The notes beneath the pieces are model-generated. The model did no database searches. It saw only the letters and a program-made list of their open reading frames with translations, and was not told the DNA's origin. DNA of 49,042 bases from Chrysochromulina tobinii (Eukaryota > Haptophyta > Prymnesiales > Chrysochromulinaceae): contig JWZX01002021.1 in the NCBI GenBank assembly GCA_001275005.1, forward strand, positions 1 through 49,042, read 5' to 3'. Position numbers and translations under genes: made by a program. Of this stretch, positions 1 to 49,042 are shown piece by piece. Position 1 is the stretch's first letter. Each line of letters begins with the position of its first letter.

Positions 1-3000
1 TCGTCTCGCCCGCCTGTGATCGGCACGCCTCCGTCTTGTCGACGACGACCTCGTACTTCTCGCCCGTGATGAACGACATCGTCTTGGCCGCGAACCGCGC
101 TCGCGAGTGCGTATCGGTCGCGCCGGTCGCCACGACGCACCTGGACGTGTGATGCAGCACGCGCAACGGCACGCCTGTGGGAAGCGGGAGCTCGCTTGCC
201 CAGTGCGAGGTGCCGGCATGCACGGAGCGCAGCACCACGTCTACCGACGCGAAGGCACGAGCAACGCGCAGCACCATCGCCGCCGTCTCGCCCACAGACG
301 GCGTGAACTCAACGGTCGCCTCATCGAGCAGGTCGGACTCTGGCACACGGAGCCAAAAGTTCTCGCCCACGTACAGGTTGGCTGCCTGGCCGTCGACGGA
401 GCCCGAGCCGTTGGCGGCGGTTCCGGCGTGCACGACGGCCTTGGACTCACAGTGCACGATTTCAAAGCCGATGCGCTCGGGGAGCGGCAGCGAGCGCGCC
501 CAGTGCTGCGTGTCCACGAGCGCCGGCTTGAGCACGAAGCTCATCGAGGCGCAAGCTCGGACCACCTCGATGACCACCTCGACGCCACGCGCACTCGAGG
601 CGCCGCCATCGACGGTGAAGCTCGCCTCGCCTGCCGAGATGCCCGGGCCGCCAGGCGTGCGCGCTACGTAGGTCTCACCTACGAAGAGCGTGCCGCGCCG
701 CTTGATGACTGACTTGCCCACCTGGTCCGTGACGCCGCTCGCCACTTCCTTATTGAGCAACTTGTGTACGATCGTGTAGCGCAGTCCCGCGGGCGGCGCG
801 AGCGCGATCGAGGTCGCCGTGCGCAGTCGCTCGGTGCGCACCTTGACGACGAGTGTCACGTCGTTGGTCACTCGCTCAAAGGAGAGCTGCACGAGCTGTG
901 GCTGCAGCTGCCCCGTCGCCGGATCGGGCGCGGGCGGGCGGGCGATGAATTGGACAGCCTCGACGCGAACGCCCTCGGCGCCCTGAATGCCCTCGGCACC
1001 CGCGCCCTCGACAGTGTACGACTCTCCGATGAAGAGGGCGTGCGACTGCGACAGGTGGGCGAAGCCGTGATCGTCAGTCGTCGCGTGGCACACGAAGCCC
1101 TTGGTTTGCGTGTGCAGCACGCGCAGCACCGTCGGCGGAATCCCAAGCTCGACGCCCCAATGCTCGGCACCGAGTGCGCGCGACGGCTGCAGCTGCAGGA
1201 ACGTATCAACGGTCGCACGCTCGAGAAAGAGCTCTGCGACGCACGGACTCCCCGGCCGACCTTTCTGCTTCGACGGCGAGTTGGACGACACTTCGAAGAG
1301 CGGCGTGGCGCCACTCGGGGCGGTCAGCGTGAAGGTGGCCGAGCCGCCCCTGACGACGCTCGACTCGCCCACAATGAGGGCGTACTGCTCTCCCACGATC
1401 AGAGCGTCCTGTGCGGGCACGAAGCAGTCGCCGTGTGCGTCGACGTGGCCCGACGTCACGCGCTCGCCCGTGTCCACGTGGTCGATGACGAAGGCGAGCC
1501 CCGGCGGCAGCCCGACGCTTGCCATCCAATTACTGCCGCCGGTGCCTGCCGTCGGGCGGATGCGTACGGCAACCGGCGCGGTCGCGCGGAGCACCGTCAT
1601 GTCGACCGTCGTTGGGTGCATCGAGCGCACCTCGAAGGGGCAAGGCTCGCCCAACACGGCGCCACCCTCGATCAACTCGATCGTGTACGACTCGCCGACG
1701 AAGAGGGCACCTGTGCCACTCAGCTGCGTCTGCATGTATGCGGCGGCCGCGCCGCCACCGGCGGCGGCGGCAGCGGCGGCGGCGGCACGGCGCGAGTAGC
1801 TCCCGTCGAGCACCCGCGCCTTTGTCTGCCGATGGCGCACGACGAAGCCGAAGCCGTCAGGCAGCGGCAGTCGATTGGCCCAATGGGTTGGCCCAAGCTG
1901 CGCGACGGCCCAGCGGATCGTCAGATCCGAGCACAGTCGCTCAGTGTACACCGTCACGTCCAGCGGTTCGTCACCTGGCTGTACGACCACGTTGATCGAG
2001 GACGGGCGGAACGCGGCCGCCGCTGCGCCGCCGCTCGACGCCTCGGGCACGACGCGGATGACGAAACTCTCGTTCACAGCGAGGCCGAAGTCGAGCGCCA
2101 CGCTCGCCCGCTGCACGCTCGGCGGCGGTGCCACGCGCGGCAGCCCCGCACGCTCGCGCTCGGCGGCTGGCAGCGACGGCTGCACTCCGAGAGCCGTCGC
2201 GCGTGTGACGAGTTGGTTGCTTTGGCTATGCAACACCTCAATAGGCACGTTGGTGAGCGGGAGCGCGGCCGCCCACGGCGAGGTGAGCGACTCGCTCGAC
2301 GACACGTGCACGCGTACTTGGCGGGAGAGGCGCGCCAGGTGCAAGGTGACGTCACTCGCGCCGCCGCGTCCCAGGTTGACGAGCTGCAACGCCTTGCTTA
2401 CGTCGAGGGCCACCGCGGCGTAGCCGACGAGGCGCGCCTCAACGGCGACCACCCACACGCTCCCTGTCGCCGACTCGGCGTGCTGGCGTGCTGCGCCGCG
2501 GACGCCGCCCACATCGTTGGCTCCTCCTGCTGCTCCTCCTGCTGCTGACCCAGCTCCTCCTCCTGTTGCTGCTGCTGCTGCTGCTGGGCGCGGCTCGCGT
2601 GGCGCCGCCCACGTATATGTGCCCGCACCCTGCGCGGCCATCGACGCGGGCTGCTCAGCGCCGACAAACAGATAGCCGCAGCTTCCGCCGCCGCTTCCGC
2701 CGCCGCCGCTTCCGCCGCCGCTTCCGCCGCCGCCGCTCCCGCCGGCGTTTCCGCCGGCGTTTCCGCCGCCGCCGCCGCCGCCGCCAGCAGCATCGGAGAC
2801 TCTCCAGAGAGAGTCGGCAAGGTCGGCGCGGCGCTGCGGGATGCGGTCGAGGTATGCCATTAGGTCGACCTCGACGACGACACCGCATTGTGCGGAGTGG
2901 ATGTCGTAGATGGGTGCGCCCACGTCGGACGCGCGCCCTTCGAAGAGCACCTCGCCGTCGTGCCGCGGCGACCGATCCACGACCGTCAGCCGCACGTCAG

Positions 3001-4102
3001 CCAACTTGGCCGCGCAGTGTGGGAGATCGAGATCTCCCGCCGAGTCAAAGTTGGCACGGAGCACGATGCGGAGCTTGGGCTTGGCGGCGAGAGGGATGCG
3101 CAGCTCCACGGGTGCCATGAGCCCGCGTGGCAGTGGCACGCGCGTCAGGCTGAGCATGGCCTCCTCGGCAAAGTAGCCGTCCGCCACGTGCATGGGCACG
3201 CGCACTGTGTACGTCCCACGCAACAGACGCACTAGCACTCCGGGCGCCTCGGGCGGGCCCCCACGCCGGCTGCCGACGCGCTCATCGACGACGAGCTGGC
3301 TCCCGTCATGGCTGAGCACCACGACGCGCGTGTTCGGCAGGAAGTGCGCCGTGCCATCCGGGCGGACCGCGCACGGGCGCAGGTTGAGGTGGAAGACTGG
3401 CACCATCGATTGCACTCCGTCCTGCCAGTCGGGCCAGACGGGCCACTTGCCCGTGTGTAGCTTGGACCACAGGTTGAATGTCACCAGCCGGCCGTCCACG
3501 CGTAGCCGGGCGTCGATTTCGAAGGCGCCCAGGCGCGCGCGTGTGCCCGGCGGCGCGGCCGCGCGCAGCCGGAAGTCGGTCGCAAAGATCGAGACGACTG
3601 TGCCTGGGTAGTAGTTGAGCATGTATTGGCGCACGAGCTCGGCCTCCTCGTGGAAGCGCTCCTCGGTGTGCTTTGTCGACACCTGCGCCTCCCGGTCGCT
3701 CGAATTGAAGCAATACTCGATGACCACTGTCAAGTCGCCCTCAGCTGGCTGCGGAGCGCCGGAACGCTCGAACTTGAGCTCGAGCCATGCGTCCTCCTCG
3801 AGCGCTTGGTAGAGCGGTCGGAAGGCGCGCGGCTCGATGGTGCTGGTGAGTGGTGGCTCGTTGGAGGCTCGAGCGAGCCGCTTGCTCGTTGGAGGCTCGA
3901 GCGAGCTCGATCCGGCGGCAGAAACCGCAAACCTTGGCTCCTGAGAGCAGGCGCCAGTTGAGGGCTTTGGCGGAGCCATTCGGCCACTGGACTGCGGCCG
4001 GGCTGGCCGTGGCGACGATTTGTCGCTCGCATTGGCAAAGGAGACCGATGGTTGACCGCGCGCGGGTGACCGCGCAAAAGCGCCGTTGGTCAGGTCTGCC
4101 AT
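1..4102 (-). CDS. Large repeat protein with N-terminal selenoprotein W (Rdx)-like domain, 3' end outside window
   Basis: The frame is open from the left edge up to an ATG at 4102 (about 1,367 codons visible, no stop seen), so the C-terminus is missing. Residues 1-118 are low complexity. Residues ~119-200 resemble the Rdx/SelW thioredoxin-like fold: a beta strand ending in IEYCFNS (Cys131, Ser134), a helix with EEAELVRQYML, then YPG, GAFEI and LHTGKWP, which match the SelW 'GxFEV...KxxTGxFP' pattern. The usual CxxU/CxxC is CxxS here. A Gly/Ser-rich hinge lies near 2690-2785. From ~2450 to the edge I see about seven repeats of ~105-120 residues, each with HWAxxLPLP...VxH...T...GxTDxxG...LFVGExYxV, like a prealbumin/Cna-B-type beta sandwich. 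Function unknown; redox or adhesion roles are inference. The exact start is uncertain because a 28-bp-period repeat lies in the first 100 codons. Confidence 0.75.
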   Translation of the reverse strand, partial: MADLTNGAFARSPARGQPSVSFANASDKSSPRPARPQSSGRMAPPKPSTGACSQEPRFAVSAAGSSSLEPPTSKRLARASNEPPLTSTIEPRAFRPLYQALEEDAWLELKFERSGAPQPAEGDLTVVIEYCFNSSDREAQVSTKHTEERFHEEAELVRQYMLNYYPGTVVSIFATDFRLRAAAPPGTRARLGAFEIDARLRVDGRLVTFNLWSKLHTGKWPVWPDWQDGVQSMVPVFHLNLRPCAVRPDGTAHFLPNTRVVVLSHDGSQLVVDERVGSRRGGPPEAPGVLVRLLRGTYTVRVPMHVADGYFAEEAMLSLTRVPLPRGLMAPVELRIPLAAKPKLRIVLRANFDSAGDLDLPHCAAKLADVRLTVVDRSPRHDGEVLFEGRASDVGAPIYDIHSAQCGVVVEVDLMAYLDRIPQRRADLADSLWRVSDAAGGGGGGGGNAGGNAGGSGGGGSGGGSGGGGSGGGSCGYLFVGAEQPASMAAQGAGTYTWAAPREPRPAAAAAATGGGAGSAAGGAAGGANDVGGVRGAARQHAESATGSVWVVAVEARLVGYAAVALDVSKALQLVNLGRGGASDVTLHLARLSRQVRVHVSSSESLTSPWAAALPLTNVPIEVLHSQSNQLVTRATALGVQPSLPAAERERAGLPRVAPPPSVQRASVALDFGLAVNESFVIRVVPEASSGGAAAAAFRPSSINVVVQPGDEPLDVTVYTERLCSDLTIRWAVAQLGPTHWANRLPLPDGFGFVVRHRQTKARVLDGSYSRRAAAAAAAAAGGGAAAAYMQTQLSGTGALFVGESYTIELIEGGAVLGEPCPFEVRSMHPTTVDMTVLRATAPVAVRIRPTAGTGGSNWMASVGLPPGLAFVIDHVDTGERVTSGHVDAHGDCFVPAQDALIVGEQYALIVGESSVVRGGSATFTLTAPSGATPLFEVSSNSPSKQKGRPGSPCVAELFLERATVDTFLQLQPSRALGAEHWGVELGIPPTVLRVLHTQTKGFVCHATTDDHGFAHLSQSHALFIGESYTVEGAGAEGIQGAEGVRVEAVQFIARPPAPDPATGQLQPQLVQLSFERVTNDVTLVVKVRTERLRTATSIALAPPAGLRYTIVHKLLNKEVASGVTDQVGKSVIKRRGTLFVGETYVARTPGGPGISAGEASFTVDGGASSARGVEVVIEVVRACASMSFVLKPALVDTQHWARSLPLPERIGFEIVHCESKAVVHAGTAANGSGSVDGQAANLYVGENFWLRVPESDLLDEATVEFTPSVGETAAMVLRVARAFASVDVVLRSVHAGTSHWASELPLPTGVPLRVLHHTSRCVVATGATDTHSRARFAAKTMSFITGEKYEVVVDKTEACRSQAGET
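3856..3906. repeat. 23-bp direct repeat, 28-bp period
   Basis: Two exact copies of a 23-bp unit begin at 3856 and 3884. The period is not a multiple of three, so within the presumed N-terminal coding region the two copies are read in different frames. This weakens the case that this part is under protein-level selection. Confidence 0.8.
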
Positions 4103-4381
4103 ATCTAGGCGTCGTGTAGAGCACGCGGTCCGATTAGAGCACTGCCGGGAAACTCGAGCCCTTCCTTTTGCCGAGGCCTGTGTCTAGCAGGGCGTGTCGT
4201 CCATGCGATAGCGGCCCCCGTGCATGGGGGTCGGGGGGGCCGGAGGTACGTTGTCGTTGCGCGTTGTGTTGACCAGCATAGGCCACTGACAGCACCCAAC
4301 AGCACCCCAGAGAATGCTGCGAGAATGCGAGAAAGGGTGTTGACCTGTTTTTGATGAGGTGGGGGAGACCCACATCTTCTA

Positions 4382-5530
4382 TTATTCGCGCAACCTACCA
4401 CAGTCCCGATTAGAAAGCAGGAGCTCGTGGAAGTGGCCATGCTTGCTCGGGTTGCGCATCACGATGCCCACGAAGCGCTCAAACCCCGCGAATGACTCGA
4501 TCACGTACGCGGAGCCGTAGCCGCCGCTTGCGGGCGCAAAGGCACTCGCCGGCATCGCGTCGCTCACCACAGGCAGCTGGCACACGTCGAGATCGACGGG
4601 CTTGAACGCATCACGCTTGACGTTGCGGTGGGGCAACGTGACTGTCCGGTAGCGCTTTGACGTGATCAAGTCACGGAAGGTGGCCATGGCGGCTGCGAAG
4701 CTGAGATTGTGATGCGCCCACGCACCAGGCTGCACCTCAAGCACAATATCGTTGAGCAGGTGCCACGCAGGCCGCAACGCCTCGAGCACATGCGGCTCAA
4801 AGCCCTCGGTGTCTATCTTGGTCACCGCCACCTCGGCGCCACGAGGAAGCGACGCCAATAGCAGAGCACCGACCTCGAGCGGCTCGACGGGCTGAAAGTC
4901 GCTCGCATTGAGGGCGTCGCTGCCGTGGCGCAGCTTGCCGGACGGCCACCGGCCGCGCACCGCCGTCGGCGAGGCCATCGTGTCGCACCTCGTGCGGGGC
5001 ACCTGGATGGCGGATGCATGCGAGCCCGGGCGCGCTACGTAACGATTGAGCACCGTCGAATTGCCAAGCAAGCCGTTGAGATGCAGGTGGCAGCGCGTGA
5101 GCTGCCAGCACTTGGGCTGCATTTCCACAGCGATCACGCGTGCGCCGAGGCTGGCGCCGACCACACTGTAGTAACCCATGTTTGCCCCGACATCGAGCAC
5201 AAAAGGCGGCGTCGCCACCATCCCTGGCGCTCGCGCAGCTGTGTGCCGCAAGATGGCTCGCACATAGCCCGAGACTGAGAGGCTCTCGATCTTGTCAAAG
5301 TTGCGCATGTACTGGTGCCACCGCCGTAGCACGACCATGTGCTTGTCGCGCAGCTGTGGCCAACGGTAGACGGGCAGCGGCTTTGTGGCGCTCGCGGAGC
5401 AGAAGCCCGTCGAATCGAGGGCGTCTTGCTCGAATGCGGAGGTGATGCTGTCGGCCACAGCGCCGCCGCTGAGTGCAAAAAGCAACGGGAGACGCAGGCG
5501 GCGTGAACGCGTTGCCATTGGTTGTGACAT
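4382..5530 (-). CDS. FkbM-family SAM-dependent methyltransferase, probably secretory-pathway
   Basis: 382 residues. The N-terminus (basic RSRRLRLP, then LLFALSGGAVA) looks like a signal peptide or signal anchor. The core is an FkbM-type class I methyltransferase: motif I is VLDVGANMGYYS (about residues 120-132), followed by VIAVEMQPKCW for ribose binding. The family hallmark K-I-D-T-E-G-F-E-P-H-V-L-E-A-L lies near residues 240-255. FkbM members O-methylate sugars or secondary metabolites; the substrate cannot be read here. The gene is tandem with the repeat protein (279 bp between them) and with the translocator upstream. The ATG at 5530 is the first in frame and gives the hydrophobic leader. 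Confidence 0.88.
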   Translation of the reverse strand: MSQPMATRSRRLRLPLLFALSGGAVADSITSAFEQDALDSTGFCSASATKPLPVYRWPQLRDKHMVVLRRWHQYMRNFDKIESLSVSGYVRAILRHTAARAPGMVATPPFVLDVGANMGYYSVVGASLGARVIAVEMQPKCWQLTRCHLHLNGLLGNSTVLNRYVARPGSHASAIQVPRTRCDTMASPTAVRGRWPSGKLRHGSDALNASDFQPVEPLEVGALLLASLPRGAEVAVTKIDTEGFEPHVLEALRPAWHLLNDIVLEVQPGAWAHHNLSFAAAMATFRDLITSKRYRTVTLPHRNVKRDAFKPVDLDVCQLPVVSDAMPASAFAPASGGYGSAYVIESFAGFERFVGIVMRNPSKHGHFHELLLSNRDCGRLRE

Positions 5531-5971
5531 GGAGTTGCCGCCCGGAACAGCGCCTATTCCAAACTCAAGTCAAGACAATGCATTTGCAAATCCCGAAGAG
5601 ACACAGGCGGGGAGCGCACACTTCGGGGGACCCTACAAGCTAAGATATCTCAACGGCCTGTGGCGGGATAACTGTTTTGTGGACGCCCGCGGGCCCCGTC
5701 CTCGCCGAGTTCCGTACTGTAGTCTGTACTCCCGGGTGGTGTCTCAGAGAGAGGGTGCTGGATCCCGTGGTGGACCGACGTGCACCGAGCGACGCCTGCA
5801 TGCGAGCCGCGCAAGCAAGCCCACCCCACGCGCACTCCGATGCCATGGTGCATGTGGGGGATTCACACGCGGGCCGACGTCTGCTGTCAGCCGCACTGTG
5901 TACAAGCTTGCCGCGATGCAGCTGGCGGCCGAGCCTCGGTTCGCCACCCAGCCGCCCCTAGCCGCCCACGC
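5531..5971. other. Intergenic region, 441 bp
   Basis: This stretch holds the 5' flank of the methyltransferase gene and the 3' flank of the translocator gene, both minus strand. I see no convincing ORF, RNA gene or repeat. Confidence 0.6.
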
Positions 5972-7060
5972 TCACTCGGCCTTCTTCTTCGGCGCTTCGG
6001 CCTTCTTGCCGAAGAGGTCATCTATGACTGAATAGATGAGCACGAAGCCAATGGCGATACCCGATCCAATCTTTTGCTCCTCGGTGAGCGCCTTGCCGGT
6101 TACGGCGGACATGTACACCATCACGATCACGCGCTTCGCCGTGTTCGCCACCGAGGCGGTCACGGGGCCAGTCGCCTTGATCGTCATGGTTGCGAGCTCG
6201 TTGTAGAGATAGAAGGTGAGCCCTGAGACGAACAGCCCCACTTGCAGTTTGCGCTCCGTGGCGAGCAGGTGCATGAACTCAGGGAACTTTTGCCACTCGG
6301 TCGCGATCATCACGGGCACCGAGATGAGGAACGCAAGCACCTCCGTCATCGCGAATTGATTGGCCACGTCGCCAATGCGCATCTTGAATGCCTTGTCGTC
6401 CATCAGCTTCTTGTTCTCAGAGCCCTTGAAAGCGGCGAACGCGTTGCTGAGCATGCCGAAGACGAGGGCGGTCTGGTCGAACTTCAGGCCGTATGCACCG
6501 GTCTCTGGGCTCTTCTTGAGGCTCGCGAACGCCACGCCGCCCACGATGCAGAAGAGGCACGAGACCTTGGCGAGCGACAGCGACTTCTTGTAGAAAACCG
6601 TGTTGACGAACGCGGAGAGCACCGGCTCGCCCGCCTTGACAATTTGGCCAAAGAGCGGGTCGGCACCGAGGCAGAAGACGCCCGACGAGTGCGCTGCCGC
6701 ACTGCAGAAGCCCACCGGGATCATCGCCACAAGATCCGTCCTCGTCGTCTCGGGCAGCTTCATCCTGTCAGGAAACTGAAGGCCACACAATTTGATCGGG
6801 TTCATGCGGACAAGCCACATCAGCAGCGCGTAAATCGTGCAGACGCCGAGCTGCATCGTAGACACCGTCATTGTCAGACCCCCCTTCTTGCCGCCCGCAC
6901 CATCCAGTGCCATTTTGTTGTACTCGTTGTAGTAAATGTTGCCGACGTACCAGAAGACAAAGAAGAGGAAAAGTGCGACTGAGTCAGGCGCGCCCTTGAA
7001 GGTCTTCTTCGCCTCAATCTCCTTCACCTCGACGTCGGGCCCCATCACGACGCCGGTCAC
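5972..7060 (-). CDS. Triose-phosphate/phosphate translocator (DMT superfamily)
   Basis: 362 residues with about nine or ten hydrophobic segments. TPT-family marks are FFVFWYVGNIYYNEYNK at the first membrane segment, the DPLFGQIVKAGEPV region, and GPVTASVANTAKRVIVMV in the eighth segment, which contains the conserved Lys-Arg that binds phosphate in plant TPTs. The family exchanges triose phosphate, 3-phosphoglycerate or PEP for phosphate across plastid membranes. No long bipartite plastid leader precedes the first membrane segment (only ~28 residues). The protein ends in KKAE, which fits a KKXX ER-retrieval signal. Location in an outer, ER-connected envelope membrane of a complex plastid is therefore an attractive inference. 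Exact substrate unknown. Confidence 0.9.
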   Translation of the reverse strand: MTGVVMGPDVEVKEIEAKKTFKGAPDSVALFLFFVFWYVGNIYYNEYNKMALDGAGGKKGGLTMTVSTMQLGVCTIYALLMWLVRMNPIKLCGLQFPDRMKLPETTRTDLVAMIPVGFCSAAAHSSGVFCLGADPLFGQIVKAGEPVLSAFVNTVFYKKSLSLAKVSCLFCIVGGVAFASLKKSPETGAYGLKFDQTALVFGMLSNAFAAFKGSENKKLMDDKAFKMRIGDVANQFAMTEVLAFLISVPVMIATEWQKFPEFMHLLATERKLQVGLFVSGLTFYLYNELATMTIKATGPVTASVANTAKRVIVMVYMSAVTGKALTEEQKIGSGIAIGFVLIYSVIDDLFGKKAEAPKKKAE

Positions 7061-7983
7061 GCGGGGGTGCGTGAAATTGTTACGTCGAGCTGAGCGCGCG
7101 TCCAGCGTCCATTGATGACGATTCGAATGGAATCCGCCGGCAGCTGCGGCCTAATAAGTCAGTTTCGTCGCGGTTCCACCGCACGACAGCTGCTGCCTTT
7201 ATCAAGTACATAGTACATTGTTCGGCTGAGAAAATAGGTCCCTGCAGAAGAGCTAGTGGAAACTGCATCCGTCATTGACATTGCGTCCGGTGCTCTCCGG
7301 TGTCTTCATTCTCTTCAATGGCCCGTGTCTTGGGTGTTGACTTATAACCACTGTGTTGAGACTTGAGAGTAGTTCGTAGTTGAGAGTTGTTGCACAATTA
7401 GGTCACGTTCATGCACGATCAGTGTGAAGAGCGAGGCATAAGATTTAAGATACTGTGGGAGATCGGTGCTCGACTGTGTGAGTCAGTGAGTCTGGCAGCC
7501 TGAGTGAGTACACATGTAAGATGTAATATGTAGTGCTGGTTAGTAAAACTCGCCAAATGGCAGCGTTCTACTGAGCGTTCTACACGTGGCGAGGGGGGTA
7601 CCCATGGCTAGGCATACAGAGCGCGAGACTCTGAGACTGAGAGGAGCCGCCCCGGCCCACAACGAAGGACAAGCGAGTGCGACGATACACGGCCGGACAG
7701 ACGTTGTCGTCTGTCGTTGAGACGTGTATTTGTATTATTTAAGGGACGAGAGCGGACTCAGGTAAAACCTCGCGAAACAACAATAAACTTACAATAAACA
7801 TGGCGGATTTCGACGGGCAAGTGAGAAGTGTACGGTCAGGGGCCCGGAGCTCGAGACCGGCCGATGAAGTCAGACCGCACTTGGGTCTAGGACAGGAGCG
7901 CGAGACCGGAGAGACGTAGGCGTCCACGGCTCTCACGGAACGGAAGCACAAGAACCAACGCGGCGACTTTCTAAAGGACCTGA
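7061..7983. other. Intergenic region, 923 bp, relatively AT-rich
   Basis: This region carries the 5' flank of the translocator gene and the 3' flank of the coiled-coil gene. Base composition drops in GC between about 7200 and 7560. A 9-bp direct repeat (gcgttctac) occurs at 7563 and 7575. No ORF with recognisable content, tRNA or other RNA gene was found. Confidence 0.6.
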
Positions 7984-10900
7984 CTAGTGACTATCTTGTG
8001 AGGGCCGCTCCATCCAGAGCAACTCCGACTTGCTCGTTGCAAGGTCCTTACCCAGGTGGGGGATCGTCTGGGGGCGCCCCCAGTGGTCCGTGGCAGCCGC
8101 CTTCAGCCGGACGAGCGCGAGGTTGGTCTTGAAGCACGCCCCAGACGAGGCGCCCGCCGAGCGCGCCAGCTTGATGTACTCGAGCGCCGCTCGGCTCGCT
8201 TTCAGCTGAGCGGGCGTGGGAGGCGCCCGCTTGTGAGCGTCGCGGGTCTTGCCCATCTTCAGAACTTTGGCCGAGGCCGCCTTGAGTTCCTCACGCGAAA
8301 AGGGTGGCGGCTTGTCAGCCCCGCGGCGACGGGCCGAAGGCGACGGCGTCGCGGCCACATGCGCCGCCCCAGCGGGCGGCGAGGAAGGATGCGGCGGCGC
8401 GACCCACGCGGCTGTAGCCACACCGTCTAGTGAAGGCGACGGTTGGCCTGTCCGAGTGCTCGCGACGGCGCGGGGTTCGCTCGGCGCCGCGCCCACGACG
8501 GCGCGGGGCCCGCATATGCACGGCGCCGAGAGAGACGCGCTCAGCTGCGGCGCGGCGGATGGCGCTGACCGTGCCGGCGCTGTGGATGGTGCTGGCGGTG
8601 CCTGCAGTGCCCGTGACAGCGCTGAGGACGACGATGCTGGCGGGGACTGCCCCTCGGGCAACGGCCACGCCGTCGTCGGTGAGCTGTGGGCACTCGTGAG
8701 CGCCTTCGTGAGCGCCTTCGTGGGCGCCTTCGTGGGCGCCTCGCGAGCGGCGGTTGTGCGGGCCGCGGCGGCGGTCGTGGCCGCCCTCGCATACTCTTCG
8801 CCCTCTCGCGCGTCGAGGAGTGGCGCGGCCACCACCATCAGCGCCGCGAGCGCCTGCTCGAGGCGTGCGAGAGGCTCGACACCGTCGCGTTCGGCGTCCT
8901 CTTCGTCAAAGATGCCGAGCGCGTCGCTGTGCTTCCCGCCGGTCACGGTAGCAGGGACCGAGGCGGCGACGGACGCAGAGATGTACGCAAGACGAGCACG
9001 GTCGTCGTCGTCGTCATCGCCGTCGTCATCGTCAGCGGCGGCGGTGGGTGCGGGGACGGGCGGCCCTCCAAAGGACCATATTGCGCCACCCACCCCCTTG
9101 GCAGCGCCTCGTTGGCAGCGCCCCGTCATCGAGCTCAGCCTCGAGGCACGGTCGAGTGACCCAGCGCGTTCCTCCGTCTCCTCCGCCTTCTCTGCAACGG
9201 CGGTTAGGAAGACAGAGGATGGCGACCCAAGGCTTGAGGCCGAAGGCGACGGGGAGGTGACCGCCCCATCGGGCTGCCCATGCTCGAACGTCTTGATGGC
9301 AGCTCCCTTTCCCGTTCCGGGCATCGGCTTGAGCTGAATCGAGCTCCGTTGGCGCCGACGCGGGCTGCCAGTCGGCAGGTGGTACAGAGGAGGTGGGCTG
9401 CCGCTCGGCAGGCGGGGCCTGACCGCCTCGGCGCTTTCGTTCGCCTCCACGGCGGCCACTTCCATCGTCTTGCGCTGCTCGCGCACCTCGCGCTCCACGC
9501 GACGGATGGCTCCTACCGTCCAGTCGGCAGCATTGGCCAACGCCATCTGCAGCGCTCGGAGCTGCTGTGACGCGCGCTCGGCGAGCTTTTGCGCGCCGTC
9601 GTGACGCTCCTCCGCCTCCGACATTCGAGCCTCCGCCTCACGCCGCGCCTGCAACCGCACCTCCTCAAGCTCATCTGCCCCCAGAGGAGAGCTGCCCACG
9701 GGTGGTATGGGCGCAGCGGCTGCCGCCACAACGTTCGCTGTGCTCACCGACACTGCTGGCTGGTTGGTGCCGGCCACCACCGCCTCGCCGCCCTCCCTGC
9801 CCTGCTTGGCACCGCCACCCTCGGCACCGCTGCCGCTGCCGCCGCCGCCGACCACCTGCCATTGGGCCAACGCCTCGCGCAACTGGAGCAGCTGTGCCGC
9901 GAGCCGATCACGCCGAGCAGAGGTCTCTTGCATCTGCACCTGCATCGTGCGGTCGCCATTGCGCACAAATTCCACCACGTGGCGCAGCTTGGTCTGCAAC
10001 GGCGTGCCCGGCGCAATTCGTAGGATCGAGCTCATGTGCGCAAAGGCATGCTCCAGCCTCGCCAGCTGCTTCTTCACCTTCGCCTGTTTGGACGCGTTCT
10101 CCAAGAGACCCTCAGCAGCGTCTCTGGCCGCCACCGCGGTGGCCGCGTCCAAGCTCGCCATCTTCTCCTCCGCCAGCTTCACCAGCAGCGGGTGGGGTTG
10201 CACGGTCCTCGGATCGGTGGCCATATGGTGCGCAAGCTCCTGCTCCTTGCGCAGCTTCGCGAGCCTTGCGGCACGCTGCGCGGAGCGCTTCGCCTCACGC
10301 TCCCTCGCACGGTTGAGCTCATGCACCGCCTGCTGGGCTTGCGAGCGGGCGTGCTCCCGTTCGTTATCCTCGCGTGCAATGACTAGATTCAGGTGATCCC
10401 GCTCAGCCTCGCCCCTCTCCTTAGCGCGTCGCAGGTCAGTGCGGAGGGCGGCGATGTTGCTCTGCATGTACTCGAGTACCTCCGCCGTGCCCTCCGCCTC
10501 GGCGAGCTCGTCCTCAGCCTCGGCAACTTCTACCATCAGGGATGCCATCAGCTCGGCCTGTGGCGGCGGCGCGATCGCGGCCGCGGCGAGCATCGCGCGC
10601 TCCGCACCACCGCTCGGGCTACCAAGAGCGCCCACCCCGCCCCCAGCCAATTTACCGGCCACTTCGGATGGTGCCCTCCGGCGCTGCACTGGCGAGACAG
10701 CCGCAGCCGACGGCGGCGACTCGAGGACGACATGCGAGCTTGAGGCACTGAGGCGCGCGAAGGCCACGCGAAGGCGCTCCTCTCGAGCCGCTTGCTCCTT
10801 CGTCGCGGCCATCTCCTCTTTGAGATCGGGACGCACCTGCATGCAATGAGGGAGGCACTCAGAGGCACTCGGAGGCACTCAGAGGCAATCAGACACGCGC

Positions 10901-12208
10901 CGCCTCGGGCTCCTCTTTGAGTTTGGGACGCACCGCTCTTGGCGGCTCTTCCAAATTGAACGGATCCAGCGCATCAAACTCTTTGGCCATCTGCTCGAGC
11001 TGCGCCTGTGTCGCGTCCGCGCGCCCGCGCAGCTCATTGTACATCTCGTGCAGCGAGCTCGTGGATGCGTGCCAGACAGCGAGCTCGGACAAGTGAACCT
11101 CGGACAAGCCGCGCAGCGAGGCATGCCAAGGGCCTCGTACTCGACGGTCGGGTCGTTCCGGATCGGCCTCGCCGACGTGGCACTGGTCATCGAGGACGAG
11201 CTCGGACGTGACCTCCACATGCCGCCGGTGCTGCGCGAGGAGTGCCCTCATCTCGGCATTCTCGCGTCGTAGGCGCCCGGCGACCGACGCGGCCTTGGCT
11301 GAAACGGCTGAAACGGCTGAAACCCTCGCCCGCTCGACTCTCGCGTTCGATGGCGACGCGGCCGGCGCGCCGTGTTGACCGTCGAGGTCCGCCGCCGCCG
11401 CCTTCTCGCCCAGCCCGGCCAGGTGCTCGAGCAGCTCCTTAACTGCCTTGTCCTCAGCTTGGCCGCCATCGAGAAGCTGCCCGACGCGTCGCAGCCAGCA
11501 CATCTCTGTCTCCGCGGGCACGCGTGTGGTCGCGCCGGCTAGCGGACCGGCCGGCATGCCGGTCGCTGGCACGTCCGAGCCGCCTACAAGCCGATCAACG
11601 TACGTGCGATTGGCAAGAGCCGTCACGAGCGGGACCGTACCAACCACGTGCGAGACCCCAGGGGAGAGCACGCGCGGCGGTCGACCCAGGCTCTGGCGCA
11701 CCGTCGAGGGCGTTGGCAAGGGCCTCTTGGCCGCCGAGCTCAGCGTCGCACCCATCGCCTCCTCGGGTCGCCGGTGCGCGAGAAGCAGGCCCTCGTCTGG
11801 CGGCGGCGGGCGCTTGAAGCCGAGAACAGCATCTAGGAGCTCGAGCCGTCCAGCGACGAGCTGTATCGCGCTCGAGCTCTGGCGCAACGCTGGGCTGCGC
11901 CACGCCGCGCGGCCCGCCACTGGTGCAGTGTTGCCACTGCTGTGCAATATCATCACCGTGTCGCTTGCCGAGCGTGAGAGTACGGGCGCCCGCCTCCTCT
12001 GCGTTCGCTCGTGCAGGGTCCTGCCTATGCTCTCGGGTTGGCCAAAAGTCAGTTGCTGCGCAGTGAAAGTCGGTTGCAGCGGAGGTGCCCTGTGCTGTGG
12101 CGCTTGCTGTCGCTGTTTGAGGTGGCGGAGGAGGAGGCGGTCGTAACCGATGACTTCGGAGGGGAATGGCCCGGGCACCGGCATCACGGGAAAACCGGCG
12201 GTAGCCAC
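7984..12208 (-). CDS. Long coiled-coil protein, two exons; weak outer-dynein-arm docking-like resemblance
   Basis: Two long ORFs join across a 58-bp intron (10837-10894): exon 1 is 12208-10895 and exon 2 is 10836-7984, giving about 1,388 residues. The splice is phase 0 and reads EEPEAAR|VRPDLKEEM. Residues 1-270 are low complexity. A first coiled coil (RLRRENAEMRALLAQHRRH) lies near residue 310. A strong heptad region follows the splice (about residues 505-620: DELAEAEGTAEVLEYM, LRTDLRRAKERGEAER). A segment AFAHMSSILRIAPGTPLQTK..VEFVRNGD followed by more coil recalls ODAD1/ODAD3 (CCDC114/CCDC151) proteins, but this is only a pattern impression. The tail is Ser/Pro/Ala-rich with an Asp tract. 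A cytoskeletal or flagellar role is inference. It is divergently paired with the TRPM-like gene. Confidence 0.7.
10837..10894 (-). other. Spliceosomal intron (58 bp) built of short tandem repeats
   Basis: On the minus strand it starts GTCTGATTGCC and ends GCATGCAG. Upstream frame GCG CGT is joined to GTG CGT CCC in phase 0. Unspliced, the upstream frame stops at once (TGA at 10889). The body is a run of 'gcctctgagt' repeats also found in both ligase introns. Confidence 0.8.
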
Positions 12209-12453
12209 TCGGAAGCCCGTTTTGTCACGTCAGTCCAAGTCAGGAGAGGGCGGAATTGCGGACGTGACTTCGTTGACTTCGCAAGTCCTGCTTCTTCGAG
12301 TTGGGTTGAGGAGGAGCCAGGACGAACCTGCCAAACCAGTGACTCCGTGTCTGAATCCGATTCATGTTCACACTTGAGGAATTTTTCCGAATTTCGTCGT
12401 CTACCTGTCGCGTTCGCGAATTTCGTGCGTCCCACCGACCCTTGTAGCGCTCG
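12209..12453. promoter_or_regulatory. Compact bidirectional promoter (245 bp)
   Basis: The region lies between the divergent start codons of the coiled-coil gene (12208, -) and the TRPM-like gene (12454, +). It contains two ACGT-core sites of opposite sense, gtcacgtcag near 12225 and gacgtgac near 12261, reminiscent of bZIP sites, and an AT-richer patch (aatttttccgaattt, ~12377). Co-regulation of the two genes is inference. Confidence 0.5.
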
Positions 12454-15400
12454 ATGTCGCAAGACTCAAGCGAGTTTCAAGGCATGTTTCAAGGCAACCC
12501 GATACGCGACTACGGCATGATCAGCTTCGCCTCCTCCAAGAAGAGTAAAGCCAACTTCGTACGTGTCTCATCAGGCATCAATGTCCACAAAATGCAGAAA
12601 TACATAGTCAAGCATTGGAAGCTGTGTGAGCCCGGCATTGTCGTGCAGGTCACCGGCTCGGCGCAAGGCTTTGACCTGCCCGCGAAGCTGATCAAGCCCA
12701 TCACCGAGGGCATCGTCGAAGTCGCAGGCACGGCGAAGGCATGGGTAATCACCGGCGGGCTCGACGCAGGCGTGATGTCGCTCGTGGGCACGGCGCTCGC
12801 GCGCTGGCGCCACAAGTGCGAGAATGTACCGGTCATCGGCATCGCGAGCTGGCGTGCTGTCACCGAAAAGGAACGGTTGGAGAACGCATGTGGTAACAAG
12901 GTGCAATACTGGGCGAGCAAGCCCAACGACAAGGAAACGGCGTCGCTCGAGCCGAACCACACCGGCTTCTTGCTTGTGGACAACCCTACGACCAAATCCA
13001 ACTTTGGCGGCGAATTGACGATGTTGCACGCGCTCCTGGCAGAGCTCAAACTCGACTACGGCGCACCGACGGTGCTGGTGGTGATCCAGGGCGGCAAGGG
13101 GACCCTCCAGACTGTCATGGGAGCACTCCGGTCTGGGATCGTGTGCGTGCTCGCCGCCGACTCGGGCCAGTGCGCCGGCGCCATCGCCCACTTCGTCAAG
13201 ACGGGCGAGGCGATGGAGGGCTGGCAGGATCAGCGAGCGTCCTTCGACGAGCTCAAACAGATCAACCTCGCCGCCGCGACCAAGGATGAGCTCAAGGGCA
13301 CGTTCAACGACGAGTGGCCGCTGCTCAACCTCTTCTACTTGCGCGGGCGCGACAACATCTCCGAGGTCATCCTGAACGCCGTGATGAAGCAGAGCCCCAT
13401 CGCTCTACAGCTCAAGTTCGCCGTCGCGTGGGACCGAAAAGACATGCTCGAGGAGTTGCTCGGTTCGATCGGCGCGTACCATTCGAAACGTATCGACCTG
13501 ATGCGTGACACGCTGCAGCACGCTCTAGAGCTCGAGCGGCCCGAGATGGTCAAGATCTGCTTCCATTACGGCGCGCCCACGAAGGAGATCAACATCTTGA
13601 AGCTCCACAAGATGCTCCTGGATCCTGAGAGGTGCCGCTATTCGCTCTTCGAGAAACCGGTTCAGGAGGTCAGAAGCGGCGAGCTGGCCAAGTCTGTCAG
13701 AAAGCCTCAGCAGCCCTATAGCCCCGGCTCGCTCTCCAAGGTGCGAGCCGTCATGGCCTTGGCCGCTGGAAAGGGGTTGACCCAAGGACCCCGTGCGCGC
13801 CAGCCGATGGAATGGCATCGAGACAACCTGAAGGCGGGGGTGGACAAGATCGTCAACGTCAACAGGGCGTCGAAGCTCGCGGCCGAGGCCCATGAGCGGC
13901 TGACACCGCCGCCCTCGCCGCCTGGCTACGGCAACACGAACGGCTACGATGCTGCCATGGGCGAGGATGAGCCAGCTGCCGAATACCACTACAGCCAGGG
14001 GCAGGTCGTCGCCTCGGCCACCTACCAGCCGCCGCCGCCCGCGCGCCGCGCCGCCGCTGCCGCCGCCGTGCGACCTGGGGGAGCAGGAAGTCGCCCAGCA
14101 CAAACCTGGCGCCCAAATCTGCAGCAGCACCAGCATCAGCAGCATCAGCAGCATCAGCAGCACGTTGGCATGAATGGCGGCGGCTACCAGGCGCTCGGTG
14201 GGCATCCATATGAGGGTGCTCATGAGCACCAGAGCGCACCGCGGCACATCACGCGCAACGGCGAGGGCACGCAGCCTGCCGCACGGCCGCAGCGCCCCAT
14301 GCGCGCGCCGTCGGTTCCCAAGGGACACGTGTCAAGAGACCCGTCGCCGAGAGACGGTCGGCCAAGGGACCCGTCGCCGAGGGACGCGAGACCCCAGGGG
14401 GGTGGGCAGGGGGTTGGAGCGCCGACCTGCGTGACGGCGTTCGCCCCACATAAGTTCGAGTCTGCGCCGGCGTACGAGCCGGTGTATGAGCCGGTGTATG
14501 AGCAAGTCTACGGCGGTGGCGGCGGGCCGGTCGAGGAGATGCGAGCGGCGCCGTATGAGTCGGCCGGGTATGAGCAATGGCCGCCCGCGCAGCAGCCGGG
14601 CACCAACTCGACCAACGGCCGGCGCATCCAGCGTGCTACGCTGCCCGCGCGCCGTCCCACAGCACGCGCGCCACCCCCGGCGGACGACGGCTGGTTGTAT
14701 GACAATGCCAGCTCGCACGATGCCTCGTACGAGCCCGAGCCGCCGTCACAGGCGCAGCAGTATCCTACGATGTACGAGCCCCCGCCCCACGGATACGGCG
14801 AGCACCCCGCCGTCGAGCAGATGCCCCTGCAGCCGCCACCACAGCAGCAGCCGCCGCTACCGAAGCAGCCGCATCAGCCGTCTCAGCCGGGTTCACCGTA
14901 CCAGCCGCCGCCACCGCCGCCGCCCGCTGAGATGCCGGCGCCGTTTCTGCGCTCGCCGCCCGAGCGACAGTGTTCGCCCGAAAAGACAGCGGAGGCCCAG
15001 TCACGCTCCACAGCCTCGACGATACCGCCACGTGTGCGCGTGCCAGATGATGAGCCATCGCACCAGCCGCGGTTTGGGCGCGAGGTCATCGCCAACAGGC
15101 GAGCCAGCTTCGTCGCGGGCACCACGAAGCGCGCGAAGAATGAGAGCCTGGTCAACGAGCTCACTATGGGCGACATTTACCCGCCCGAGGTGATCGACTT
15201 CCTCATCAGGGTCACGCCCGGGTTAATCTCGTACTGGGAGCGCAAGATCGAGTCCAAGAATTACAAGCGCAGGTATGAAGTGAAGAGAGGGATGCCGATC
15301 GAGGAAGCTGAGAAGGAGATCCGGCTGGGCATCCGCGCACTTGACCTGTACATATGGGCTGTGCTGCTCGGGAACACCGAGCTCGCCACGGCGCTGGCCC

Positions 15401-17355
15401 AGGCTTCGGAAGAGCCCGTGCGCGGTGCGCTCCTCGGCGCGTGCATCTGCAAACGCATGGCCGAGATGCTGCCCATCGAATCCAAGGCTCTGGAGGAAGC
15501 CGCGGTGGTGCACGAGCATTTTGCGATCGATATCATCGAGCTGTGCTCGACCTACCAAGAGGCCTCCACCATCCTTCTCTGTCCGAACAAGCATTGGAAC
15601 CGGACCGTGCTGCAACTCGCCGTCTTCAACGGCATGAAGCACTTCGTGGCACACCGGCACTGCCAGAACCTGACAACCCGTGCCAACTTTGGTGATGTCG
15701 AGCTCGAAGGGGTGGCCGAATCGGACAGATGCTACGCGATGCTGCCTGCGCACTTCGTGCGCGAGCCGTCCCGCTGGCACACTTTGGTCATCGTCCTGCA
15801 GGCCATCTGCCCGCCTGCACCCTTGATCGAGCTCGTGCGCGCGCCGCGCTGCCCGCCGGAACGGCGCCTGGCCTGGTTCGACTTTTACAAGATCCCGCAC
15901 GTGAAGAAGCTGCTGCGGACGGCGTGCTACCACCTCTACGCGGCGCTCTTCGCGGTGGTCGTCGTCGGCCAAAAGTGGGAGGGCGTCGCCGGCTGGTCCT
16001 TTCTCGGGCTGGAGCCAACGTACCTGCTCGCAATCTGGACGATCTCGCTCGTCCTCGACGAGTGGGCTCAATGGGTGGTCAACCCGAGCACCTTCGAGCT
16101 GGAACTGTGGAACAGGTATGACTACACCAACCTGAGCATCACCGTGATCGGCCTCTTCCTGCGCCTGGGCCCCATGGAACCTAACCAGATCGCCGACGTG
16201 ATCGAGGGTATCTTCGCGGTCGGCCACTCCGCCGCAATGTCCGTAGCTGGGGTGGCCGTGGAGGCTGGCATTGTGTCAGGGAGCGTCGACGAGGCCGCCG
16301 CCGCCATGCGCGCACTGCGTAGCCACGGCGGCAGCAGCAGCTACACGCCCGGCGACGAGGACCCGCCGGACCAGCTCACGCAGCGTGAGCTGGATGGCCA
16401 CTGGCTCGACCTGCGCGGCCTCGATCACGGGATGCTGGCCGCGGTCAACGTGATGGTCTGGATCCGCGTGCTGCAGCACTACTCATCGCTGCGGGGCGTG
16501 GGCGTGCTCATCATCATGATCATCGAGATGCTCTCGGACATGCAGCTTTGGATGGTGCTCTCGTCCATCTTTTTGATTGCCTTCGCCATCACCTTCGCCG
16601 CCATCGCGGAGGACGCCGACGAGCCCTACGAAGCCCTCGTCTCCCCGGTGTGGGGAATGCTCGGCGAGCTCAACATCGAGCGTGTGGACCAAACGTCGGG
16701 CAAGCTCGGCCTGTCGGTGCTCTGGGTCTACGCGCTCATCTCGAATGTGCTGCTCGTCAACCTGCTGATCGCGATGATGGGCGACACGTATGGACGGGTC
16801 AAGGAGGCGGCGGACGTGGAGTGGAAGTTTGGGCGCGTCAGCGCGGTGCTCGAGTTCATCGAGCGCGCCTACGCGGTGCCGCCACCCTTCTCGCTCCCCT
16901 TGCTCGCATACCGTTTTGTCTGGTGGGCCACGTGCGAGTTTTACAATCGCATCATCTGCTGCGGCGAATCATCCGCTTTAGGTAAGTGCGGCCCGTATGG
17001 CAACCACAGCGGCAACAAGTATGCCCTGGTCGACGCGGACGGCGACGGCAACATGGACGAAGAGAATCTCGAGTGGAATGTGGGCGGCCGGCTGTGGCTC
17101 CTCAAGCGCGAGCGCCAGCGCGTGTCGACGCTCGCGCTCCAAAATTACAAGAAGGCGGCGGATGAGAAGGAGGACTCGTCGTCGGACGGTCGACTGCGTC
17201 GTATCGAAACCCTGGTCGAGGAGCTCCTCATCTTCAGCGAGGAGAACGAGCGCGAGGTCCTGCGCGTGGCACAGGGGCTCGAGCAGGTCCGAAGCAGCGG
17301 CGGCGCCGGCAGCGCTCGCAAGCGCACGTCAAAGGGGTCCGAGTTGCCCGCGTGA
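12454..17355 (+). CDS. TRPM-like cation channel with N-terminal SLOG domain
   Basis: 1,633 residues, single exon. Residues ~30-250 are the SLOG/LSDAT domain of TRPM N-termini (VQVTGSAQGFDL, AWVITGGLDAGVM, VPVIGIASWRAV, VLVVIQGGKGTL). MHR-like helices follow to ~400. Residues ~405-870 are a disordered insert rich in Pro, Gln/His and Tyr (SPRD and YEP repeats). Helical MHR3/4-like sequence resumes at ~875-1120. Six membrane helices span ~1145-1445, ending in S6 (SNVLLVNLLIAMMGDTY) and a TRP helix (WKFGRVSAVLEFIER). A lone EF-hand-like loop DADGDGNMDEEN is near residue 1527. The C-terminus is coiled coil (RLRRIETLVEELLIFSEENE), as in TRPMs. No kinase or NUDT9 domain is present. Probably a Ca2+-permeable channel; membrane location and ligand unknown. 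Confidence 0.9.
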   Translation: MSQDSSEFQGMFQGNPIRDYGMISFASSKKSKANFVRVSSGINVHKMQKYIVKHWKLCEPGIVVQVTGSAQGFDLPAKLIKPITEGIVEVAGTAKAWVITGGLDAGVMSLVGTALARWRHKCENVPVIGIASWRAVTEKERLENACGNKVQYWASKPNDKETASLEPNHTGFLLVDNPTTKSNFGGELTMLHALLAELKLDYGAPTVLVVIQGGKGTLQTVMGALRSGIVCVLAADSGQCAGAIAHFVKTGEAMEGWQDQRASFDELKQINLAAATKDELKGTFNDEWPLLNLFYLRGRDNISEVILNAVMKQSPIALQLKFAVAWDRKDMLEELLGSIGAYHSKRIDLMRDTLQHALELERPEMVKICFHYGAPTKEINILKLHKMLLDPERCRYSLFEKPVQEVRSGELAKSVRKPQQPYSPGSLSKVRAVMALAAGKGLTQGPRARQPMEWHRDNLKAGVDKIVNVNRASKLAAEAHERLTPPPSPPGYGNTNGYDAAMGEDEPAAEYHYSQGQVVASATYQPPPPARRAAAAAAVRPGGAGSRPAQTWRPNLQQHQHQQHQQHQQHVGMNGGGYQALGGHPYEGAHEHQSAPRHITRNGEGTQPAARPQRPMRAPSVPKGHVSRDPSPRDGRPRDPSPRDARPQGGGQGVGAPTCVTAFAPHKFESAPAYEPVYEPVYEQVYGGGGGPVEEMRAAPYESAGYEQWPPAQQPGTNSTNGRRIQRATLPARRPTARAPPPADDGWLYDNASSHDASYEPEPPSQAQQYPTMYEPPPHGYGEHPAVEQMPLQPPPQQQPPLPKQPHQPSQPGSPYQPPPPPPPAEMPAPFLRSPPERQCSPEKTAEAQSRSTASTIPPRVRVPDDEPSHQPRFGREVIANRRASFVAGTTKRAKNESLVNELTMGDIYPPEVIDFLIRVTPGLISYWERKIESKNYKRRYEVKRGMPIEEAEKEIRLGIRALDLYIWAVLLGNTELATALAQASEEPVRGALLGACICKRMAEMLPIESKALEEAAVVHEHFAIDIIELCSTYQEASTILLCPNKHWNRTVLQLAVFNGMKHFVAHRHCQNLTTRANFGDVELEGVAESDRCYAMLPAHFVREPSRWHTLVIVLQAICPPAPLIELVRAPRCPPERRLAWFDFYKIPHVKKLLRTACYHLYAALFAVVVVGQKWEGVAGWSFLGLEPTYLLAIWTISLVLDEWAQWVVNPSTFELELWNRYDYTNLSITVIGLFLRLGPMEPNQIADVIEGIFAVGHSAAMSVAGVAVEAGIVSGSVDEAAAAMRALRSHGGSSSYTPGDEDPPDQLTQRELDGHWLDLRGLDHGMLAAVNVMVWIRVLQHYSSLRGVGVLIIMIIEMLSDMQLWMVLSSIFLIAFAITFAAIAEDADEPYEALVSPVWGMLGELNIERVDQTSGKLGLSVLWVYALISNVLLVNLLIAMMGDTYGRVKEAADVEWKFGRVSAVLEFIERAYAVPPPFSLPLLAYRFVWWATCEFYNRIICCGESSALGKCGPYGNHSGNKYALVDADGDGNMDEENLEWNVGGRLWLLKRERQRVSTLALQNYKKAADEKEDSSSDGRLRRIETLVEELLIFSEENEREVLRVAQGLEQVRSSGGAGSARKRTSKGSELPA

Positions 17356-17666
17356 TGTCAAAATTGAGTTCAGCCCCAGCTTAAGCCCCAGCCCGTCTCA
17401 GTGAGCGCTGTGAGTCTTTAGTACTATTTTGAAGAGTGTGGAATGAAATCAAGCGGAAACCACTTGGCTCATGCTAATCTTTCCGAAATGAATTTCCCAC
17501 ACAGACCAGCTCCGAAGGAGCACGATGGGCGTTTGGGCGTCGACCTGGTAGTACGTGAGAAAAAAGGGGTTCACACGTCTTAACATGCCCTGTGTGGCTG
17601 TGGAGTCGTCTCTTTCTCTCTTCTGTGGAGTTGGTGTGGAGGAACAGTGCGGGCGGGGGTCCCCAG
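17356..17666. other. Short intergenic region / UTRs, 311 bp
   Basis: Contains the 3' flank of the TRPM-like gene and the 5' flank of the next gene. An in-frame ATG at 17592 would extend the next protein by 25 residues (MWLWSRLFLSSVELVW). That extension is unlike the rest of the protein, so I prefer the ATG at 17667. Nothing else recognised. Confidence 0.5.
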
Positions 17667-19190
17667 ATGGATAACATCCTCGACGCGAGCGCGCTAATGG
17701 CCGCAGTGGTCGACGACTCGGGCTACGGGGGCAACGACACAGACGCCGGGTCAATGGTGCACGTGGAGCATCATGTCTCATATGCACCCAACAGTATGGA
17801 GCGGCAGGCCGTATACACGTCGCACAGCATGGAGCAGCAGCCCGCGTACGCCTTGCACGGCATGGAGCAGCATTATGGCTACCCGCCACACGGCGTCGAG
17901 CATCAGCCTGCCTACGTGTCGCACGGTATGGAGCAGCAGCATGTGTACGCGCCGCAGCACGGCGTTGCCGCTGAGCAGCCGCCGGGCTACCCGCCGCATG
18001 GCGTCGATCAGCACTCTGCCTATGCGCCGCACGGTATGGAGCAGCAGCAGCACGCATACGCGCCGCAGGCCATCGAGCAGGAGCATCATCATCAGCAACA
18101 GCAGCCGGCTGGCTTCATGCCGCCGGCTGGCTACGCGCCGCCGGCCGGCTACGCGCCGCCGACCGGCTACCCGCCGGCGGCCGGCTACGCGGCACCAACC
18201 GGCTACGCGCAGCCGGCCGGCTACGCGGCACCAACCGGCTACATGCCGTTGGCTGGCTACGCGCAGCCGGCCATGGAGCAGTCACAGGCCGGCTACGGTG
18301 TCACGCACTCACAAGAGGCGGGTACGGAGACGATCTTGCTCGCGGAGGTCGATCCGGGCATGGCTGCGATGGCCACGGCGGAGCGACATGGCGAGCAGAT
18401 GCCAACTTTGGGACAGATGCCGCCGCCCAAGATCAAGGGCAAGACCATGAAGAAGCTCGCACCGCGCGTGACCGCGCCCCGTTGGACCGACAATCGAATC
18501 AAGGAGGCTGGCCGACCGTGCTACCGGTGCAACGGCTACGGTGGCAAGTGCATGGAGGCGCGCCCTATGACCGAGGGTGGTAAGTGGGCCAAGCACAACC
18601 TCTCGCCCAAGGACATGCTAGATCGCGCGACGGACAAGCGGCACTGCGGCCAGTGCAAGATACCCATTCCCGAGGAGCTCGAGCGCTACGGAGTGCCCGC
18701 GGCTCCCGGCGCGGGTTTTGGACCGGCAGGCAGTGGCGCCACCGCCGACCGACTCAACCCGCAGGTGAGGTACCCGGGGTTCCTGGCCAGCTCTCGTATG
18801 ACCCTCCCGATGGCCTCGGACGCCGCAGAGTCGGCCGCCGCAGCGAGCCTCGTGCCGCTCGTCGATGCGGCCGTCGTGCAACTCGAGCAGACGCATGAGG
18901 GCGTGTTGCACGACTCGATCGCTGCGGCACTGAGTCAGGCACCCTCCACACTGGGAAATGAGGGAGCGCCCAGACTGGCAGTGCAGGGTCCGCCGGGCGC
19001 GCAGCTCCATCACGAGCCTCCCACACCCTCCCTAGAACTCGCCCTGCCATCGCACTCGATCACGCCGTTCGCGCCGCCGCCGCTTCCTGTAGGCGAATCT
19101 TTCGGTGCGCTCGCGCACGGCGGGGCCGACGAGTCGCCAGCGAAGCGCTCACGCCACGATGGGCACGAGCCTAGCTTCCTGCCCAGCTGA
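17667..19190 (+). CDS. Gln/Pro/Tyr-repeat protein with a central Cys cluster (putative zinc finger)
   Basis: 507 residues from the chosen start (532 from the ATG at 17592). Residues ~35-155 are degenerate repeats of ~11-14 residues around (S/P)HGMEQQxAYAP. Residues ~165-220 are a second family, PPAGYAPPAGYA-type pentapeptide-like repeats. A conserved-looking core at ~280-345 contains CYRCNGYGGKC followed by about 35 residues and RHCGQCKIPIPEEL: C-x2-C-x6-C...C-x2-C, with a basic block KIKGKTMKKLAPRV just before it. The tail is Ala/Pro-rich and ends with a putative nuclear signal SPAKRSRHDG. This could be a nucleic-acid-binding protein; family not recognised. Confidence 0.75.
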   Translation: MDNILDASALMAAVVDDSGYGGNDTDAGSMVHVEHHVSYAPNSMERQAVYTSHSMEQQPAYALHGMEQHYGYPPHGVEHQPAYVSHGMEQQHVYAPQHGVAAEQPPGYPPHGVDQHSAYAPHGMEQQQHAYAPQAIEQEHHHQQQQPAGFMPPAGYAPPAGYAPPTGYPPAAGYAAPTGYAQPAGYAAPTGYMPLAGYAQPAMEQSQAGYGVTHSQEAGTETILLAEVDPGMAAMATAERHGEQMPTLGQMPPPKIKGKTMKKLAPRVTAPRWTDNRIKEAGRPCYRCNGYGGKCMEARPMTEGGKWAKHNLSPKDMLDRATDKRHCGQCKIPIPEELERYGVPAAPGAGFGPAGSGATADRLNPQVRYPGFLASSRMTLPMASDAAESAAAASLVPLVDAAVVQLEQTHEGVLHDSIAAALSQAPSTLGNEGAPRLAVQGPPGAQLHHEPPTPSLELALPSHSITPFAPPPLPVGESFGALAHGGADESPAKRSRHDGHEPSFLPS

Positions 19191-19902
19191 TGGCTCCGAT
19201 GCGAGTATAGACGGGGACGATGCTCATGTGGGGGAAGTGGAACTCGGCTGTGGAACGCGTAAAGGCTGCCCCCGGTGCCCGGAATGGGATGGAAGCGCCA
19301 CGCCGTATAAACGCGGGACCGAACGGGATCATGCCCCGACCCGACGGCCGACGCGACGATTAGCATGGGCTAGCAACACGCAAACCCGGCACCCCCGGGG
19401 CACCCTGAGACGAGTGCGCAGCCGCCATAGTGCATAGACCCGACGCGCCCGGGGCGGCGCGCGAGGCGCGCGCGCGGACGCCGCCGCGCAGAAGAACAGC
19501 AGTAACGAGTAAGTCCGGTCGTAAGAAGATTGCTGTGCAAACACGTTTTAAAATGGGAAACAATGGTTACGGCGCCGCGCGAGCACGCAGCCCCAGCCCG
19601 CACCCCGCAGCCGGGCGTCGGGGCGACACACGCCGACGAAAGTCGAAGTTACGAACTTAAGTGACGGACCCACGACGCGAGTCGTTGACGTACGTGTGTC
19701 GAGTGACTTGTGGTCTGTGGAGAGGTGGCCATGTTGATGCGGGGACCCCACCGCACGGTGAAACGGGCATCGCACCGTCCAAGTGACCACTCCGACAGTG
19801 TCTAGTGTCCAGGTGGCTACATGAGCTGCTCAACCCCGCTCAGGCCGCTGCTTTGTTTGATCACGCTGCGAGTGGGTCCCGTAGGCCGAGTCTGGCGGCT
19901 GT
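19191..19902. other. Convergent intergenic region, 712 bp
   Basis: Both flanking genes end here (+ gene at 19190, HPPD at 19903). It includes a very GC-rich alternating tract with CGCG runs at ~19441-19490. Small ORFs exist but are compositionally unconvincing. No RNA gene recognised. Confidence 0.6.
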
Positions 19903-21564
19903 TCAACTCTTGGGTCGTTTCACAGCTCGCCAGCGAGAACTTGCTCCCGGCTGCCAACCAGTGTACAGCCGATCCGGGTAAGCGGCGTTGGCAGCACGGG
20001 CGGCGGCCTTGGCAGCAGCCGGGAGTGCTGCCGTGGCAGCCCGGGCGACAGCTGGAGCGGGCACGACGAGTTGCCAGCCCTGCAGCATAGCAGACGTGGA
20101 AGCAGTGGGCACAGCAGCGGCGCTTTGGCCTATGTCGAGCGTCGTGTCGAGCGTGCGCTCAAACGCCTCGACGGACTTGAAGAGCTCGCGGAAGTTGCCC
20201 TTGCCGAAGCCGCCGCAGCCGCCGCGCTGGACCACGCGCCCGCCACCGCCGGGTGCCTCCTCGAGGCAGCCGACGCGCTGGATGATCTCTAGAAAGAGGG
20301 TGGGCCGGTCCCCCACCGGGCGTGTGAAGACCTGCAGCAGCACGCCTTGGTCGTCGCGGTCGACGAGAATGCCAAGCTCACGCGCGCGCTGCAAGTCGGC
20401 GGCGGGAAGAGCGTCGCCGATGCGCGCGGGGAGCTCTGCGTAGTAACCGTCCGACGGCGGGTCCATCAGCGTGAAGCCGCCGCGCGCGCTTGCCGCGCGG
20501 ATTGCGCTGACGGTCGCGAAGATGTCGTTTGTGGCAAGCGCCATATGCTGCACGCCCTCGCCGCCGTTTGCGATGAGGTACGTCTCGATCTGTGAGCGGC
20601 GGCGCGTGCCGTACGTAGGCTCGTTGATGGGGAGCAGCACCTTCTGATTGTTACTTGCCAGGACCATCGAGTTGAGCCCGGAGTCAATCGTGCCGACATC
20701 TTCCGTGGTGAACTCTGCGAACTCGTGGAAGCCGGTGATGCGCTTGAGGCGCTCGATAGTCGGGAGCATCTCCCACACATTGCCCACGATGTGGTCGAAA
20801 CGCGCGAGCCCAAACGTGGGCGGTTTGGGCGGCGACGTGCGCGTCGTCGAGGTCGGCACGTACCCTGGCAGGTACATCGTCGCCGTCCCGACAGCGCCGC
20901 ACTCGTCGTCCCCACGCAGGCTGAGCAGGCGAAGGACTACGTCGCCGTAGAGCCTCACCTCCGCGAGCAAGGCGGGTGCTGCCGCATCGCCAGCGGCCGC
21001 ATCGAGCGAGCTTGACGTGCCATCGTCATGTAACCGGCGCGGCGGCAGCACGCCCTCAGCGCCGCCGTCGAGGCACGCTGCGTAAGCGGCCGCCACGTCG
21101 GCAACGCGGATGCATACGGCGCGCACGGCCACGCCGCCGTGGCGCTGGAGGAAGGCGCGCGCGGTCGAAGCGTCAAACCCGACCGCGCTGGCCAGTCCTG
21201 GCAGTGATGCCGCCGCGGCTGCTGGCGCAGCATCGGGAAGCGGCGCCGTGAACGCAAAGCGGATGTCGCCCGAGCCGATGACGTGCGAGACAAAGTGGGG
21301 ATTGCCTGTGGCCGGACTGGAGGTGGCGAGCAAGTCCATGCCCAGACCGTGCGCGAATCGCCCGGCCGTGCTGCTCGCGTCCGCACAGTACAACTCGACG
21401 TGATGGAAGCAGAGCACCTCGAAGCGGTCGGAGAGAGGGTTGACGCGAATGCGAGGCGCGACAGCCGTGGTGGCTGAGCCGGCCGTAGCCGTAGCGCTGG
21501 AGACGGGAGCCACGCACCGTGGCTTCACGTGCAAACCCAGGGCCGTCAGCGCGATGATCAACAT
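19903..21564 (-). CDS. HPPD: 4-hydroxyphenylpyruvate dioxygenase with secretory-type leader
   Basis: 553 residues. HPPD converts 4-hydroxyphenylpyruvate to homogentisate for tyrosine breakdown and, in algae, for plastoquinone and tocopherol synthesis. The Fe(II) ligands are visible: His258 (FDHIVGNVW), His340 (GVQHMALATND) and Glu426 (LFLEIIQRVG). Their spacing of 82 and 86 residues equals that of Arabidopsis His226/His308/Glu394. The C-terminal gating region GFGKGNFRELFKSVE is intact. The N-terminus MLIIALTALGLHVK is a short hydrophobic leader, compatible with a signal peptide, followed by an Ala/Ser/Thr-rich stretch that could be a transit peptide, hence possibly plastid import. About 75 Ala-rich residues follow the usual end of the enzyme. 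The 5' end abuts the PAS gene divergently (106 bp). Confidence 0.95.
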   Translation of the reverse strand: MLIIALTALGLHVKPRCVAPVSSATATAGSATTAVAPRIRVNPLSDRFEVLCFHHVELYCADASSTAGRFAHGLGMDLLATSSPATGNPHFVSHVIGSGDIRFAFTAPLPDAAPAAAAASLPGLASAVGFDASTARAFLQRHGGVAVRAVCIRVADVAAAYAACLDGGAEGVLPPRRLHDDGTSSSLDAAAGDAAAPALLAEVRLYGDVVLRLLSLRGDDECGAVGTATMYLPGYVPTSTTRTSPPKPPTFGLARFDHIVGNVWEMLPTIERLKRITGFHEFAEFTTEDVGTIDSGLNSMVLASNNQKVLLPINEPTYGTRRRSQIETYLIANGGEGVQHMALATNDIFATVSAIRAASARGGFTLMDPPSDGYYAELPARIGDALPAADLQRARELGILVDRDDQGVLLQVFTRPVGDRPTLFLEIIQRVGCLEEAPGGGGRVVQRGGCGGFGKGNFRELFKSVEAFERTLDTTLDIGQSAAAVPTASTSAMLQGWQLVVPAPAVARAATAALPAAAKAAARAANAAYPDRLYTGWQPGASSRWRAVKRPKS

Positions 21565-21670
21565 GAGATCGACACAATCGGAACTTTCGCGGACAGGATT
21601 CCGCAGATTGGTACGTTGTCTCCGCGAAGGAGTCTTTACGGAGCACCTCGGAGATCTCCGATTCGATTAA
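21565..21670. promoter_or_regulatory. Very short bidirectional promoter between HPPD and the GAF/PAS gene
   Basis: Only 106 bp separate the two divergent start codons. A perfect 12-bp palindrome (cggagatctccg) occupies 21649-21660, ten bases before the PAS ATG at 21671. If the PAS protein starts at the second ATG (21788), the region is 223 bp. Confidence 0.5.
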
Positions 21671-24600
21671 ATGGACTTCTCAAGCGAACTCCATCACGAT
21701 TTTTGCCCCACAACCTCATCTCTGGGACCTCCTCGTCGAGTTCGTCGGCAGCCATCGAGTTGCAGACTGCGCGGCGACGCACGCGCAATGGCGCACGCGG
21801 AGGCGCTCGACCGGCTCGCCCGGCTCGTCGCGAGGGCCGTTAAGTGCGATCATGCCGTGATCATATCATTAGGAGGGGTTGGTGGGCGTGCAAGCGTAGT
21901 GGATGAAAGGGCGCATGGGATGCTCGCCCATGGTGATGAGGAGCTTCTCTCCCATCCCGCGTCGCTCTTCCGTCGAGTGCGGGAGGCTCGGGAGCCTCTG
22001 GCTGTGCTTGATGCGCGGGGCGATGACGTGGCCCGTGAGTGGTCGCCTGTCACTGAAGGTGCCGTGCGCTGCTTCATTGGCATGGCGCTGGTGGCACCAG
22101 TGCAGGATGTCGGCGCCGACGCAGGTGTCGTAGGAGTCGTGGGCGCCTACTGCTGCCGCCCACGCTCGGCCCCCTTCGAGGCGCTCGAGCTCGAGGCCTT
22201 TCGGCTCACGTGCGAGCTGATCGCCGAGAAGCTCACGCACCAGCAGGGAGGTGTGTCCACACCGGCCACACCGGCCACTCCGGCCACGCTGGCCACGCTG
22301 GCCGCGCCGGTCGCCAACCATGCCATGGGGGTCGAGGAGGCTGCCGCGCCGCTCGAGTCGTTCACCGACATCGTTACGAATAACATGCTCGAGATGATCT
22401 CGGTCCATGACTTTTCTCCGGAGGGCGCGTACATCTACGTGTCACCAACGTGCCGCACGCTGCTCGGGTACGCTCCCGAAGACATGGTTGGCAAGCCCGC
22501 GCACTACTTCTTCCACCCAGATGACCTGACGGATCTCAAGAGCATTCACGACGATGTCCTGGGAGCGAAAGAACATGATCCGGCAGCGTACCGTATCGGC
22601 GACCAGCTGCGGCTGCGGAAGGCGGATGGGTCGTACCTGTGGACGGTCACATCGACCAAATCGACGCCGCGCGGCTTTGTGTGCGTCACGCGCGACGACA
22701 CGTACTTCCACAAGCTGCAATGCGCGCTGCGCGATAATCTTCGGAAGTACGAGATGCTCATGGCCCTCTCGCCCGACATGGTGACGCTGCATGCCGCGAG
22801 CGACACCCTGATGCCGATCACGTACGCATCCAAGGCCAGCGAGTCGATCCTCGGCTGGAGCCCGAACGAGCTCGTTGGCCGCTCGCACTACGACTTGTGC
22901 CACTGGGCCGACGTCGCCGCCGTGCAGGAGCGCCACGACAAGATCCTAGAGGAGCATCGTGCTGGCATCGGAGGCTCGACTGTGACATCGTTCCATACGT
23001 GCCGGATGCGGCGCAAGGACGGCTCGTACGCCTTCGTAGAGGTCAGCTCGATGTGGTCCTTTTTGCCGCCCGGAACCGTCGTGAAAATCACACGCGACGT
23101 GACGGAGCTGAAGGCCCTCGAAGCGGAGCGCGCTCTCGCCCTGGAACGCCACGAGCTGCTTGCACGGCACACAGCGGACATCATCTCGCTCCACGCGCCC
23201 TCAGAGCACTTCGAGTTCCTGTACATGTCGCCGTCGGTGCGCATCATGCTTGGCTATCGGGAGGCCGAACTGCTCGGCACGTCCCTGTACGAGCTCGTGC
23301 ACGAGGACGACCTCATCGCGTGGCATTTGGTCATGCGCGGCATCAACGGCAGCAAGATCGGCTCGAATCTCGCGACTCGAGGTGACATCTCCGCGCGCGA
23401 AGAGTCGCCGACGGTGGACGGCTTCTCAGCCGTCCAGCGCCAGCCTAGCGCCGGCGGCGCCCACGCGGCTGCCGGCAGCACGGGCGGGCCCGAGATGGAC
23501 GGCGAGCCAGCTGCGGCCGCGACAGCGCTCCGCATGGCGCGCGCAACGGCTCCGTTGCGGGAGGTCGCCATGCCCACGACGGCGCTCACGCCCGCGACGG
23601 CGCCGACCACGATGGATTACCGCTTGCGGCGCAAGGACGGCTCGTGGGTTTGGGTCGAGACCGTACTCAAGGCGGCGGGAAGCCGCGGCTACGTTTGCGT
23701 GACGCGCGAGATCACGCAGCGCAAGGAGGCCGATATGAACACGAAGCAAGTCATGCATGACCTCTGCACGTCGCATGAGGCGCGTCTGTCCACGTTACTC
23801 TCTGTCGCCTTCGAGTGCATCCTACTGGTGACCTCCGAGGCCACCACGCTGCATCTCTCCACCACAGCCCAGCAGATCATTGGCCTCGAGCGGCTCCTTC
23901 CGCCGCACAAAGCTGCAGCACCCATCGCCAACGCCATCCCCCCTGCTGACATTGACCATCTGCACAACGCCCTCGCCGCCGCCCGGGCCCTGTACACGAC
24001 ATCAGAGGTGCCGCTTACGTCGTGTACAGGGACACCAAGTGGCCCTATTCCCGCCCTCATGGACGACCCTGTCTCGTCCATGGGTGGGGAGGGCGCAGGC
24101 ACGAGTGTCATGTGCGCGCGCGTCTCTTGGCGTCTGCCTCGGCCGGCGGTGTCGGGGGGGTCGGATGAGGAGTCGAGCGCGACGTCGCCCGCGGCGACGT
24201 CACCCGCCGCGGCGCGCAAGGCATCGCCAGCGGGCCCATCGGACTATTTGCGCGCCACTTTGTCGCATCGCGAGACGCCCGTCGAGGGACGTTTCTCGTC
24301 CTCTGACGAAGCTGAGCATGCGGGCTCCTATTGGCTCTTCGAAGGGGTGGCCGAAGTGGTCATGGACGAGGCGGGGCAGTCGGTGCTCGGGCTGCTCCTC
24401 GTTGCCCACCGCCTCGAGCTGTGCACCGAGCCGCCCATAACGGCGCCTGTCGCCGGTGTGCTCTCGGCTCGGCTCGTGCCAACCTATCGCCAACCCCTGC
24501 CGCCGTCGCAACTGCTGCCCATGGACGTTGGCGCGGGGCTCTCAGCGGCGCCCTCGCCCCCCAACGCGCCCCCGTCGGCCGCGACCCCCACTAGGACAGC

Positions 24601-26414
24601 TCCGCGCCGCTCCACGACGACGATGCCCTCGACGCAGCGCCTTCGTTTGCTTGATGCCGCCACCGCAGCGCAGCGTCGGCCGCTGCACCCGGGCACGCCC
24701 TCGGGCATTCGCGAGGCCTCGGGCACCGGTCACCCGACCCGAGTGCCCAACGCAGCGCTTGGCGCCTTCGTTGCATCGGCCGCAGCCTTCTCCATGTCGC
24801 CCTCGGGCACTCGGCTTTCTTCGGCAGAGGAACAGGAGGTGGAGGAAGAGGAGGAGGAGGAGGAGGAGGTGCTTCGCGGTGGCGCTGCAGGCACAACAAC
24901 GCCCCTCGAGGGGGAGGAGAGGGAGGAGGGGGAGGAGGGGGAACAGGAGGAGCAGCCGCAGCAGCCGCAGCAGCCGCAGCAGCCGCAGCAGCCGCCGCAG
25001 CCGCCGCAGCCGCCGCAGCCGCCGCAGCCGCCGCAGCCGCCGCAGCCGCAGCCCACAGCCGCAGCCGCAGCCGCAGCCGCAGCCGCAGGATGAGGAGGAG
25101 GCGCGTGCGGAGGCCGTCGTCGGCGTCGAAAGAACCTTCGCGGGCAGCAAAGCGCGATATTGGTTTGACTACGAGGAGGCAAACGAGACGGAGCCCCAGG
25201 TCGCCACTGACGTAGCTACGTCTTTCGCCTCCTTTTCGGATAGCCTCTCGGCGGCCCCGTCGCTCTCCTCGATGGCGTTCGCCCCGCTGGCCGGAAGCAG
25301 CTGCGACTTTGACTCCGTGGCCGACAACAGGACAGTGTCGTCGAATGCGCCCAACTCGGCGGCGAGCGCGCCGAGTTGGTCGAATGCGCCCAACTCGGCG
25401 GAGGACGGCTCGAGGCCAAACTCGGACTTGAGCATGATCTCGGCCACCACATACCCCTCGACGCGCTCGACGCCGCCGCCCGACGCAGGGTTGAGCGCGA
25501 TGCCCCAGTTGGGCATGGCGGAGGCCGAGGGGGCGAGACCGGGAGCGATAGGAGCGACGATGGCAGCGCTGCCAGCGCCCGCGTCACAGGACCAGTTCCT
25601 CGTCAAGGTGATTGGGCAGCGCAAGGCTCCTGTAGCAGAGGGACAACGCGCCGAGGCACAGCCATTTATGCGCCCCGTCGCGACCATGCGTGCCGCGCCA
25701 CCGCCGTTTGTGAGATCGTTGGCCTCGACAGAGGAGTTTTTCACGAGCGCCTCGGACTCAACCGTGCCGACCAGGCTCAGGTCGATCCCAACGCCGCCGG
25801 CCCTCCCAGAGCACTCGTCCATCTACTTTGACGGCAGCGCCACTAAGCTCAGCGGCGTCGGCCAGGAGCCGGGCACCTGTGCCCTCGGCGGCGCATACGG
25901 AGCAGGGGCGGCGCGCACACCCCCGCCCTTTGCGGTCGCACAGTCGCATGCCAGCAGTGCGCCGCATCGAACGATGAACGTTCACTCTCCGAGTCAATCT
26001 GCGACCGTGATGGCGGTCCTTGACTACTGTTCCTCCGGCGCGCGTGACATGAGCAGCACAGGGAGCAGTCGGCCTCATCGTGGCAACGCGCCCGGGCTCA
26101 TGCCACAGCTCACGTTGGGTGGCTCCGCCGGCGGTGCCGGCTTCTGCAGTGTGAATAGAGAGGACTCCTATGGTGGTGACGTGTCACCATCCGATGCCGA
26201 TGATGACGTGGCTCGGGGCTCGCTCGCGTCGATGCAGTCGTCCGGGGGGCATAGTGAGGTCAGTCGATCGGCGCGGCGGCGGCGGCAGCGCGCGCGCAAG
26301 GCAGAGGCGCGCGCACTGGAGGATCTCGAGGCTCAGATCGAGATGGATCGTCAACTGATGGGCCCCGGGTATAGTGGCGGGGGCGGCGGCAGCGGCGGCG
26401 GAGGAGGTGGCAGC

Positions 26415-26459
<45 letters not shown>

Positions 26460-27977
26460 ATATACGCGGGTCTCGAGTATGACCTCACCATAGCAGCGGC
26501 GGCGGCGCTGGGCTACGCAGAGAACAAGTGGCTCGCCCAGCCTGCACTCAACACCGGGCTGGGCTACTCTCCCAGTGGCGGCGCCGATTCGTCAGATCCT
26601 TACGTCGACCCATATGGGACGTCCGCTTGCAGCGGCTCACTGCCGTCGGCAGTTGGCAGTGTGGGTAATGAGGGTAATGAGGGCATCGCGGCCGAGTACC
26701 TTCTGCAATCGGTGCGCCACGGGCGCCTCGAGCTGCTGCGCAAGCTGCTGCGCCGTGGTGTGCCGCCTTTGGGCGCCGTCTCGGCGGACGGCCTATCATC
26801 CGTTGGGCTGGCGGTCGTGTGTGGCCAGCAAGGAGCGCTCTCGATGCTTCTCGACCACGGCGTCGACCCCGCCGTGGTCGACCGTGAAGGACGGACGCTC
26901 CTCCATCTGTCAGCAAAGCGCATCGCTGCACTCTCGAGCACGCCTCGCGACGTCGACCAGAGCAATTCGTTGCTCATCTGCACGCAGCTCGTGCTTGAGC
27001 GCTTGCGGTTGAAGTACGCGGCCCCGGCGCTCCGTGAAATCTTGGACACGGTCGATGCGGAGGGCCAGGCGGCGTTGCACGTGGCCGCGGCGGTCCCGGA
27101 CCAACTCATGTCACAACGGCTAGTCCGGCTGCTACTCTACTACTCCGCCACCCCCACCAAGCTCTCCGGCACTGGCCTAACGGCAGAAATGATAGCTCGC
27201 CACGCGTACAATGTAGAGAGCATGAACCTGCTTCGCAATGCAGCGGGCGCAAGCAGCCAGCTTTCTTCAGAGCAGCTGATGCCGACGCCCTCGGCGTTTG
27301 ACAGCACAAGAGTATGGGCGCAGCAGCACAACGCAGGCGCCGACGCCGCCGACGCCGCCGACGCCTCGCCCCAGACGCTTTCGACGCTCAAGCTCGAACA
27401 ACGCCACCAGATTCTTTCGACGCTCGAACAACGCCAGCAGCAGCAGCAGCTGCAGCATCTACAGCACTTGCAGCAGCAGCAGCAGAAGCAGCACGGACGC
27501 CAGCTGCAAGAGCATCAGCTGCAGCAGCTACAGCAACTACAGCAGCTACAGCAGCTACAGCAACTACAGCAGCTGCAGCAGCGCCAGCAGCTCCAGGAGC
27601 TCCAGCAGCGCCAGCAAGAGCAGTTGAATTGGCAGCAGCAGCAGCACCAGCCGCCGCCGCACCAGCCGCCGCCGCCGCCGCCGCAGCCGCTGCCGCTGCC
27701 GCTGCAGCCGCACCAGCATTCAGCGCCGCCCTCGCCGCCCTTGCCGCCGCAACAGCTGCAGTGGCAGCAAGAGCAGCTACAGTGGCAGCTGCAGCAGCAG
27801 CAGCACCACCACCACCACCACCAGCATTCGGCGCCGCCCTCGCCGCCGCCACAGTGGCCGGGGGCGCGCACCCAAAACCCGATCGTGCCCCCAAGGGTTC
27901 CGGGCGGACTGCCTGCGCTACCTCCACAACACAGCAATCAGCAGCAGCCACAGTACGCGCAGCCTCGGGGTCATTAG
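21671..27977 (+). CDS. GAF-PAS(3-4)-ankyrin protein, broken by a frame change near 24.8-25.1 kb
   Basis: The first frame runs 21671-25093: a GAF-like domain (about residues 35-195, CDHAVIISLGGVGG...), PAS1 (~230-345, YVSPTCRTLLGYAPEDMVGK), PAS2 (~357-480, SESILGWSPNELVGR), PAS3 (~490-690, with a ~90-residue insert before YRLRRKDGSWVWVE) and a degenerate fourth PAS. No kinase domain follows. The frame then stops at 25091-25093 in a CCGCAG repeat. The frame open to 27977 continues with DEEEARAEAVVGVERTF, a basic/coiled stretch (SARRRRQRARKAEARALEDLEAQ), a Gly tract, ankyrin-like repeats (~26690-27240: LLQSVRHGRLELLRKLLRRG, GRTLLHLSAKR, GQAALHVAAA) and a poly-Gln/His tail. One gene with an unmodelled intron or an indel is the simplest view; two adjacent genes remain possible. 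Likely a soluble sensor/scaffold. Confidence 0.65.
24839..25093 (+). other. Frame-change zone in the GAF/PAS/ANK gene
   Basis: Upstream coding uses one frame and downstream coding another. Option A is a 52-bp intron 24839-24890 (GTGGAG...GCTGCAG), whose removal gives exactly the needed shift and turns the Pro/Gln tract into an Arg/Ser tract. Option B is an indel, real or sequencing, in the CCGCAG microsatellite at ~24955-25090. The candidate intron lacks the repeat signature of the three well-supported introns here, so neither is settled. Confidence 0.6.
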
Positions 27978-28396
27978 ACTGCAGGAGGCCGGACGCAGGG
28001 GGCTTCTGCGCGACTGGGTAGGTTTGGCGGCGACGATCCACGCACTTCCGAATCCTTTGCGGACAGGCGTGAATTGGATTGAAAGGGCGGGTGGGCATCG
28101 GGCGCAAGGGGGAAAGGAGGCGCACGGGCGCGTATTCCGTCGGAACGGACATGTAGATCTCGATTTCGTCGAGAAGATGACGTCCAGCTCGTGCTCGCCG
28201 TCTTGAGTGCGGACGCCATCAGGTTCAACCCCATCTCTGCAATTCTTGATGAGAGAGATGTGAGCAGTTCGATGACATGAGCAGGCGTTACGTGAGCAGG
28301 CGTGACGTGAGCAGGCGTGGTTTGCTCCTCCGCATGCTCCTCCAACGTGTCAGCCAGCCGTACGAAGAGCAGACGTGCGGACGAAATCGGTAACAA
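27974..28396 (-). CDS. Possible small hypothetical protein (140 residues)
   Basis: An isolated ORF between convergent genes. It overlaps the end of the PAS/ANK gene by four bases on the opposite strand. The first ~75 residues look helical and amphipathic (ARLLFVRLADTLEEHAEEQ, ELLTSLSSRIAEMGLNLMA), with a tandem TPAHV repeat from a 15-bp DNA repeat. The C-terminal half is Pro/Arg-rich. No family recognised. It may be chance or a 3' exon. Confidence 0.25.
   Translation of the reverse strand: MLPISSARLLFVRLADTLEEHAEEQTTPAHVTPAHVTPAHVIELLTSLSSRIAEMGLNLMASALKTASTSWTSSSRRNRDLHVRSDGIRARAPPFPLAPDAHPPFQSNSRLSAKDSEVRGSSPPNLPSRAEAPCVRPPAV
28275..28320. repeat. 15-bp tandem repeat, three copies
   Basis: About three copies of gtgagcaggcgtgac with one or two changes lie in the convergent intergenic region 27978-28658. 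Apart from this repeat and the doubtful small ORF at 27974-28396, I see nothing else in that 681-bp stretch. Its right half (~28400-28560) is AT-rich. Confidence 0.75.
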
Positions 28397-28658
28397 ACGT
28401 AGAACATGCGTCGGCTGTTCGGCATTTACATTCGTATACGATAAAGTGACCGAGTCAACGGTAACGCATTATCGGTCGAACAGTATCAGGTGTGGAACCG
28501 GAGTGTGATAAACTACTATGTAAGTAGAAATGATAACAGATCAAAAAGTTAACGGAAATAACGTAATGTAGAAAAAGTCGGGCGGGCGGGGCGGGGGCTC
28601 AACGGCTCGCATAAGGCGACGCGAGCATTTGGTGTCTCGTCCAGTCCTATCTTCTAAC

Positions 28659-28947
28659 TCATTCTCTAATAGCAACAGGCACGGTGCGCTCGAGCGCCAA
28701 GATGGGCAGCATGCCGCCTCCGTCGCGCAGCCGAAGGTCGGCATGTGGCACGCGCTGATGGAGTCCGACGCCGGGCACTTTGACGTCGTAGGTGCCGTCC
28801 GCATGCACTGCCATGACACGGCAGCCAGCATAGCCGCTGCCGACGAGCTCAACTGGCGTGCCCACAACTGTCTTGAGCCTGAACGGGCTGCTCATGCCTT
28901 TCCTCCTGCTGCTGCTCCTGCTGCTCCTGCTGCTCCTGCTCCTGTTG

Positions 28948-28979
<32 letters not shown>

Positions 28980-31900
28980 CGATGATAATGATGATGATGA
29001 TGATGTTGGCGGCCCGCGACGTGATGGGCTGCGCCGATGCTGCTCGGGGCTGCGCGTGCCCCACTCACCCTCCACCGCAGCCGAGGCGCGCAGGAGACCA
29101 CTATGCCGATGCTGCCAGCGGTCGAGTTTATCAAGACGGTCCTCTGCCCTGATCGACTGGGCATCGAGCCGCTCCAGCTCCTCCTTAGCTTCATCGCCCT
29201 CCGAGGCGAGGGCCTGACGGTGCATCTGCAACTTTCGCCACTGCTCCTTCCGGCGCGTGAAGTCGTCGGCGAAGAAGCGTTGTTCCAAGCGGTCGAGCGT
29301 GGCGAGGTGGCGCTCCGCGAGACTGCGCATCAGCTCGCGCGCACGGCGCAGCTCGTCGTTTGCCTCGTGCGCTGTCGCCTCGCGCGCTCGGCGTGCCGCA
29401 CGCGCCTGCACCGCCGCTATTGTCGCATCAAGTAAGCTCTCCACGATACTCGCTGCCACCCCACGGTGGGTCGCCGCGAGCCGCGCCTCGGCCTTTTCCC
29501 GTGCCGCCGCGGCCGCCTTCTCGGCCGCCTCCTCGGCCGCCGCATGCACTTCCTCGCTCTCCACCCCTACCTCACCCCGGCGACGACGGCGCTGAAAGGC
29601 AGCACGCTCCTCAGTGGCAGCCTCGGCCGCCTCCCGCTCGATGGCCGCCCTCTCCGCCGCACGCGCCGCCCGTCGCGCCGCCACAGCCAGTGCCTCGAGC
29701 CGTTTCTGCTCGTCCAGCTGATCCACCGTGCCGAATACTAGAGAGCCCAGCTGATCTAGGCCCCCATGCAGCACGCTCACGTCGTTGCGCAGGTCGCCCA
29801 CCGCCTCCCAATCATGAGGCGGGTCGTAATCGAGCCCGAGCGCACCGCGCGGTGTGACCTCGGCCTCGTCCTCAGACTCCGGGGGAGTGTCGGGCCACGG
29901 GTTCTTGACCTCAAACTCCTTGAGAATGCGATCGACGCCCTTCTCGAACACCATCCATAGGTCGGCGAGCGTGCCGAATGAGGAGAAGGCGGGATCGTTT
30001 GCCTCTTGCTCGAGCATGTCCAAGCGCACCTTGACCTGCGCCTCAGCCAGGATCGAGAGGAAGAGCGTGAGCAGTATGAAGACGGCGACGAAGAGGTAGC
30101 ACAGCATCAAGATCACGGAGAAGTAGCCCGACGATCTCTGCATCGCTTCGACGAAGTCAAAGTCGATGAAGAACGCACTCATGACCGAGATCATCGCGGG
30201 CACCTGGTCGTAAAAGTCGTTGACGACGGGGCCCAGAATGACCCAAAGCAGCGACGAGAAGGAGAAGATGGTGATGCCGACCGTCAATGCGAAGAAGAGC
30301 ATATCGACCATCGCATGGCGTAGCGTGTCCGTGGCGATGCTCATCTTCGGAATCAGTGCCGACGAGTACTTGGCTACCTTGAGCAACTGCACGCACAGGT
30401 TGAACGAGAAGAGCTCCTTCAGCCATCTGTACTCGCCCATCAGCTGCCAGTCATCGAAGTAGCCGAGCTCGCGGCAGAGGTACGAGCCCTCGCAATCGCG
30501 CGCCTTGAGCAGCCGCTCGACGATGAGCACCTGCCAGTACGTGAGCCCAAAAATGAGAAAGTTGAGCCAGTCGGCAAAGTTCCACATGTCGGTGAAGTAG
30601 TTGAGCAGGTTGGCGAACCCCTTTTGGCCCATGCGAGCCATGCGCACGAGCTCGAGCAGAACAAACATGACGACGGTGAAGAGGGAGACGCGCGAGTAGA
30701 AGCTCAGGTCCTCGAGCTTCTGCGGATGCGTCGCCATCGTCTCGATGTGATAAGAAGGGAGTACCGTCCCAAGCGACGTGAGCTCGAGGACGAGGGTGAG
30801 ACGGTAACGCACGCCCACGTGGTTCGAATTGAACTGCAGCGTGATCGTGAGCACGCGCGAGAGCGCATCGAGGTAGTGGCCGCGGCGAAGATCGCCCCAG
30901 AGCTCCTCCACGGCCGCGCGCACCACGCCCGTCAACTCGCCATCATTCGTGCGCAGATTGCTCGTAGGGTCGCACAACTGTCGCACCTGCGCGCCGTTGT
31001 GCGAGAGGCGCACGCAGTAGTAGCGCACGTGCCGATCGTTGGTCGCGTTCACCGCACTCGTGCGGAAGTCCTCAACCTCTTCGAAGGAGCCCACCTGGTT
31101 GGGCAGCAGCACGTCCGAGAAGAAGGGGATCACAAGCGCCACGTAGCCAGCGCTCTCGTATGGTTCCCTCGTGAGCGCCACCAGATTCGCGGAGCTCAGA
31201 CCTCGCGGGTCCGCCCCAAGCTCCGTGGCAGAGTACCAGTAAAACGGGTGCACCATCGGCTCGCCCGGGTGCGAAAAGTTGACCCCGTACGGCACCGCAG
31301 AGCCCGTACCGAAGCCGAGCTCCGGGTAGCAGAAGCCGTCCGGGAGCGCCGAGTCGAGCAGGTGAGGATGAGGCTCGTTGGTGCGCGACGCGCCGTACGG
31401 ACGCGGCGGCCGGGACGGCATGGGCGGGGCGGGCGGCCTTGGCGGGGGGGATGGCTGCGCGGGCGCCATCGGCGGCTGCGGCGGCAGCAAGGGCGGCGGC
31501 CGATTGCCCACTTCATAGTGCGCGAGCAGTACCTTGCCATCGAGCCCGAGGGTAGCGTTCGCGCTGCACGTGGTGGCTGAGCGCTCATGGGGTCGGAATG
31601 GTCCGCTCTGCGCCCGATTCCAATTGACCGGCTGGAAGTGGTACCAATCGCTGCTGGGGGCGAAGCGGCACGCGGAGCGACGCGTGCCGTTTGAAAATTC
31701 GGGCAGGCCGCTGGGCTTCCGCCAGCAGCATCCGTCTCGCCTCTGCGCCTCGCACGCCGCGGTGCATTCTTCGACCGTGATGTTGTCGTCACCGAGGAGG
31801 ATCCCTATGAGCGCTTCGTCGCCGCCTCGATCGCAGGCGGCGCCCGGCACAAAGGGCCCACAGGTGATGTCGTAGCACACCTCCGGCGGGCAAGGCGGCT

Positions 31901-33017
31901 CCACAAACGTCACGTTGCCGGGCACGTACCGTTCCGTCCGGAGACGTGGTCGCATCGTGCGCGGCCACGGCAGATCCGGATCGCAAGGTTGGTCGCGCGT
32001 GCGGGCCACACGGAAGGTGATGCCCTCGCTCCAATCCAGCTTGTCCATCCGGCGCACGAGCTCAAACAGGTCGGCAGGCGTCGGGCCGCGCATATTGTTC
32101 GTCGGCGTCTGCTTCGGGTACATGCTCAACGGCCCCTCGCCATCAGGCCAAGCGTCGTCCTGGCACCGCTTGTTTGCGAGCGTGTCGCGTACCCCCACGG
32201 AGGCGTTGCACGGGCCCATGCCGCCAAAAAGTCCGGGCCAGAGCACCTGGTCGCCCCACTTGTAGATGTCGCCGATGCGCTTGATCTGCATGAAAGTCAG
32301 GTGATTGTGCCCAAAAGGGCGCGCGAGCAGCGTGTCGGTCACGGCCTTGTGCACATAATACTCCTCCTTAGTACGCACGGTACCCGCGAACTCTTGAAAG
32401 ACGAGCACGTACGAGATGTAGAGGATCGTCTGGAAGCCGACGGTGTTGACGAAGTTCATGACCTTGTCAAAGAGCGACTCCGTCACCTGCAAGTTGCGAA
32501 TCATTTGGAGTGCCCTATAAAACTCCTCAAAGTCGAGCTCGCCCGAGCCGTCGTCCACGGACTTACAGATGCGATCGAGTTCGCGTTGAGTGATGCGGAT
32601 CTTGAGCACCCTGAGCATCGCCGCCATCTCGGCCAACGAGACGGCGCCGGTGCCGTCGCGGTCAAAGGTTTGGAAGACGCGCTTGAGCAGGACCGGGTCG
32701 TTGGTCGGCTTGCCGCTCCGCGGGCTGAAGAGCGCCACCTTTTGAATGCGCTTGTTGCGAGCGGCGAGCCGCTCGGCCGCCGCCCTGGCCGCGGGCAGCG
32801 CCGTCGCGTCGGGCGGCTTGGCGATCTTGGCCTTCTTGGTGGCGTGCTTCACGAGCGGCACCATGGAGCCGCCCTTCTTGGACGCCGCCGCCGCCGCCAC
32901 CAAGCCGCCCGCGTTGGCCAGCCGCGCGAGGCCGTGGCCGTGCTGTCGGCCCCATATGCCTTGGGCGCCATCGGCCATGGGCGGCGCCATGGGCGGCGCC
33001 TTGGGCGACGGGCACAA
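28659..33017 (-). CDS. Polycystin (PKD2-like) cation channel with EF-hands and Tudor-like tail
   Basis: 1,452 residues. Two EF-hands precede the channel (residues ~113-141, FDRDGTGAVSLAE; ~147-172, VDDGSGELDFEEF). S1 is at ~190-208. The long extracellular polycystin (TOP) domain follows, here enlarged by a Cys-rich PAN/apple-like segment (VEECTAACEAQRRDGCCWR) and a Pro-rich stretch (PPPRPPAPPMPSRPPRP). The canonical part resumes at FCYPELGFGTGSAVPYGVNF. S2-S6 lie at ~770-995, with the pore around FFIDFDF and S6 LFVAVFILLTLFLSILAEAQ. A long cytoplasmic coiled coil (~1090-1330), a poly-Ser tract and a final Tudor/SH3-like module (~1385-1430: GTPVELVGSGYAGCRVMAV, ADGTYDVKV) complete it. PKD2 channels conduct cations, often in cilia. 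Ca2+ regulation by the EF-hands is inference. Confidence 0.9.
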
Positions 33018-33131
33018 ACTGGCGCACGGAGAGAGGGTGTGCGATGACTGATGCGATGGGGCGTTTTGGCCTTCAGAATGTACAGCAACTGTAGCTTCCT
33101 GGGAATTACATGTGTTTAGGAGGATTAAGAA

Positions 33132-33248
33132 TTGTACAAGAGTTTGGTGGGAAGGATTTTACACGTGAGGTTCCTTATTTGGACATTCCGCCTTCATCAC
33201 TCCTTCATCAGTCCCTTCATCTGTCCCTTCTTCGCCGCCTGCCCCATC
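33132..33248 (+). other. In-frame N-terminal extension of the DNA ligase: candidate organelle-targeting leader
   Basis: An ATG at 33132 is in frame with the preferred ligase start at 33249 and adds 39 residues without any Asp or Glu, rich in Arg, His, Phe, Ile and Leu (MYKSLVGRILHVRF...). Human LIG3 makes mitochondrial and nuclear forms from alternative start codons, so the same arrangement is plausible. Not proven from sequence. Confidence 0.45.
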
Positions 33249-36200
33249 ATGGACACGGACGATTTCGACGCGGCGCCCCCACCTGCAGCGGCGCCCTCAA
33301 ACCCCTTGATCGCCGAGCCGGCCAAGTCGGGCCGCTCCAACTGCAAGAAGTGCAAGGGCCTCATCGATAAGGGTACACTCCGACTCGGCCGGGTCTATGA
33401 CAACGGTGACCGCATCATGACGAGCTGGTATCACCCATCGTGCTGGCCCGTGCCCAAGAAGAACTTTGCCTCGGTTGACGAGATCGAGGGCTGGGACACC
33501 CTCTCCAACGAGCACAAGCAAATCATCCTCGACCTCGTGCCGGGCAAGCCTCCGCGCGCAAGTGGTGCGGCTGGTGCTTCCGCCTCGCACAAAGTTTCAG
33601 CCAGCGGCAGCAGCGGCGGCGGCGGCGGCGGTGCCTCCGGCTCGATCCTGTCCTTCTTTGGCGGCGCCACTTCCGCCGCCGCCTCCACCTCCGCCGGTGC
33701 CTCGTCCAAGACGGCACCGCAGACCTCGCGGCATCTCGATGAGAGCGGCGGCACCTTCGCCGAGTTTGTCGAGCTATGCGACCGCGTGGCCAACGTGGGT
33801 TCGACGCTGAGCAAGTCGCAGCTCATCTCAAGCCACCTCGACGCACTGCTCGCGCGACGCATCGACCCGTTCCTCACTGTGCGCCTGCTGATGCCGAGCA
33901 AGAGCGGTAATGACCTTCGGGTGTTCTCTCTCAAGGACAAGTCACTGGTCGTGCACATGTCGACGGTGCTGCGTTGTTCCGAGGCCGCGATGAGCGCACA
34001 CCTCGAGAGCGCCGATGACTTTGGGACCACCGCCGAGCACTTTTACGCGCAGCGCCTCGCGAAGATCGCATCCACTGCCGCCGCCGCCGCCGCCGCCATT
34101 GGCAAGGAGGGCGAGGAGGGCGAGGAGGGCGTCGAAGCGGCCGATGACACGGTCTCGACGCTGCCGCCGCAGGGCGCGCGTCTGCACCTCGCGGACGTCA
34201 ACGGCTGGCTCGACCGACTGGCCGCACCCGACACGTCGCCGCTCAGCCTGCTCCGCGAGCTCGTCGGCAGATGCAATCTGGCATCCGAGCTGCGCGTGGC
34301 CATGCGACTAATCTCGAAAGACATACGCATCGGCGGCGGCACGGCGGTCGTGCTCAAAGGCGTGGGCGGCGACTCAGCGTACGATCGTTTTAAAGCGCAG
34401 CCCGAACAGCTACGCGCCATCGTGAGCGAGTGCAAGGGCGGACCGGGCGGAGGCCTCAGCGCCAAGGCCAAGGCTGAGGGTGGCGCCGCGGCGGGCGCGG
34501 GTAGCGGCAGTGGCAGCCTCAGCGGCGTACGCGTGGGGCGGGCGTTCAAGCCGCAGCTGGCGGGCCAGTGCAAGTCCTTCGACGACCCCGTGACGAAGTT
34601 CGCGCGAGGCTTCTATGTCGAGGTCAAGTACGACGGCGAGCGGCTGCAGTGCCACATGAAGAACGGCAAAGTCAAATTCTTCTCGCGCTCGCTCAAGGAT
34701 CCACCCGAGACCAAGGTGCGACGATTGTCTCGGGTTGCCTCGGGTTGCCTCTGATGACCTCTGATTGACACGACTTTCCTCCCTCACGGATTGCCTCCCT
34801 CATCAGGTCCGCGGGCTCGAGGCGGCGCTCTTGCGCGCCTTCCCTGGCGCAGTCGATCTCATCCTCGACGCAGAGGTGGTGATGCGTTCGACGGACGGCT
34901 CGGTGCTCGCCTTTGGCAAGCAGGGCGCGCAGGAGCAGAAAAAGTACGCGGGCGCTCACCCCGCCCTTCTAGTCTTCGACATGCTGTGCCTCAATGGCCG
35001 TGACCTGATGGGCAGGCCCTTGCGCGAACGGCGCGAGGAGCTGCTCGCGGCGCTCGTGCCCTCGGCAGCCGTTGAGGCAAGCGCCGCCAAGCTGATGACA
35101 ACGGCTGATGAGCTGCGGGCGGCCTTTGCGGAGGCGAACGCGGCGTGCCTGGAGGGGCTCATGATGAAAGACGTCACCTCTAAGTACGTGCCCAACGACC
35201 GCAAGCTATGGCTCAAGCTCAAGAAGGACTACCTCACGGACGCTGACTGCAGGTGCGCCAGGAGGGGCTCTGAATGCCACCGAGTGCCGCTGAGTACCTC
35301 TGATGAGGCAGGTGAGTACCTCTGATGAGACCGCTGAGCACCTCTGCATGCCTCTCTCCTTGCGCGGTGTAGCGCGGCGGGTCTCACAATGGTCGAGTCA
35401 GTCGACCTGGTCGTGCTTGGAGCCTTCTACGGCTCTGGCGCGAAGACGCATCTGCTGTCGTCCTTCCTGATGGGCGCTCCCGATGACGACGCGCCGTGTG
35501 GCTGGAGCGCTGTGTGTAAGCTCGCCAACGGCTTCTCTGTCGCACGCCTTGAAGAGCTTCTCAGCTTGTTTACGCAGGGCGATGGAGCGCTCATGCGCAA
35601 GCTCGACAAGGCCGCGCCGCTGCCCTCGTGGTGCCCACCTTCGGCCAAGGGTGCCTGGAGACCAGACCTGGTCCTCAAATCCAATCCGGCTGCGGGCGCG
35701 GGCGCAGTTGCGGGCGCGCCGAGCAGCCTCGTGTGGGAGGTCAAGGGGACCGAATTTTCACCGGGCTCGAAGGCGACTGGTTCGGAGGTGTCCATTCGGT
35801 TCCCACGGCTCGTGCGAGAGCGCGAGGATAAGGGCGTCGAAGATGCCACCTCATTTGCAACCATCAAAGAGATGCTGGACCTCGGGCTCGATGGCAAGAA
35901 GAAGAATGTCAACATTTCGATCGCCACGCTCACCAGCGGTGCCGCGAGCGAGGCGGCTGCGGCGGCGATGGCGGTGGCTGAGGCCGCAGGCACGTCCTCC
36001 GCGGCAGCAGCAGGGGCCTCGTCGGGCGTGTCGCCGGTGCGAGCCGCGGCGGACGATGGCGCAGAAACAGAGCTGTCCGATCAGGACGTAGAAGAGGACG
36101 AGGACGACGATGCACAGCAGGACTCACCCCTCTCTCGCCGCGCAGCCGCCGCCTCGCAGCCCTCCGTGTTTGGCGGCGGGGCCAACGGCAAGGCGAAGGC

Positions 36201-37062
36201 CGACTCCATGGCTCCATTGGTTCCGTCGGCCAACGGCAAGGCGAAGACGACAATGGACATGCGACCCTACTGCAAGTTTGGCGCCAGCTGCTACCGCAAG
36301 AACCCGCAGCATTTGGCCGAGTTTCGGCACGACGCGCCGCCGGCCGGAGGGAAGAGGTTGGATGAGGGTCGTTCCAAAGTTGGACAGGGCAAGGCCACGG
36401 GAAAGCCCAAGCCGGCAGGTAAGCGCAAGCGGCGCGCAGACGAGAGTGAGGACGACGAGGACGACGAGGACGACGAGGGCTTCATCTGTCGCAGTGGCGA
36501 TGAGGAGGATGAAGAGGATGCAGAGTGGCAGCCTGCCCCTGTGCTCCCGTCACGAACGCGTCGCGTGCATCGGCCAAAGACGTACGCTGAAGACGCCATA
36601 GACGATGAGGAGGACGAGGAGGACGAGGAGGAGGAGGAGGAGAAGGAGGAGGACCCAGAGGAGAGCGGTGGCTGTGAGGCCACGGAGGAAGACGAGCCTG
36701 AGGAAGCCCCAGGGACCGCGGCGCCGATGGACGTTGAGAGTGCGCCGCCGCTTGCGGCGGCTGCGGCCATCGGAGCGCCGGCTCCCTTGGCTCCCGCGCC
36801 TGCGCCCGCGCCCGCGCCCGTGCCGGCGGGTGCCAGCCATCGGACTGGCACGTGGGAGGTGCTGCTTGGCAAGCAGTTCAAGGCGTACGAAGAGGCGGCG
36901 GTACAGGACCAGATCGAAGCGGCGTGGCTGGCCGACGAGGACCAGGTGGAAGTGATGGTGCGTGGTTCATGTTACGTGCTGCGCATCTCGGCGTCCGAGA
37001 TGGTCCAGGAGGCTAAGGGCGATCCATCGCGCTGGCGTTCGATCCGCCGGGTCGTGCGATGA
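33249..37062 (+). CDS. ATP-dependent DNA ligase, LIG3-type, with PARP zinc finger, PBZ finger and WWE domain
   Basis: Three exons, 33249-34715, 34807-35252 and 35373-37062, give 1,200 residues. The N-terminal PARP-type zinc finger has Cys32, Cys35, His62 and Cys65. A DNA-binding domain (FAEFVELCDRVANVG...) precedes the adenylation domain with nucleophile Lys460 in KYDGER, LILDAEVV and LEGLMMKD...WLKLKKDYL. The OB domain has DLVVLGAFYGSG and the LIG3-like VSIRFPRLVREREDK (motif VI). The tail, instead of a BRCT domain, has an APLF-type PBZ finger (Cys938, Cys944, His951, His957; CYRKNPQH), long acidic tracts and a C-terminal WWE domain (~1128-1199, ending MVQEAKGDPSRWRSIRRV). It seals DNA breaks; recruitment to poly(ADP-ribose) through PBZ and WWE is inferred from those families. 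Confidence 0.93.
34716..34806 (+). other. Ligase intron 1 (91 bp), repeat-rich
   Basis: GTGCGACG...CCTCCCTCATCAG, phase 0, between PPETK and VRGLEAALL. It contains repeats of the form gggttgcctc and cctctgat(g/t), matching the other introns of the window. Confidence 0.85.
35253..35372 (+). other. Ligase intron 2 (120 bp), repeat-rich
   Basis: GTGCGCCAG...GCGGTGTAG. Exon joining gives KKDYLTDADC-SAAGLTMVESVDLVVLGAFYG, which matches ligase family spacing. The body repeats gagtacctctgatgag twice (about 35293 and 35313) and related units. Confidence 0.8.
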
Positions 37063-37975
37063 GTGCGTTAGGCGATGGTGGAGACTTTTTGGCACGGTCG
37101 CCCGCGGCGCCGGGGCTTGTGATCGGATGCGGCGCGGTACTGTACTGCGCAGTCGTGTACGGGGTACCGTAACGGTTGCATCCAGTCGCGACCCACCGTG
37201 GAAACCCCCGCGGGCTCGAGAGAGGAGAGTCAGAGACAGAGTTCTGGTGCTCATGGCGGGAGCACACATCGACAGGACAGCGGTGCAACGGTGGGAGCAT
37301 CGCATACTTAGCGACGCCGTGGCCCGACGCTACGACGCCGTGGCCCGACGCTACCCGACCGGAGTTCTAGCAGTTACTGCACCATCCTTGCTTTGGGCCT
37401 GTCCCTGTGAAAACCGCCCGCTGACCCGCGCCGGTTAACTTTTGCCACACAGCGCGGCCGTGCGGCCGGCTGCGGCGGGATCGAAGCAGACCGCCACCCG
37501 ACCGCGATCCGCGGAGGGGTCGATCCGGCGCGTCGCCGTCGGAAGCGATATCTACCTCCAGGTCCAGCGACTCCATGTGCAGCATGCACAGGAAGGAACG
37601 ATCAAATACGCAGGAAACGGCGACGCCCCGGGTACGCCCCGGGTCCCCCGCCCCGGCTGTCGCCATGGCGGTCGTGCGTTGCACCCGTACCGTGACGCGA
37701 TCATACGCCGTAGGATACGCGCGCCGGCCGGTACGGGCCGTAACCCTAACCGCGACGCACGCGCACTCAAAATGCAAAGCTAACACGCATCGACCGTCGG
37801 CTCGCGGCCGCGCGACGTGTCGCGAGTCCGTGTGCATATCTGCATAAAGGTCGTTTTAAAAGCTTCATTACCGAGTATTCGTCGTGGTTGCTACATATTA
37901 GTACGGACATGCGATCTGCACTTGTCGATGCACTTGCGGAACTTGATCATGCCCTGCCCGTGTTGCCCATTCGAT
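37063..37975. other. Convergent intergenic region, 913 bp
   Basis: Lies between the ligase stop and the 3' end of the EF-hand gene. It is GC-rich with small overlapping ORFs of arginine-rich, non-protein-like composition. The only clear structure is the 21-bp tandem repeat listed separately. No RNA gene recognised. Confidence 0.6.
37313..37354. repeat. Perfect 21-bp tandem repeat, two copies
   Basis: The unit gacgccgtggcccgacgctac occurs at 37313-37333 and again, identically, at 37334-37354, in the intergenic region downstream of the ligase. Confidence 0.9.
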
Positions 37976-40357
37976 TCAAGCACGGTTACGCGGGACGGGG
38001 GACGGGGGACGGACACGCGGCTGATGCTGTAAAGCGTACAACTTGGCTGCTTCCGCTTGATGCTTCTTCCGCTTGTCCTCAACGCGTGCCTCAAATTCTT
38101 GCCGACTCATTTCTTCAATCTCGTTTTTCTGGGCCTCTTTTTTTACCTTCGCAGCCATGGCTCTTGCAGCGGCTTCCCGCTCGGCTTCTGCATCCAGCGC
38201 CGCCCGCGTGCGACGCACCTGAGCCGCCTGCTCGTCCGCCACTTTCTCTTCTGCCCATTCACGCTGATATCTTAGTGCGGTCGTCTTCTTACTTTGTACC
38301 TCAGCCGTCCGTCGCTTCATCTCTTCATACAGGTCGCCCCTCATCTGCATCAGATTCGTGAGCCCTAGTTTCACCTCGGCTGCGTCAAGGGAGCCATTGT
38401 GATTACTGTCCAACAGGTCGAATAGTGCAGCCAAGTCCTCTGGATCATCTGCAACAACATCCTTTTTCAGGATCTCCAATGCTTCTTTCGTGAACTCTGG
38501 TTTGGAGATCAACCCGGATCGTTCTCCCCACGATTCAACGAGTGTATGGCCGTGTAGGCCCATCAGGTTGTCGGCCTTGAGAAGTGTTCCTAGGCGGGCC
38601 CCAACTGAAGTCTTCTCAAGCTCTGCCTTAGCGACTATTGCGCTCTCGTATGCTGCCGTAGCATCGATGACCCGCTGAAGACGATCAATTTTGGCACTCA
38701 TAGCAACGAATACTTGGTCACCTTGCTTGGCCTCTTTCTGTGCTCCCTTCACGACGGCACTTAGTTCCTTGAGCATCGCTTTGATCTCGGCTACATCTAG
38801 AAAGCCGCTTAGATCCCGATCGAGCGTTTTGAAGAGTGCATCTATGTCAGGGATTTGAGCGTTCGGAAGCAGCTTCCTCACGCTCGCGCGGAACTCCATC
38901 TTTGAGGTCCTCCCGTCGCGATTTACATCAAAGTGGCGCACCAAATTGTCGATGACGGTCAGGTTACTATCTTGCTGCATCATCGTTGCTATCACCTGCC
39001 CCAGGGCAACTGAAAGGGGGCTCTTCGCATCACCATCAGCAGCAGCTTCTTCTTGCACGCGCGAAACCCCATCTTTTAGTTCCTCTTGTCTTCTTTTTAT
39101 CCGCGTCGCTTCGTTGGCTCTTTCCTTCCGTAACTGGTCGCACTCCAATTTCAAGGCAGCCGATGGAATGAGCTTGTTGAGCTGCCCGCTTTTAGATGAG
39201 TGTTCAAATGAGTCCGCTGAACCATCAGAGCCGCTAGCGGCTTTCGAATCACGCGATGCTCGTAGCTTGGATATTAAGGATGGGGCCGATGGGCTGCCGA
39301 AAGCCCCTCCAGTTTTCTGGGAAGGCCGTTGAGTAGTCGGGCTGTGCGATGACGAGGCCCTTTCTCCAGATATTCCCGTTTTCAATACACCTTGAGCCGG
39401 GAGACTTGAGGAGGACGAGGAGTAGAAGCCCCCTCTAATGATTGGACGAGTCGGCGATATGACCAGCACAACCAAGGACGAAGGCCCTTGAGCTGGACGA
39501 TCGGCACTTTGGCGCGCCGAGAGAAGGGAACGATCGGATTCCGGAGAGGGGACGATCGGATTGGTCGGCGTCAATTTCAGCGATGGCGAGTCTGGCGGGA
39601 GTGATATCCTGAGCCTCGACGTGCCCTGTTTGTGCTGGCCATCCTCGAGGAGCTCGACGACATTTGGATGGTAACGAGCGCTGCGCACGGTGATCCATCC
39701 GAGTGGTGCTTCGACGAGGGGCTTGGGCAGTCCGAGCACCACCACGTGTGCACGCACCGCGCCGTCGACTCGCTTGAGCTCGGTAATGTGCAGTCGTGTC
39801 CCTTGCGAGAGCTGCCTCACATACTCTGAGTCAGTCGACGCGTTCCGCCTCATCTTGAGGGAGTGGCACGTGACCTCAAAAATCGGCCGAGCATACTTGT
39901 TGACGCGCAAGACGCCATCCGAGCTGAGGATTGATAGCCAACCGGCCTGCGTCGTCAGGCGCTCACGGTCTGTGGCACTGCCCAGTGCGTCCGGAGCGAC
40001 GACGCGCATGGAGTCCATCCCAGCCAGTGAAATGTACAATCTCTTTGTGCCATCTTCTAGCACGCAAGTAGCCAACGGCTTGATGACTGTACCTGGAGGA
40101 AGTTCGGCGACGATATCGGAGTTGGGATCCACGGACCGCGTAACGATGGCCATCGCATCGCTTCCTTTCAGCTCGGCGAGTTCAGCTCGCCGACTAGGTG
40201 GCAAGGCAACCTCAAAGAGCCCACTCTCCGGTGGCAAGGGCTGAAACGAAGGCGCTCGACGAGGTCTATGACTGTGTTGATCAAGGGCCTTTGTCCGAGG
40301 ACTGGGGGCCCATTCCTGATTCCAGAGATGCCACGGCATCACTCTCGAGGCACGCAC
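37976..40357 (-). CDS. EF-hand protein with N-terminal SH3-like repeats and coiled-coil tail
   Basis: 793 residues. Near residues 60-260 two or three units look like SH3-type beta barrels (AELPPGTVIKPLATCVLEDG; MRRNASTDSEYVRQLSQGTRLH, ending PLGWITV). A Ser/Pro-rich linker follows. Three clear EF-hands come next: FDVNRDGRTSKMEF (~477), LDRDLSGFLDVAEI (~514) and LDSNHNGSLDAAEV (~653). A degenerate fourth (ERSGLISKPEF) precedes the last. The C-terminus is a highly charged coiled coil (RTRAALDAEAEREAAARAMAAK). Likely a cytosolic or cytoskeletal Ca2+ sensor; partner unknown. Codons are less GC-biased than in neighbouring genes (e.g. 38050-39400). Start uncertain: Met1, Met7 or the Met at about residue 69. 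Confidence 0.8.
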   Translation of the reverse strand: MRASRVMPWHLWNQEWAPSPRTKALDQHSHRPRRAPSFQPLPPESGLFEVALPPSRRAELAELKGSDAMAIVTRSVDPNSDIVAELPPGTVIKPLATCVLEDGTKRLYISLAGMDSMRVVAPDALGSATDRERLTTQAGWLSILSSDGVLRVNKYARPIFEVTCHSLKMRRNASTDSEYVRQLSQGTRLHITELKRVDGAVRAHVVVLGLPKPLVEAPLGWITVRSARYHPNVVELLEDGQHKQGTSRLRISLPPDSPSLKLTPTNPIVPSPESDRSLLSARQSADRPAQGPSSLVVLVISPTRPIIRGGFYSSSSSSLPAQGVLKTGISGERASSSHSPTTQRPSQKTGGAFGSPSAPSLISKLRASRDSKAASGSDGSADSFEHSSKSGQLNKLIPSAALKLECDQLRKERANEATRIKRRQEELKDGVSRVQEEAAADGDAKSPLSVALGQVIATMMQQDSNLTVIDNLVRHFDVNRDGRTSKMEFRASVRKLLPNAQIPDIDALFKTLDRDLSGFLDVAEIKAMLKELSAVVKGAQKEAKQGDQVFVAMSAKIDRLQRVIDATAAYESAIVAKAELEKTSVGARLGTLLKADNLMGLHGHTLVESWGERSGLISKPEFTKEALEILKKDVVADDPEDLAALFDLLDSNHNGSLDAAEVKLGLTNLMQMRGDLYEEMKRRTAEVQSKKTTALRYQREWAEEKVADEQAAQVRRTRAALDAEAEREAAARAMAAKVKKEAQKNEIEEMSRQEFEARVEDKRKKHQAEAAKLYALQHQPRVRPPSPVPRNRA

Positions 40358-40706
40358 TGCTTACTGCAGCACCCACCTCGGTGCACCAAGAGATTTTGAC
40401 AGCGCGGCGGAAAAAAACGCGAAGTTGCGTTTGGGGAACTCACGGGTCACGACCGACGACGCGGGAGAAGAAACGGTGAAACCAACCGCGCGGATCGGCA
40501 GCGGGGGAGCCGCGAGCGAGCGAGCGCCCGCCGCGCGGTCGCGCGGGTCAAAAACAATTGAAACGGTCACCAAAAAAAAAGGTCGCGGTCACTTCGCCGC
40601 CCACCAACGCCCACCTCCATGTACTCGTGGTGCGCGGGCTTGGGCGCGCGCGCGCGTAGGGCGCGCGTGTTCTGGAGACCTTACGCGTCACACAGCGCTC
40701 AGCCGC
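40358..40706. other. Intergenic region, 349 bp
   Basis: 5' flank of the EF-hand gene and 3' flank of MON1. It has an A9 run near 40573 and a CG-alternating stretch near 40645. No gene seen. Confidence 0.6.
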
Positions 40707-42188
40707 TCACTTGACGGCGGCATGCAGCATGAGCAGTTGCGGCATCTCTTTCTTGAGCTTACGCAGCAGCTTGTGACACGCGGCGTACGCGACGGGCTTC
40801 GAGACGAGAGGGCTGAACACGGCATAGAGTTCACCAAGGCCGTCCGTCTTGGCCGACGTCCACACTATCGTCATCTCGTCCTCGCTCAGCTGCATGTACT
40901 CGCGCAGCGGTCCCTTGCCCGACGTGTGGTGCACGCGGTCGTGTGCGAGCATGTAGTGGCGCATGAGGCGGCGGACGGAGCTCGTGTCATGGTAGGGCGA
41001 CTGCGGGCCAGCGTGGCAGCCCGTGCGCGGTGCCGTGTATTGCTCGAGCCCCGCAACGCTTGCCGGCACGCGGAAAAGGTAGTGGCGCACCTCCGGCACT
41101 CCGAGCTGGTCAATAGAATACTGGGGCTGGGCAAGGCTCGCAAGGATAGAGGCGCGGAAGTCGTTCTGATGCTCGAGGCGCGCCACGAATTGCGCACGAC
41201 ACTCGGCAACCACGCCGAACCCGTCCGCCTTGGGTGTTAGCAGCACCAGGCACAGCTCGGGCAAGACGAACGACACGTGGCCATACAGAAAGCCGGCTGC
41301 ATTGTATTTCGGTAGGCAGATAGGAAGCCACACCTCGTCCTCGCGGAAGGAAAAGGAGGAGCCGACGGTGTTCATCACGAGCAGCAGGTCGTCCGGGTGG
41401 AGCGCCGTGCGCTTCGGGCGGAGCAGCGTCACCAGGTGGTTGTGCGCGACCAAGACGCCGAAGAGGACGTCCGTCTTTGCGCAGACGCTGAGCAGCAGCT
41501 TGGCGAGTTCGTCGCGCACGAGTGGCGGCATGCGCAGAACAGGCGTCGCCTGCAGCAACAGCGTAGGCTCCACGGCGGCCGAGTGCAGCAGCGAGCGCAT
41601 CACGCGGTCTGTGCCGCCGAGCAGCCCGCGCGCGTCGTATGAGGCGTTGCGCGCGAAGATGCTCTCCACCTTGGAGGTAAGGATCGAAAAGATCTGTGCG
41701 TGCAGGATGCCGAGCTGCCGCCACGTGTGCTGCACGGGCTCGCCGACGCTGCTCGCGGCGACGAGGTAGAGCGGCCCGCGCATGAGGAACACGATGTGGT
41801 GCCCGCCCGCCTTGATATAACGGATCGTGTCGCCCTGGTCACTGACGAACGAGATGAGCGCCTGCAGCACGCCGAACGTGGGTGCCAGCTTGGACTCGTC
41901 GCCGTAACGCGAGAAGATGGGCTTGCCAGCCGAGGACAGGATGAAGATATGCTTCTTGTGCAGCGACCACGACTTGTCGGCGTACGGGTCCTCGAGGTCG
42001 TACCGCCGACGCGCACGCTCCAAAGCGAGCTCCTCAAGCCGAGCACCCGCCGCGACGGGTGAGCCGCCGGCCAGGGCCGCAGCGGCCGAGGCGGCGAGCG
42101 GTGGTAGCGTGTCCTCGTCCTCAGAGTCGTGGCCCGCGAGCAGCTCCGTCGCTGCTGGGGCTTCCGCGGCAGCTGCGCTCATCGACAT
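40707..42188 (-). CDS. MON1: Vacuolar fusion protein MON1
   Basis: 493 residues from the chosen ATG (512 from an upstream in-frame ATG at 42245). MON1 pairs with CCZ1 as the guanine-nucleotide exchange factor for Rab7 in endosome-to-vacuole maturation. The longin-type start is unmistakable: WSLHKKHIFILSSAGKPIFSRYGDE (about residues 74-98 of the chosen form), then ALISFVSDQGDTIRYIKAGGHHIVFL and LYLVAASSVGEP. Later family blocks include LHPDDLLLVMNTV, EVWLPICLPKYNAAGFLYGHVSFV and the C-terminal LSEDEMTIVWTSAKTDGLGELYAVFSP. The N-terminal ~70 residues are Ala-rich and acidic, as is common. No CCZ1 gene is in the window. Confidence 0.95.
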   Translation of the reverse strand: MSMSAAAAEAPAATELLAGHDSEDEDTLPPLAASAAAALAGGSPVAAGARLEELALERARRRYDLEDPYADKSWSLHKKHIFILSSAGKPIFSRYGDESKLAPTFGVLQALISFVSDQGDTIRYIKAGGHHIVFLMRGPLYLVAASSVGEPVQHTWRQLGILHAQIFSILTSKVESIFARNASYDARGLLGGTDRVMRSLLHSAAVEPTLLLQATPVLRMPPLVRDELAKLLLSVCAKTDVLFGVLVAHNHLVTLLRPKRTALHPDDLLLVMNTVGSSFSFREDEVWLPICLPKYNAAGFLYGHVSFVLPELCLVLLTPKADGFGVVAECRAQFVARLEHQNDFRASILASLAQPQYSIDQLGVPEVRHYLFRVPASVAGLEQYTAPRTGCHAGPQSPYHDTSSVRRLMRHYMLAHDRVHHTSGKGPLREYMQLSEDEMTIVWTSAKTDGLGELYAVFSPLVSKPVAYAACHKLLRKLKKEMPQLLMLHAAVK

Positions 42189-42734
42189 GGTTTTTAGCTC
42201 AATGGCTGTGAATGTCCGAACTTCGCAATGGGAGAAAAACTCCAACTGGATAATATGTTACACAGGACCGTGCACGGTTCAGGCGCGGAGTGTACGGCCG
42301 CATCTGAGATCGGACGGCCTTCAAGCTCGGCCACCTCCATGCCCTCCAACGTTGAACGTACTCGTACCCCATCCCGCATTCAAGATTCATCTAAGATTCA
42401 TCCCGATCCCCAAGCCCAACTATAATAATCCGTTAATCGCTATAGCCTATATATATATATATATATATACATACATGCGGCGCGCGCCGCGGAAAGCGCG
42501 CCGCCGGCCTGCGCAACCTCCAGGCGGCCCTACTTGGGCGCGGCCCTACCGGATGCGCGGCCCTTTCGGAACACACAACATTCAACACACGGCATGTACA
42601 CACATAGAAGTAGTGAGTCAAGTAGCTCTCGCCATTGACAAGCTGTGCCTTCTTCTGTCGGCACGCACGCACACGCACTTTGTTGGCTCAGTTCGCCCAC
42701 CTACGCTGAACGAACGAGTCGCCTATCTGGGCGT
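42189..42734. other. Intergenic region, 546 bp, with (TA)n tract
   Basis: 5' flank of MON1 and 3' flank of the ACT gene. It includes a TA dinucleotide run at about 42446-42469 and one copy (42682-42724) of a ~40-bp imperfect repeat whose partner lies in the ACT coding sequence (42857-42897). Confidence 0.65.
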
Positions 42735-42897
42735 CTATCTTGCTGTGTGCCTCGCCGAGCCATTACTCGAGCCAATAGCGAGGTTGCGAAGCAACGATTT
42801 GAACCGAAGGGCTGCGACGGCGCTGCCACGCTCTGTCTGGATCGGGCGCGGACTTCGTTGGCTCAGTTCACTCATGTGCTTGACGAACGAGTCGCCT
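42682..42897. repeat. Dispersed direct-repeat pair (~40 bp) at the 3' end of the ACT gene
   Basis: 42682-42724 and 42857-42897 both start gttggctcagttc and end gacgaacgagtcgcct-like, with a variable middle. One copy is downstream of the stop codon and the other encodes the C-terminal region around FVKHMSELSQ. Confidence 0.7.
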
Positions 42898-44243
42898 CCA
42901 CGAATTGATCCTGAATGGCTGCTGGCTGGCGAGTGCGACGGCGAGGACGCGGACAACAACATCAACGGCGTCGGTAGGTTCGACGAAAAGTAGAGGCCCT
43001 CCATGCACGAGATCAGCGACTTGGCCGCCGACTCGTCGAACCGGTCGACCTCGAAGGTGTCGATCGCGATGCCTGTATCAGTCGAGAAGGCGGACAGTCC
43101 CGCGATGTTGATCCCGTGGGAGGCAAGCGTGTTCGTGATGGCCGAGAGGCTGCCTCGCCGGTCGACGAACACGCATGACAGCACGACGCCGGGCCGGTCG
43201 TGAAGGGGATGCCACGAGAGCTCGACCGAGGATGTGTGCTGCACCAGCCTTTGGAAGAGTTGGGCGTGTGTAACACGCTCCTGCGCGGTGGTCGACGTGA
43301 TGTACGACGAGGGAAGATGTGAACTGAGAGGACGTTCCTCCCGCGGGTCCACTGTCGCCGACAAAACCTGCCTCGATGCGGCGAGGCCCTCCATGCACGC
43401 GATCAGCGACTTGCCCGCCGACTCGTCGAACCGGTCGACCTCGAAGGTGTCGATCGCGATGCCCGTATCAGTTGAGAAGGCGGACAGGCCCATGATGTTG
43501 ATCTTGATCGAGGCAAGCATGCTCGCAATTGCCGAGAGGCTGCCTAGCTTGTCGATGAAGACGCATAAGAGCTCGATGACCGGCCGGCCGCTGCGTGGTG
43601 AGCTGCGGGGTTGCCACGAGATCTCAATTGTGGTTTTATTGTGGACCAGTCTGTGGATGAGCTCCTGGGCGTACATCTCACGTTCGTGCACGCTGGTCGG
43701 CGTGAGGAACGGCGGGGGAAGGTGCGCATCGGGTGCCGGGGCGTTGTCCATGGACCTATGGGAGGTTGTATCGAGGTTGAAAGGAGCGCTGGCAGCAGAG
43801 GTCGATTGGGGACGTGTGCCCTCGAGAGGGCTAGGAGGGTCGAGCCAGGATGATCTGCGCCGTGTGGTGGATGTGATGGGGACGATGCTTGCAGACGCTT
43901 TGGAGTCGCCACAAGGTGCGTGGCCGCGCTCCCTGGCTCGGTCATCGCCGTCGTCCAGGGACCTCCTCAACTTGAGCTCGCCATCCATCGAAGTTGGCGA
44001 CGCCTCTGCGATCTTCGCGGCGACCTTCTTGAACTCGATGATCTGCTCCTCCACCGATATGATCGAACTGGGCGATGGATCCGCTCCATGAGCGCAGAGA
44101 GGATGGGCAGCATCGAGAAAGCGTTGCGCCATCCCCTGAAAGACCAGGACGAAAGACCGCTTCTTTTTATTGCGATCCGACACGAATCTCGAAGATATAT
44201 TTAGAGAGGTCTCCCACCATAATGTACACTTTTCGTGAGGCAA
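42735..44243 (-). CDS. Protein with two near-identical ACT domains
   Basis: 502 residues (465 if translation starts at the Met at 44132, which I find equally likely). Residues 1-175 are variable and Ser/Pro-rich. Two ACT regulatory domains follow (about 207-285 and 340-420), each with a strand such as IELLCVFIDKLGSLSAIA or VLSCVFVDRRGSLSAIT, then GLSAFSTDTGIAIDTFEV and DRFDESA.KSLI.CMEGL. ACT domains bind amino acids or other small ligands and regulate enzymes. No catalytic domain is attached, so a ligand-sensing role is only inference. The second half of each ACT domain is ~94% identical in DNA, pointing to recent duplication or gene conversion. Confidence 0.82.
   Translation of the reverse strand: MPHEKCTLWWETSLNISSRFVSDRNKKKRSFVLVFQGMAQRFLDAAHPLCAHGADPSPSSIISVEEQIIEFKKVAAKIAEASPTSMDGELKLRRSLDDGDDRARERGHAPCGDSKASASIVPITSTTRRRSSWLDPPSPLEGTRPQSTSAASAPFNLDTTSHRSMDNAPAPDAHLPPPFLTPTSVHEREMYAQELIHRLVHNKTTIEISWQPRSSPRSGRPVIELLCVFIDKLGSLSAIASMLASIKINIMGLSAFSTDTGIAIDTFEVDRFDESAGKSLIACMEGLAASRQVLSATVDPREERPLSSHLPSSYITSTTAQERVTHAQLFQRLVQHTSSVELSWHPLHDRPGVVLSCVFVDRRGSLSAITNTLASHGINIAGLSAFSTDTGIAIDTFEVDRFDESAAKSLISCMEGLYFSSNLPTPLMLLSASSPSHSPASSHSGSIRGGDSFVKHMSELSQRSPRPIQTERGSAVAALRFKSLLRNLAIGSSNGSARHTAR
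42993..43113. repeat. ACT-domain DNA repeat, copy 1 (partner 43383-43503)
   Basis: 121 bp aligned without gaps to 43383-43503, with about seven mismatches by eye. Confidence 0.9.
43383..43503. repeat. ACT-domain DNA repeat, copy 2 (partner 42993-43113)
   Basis: Direct repeat of the preceding ACT-coding block, offset by 390 bp (130 codons, in frame). Confidence 0.9.
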
Positions 44244-44565
44244 TCATCTGATGATATATCTCCGAATGAATAGTTTGAGCACGATGAGATTTAAAAGAAA
44301 CGTCCAAGAAGTTCTGAGTTTCGTGATTCGCAATTGTTTTTTCGTTCGCGCGTGAATTTCTTATACTGTTCACGCACACAGTGCATACAAATGCCCTCAG
44401 GGAAAATAGATGTATAGCATGACGCGTCATGTAAGCGACATGCGAAAGATGCGATGAATGCTCCATGACCATGGAATGCTCGCGCCTGAGCTCAGGGCTA
44501 CGGCTTCTCCACCCTCGACTTCCGTATCTCCCCCGAGTCTCATGTGTGTCATCCGCTCGAGAGGC
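44244..44565. other. Intergenic region, 322 bp, AT-rich
   Basis: 5' flank of the ACT gene and 3' flank of the membrane-protein gene. Composition is clearly more AT-rich than the surroundings (44200-44420). No gene seen. Confidence 0.6.
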
Positions 44566-46290
44566 TCATGTGTCATGAAGTACGAATTCATTGGCAGGAC
44601 GAACATCTCGTGAATCTCGTCGATCACCACACCTGCTCGCGGCGCAGCGCTCGTCGTCCTTGTAGAGGCTGCGCGACGCTCCTCCTGCGGGCGCTGCCTG
44701 GCCGTCACTGGATGGTTTCCTCGTCGCAGCCGAGGGCAGCTCCCACTCGTCGTCATTGAGGTCGGCATCTTCGTTATCATCTTCGTCGCCATCCTCGCTC
44801 TCATGGAGCTCATCGTGCTCCTCCTCGCGGCTGCGAACCCGCTGCGGACGCATGCGAATCCTCATGCTGCCTTGCTCGACGTGCTTTGGCAGCTGCTTGC
44901 AGCACGCGATGAGCGCCACGCCCACGAGAACAAGTATCAGCACGAGGCCACCTGCTCCAACCACGAGCCGCAGCAGTATCCTGGTGTCCATGCTGGTGCT
45001 CATTTCAGAGCCCTCGATGCCAGTGACGAGCCAAGTTGGGAGCCATCCGCTGTTGGCGCTCCCGCCTCGACTCGACCCGCCGTGGTCGGCGCGAGAGGTG
45101 CCGTGTGAGGCGACGCGTTCATGATGTGCGCTGCAAGGGGGGTGCACGCAGGGCGGCGGCGGTGGCGGCGGTAGCGGCAGCATCCATGCGTCGGGCGGCG
45201 TGACTGGGGGGGAGCTGGGGGGCGTTGAGGGCGGGATGGGAGGTGCAGAGGGTGGCAGGATGCCGCACTGCACATCGAGCACACGCACATTGGCACCCCA
45301 GCCACGCAAGCGCACTGCGTCCTTGACGAGGCCGCCATCTTTGGTATGCACCGGCTCGAGCTGACCGAACGACTTGAGTGCCGCACTCACGCGCAGGCAT
45401 GAAGCCTTGCCTTCTGCTCGTCCTTCGCCGACGTCGCCGCTGACGCTGCATGTATGGATCTTGCGTGTGGAGCGCTCGATGTTGACCATTTTGGTGACAG
45501 TGAGGCCGTTGTCGCCCACGAGCTGGATTGAGATGAAGCCGCCTGCCCAGCCGGCGGTGAAGATGACATCCAGCTGGAAGTACGAGGCGGCCTTCAGATG
45601 TTCCTTCGGCTTCTTTTTGTCTTCGATCGTCTCCGCAGGCTCGTAGCTCGCGTCGGCGCCGTAGGACGCGTCGGGCGTAGAGTAGGAGTACGAGTCCTTG
45701 TACTCGAGCAGCTTGATCATGCCCTTCTGTGCGAGCACAACGTGGCCCTCGGCGGTACAGCTCGACTTCTTGAGCGTGTAGACGATCCGAGGCGGCGGTG
45801 GGCTCGGAGGTGAGGGCGGGCTCGGCGGCAGCGAAGGCATCGGGTGCAGCGGCAAAGGCGGGAGAAGTGGCGGGGGGGGCGGGCCGGGCGGCTTGGGCGG
45901 CAGGTACGGTGGTGGCAGCAAGGGTGACCTGTTGCGGCGGTACGTGCTCGGGCACCAGCCACAATCCATGCAGGCGCAGTGGTTGCAGTGCTTGCACTCG
46001 TAGCATGCATGGAAAGCGTCCCCTTCCACCATCGTTGCTGGGGAGCACCATGAGAGGCACTCAAAGATGATGCTGTCGGAGGCCGTAGAGGATGCAATGG
46101 GCGCGCACGCCTTTGCGCTGTTCACGTCCCTGTCGTAGAGGATGCAAAACTCGCATGGTTTGCACGACTCCATCGGGCAGTGCATCTTCGCGTACGTTGG
46201 AGAGCACCATCCCGCGCATGTCGGCGTCTTGAGGACGTCGACCTTCGGCGCCGTGTCGCGCGCAACGCATAAATGCGCGAGGAGCATCAT
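44566..46290 (-). CDS. Type I membrane protein with Cys-rich ectodomain and Pro-rich hinges
   Basis: 574 residues. A short hydrophobic start (MMLLAHLCVA) may be a signal peptide, or its remainder if an upstream exon exists. Two Cys-rich units follow: TCAGWCSPTYAKMHCPMESC (ending CKPCEFC) and ECLSWCSPA...CYECKHCNHCACMDCGWC. A Pro-rich hinge (about 120-170, repeated PPSPPSPP) resembles hydroxyproline-rich algal wall proteins. Next comes a ~190-residue folded region (IVYTLKKSSCTAEGHVV to VRVLDVQCGILP), a second Pro-rich linker, one transmembrane helix (LVVGAGGLVLILVLVGVALIACC, ~455-477) and an acidic cytoplasmic tail. A cell-surface role is inferred. Family not recognised. Confidence 0.78.
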   Translation of the reverse strand: MMLLAHLCVARDTAPKVDVLKTPTCAGWCSPTYAKMHCPMESCKPCEFCILYDRDVNSAKACAPIASSTASDSIIFECLSWCSPATMVEGDAFHACYECKHCNHCACMDCGWCPSTYRRNRSPLLPPPYLPPKPPGPPPPPLLPPLPLHPMPSLPPSPPSPPSPPPPRIVYTLKKSSCTAEGHVVLAQKGMIKLLEYKDSYSYSTPDASYGADASYEPAETIEDKKKPKEHLKAASYFQLDVIFTAGWAGGFISIQLVGDNGLTVTKMVNIERSTRKIHTCSVSGDVGEGRAEGKASCLRVSAALKSFGQLEPVHTKDGGLVKDAVRLRGWGANVRVLDVQCGILPPSAPPIPPSTPPSSPPVTPPDAWMLPLPPPPPPPCVHPPCSAHHERVASHGTSRADHGGSSRGGSANSGWLPTWLVTGIEGSEMSTSMDTRILLRLVVGAGGLVLILVLVGVALIACCKQLPKHVEQGSMRIRMRPQRVRSREEEHDELHESEDGDEDDNEDADLNDDEWELPSAATRKPSSDGQAAPAGGASRSLYKDDERCAASRCGDRRDSRDVRPANEFVLHDT

Positions 46291-46837
46291 CGCGTACGGG
46301 CGACGCTCCTAGGCTCCTTCGCCGCATTTGTGGCTGGACACGCGCGTCAAAACAATATATTAAAAAGAAACGGCCATTACATGCACGTGTGAAATCCCGC
46401 CTCTGCACACCGCCGAGAAGAATCAATAGAATGTGTATAGATCGGTATGGAACGCGTCGCGTTGGCAACCCCGTCCATTCTCCAGACGGTTGATGCACCG
46501 CGACGGTACGGGGCGGATCTGGGCGAGACGGGCCAGGGGCCACACCGAGAGACTTGACGCGAGAGTACTGATGCCTGAACGAGGTTAAGAACGAGGTGGG
46601 TGAGCTGTACGTAGGCCGAGTCGATGTATGTAGGGAGGGTTTAAGGGAGGGTTCGACACAGGGTGGAGGGTGAGGGTCGTTATAAAATTTAGGTCATTTA
46701 GACGTGATTAAAGACGAGAACCCGTCGCCACATGCCCGTCGCGCGATTTCCGGTTCTTTCGAGTTTCGTTAATCACGCGTTTGTGTCTGACACGTCATTA
46801 CGATTGAGGCCTCGATTGCACGCAGCGCGATTACGTG
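46291..46837. other. Intergenic region, 547 bp
   Basis: 5' flank of the membrane-protein gene and 3' flank of the last gene. It has an AT-rich stretch at ~46352-46368, some 60-80 bp upstream of the ATG, that could serve as a TATA-like element, and the palindromic 17-mer at 46450. No gene seen. Confidence 0.55.
46450..46466 (-). promoter_or_regulatory. 17-bp shared upstream element, copy 1
   Basis: gaacgcgtcgcgttggc, with the inverted repeat aacgcg-t-cgcgtt at its core, lies 160 bp upstream of the membrane-protein ATG. An identical copy sits at 48843-48859 upstream of the next minus-strand gene. Regulatory meaning is inferred from position and palindromy. Confidence 0.5.
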
Positions 46838-48826
46838 TCATTCGGCGCTCTCTCGTCTAAGAAGCAACCCCGTCTCTCGCTCGCTCGACGGCGCCACGCC
46901 AAGGTCATCGGCTCCCGCTGATTTGTGGGAGGCATGCTTCATGTGATGAGCCGTCACGAGCAGGCGCGCTGCGGCCGCCCGCGTGAGTCCGGGCAGCTGC
47001 CCTTCTCGCTCCCACAAGGCCAGCCAGGCGGAGCGTACACCGTGCAGCCATGCAGGCGCCGAGAGCGCCGCGTCACGCATCATGTAGCAGTGCCGCTGCC
47101 CGTGGAAGGTGAGACGGAGAATCTCCTCATTCTGGTTCCCGCCGCCGCCGCTGCCGCCTCGATCATCTTGGCCACCTCCAGCTGTGAATCCTTTGTCAAT
47201 GCCAGCAGCGGGCGTCGCGCGCCGGCGTCGCATGACAATAACTGGATGGCGCTCGCAGCCTTCGAGGCGCCATTCAAGCAAGCTGCCCGGCCACACTGGC
47301 CGCAGAGCGTCGGAGCCTGGCGGAGTGACGGGTTGACGAAGCAGGCTGCTCAGGGCGACGATGTACGAAGAGGGAGAGGGGAAGAGCTCATACGCATTTG
47401 AACGTCCATCTCGATCGCGAACGCCGCTGCCGCCGCTGCCGCCGCTGCCGCCGCTGCCGCCGCTGCCGCCGCTGCCACCGCTACCATCGTCACCACCATC
47501 GCCACTCATGTGGTCGCGACCCTCGGTGTTCGTTCCAAGCATGTAATGAAGGCCGGGGCGGCCAGAGCACAGATCGTACCACCGGCGCCCCGCATCGCCC
47601 CCAATGGGGTCACCACCGGCCCCAGCCCCAGCGAAAAAGCGCACCACCTCAGGGTCTGCCGTCGGCGGCAACAACTCGGGTCTGTAACGGCCGGCATGAG
47701 GGTCCCACAGCGCAAGTCCGAGGGCCTCGCGTAGGCATGCCTCTACGCAATCGGCCATCGGCGGCTGCCCACGCCAGCCGTGCTGCTCCTGCACCACCTC
47801 GGGGGCGCAGCCATGCCGCGCAACTGCAGTGAAGGCCAGTCGCTCGAGTGCCGCCGCACCCACCCGGCCCGCATGCAGATGCTCGAGTTCCGGCGCAGAG
47901 GGCGCCACCGCCACTGAGCCGCCTCCAAGCAGATAATGGACCTCGGCTCCAAACGCGTCTGTCTCCCACTGCTTTGAAAAGTCGTCACTCCACGGGAGCG
48001 CAGCTGCCGATGTGAAAAGGGTGCCGCCGTCAAGCCCCCTGTAGTGCTCGCCACCGGGTGAGAGTGGCGCGTCTGGCTCGTGCTTTGGGCCGTTTCGGTC
48101 GACGGGACGATGATTGTGGTGGTGGTGGTGGTGCTGCTGCTGCTGCACGTGCTCGCTCAGCGCGTGCAAAAAAGTGCGCAAGTCTGCCTTCGAGGTTGCT
48201 GTCGCCCACACGTAGGCGAGGAACACGTCCACGCCGTCCAGACCCGCCACGAGCGCATGGGACAGCCCATCACGACGGAACGGTGTCTCTCGTGCGGATG
48301 CATGCCGCTGAGGGGAAGGCAACGGCCGAGCCGGCGCGGTAGCCTCGGTGAGGAGCGCACAGAGCCGTTCGAAGTGCGCAATCGATACGCGAGTGTCCTT
48401 TGCGATGCGCGCGATGCCATTCGCTAGCAGTGTGCGGCGCACAACCTCGGCCGAGCCACGGCGAAGTGCGAGGCCCAAATAATGGGCCTGTAAGCTGGGG
48501 TGCAGGTGCGCCGCTGGCAGCGAGCGATTGCGCGTCGGCCGCAATGGCCCTGAGTGATCGTGGCGGTGAAAAAGGGCGCGGGCAAGCCGAGAGGCTGCCG
48601 AAGCACCTTGGAGGCTGCCATCTTGCCACAGCCACTCAAGGGCCGGTGATCCGTAGAGAAGAAGGCCGTGGCAAGGAGACAAGTTCAAGTATTTGCCTGC
48701 AATAGCCGTGGCGGTGCCCTTGCAGTGGCGCGCGTGCAGGCCACGCTGCACACGGCGGTCTTGACAAAGCGCCGACCGTCTGCTCAGCACAGGCACGACG
48801 GTCGGACCCCCAAGCCTCCCAAGCAT
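46838..48826 (-). CDS. Uncharacterised 662-residue protein
   Basis: The N-terminus is Arg-rich and Met-started without acidic residues for ~20 positions (possible presequence, inference). A helical region (residues ~55-240) contains LNLSPCHGLLLYGSPALEWLW and VDVFLAYVWATATSKADLRTF, then a His tract. The most conserved-looking block is ~350-480: MADCVEACLREALGLALWDP, LPPTADPEVVRFF, RRWYDLCSGRPGLHYML and, after a Gly/Ser repeat, NAYELFPSPSSYIVALSSLL. The C-terminal part has a strand-rich LRLTFHGQRHCYMM. The central block resembles conserved uncharacterised eukaryotic proteins I cannot name with confidence. No catalytic motif seen. The Gly-Gly-Ser run is encoded by a GCCGCT-type repeat at ~47409-47490. 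Confidence 0.7.
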   Translation of the reverse strand: MLGRLGGPTVVPVLSRRSALCQDRRVQRGLHARHCKGTATAIAGKYLNLSPCHGLLLYGSPALEWLWQDGSLQGASAASRLARALFHRHDHSGPLRPTRNRSLPAAHLHPSLQAHYLGLALRRGSAEVVRRTLLANGIARIAKDTRVSIAHFERLCALLTEATAPARPLPSPQRHASARETPFRRDGLSHALVAGLDGVDVFLAYVWATATSKADLRTFLHALSEHVQQQQHHHHHHNHRPVDRNGPKHEPDAPLSPGGEHYRGLDGGTLFTSAAALPWSDDFSKQWETDAFGAEVHYLLGGGSVAVAPSAPELEHLHAGRVGAAALERLAFTAVARHGCAPEVVQEQHGWRGQPPMADCVEACLREALGLALWDPHAGRYRPELLPPTADPEVVRFFAGAGAGGDPIGGDAGRRWYDLCSGRPGLHYMLGTNTEGRDHMSGDGGDDGSGGSGGSGGSGGSGGSGGSGVRDRDGRSNAYELFPSPSSYIVALSSLLRQPVTPPGSDALRPVWPGSLLEWRLEGCERHPVIVMRRRRATPAAGIDKGFTAGGGQDDRGGSGGGGNQNEEILRLTFHGQRHCYMMRDAALSAPAWLHGVRSAWLALWEREGQLPGLTRAAAARLLVTAHHMKHASHKSAGADDLGVAPSSERETGLLLRRESAE

Positions 48827-48842
48827 GCTGCTCAGAAGGTGT

Positions 48843-48859
48843 GAACGCGTCGCGTTGGC
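48843..48859 (-). promoter_or_regulatory. 17-bp shared upstream element, copy 2
   Basis: Identical to 46450-46466, in the same orientation, ending 17 bp before the ATG at 48826. Confidence 0.5.
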
Positions 48860-48964
48860 TCGGAAGTGAACGTTAACACGTCAGACGCGACAACCGGTGC
48901 TACGGCACTGTTACCGCCCGCTCATAATACACACACCTTACATGACCCCATATGGGGTGACGTG

Positions 48965-49041
48965 GGGTTTGTTATCGAGTTTGGGGGGGTTTGTTATCAG
49001 GATACGTATCCCATGTATCACGCATGTATCGTGCATGTATC
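48965..49041. repeat. Short repeats at the right edge
   Basis: gggtttgttatc occurs at 48965 and 48987. catgtatc occurs three times with an 11-bp period at 49012, 49023 and 49034, and may continue past the window. No gene is seen from 48827 to the end. Confidence 0.8.
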
Positions 49042-49042
49042 C

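What the first reader, a model, noticed from the sequence alone, without database searches (positions are those of the whole stretch)
33249..37062. LIG3-type DNA ligase carrying PARP-finger, PBZ finger and WWE domain in one chain
Seen: a PARP-type zinc finger, a complete ligase core with LIG3-like motif VI (SIRFPR), then a PBZ motif C-x5-C-x6-H-x5-H with the diagnostic CYRKNPQH, acidic tracts and a terminal WWE domain. Known: PBZ (APLF, CHFR) and WWE (RNF146, PARPs) bind poly(ADP-ribose), whereas animal LIG3 uses a BRCT domain to bind XRCC1. Inference: this alga may recruit its repair ligase directly to poly(ADP-ribose) with two readers, bypassing the XRCC1 scaffold. I know of no described ligase with this combination.
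Basis: partly seen in the sequence, partly recalled or inferred. Interest (0 to 1): 0.9.

Follow-up and report, generated by a model that had tools for sequence, protein, structure and literature searches.

The report
Algal repair ligase with PAR-reader tail
A DNA ligase III-type repair enzyme of an alga carries in its own tail two domains of kinds that usually recognise poly(ADP-ribose), the cell's DNA-damage flag, so it may find broken DNA without the XRCC1 helper that animals use; separate pieces of this design were known, but this combination was not found in print.

The parts
33249..34715 (+). Exon 1 (predicted): zf-PARP, DNA-binding domain, start of nucleotidyltransferase domain
   Evidence: splice; Pfam
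34716..34806 (+). Intron 1 (GT-AG, 91 nt)
   Evidence: junction colinear with P0001/P0002/P0123
34807..35252 (+). Exon 2 (predicted): most of the nucleotidyltransferase domain
35253..35372 (+). Intron 2 (GT-AG, 120 nt)
   Evidence: junction colinear with P0001/P0002/P0123/P0124
35373..37062 (+). Exon 3 (predicted): OB domain, acidic linkers, PBZ, NLS-like run, WWE, stop codon
33315..33533 (+). zf-PARP zinc finger
   Evidence: 57.1 bits vs cut-off 39.3; genome search places it here
33756..34361 (+). DNA_ligase_A_N (DNA-binding domain), residues 170-371
34551..35223 (+). Nucleotidyltransferase domain (residues 435-628, interrupted by intron 1) with the KYDGER motif (catalytic Lys: recalled)
   Evidence: alignment to human LIG3 3l2p
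35446..35832 (+). OB-fold domain (residues 663-791) with SIRFPR motif VI (motif name recalled)
36262..36330 (+). PBZ finger CKFGASCYRKNPQHLAEFRH
   Evidence: 44.6 bits; best of 14 PBZ places of the genome; APLF two-finger chain E 5.3e-16, best single finger 2.4e-8
36421..36435 (+). KRKRR basic run, NLS-like (name from recall)
   Evidence: sequence; similar basic runs in the five other rows, weakest in P0124 and P0126
36481..36585 (+). F...W...Y aromatic residues spaced by acidic residues in the PBZ-WWE linker; APLF-acidic-domain-like (tentative)
   Evidence: pattern in window, P0121, P0124, P0125; not in P0126 and P0002 (E. huxleyi)
36838..37059 (+). WWE domain (Pfam match 36871-37050)
   Evidence: AF2 model pLDDT 88.6; fold matches RNF146/HUWE1/TRIP12

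Best explanation
The gene encodes a nuclear LIG3-clade ATP-dependent DNA ligase that is recruited to breaks by its own tail. A PARP enzyme builds poly(ADP-ribose) (PAR) at a nick; the ligase's PBZ (and, probably more weakly or with altered specificity, its WWE) docks on the chains; the zf-PARP finger and DNA-binding domain engage the nick; the core seals it; PARG then releases the enzyme. In animals the XRCC1 BRCT1 domain reads PAR and brings LIG3 through a BRCT-BRCT contact; here reading and ligation are in one chain and the ligase BRCT is gone. Shown by sequence and modelling: predicted gene structure backed by relatives, domains, WWE fold, LIG3 placement, conservation in the E. huxleyi-type group, presence of PARP and PARG genes. 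Inferred: PAR binding, recruitment, nuclear location, independence from XRCC1.
Against: The adenine-stacking aromatic of WWE domains is Val here, and WWE affinity for PAR varies by orders of magnitude between human WWEs (11-mer PAR Kd 0.0087 uM RNF146, 13.3 uM TRIP12; PMC11269756 passage). A single PBZ binds weakly: tandem PBZs in APLF are over 1000 times tighter (PMC4936651 passage). In E. huxleyi the PBZ has F for the second Tyr and A for the Pro of CYRKNP. The tree warns that the long branch leading to these ligases may distort their place. No expression, binding or localisation data. Of 8 related proteins, P0124 shows no WWE, P0126 no PBZ and P0123 neither; these may be cut-off gene models, which I could not tell.
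Confidence: 0.7

Rival explanations
1. Only the PBZ reads PAR; the C-terminal WWE is a protein-protein or nucleotide-binding module that tethers the ligase to a partner, taking the place of the BRCT.
For: Val at the adenine-stacking position in 4 of 4 distinct ligase WWEs; no RNF146-like C-terminal extension (described in PMC8853533), as the protein ends at the domain; lowest margin over cut-off among the six domains. Deltex WWEs bind Notch (from the title of a reference seen).
Against: The three polar contacts (Y, Q, R) are invariant, which is hard to explain without a nucleotide-type ligand; PBZ and WWE co-occur in three diverged sequences (window, P0002, P0125).
Confidence: 0.3
2. An XRCC1-like scaffold still exists in this alga and delivers the ligase by another contact; PBZ and WWE only add retention.
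For: The XRCC1 searches had no positive control; 24 BRCT places exist at E <= 0.05; one ORF joins WWE, CCCH finger and BRCT (L016), a possible PAR-reading scaffold.
Against: No match to XRCC1_N or whole human XRCC1; within the fetched loci, XRCC1-BRCT1-like matches came only from contig C112, which carries several BRCT repeats, and the XRCC1 N-terminal and BRCT2 pieces matched nothing at E <= 10; BRCT was not found in this ligase or the E. huxleyi protein.
Confidence: 0.2
3. The ligase serves mainly mitochondria or replication, as LIG3 does in part in animals (recalled), and the tail is incidental.
For: Mitochondrial role of animal LIG3: recalled. Start of the abstract of PMC8136790 (listing): LIG3 with XRCC1 as an alternative in Okazaki fragment joining.
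Against: A LIG1-type ligase (L036) exists; the tail carries a PAR-type finger and a basic run that is similar in relatives. Targeting was not predicted with a program.
Confidence: 0.12
4. The fusion is an artefact of assembly or gene modelling.
For: No transcript data; the relatives are themselves predictions.
Against: Same order of domains in E. huxleyi and OB-PBZ-WWE in ENA P0125; PBZ, WWE and OB domain share one stop-free frame in the window.
Confidence: 0.02

Closest known systems
Emiliania huxleyi protein P0002 (NCBI/UniRef, named 'viral DNA ligase')
   Same: zf-PARP, ligase core, PBZ, WWE in the same order, 51% identity over residues 430-800
   Different: Gene model carries an extra N-terminal short-chain dehydrogenase (perhaps two genes run together); zf-PARP match covers 50 of 87 positions; acidic linker shorter; no W/Y of the aromatic pattern; no description met in the papers searched
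Animal LIG3 (human 3l2p; Octopus P0036)
   Same: zf-PARP and LIG3 core; Octopus LIG3 also has a PBZ between OB domain and C-terminal domain
   Different: Many end in a LIG3 BRCT; no WWE in any LIG3-like row P0003-P0041
Dictyostelium DNA ligase III with macrodomain (Gunn et al. 2016, PMC5087659; passages read)
   Same: A LIG3 orthologue with its own module of an ADP-ribose-binding kind
   Different: Macrodomain; the passages mention no PBZ or WWE on it
DNA ligase K with PBZ (bdelloid rotifers and others, PMC6264785; passages read)
   Same: A DNA ligase with one or two PBZ fingers in one chain
   Different: Different ligase family; no WWE or zf-PARP mentioned in the passages. The same alga also seems to have one (L008)
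APLF
   Same: PBZ fingers and an acidic domain with aromatic residues that bind histones (human Y462, F468, Y476, W485; PMC9328677 passages)
   Different: No ligase; resemblance of the acidic part is by eye only, and a PDB sequence search of that stretch found nothing

Membership tests
DNA ligase III clade | N-terminal zf-PARP finger | tested here: met
   57.1 bits, cut-off 39.3
DNA ligase III clade | Complete ATP-ligase core (DBD, nucleotidyltransferase, OB) | tested here: met
   Three Pfam domains over cut-off; best solved match of residues 1-828 is human LIG3 3l2p, E 6e-65, ahead of LIG1 6.9e-29
DNA ligase III clade | Groups with LIG3, apart from LIG1- and LIG4-type ligases | tested here: met
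   17-row side of a branch 96/95 in a 34-row tree of rows I picked (30 of the 120 listed, the window protein, 3 own ligases; rooted on the LIG4-like one); long-branch warning printed
BRCT-bearing LIG3-alpha (XRCC1 partner) | C-terminal LIG3_BRCT | tested here: not met
   No BRCT in the protein; PF16759 not found in the genome at E <= 1 (no control). 20 of 39 LIG3-like rows P0003-P0041 list PF16759, so it does not define the whole clade
PBZ finger | C-x5-C-x6-H-x5-H and family score | tested here: met
   44.6 bits, cut-off 22.7; APLF match
PBZ finger | Adenine and phosphate contact residues (F/Y, Y, R) | tested here: met
   Alignment to APLF; residue roles from PMC6264785 passage
PBZ finger | Binds poly(ADP-ribose) | not testable with these tools
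   Needs a binding assay
WWE domain | Family score | tested here: met
   21.9 bits whole protein, 28.8 alone, cut-off 21.1
WWE domain | Half beta-barrel plus helix fold | tested here: met
WWE domain as iso-ADP-ribose reader | Adenine and phosphate pocket: aromatic stacker, Gln, Tyr, Arg | tested here: inconclusive
   Gln, Tyr, Arg conserved; stacker is Val in 4 of 4 distinct sequences
APLF-type acidic histone-binding domain | Acidic stretch with aromatic anchors | tested here: inconclusive
   F-W-Y pattern in 4 of 6 sequences, two of them near-copies; pattern written after seeing the data; no PDB sequence match

The most novel reading that the evidence does not exclude
[quoted passage not shown] A PBZ between ligase core and C-terminal domain may be ancestral to LIG3 (also in Octopus, P0008 and P0029) and lost in vertebrates and insects.
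Probability: 0.12. Interest if true: 0.78.

Novelty: new variant of a known kind. Interest (0 to 1): 0.52.

Why it matters
It gives a natural test of what XRCC1 is for: a LIG3-clade ligase that seems to have its own PAR readers and no BRCT. If the tail works, PARP-dependent single-strand break repair can run without a separate scaffold for the ligase. With the Dictyostelium macrodomain and the Octopus PBZ, it suggests that LIG3 has gained, kept or swapped ADP-ribose readers repeatedly, so the vertebrate arrangement may be one solution among several.

Tried and rejected
Rejected: two genes or two transcripts read as one (relatives are continuous across both junctions). Rejected: LIG1 or LIG4 identity. 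Rejected, weakly: viral origin suggested by the name 'viral DNA ligase'; a scan of the viral contigs gave 62 pattern matches, none of which encodes a relative (two peptide patterns only, and records close to the window's genome may be left out). Led nowhere: a protein search with residues 700-1200 scored 7,983 candidates and returned nothing, probably because low-complexity words filled the list; a fold of the whole exon-3 frame was poor (mean pLDDT 39.5; the PBZ blocks reached 74-78, the WWE blocks 60-65); a PDB search with the single WWE sequence found only DYNE8 at E 1.1-1.2, whereas the 5-row profile found WWE chains; a PDB search of the acidic stretch found nothing. XRCC1_N, XRCC1, LIG3_BRCT and HPF1 searches of the own genome were empty and without positive control, so absence is not claimed. 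Literature searches for the combination: (51 and 81 for single domains); several listings were capped (10 of 15, 10 of 23, 8 of 13, 8 of 574), and the library lacks most subscription papers; no listed title or abstract start describes a ligase with PBZ and WWE. I saw passages of eight papers and the abstract and start of a ninth, no whole paper.

Full report
What is there. The gene on the + strand at 33249-37062 has three predicted exons with GT-AG introns of 91 and 120 nt and codes for 1,200 residues. Pfam finds, in order, zf-PARP (57.1 bits, cut-off 39.3), ligase N-terminal domain (59.7/24.6), ligase middle domain (144.1/26.2), ligase C-terminal domain (38.2/27.5), PBZ (44.6/22.7) and WWE (21.9/21.1). 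The PBZ is the best-scoring of 14 PBZ places (E <= 0.05) in the 53-Mb assembly. Its closest solved relatives are the APLF PBZ fingers (E 5.3e-16 for the two-finger chain, 2.4e-8 for the better single finger).

Is the gene model right? OB domain, PBZ and WWE share one stop-free frame of 574 codons. At both exon junctions the protein aligns without gap to E. huxleyi P0002 and ENA P0001 (ETKV/RGLEAAL against ATKV/IGLEAAL; DYLTDADC/SAAGLTMVESVDL against DYLGEAAC/DAAEVDMADSVDL), and ENA P0123 is one predicted protein through both junctions. I did not see the DNA of these relatives.

Can it read ADP-ribose? In RNF146 a Gln (153) bonds adenine, an aromatic (Y107) stacks on it, and Y144 and R163 hold the phosphate (PMC8853533 passages; the same scheme in PMC11269756 passages). 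In the ligase WWEs the Gln, Tyr and Arg are invariant, and the stacking position is Val in the window, P0002, P0125 and P0126. So three of four contacts are kept; binding is plausible but may be weaker or different. For the PBZ, the F, Y and R that stand where APLF contacts adenines and phosphates are present (roles from PMC6264785 passage).

What kind of ligase? A 34-row tree of rows that I picked (30 of the 120 proteins listed, the window protein, three other ligases of the same genome) puts the window protein with P0001 and P0002 (100/100), and these three with 14 LIG3 rows (96/95), apart from 14 LIG1-type rows, two own LIG1-like ligases and the own LIG4-like one used as root. 'LIG4-like' rests on my reading; its BRCT match is under cut-off. 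The program warns of long branches. The best solved match is human LIG3 (E 6e-65; LIG1 6.9e-29). The C-terminal BRCT of animal LIG3-alpha is absent, and the PBZ-WWE tail takes its place.

Relatives. With the ligase core as query, 371 proteins matched (only the 7,992 candidates sharing most words were scored), 120 were listed, and P0001 and P0002 stood far ahead (372 and 356 bits; next 210) with the same PBZ and WWE. With the exon-3 frame as query, 13 matched. Eight proteins belong to this close group: P0001, P0002, P0121, P0122, P0123, P0124, P0125, P0126. PBZ is seen in 6 of 8 and WWE in 6 of 8 (counting P0121 on rescan, and P0122, whose WWE equals the window's); both together in 5 of 8. P0123 has neither, P0124 lacks WWE, P0126 lacks PBZ. 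P0121 and P0122 are near-copies of the window gene, and P0001 is a near-copy of P0002 (99%), so the independent sequences with both domains are three: the window, E. huxleyi and P0125. Only E. huxleyi is named, so 'haptophyte' for the window is an inference from this one gene.

PBZ on other LIG3s. Of the 39 LIG3-like rows P0003-P0041, three list a PBZ: P0036 (Octopus sinensis), P0008 and P0029. A rescan confirms PBZ between OB domain and LIG3_BRCT in these three. In the tree they branch at different points. So PBZ in LIG3 is not confined to this alga; an old PBZ with losses and repeated gain both remain possible.

The surrounding system. The genome has a PARP1-like gene (PADR1_N and SAP over cut-off, zf-PARP and BRCT matches under it, then PARP_reg and catalytic domain on the same contig), a PARP2-like gene with its own WWE, WGR, PARP_reg and catalytic domain, PARG (six matches on three contigs), 62 PARP-catalytic matches at E <= 0.01, 5 of them under cut-off, 35 WWE matches at E <= 0.05 and 10 zf-PARP matches, one under cut-off. 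It also has a second ligase with a PBZ (L008): PBZ 36.2 bits, DNA_ligase_OB_2 93.2, adenylation part only 20.3 (cut-off 26.2); it looks like the ligase K described with PBZ in bdelloids, fungi and others (PMC6264785 passages). XRCC1_N, whole human XRCC1, LIG3_BRCT and HPF1 gave nothing, each without positive control, so I do not claim absence. BRCT itself was found at 24 places (E <= 0.05); within the fetched loci, XRCC1-BRCT1-like matches came only from a contig with several BRCT repeats (C112).

Mechanism. In vertebrates PAR brings XRCC1 through its BRCT1 domain (PMC4538820 abstract), and XRCC1 brings LIG3 (BRCT-BRCT contact: recalled and in the finding). Here the likeliest course is direct: PAR made at the break is read by the ligase's own PBZ, with help from the WWE. 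PBZ-driven recruitment of a repair protein that has no PBZ in vertebrates is reported for Dictyostelium Ku70, and Dictyostelium LIG3 has a macrodomain (PMC8529158 and PMC5087659 passages). A single PBZ is weak, and tandem PBZs are over 1000 times stronger (PMC4936651 passage); a second reader in the same chain could give such a gain if the WWE binds. All binding steps are inferred.

An extra element. Between PBZ and WWE lies an acidic linker poor in aromatic residues. In the window, P0121 and P0124 it holds just three, F, W and Y; P0125 has these and one more Tyr further on. The spacing is alike in these four (F to W 15-16 positions, W to Y 18-20), with PSRxR- or PTRxR-type residues between W and Y; P0126 and E. 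huxleyi do not have the pattern, and window and P0121 are near-copies. Shuffled linkers gave it in 0 of 20,000 for each of the six sequences, but the pattern was written after seeing the data. The APLF acidic domain binds histones through Y462, F468, Y476 and W485 (PMC9328677 passages). The likeness is by eye and a PDB sequence search found nothing, so it is a lead only.

Verdict. A real and conserved arrangement, not met in the papers searched; a new variant of LIG3 with ADP-ribose readers.

Noticed in passing
L008:115-1692 (-), G000:C1469: A second ligase with a PBZ in the same genome: PBZ (36.2 bits), then an adenylation part (20.3 bits, under cut-off) and DNA_ligase_OB_2 (93.2 bits), with a SWIM-like stretch between PBZ and ligase (SWIM by eye).
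   Followed up: partly
L016:487-1815 (-), G000:C572: One ORF with WWE (61.9 bits), CCCH finger and a BRCT that scores just over its cut-off (21.6/21.3): a possible PAR-reading scaffold of unknown kind.
   Followed up: no
P0036, P0008, P0029: LIG3 of Octopus sinensis and two LIG3s of unnamed organisms carry a PBZ between OB domain and BRCT; not met in the listings.
   Followed up: partly
own genome: Many PARP-catalytic (62), WWE (35) and PBZ (14) matches: an expanded ADP-ribose system. PBZ also occurs with a VPS9 domain (L005) and with ankyrin repeats (L007).
   Followed up: no
L047:1492-3603 (-), G000:C1890: PARP2-like enzyme (WGR, PARP_reg, catalytic) with a WWE domain (22.5 bits, cut-off 21.1) before the WGR.
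   Followed up: no
P0002 residues 1-290: The E. huxleyi ligase gene model starts with a short-chain dehydrogenase and is named 'viral DNA ligase'; probably two genes run together and a misleading name.
   Followed up: partly
28659-33017 (-), 37976-40357 (-), 40707-42245 (-), 21671-25093 (+): Neighbours by Pfam: EF-hand polycystin-type channel, EF-hand protein, FUZ/MON1/HPS1-type longin protein, multi-PAS/GAF protein; no evident link with DNA repair.
   Followed up: partly
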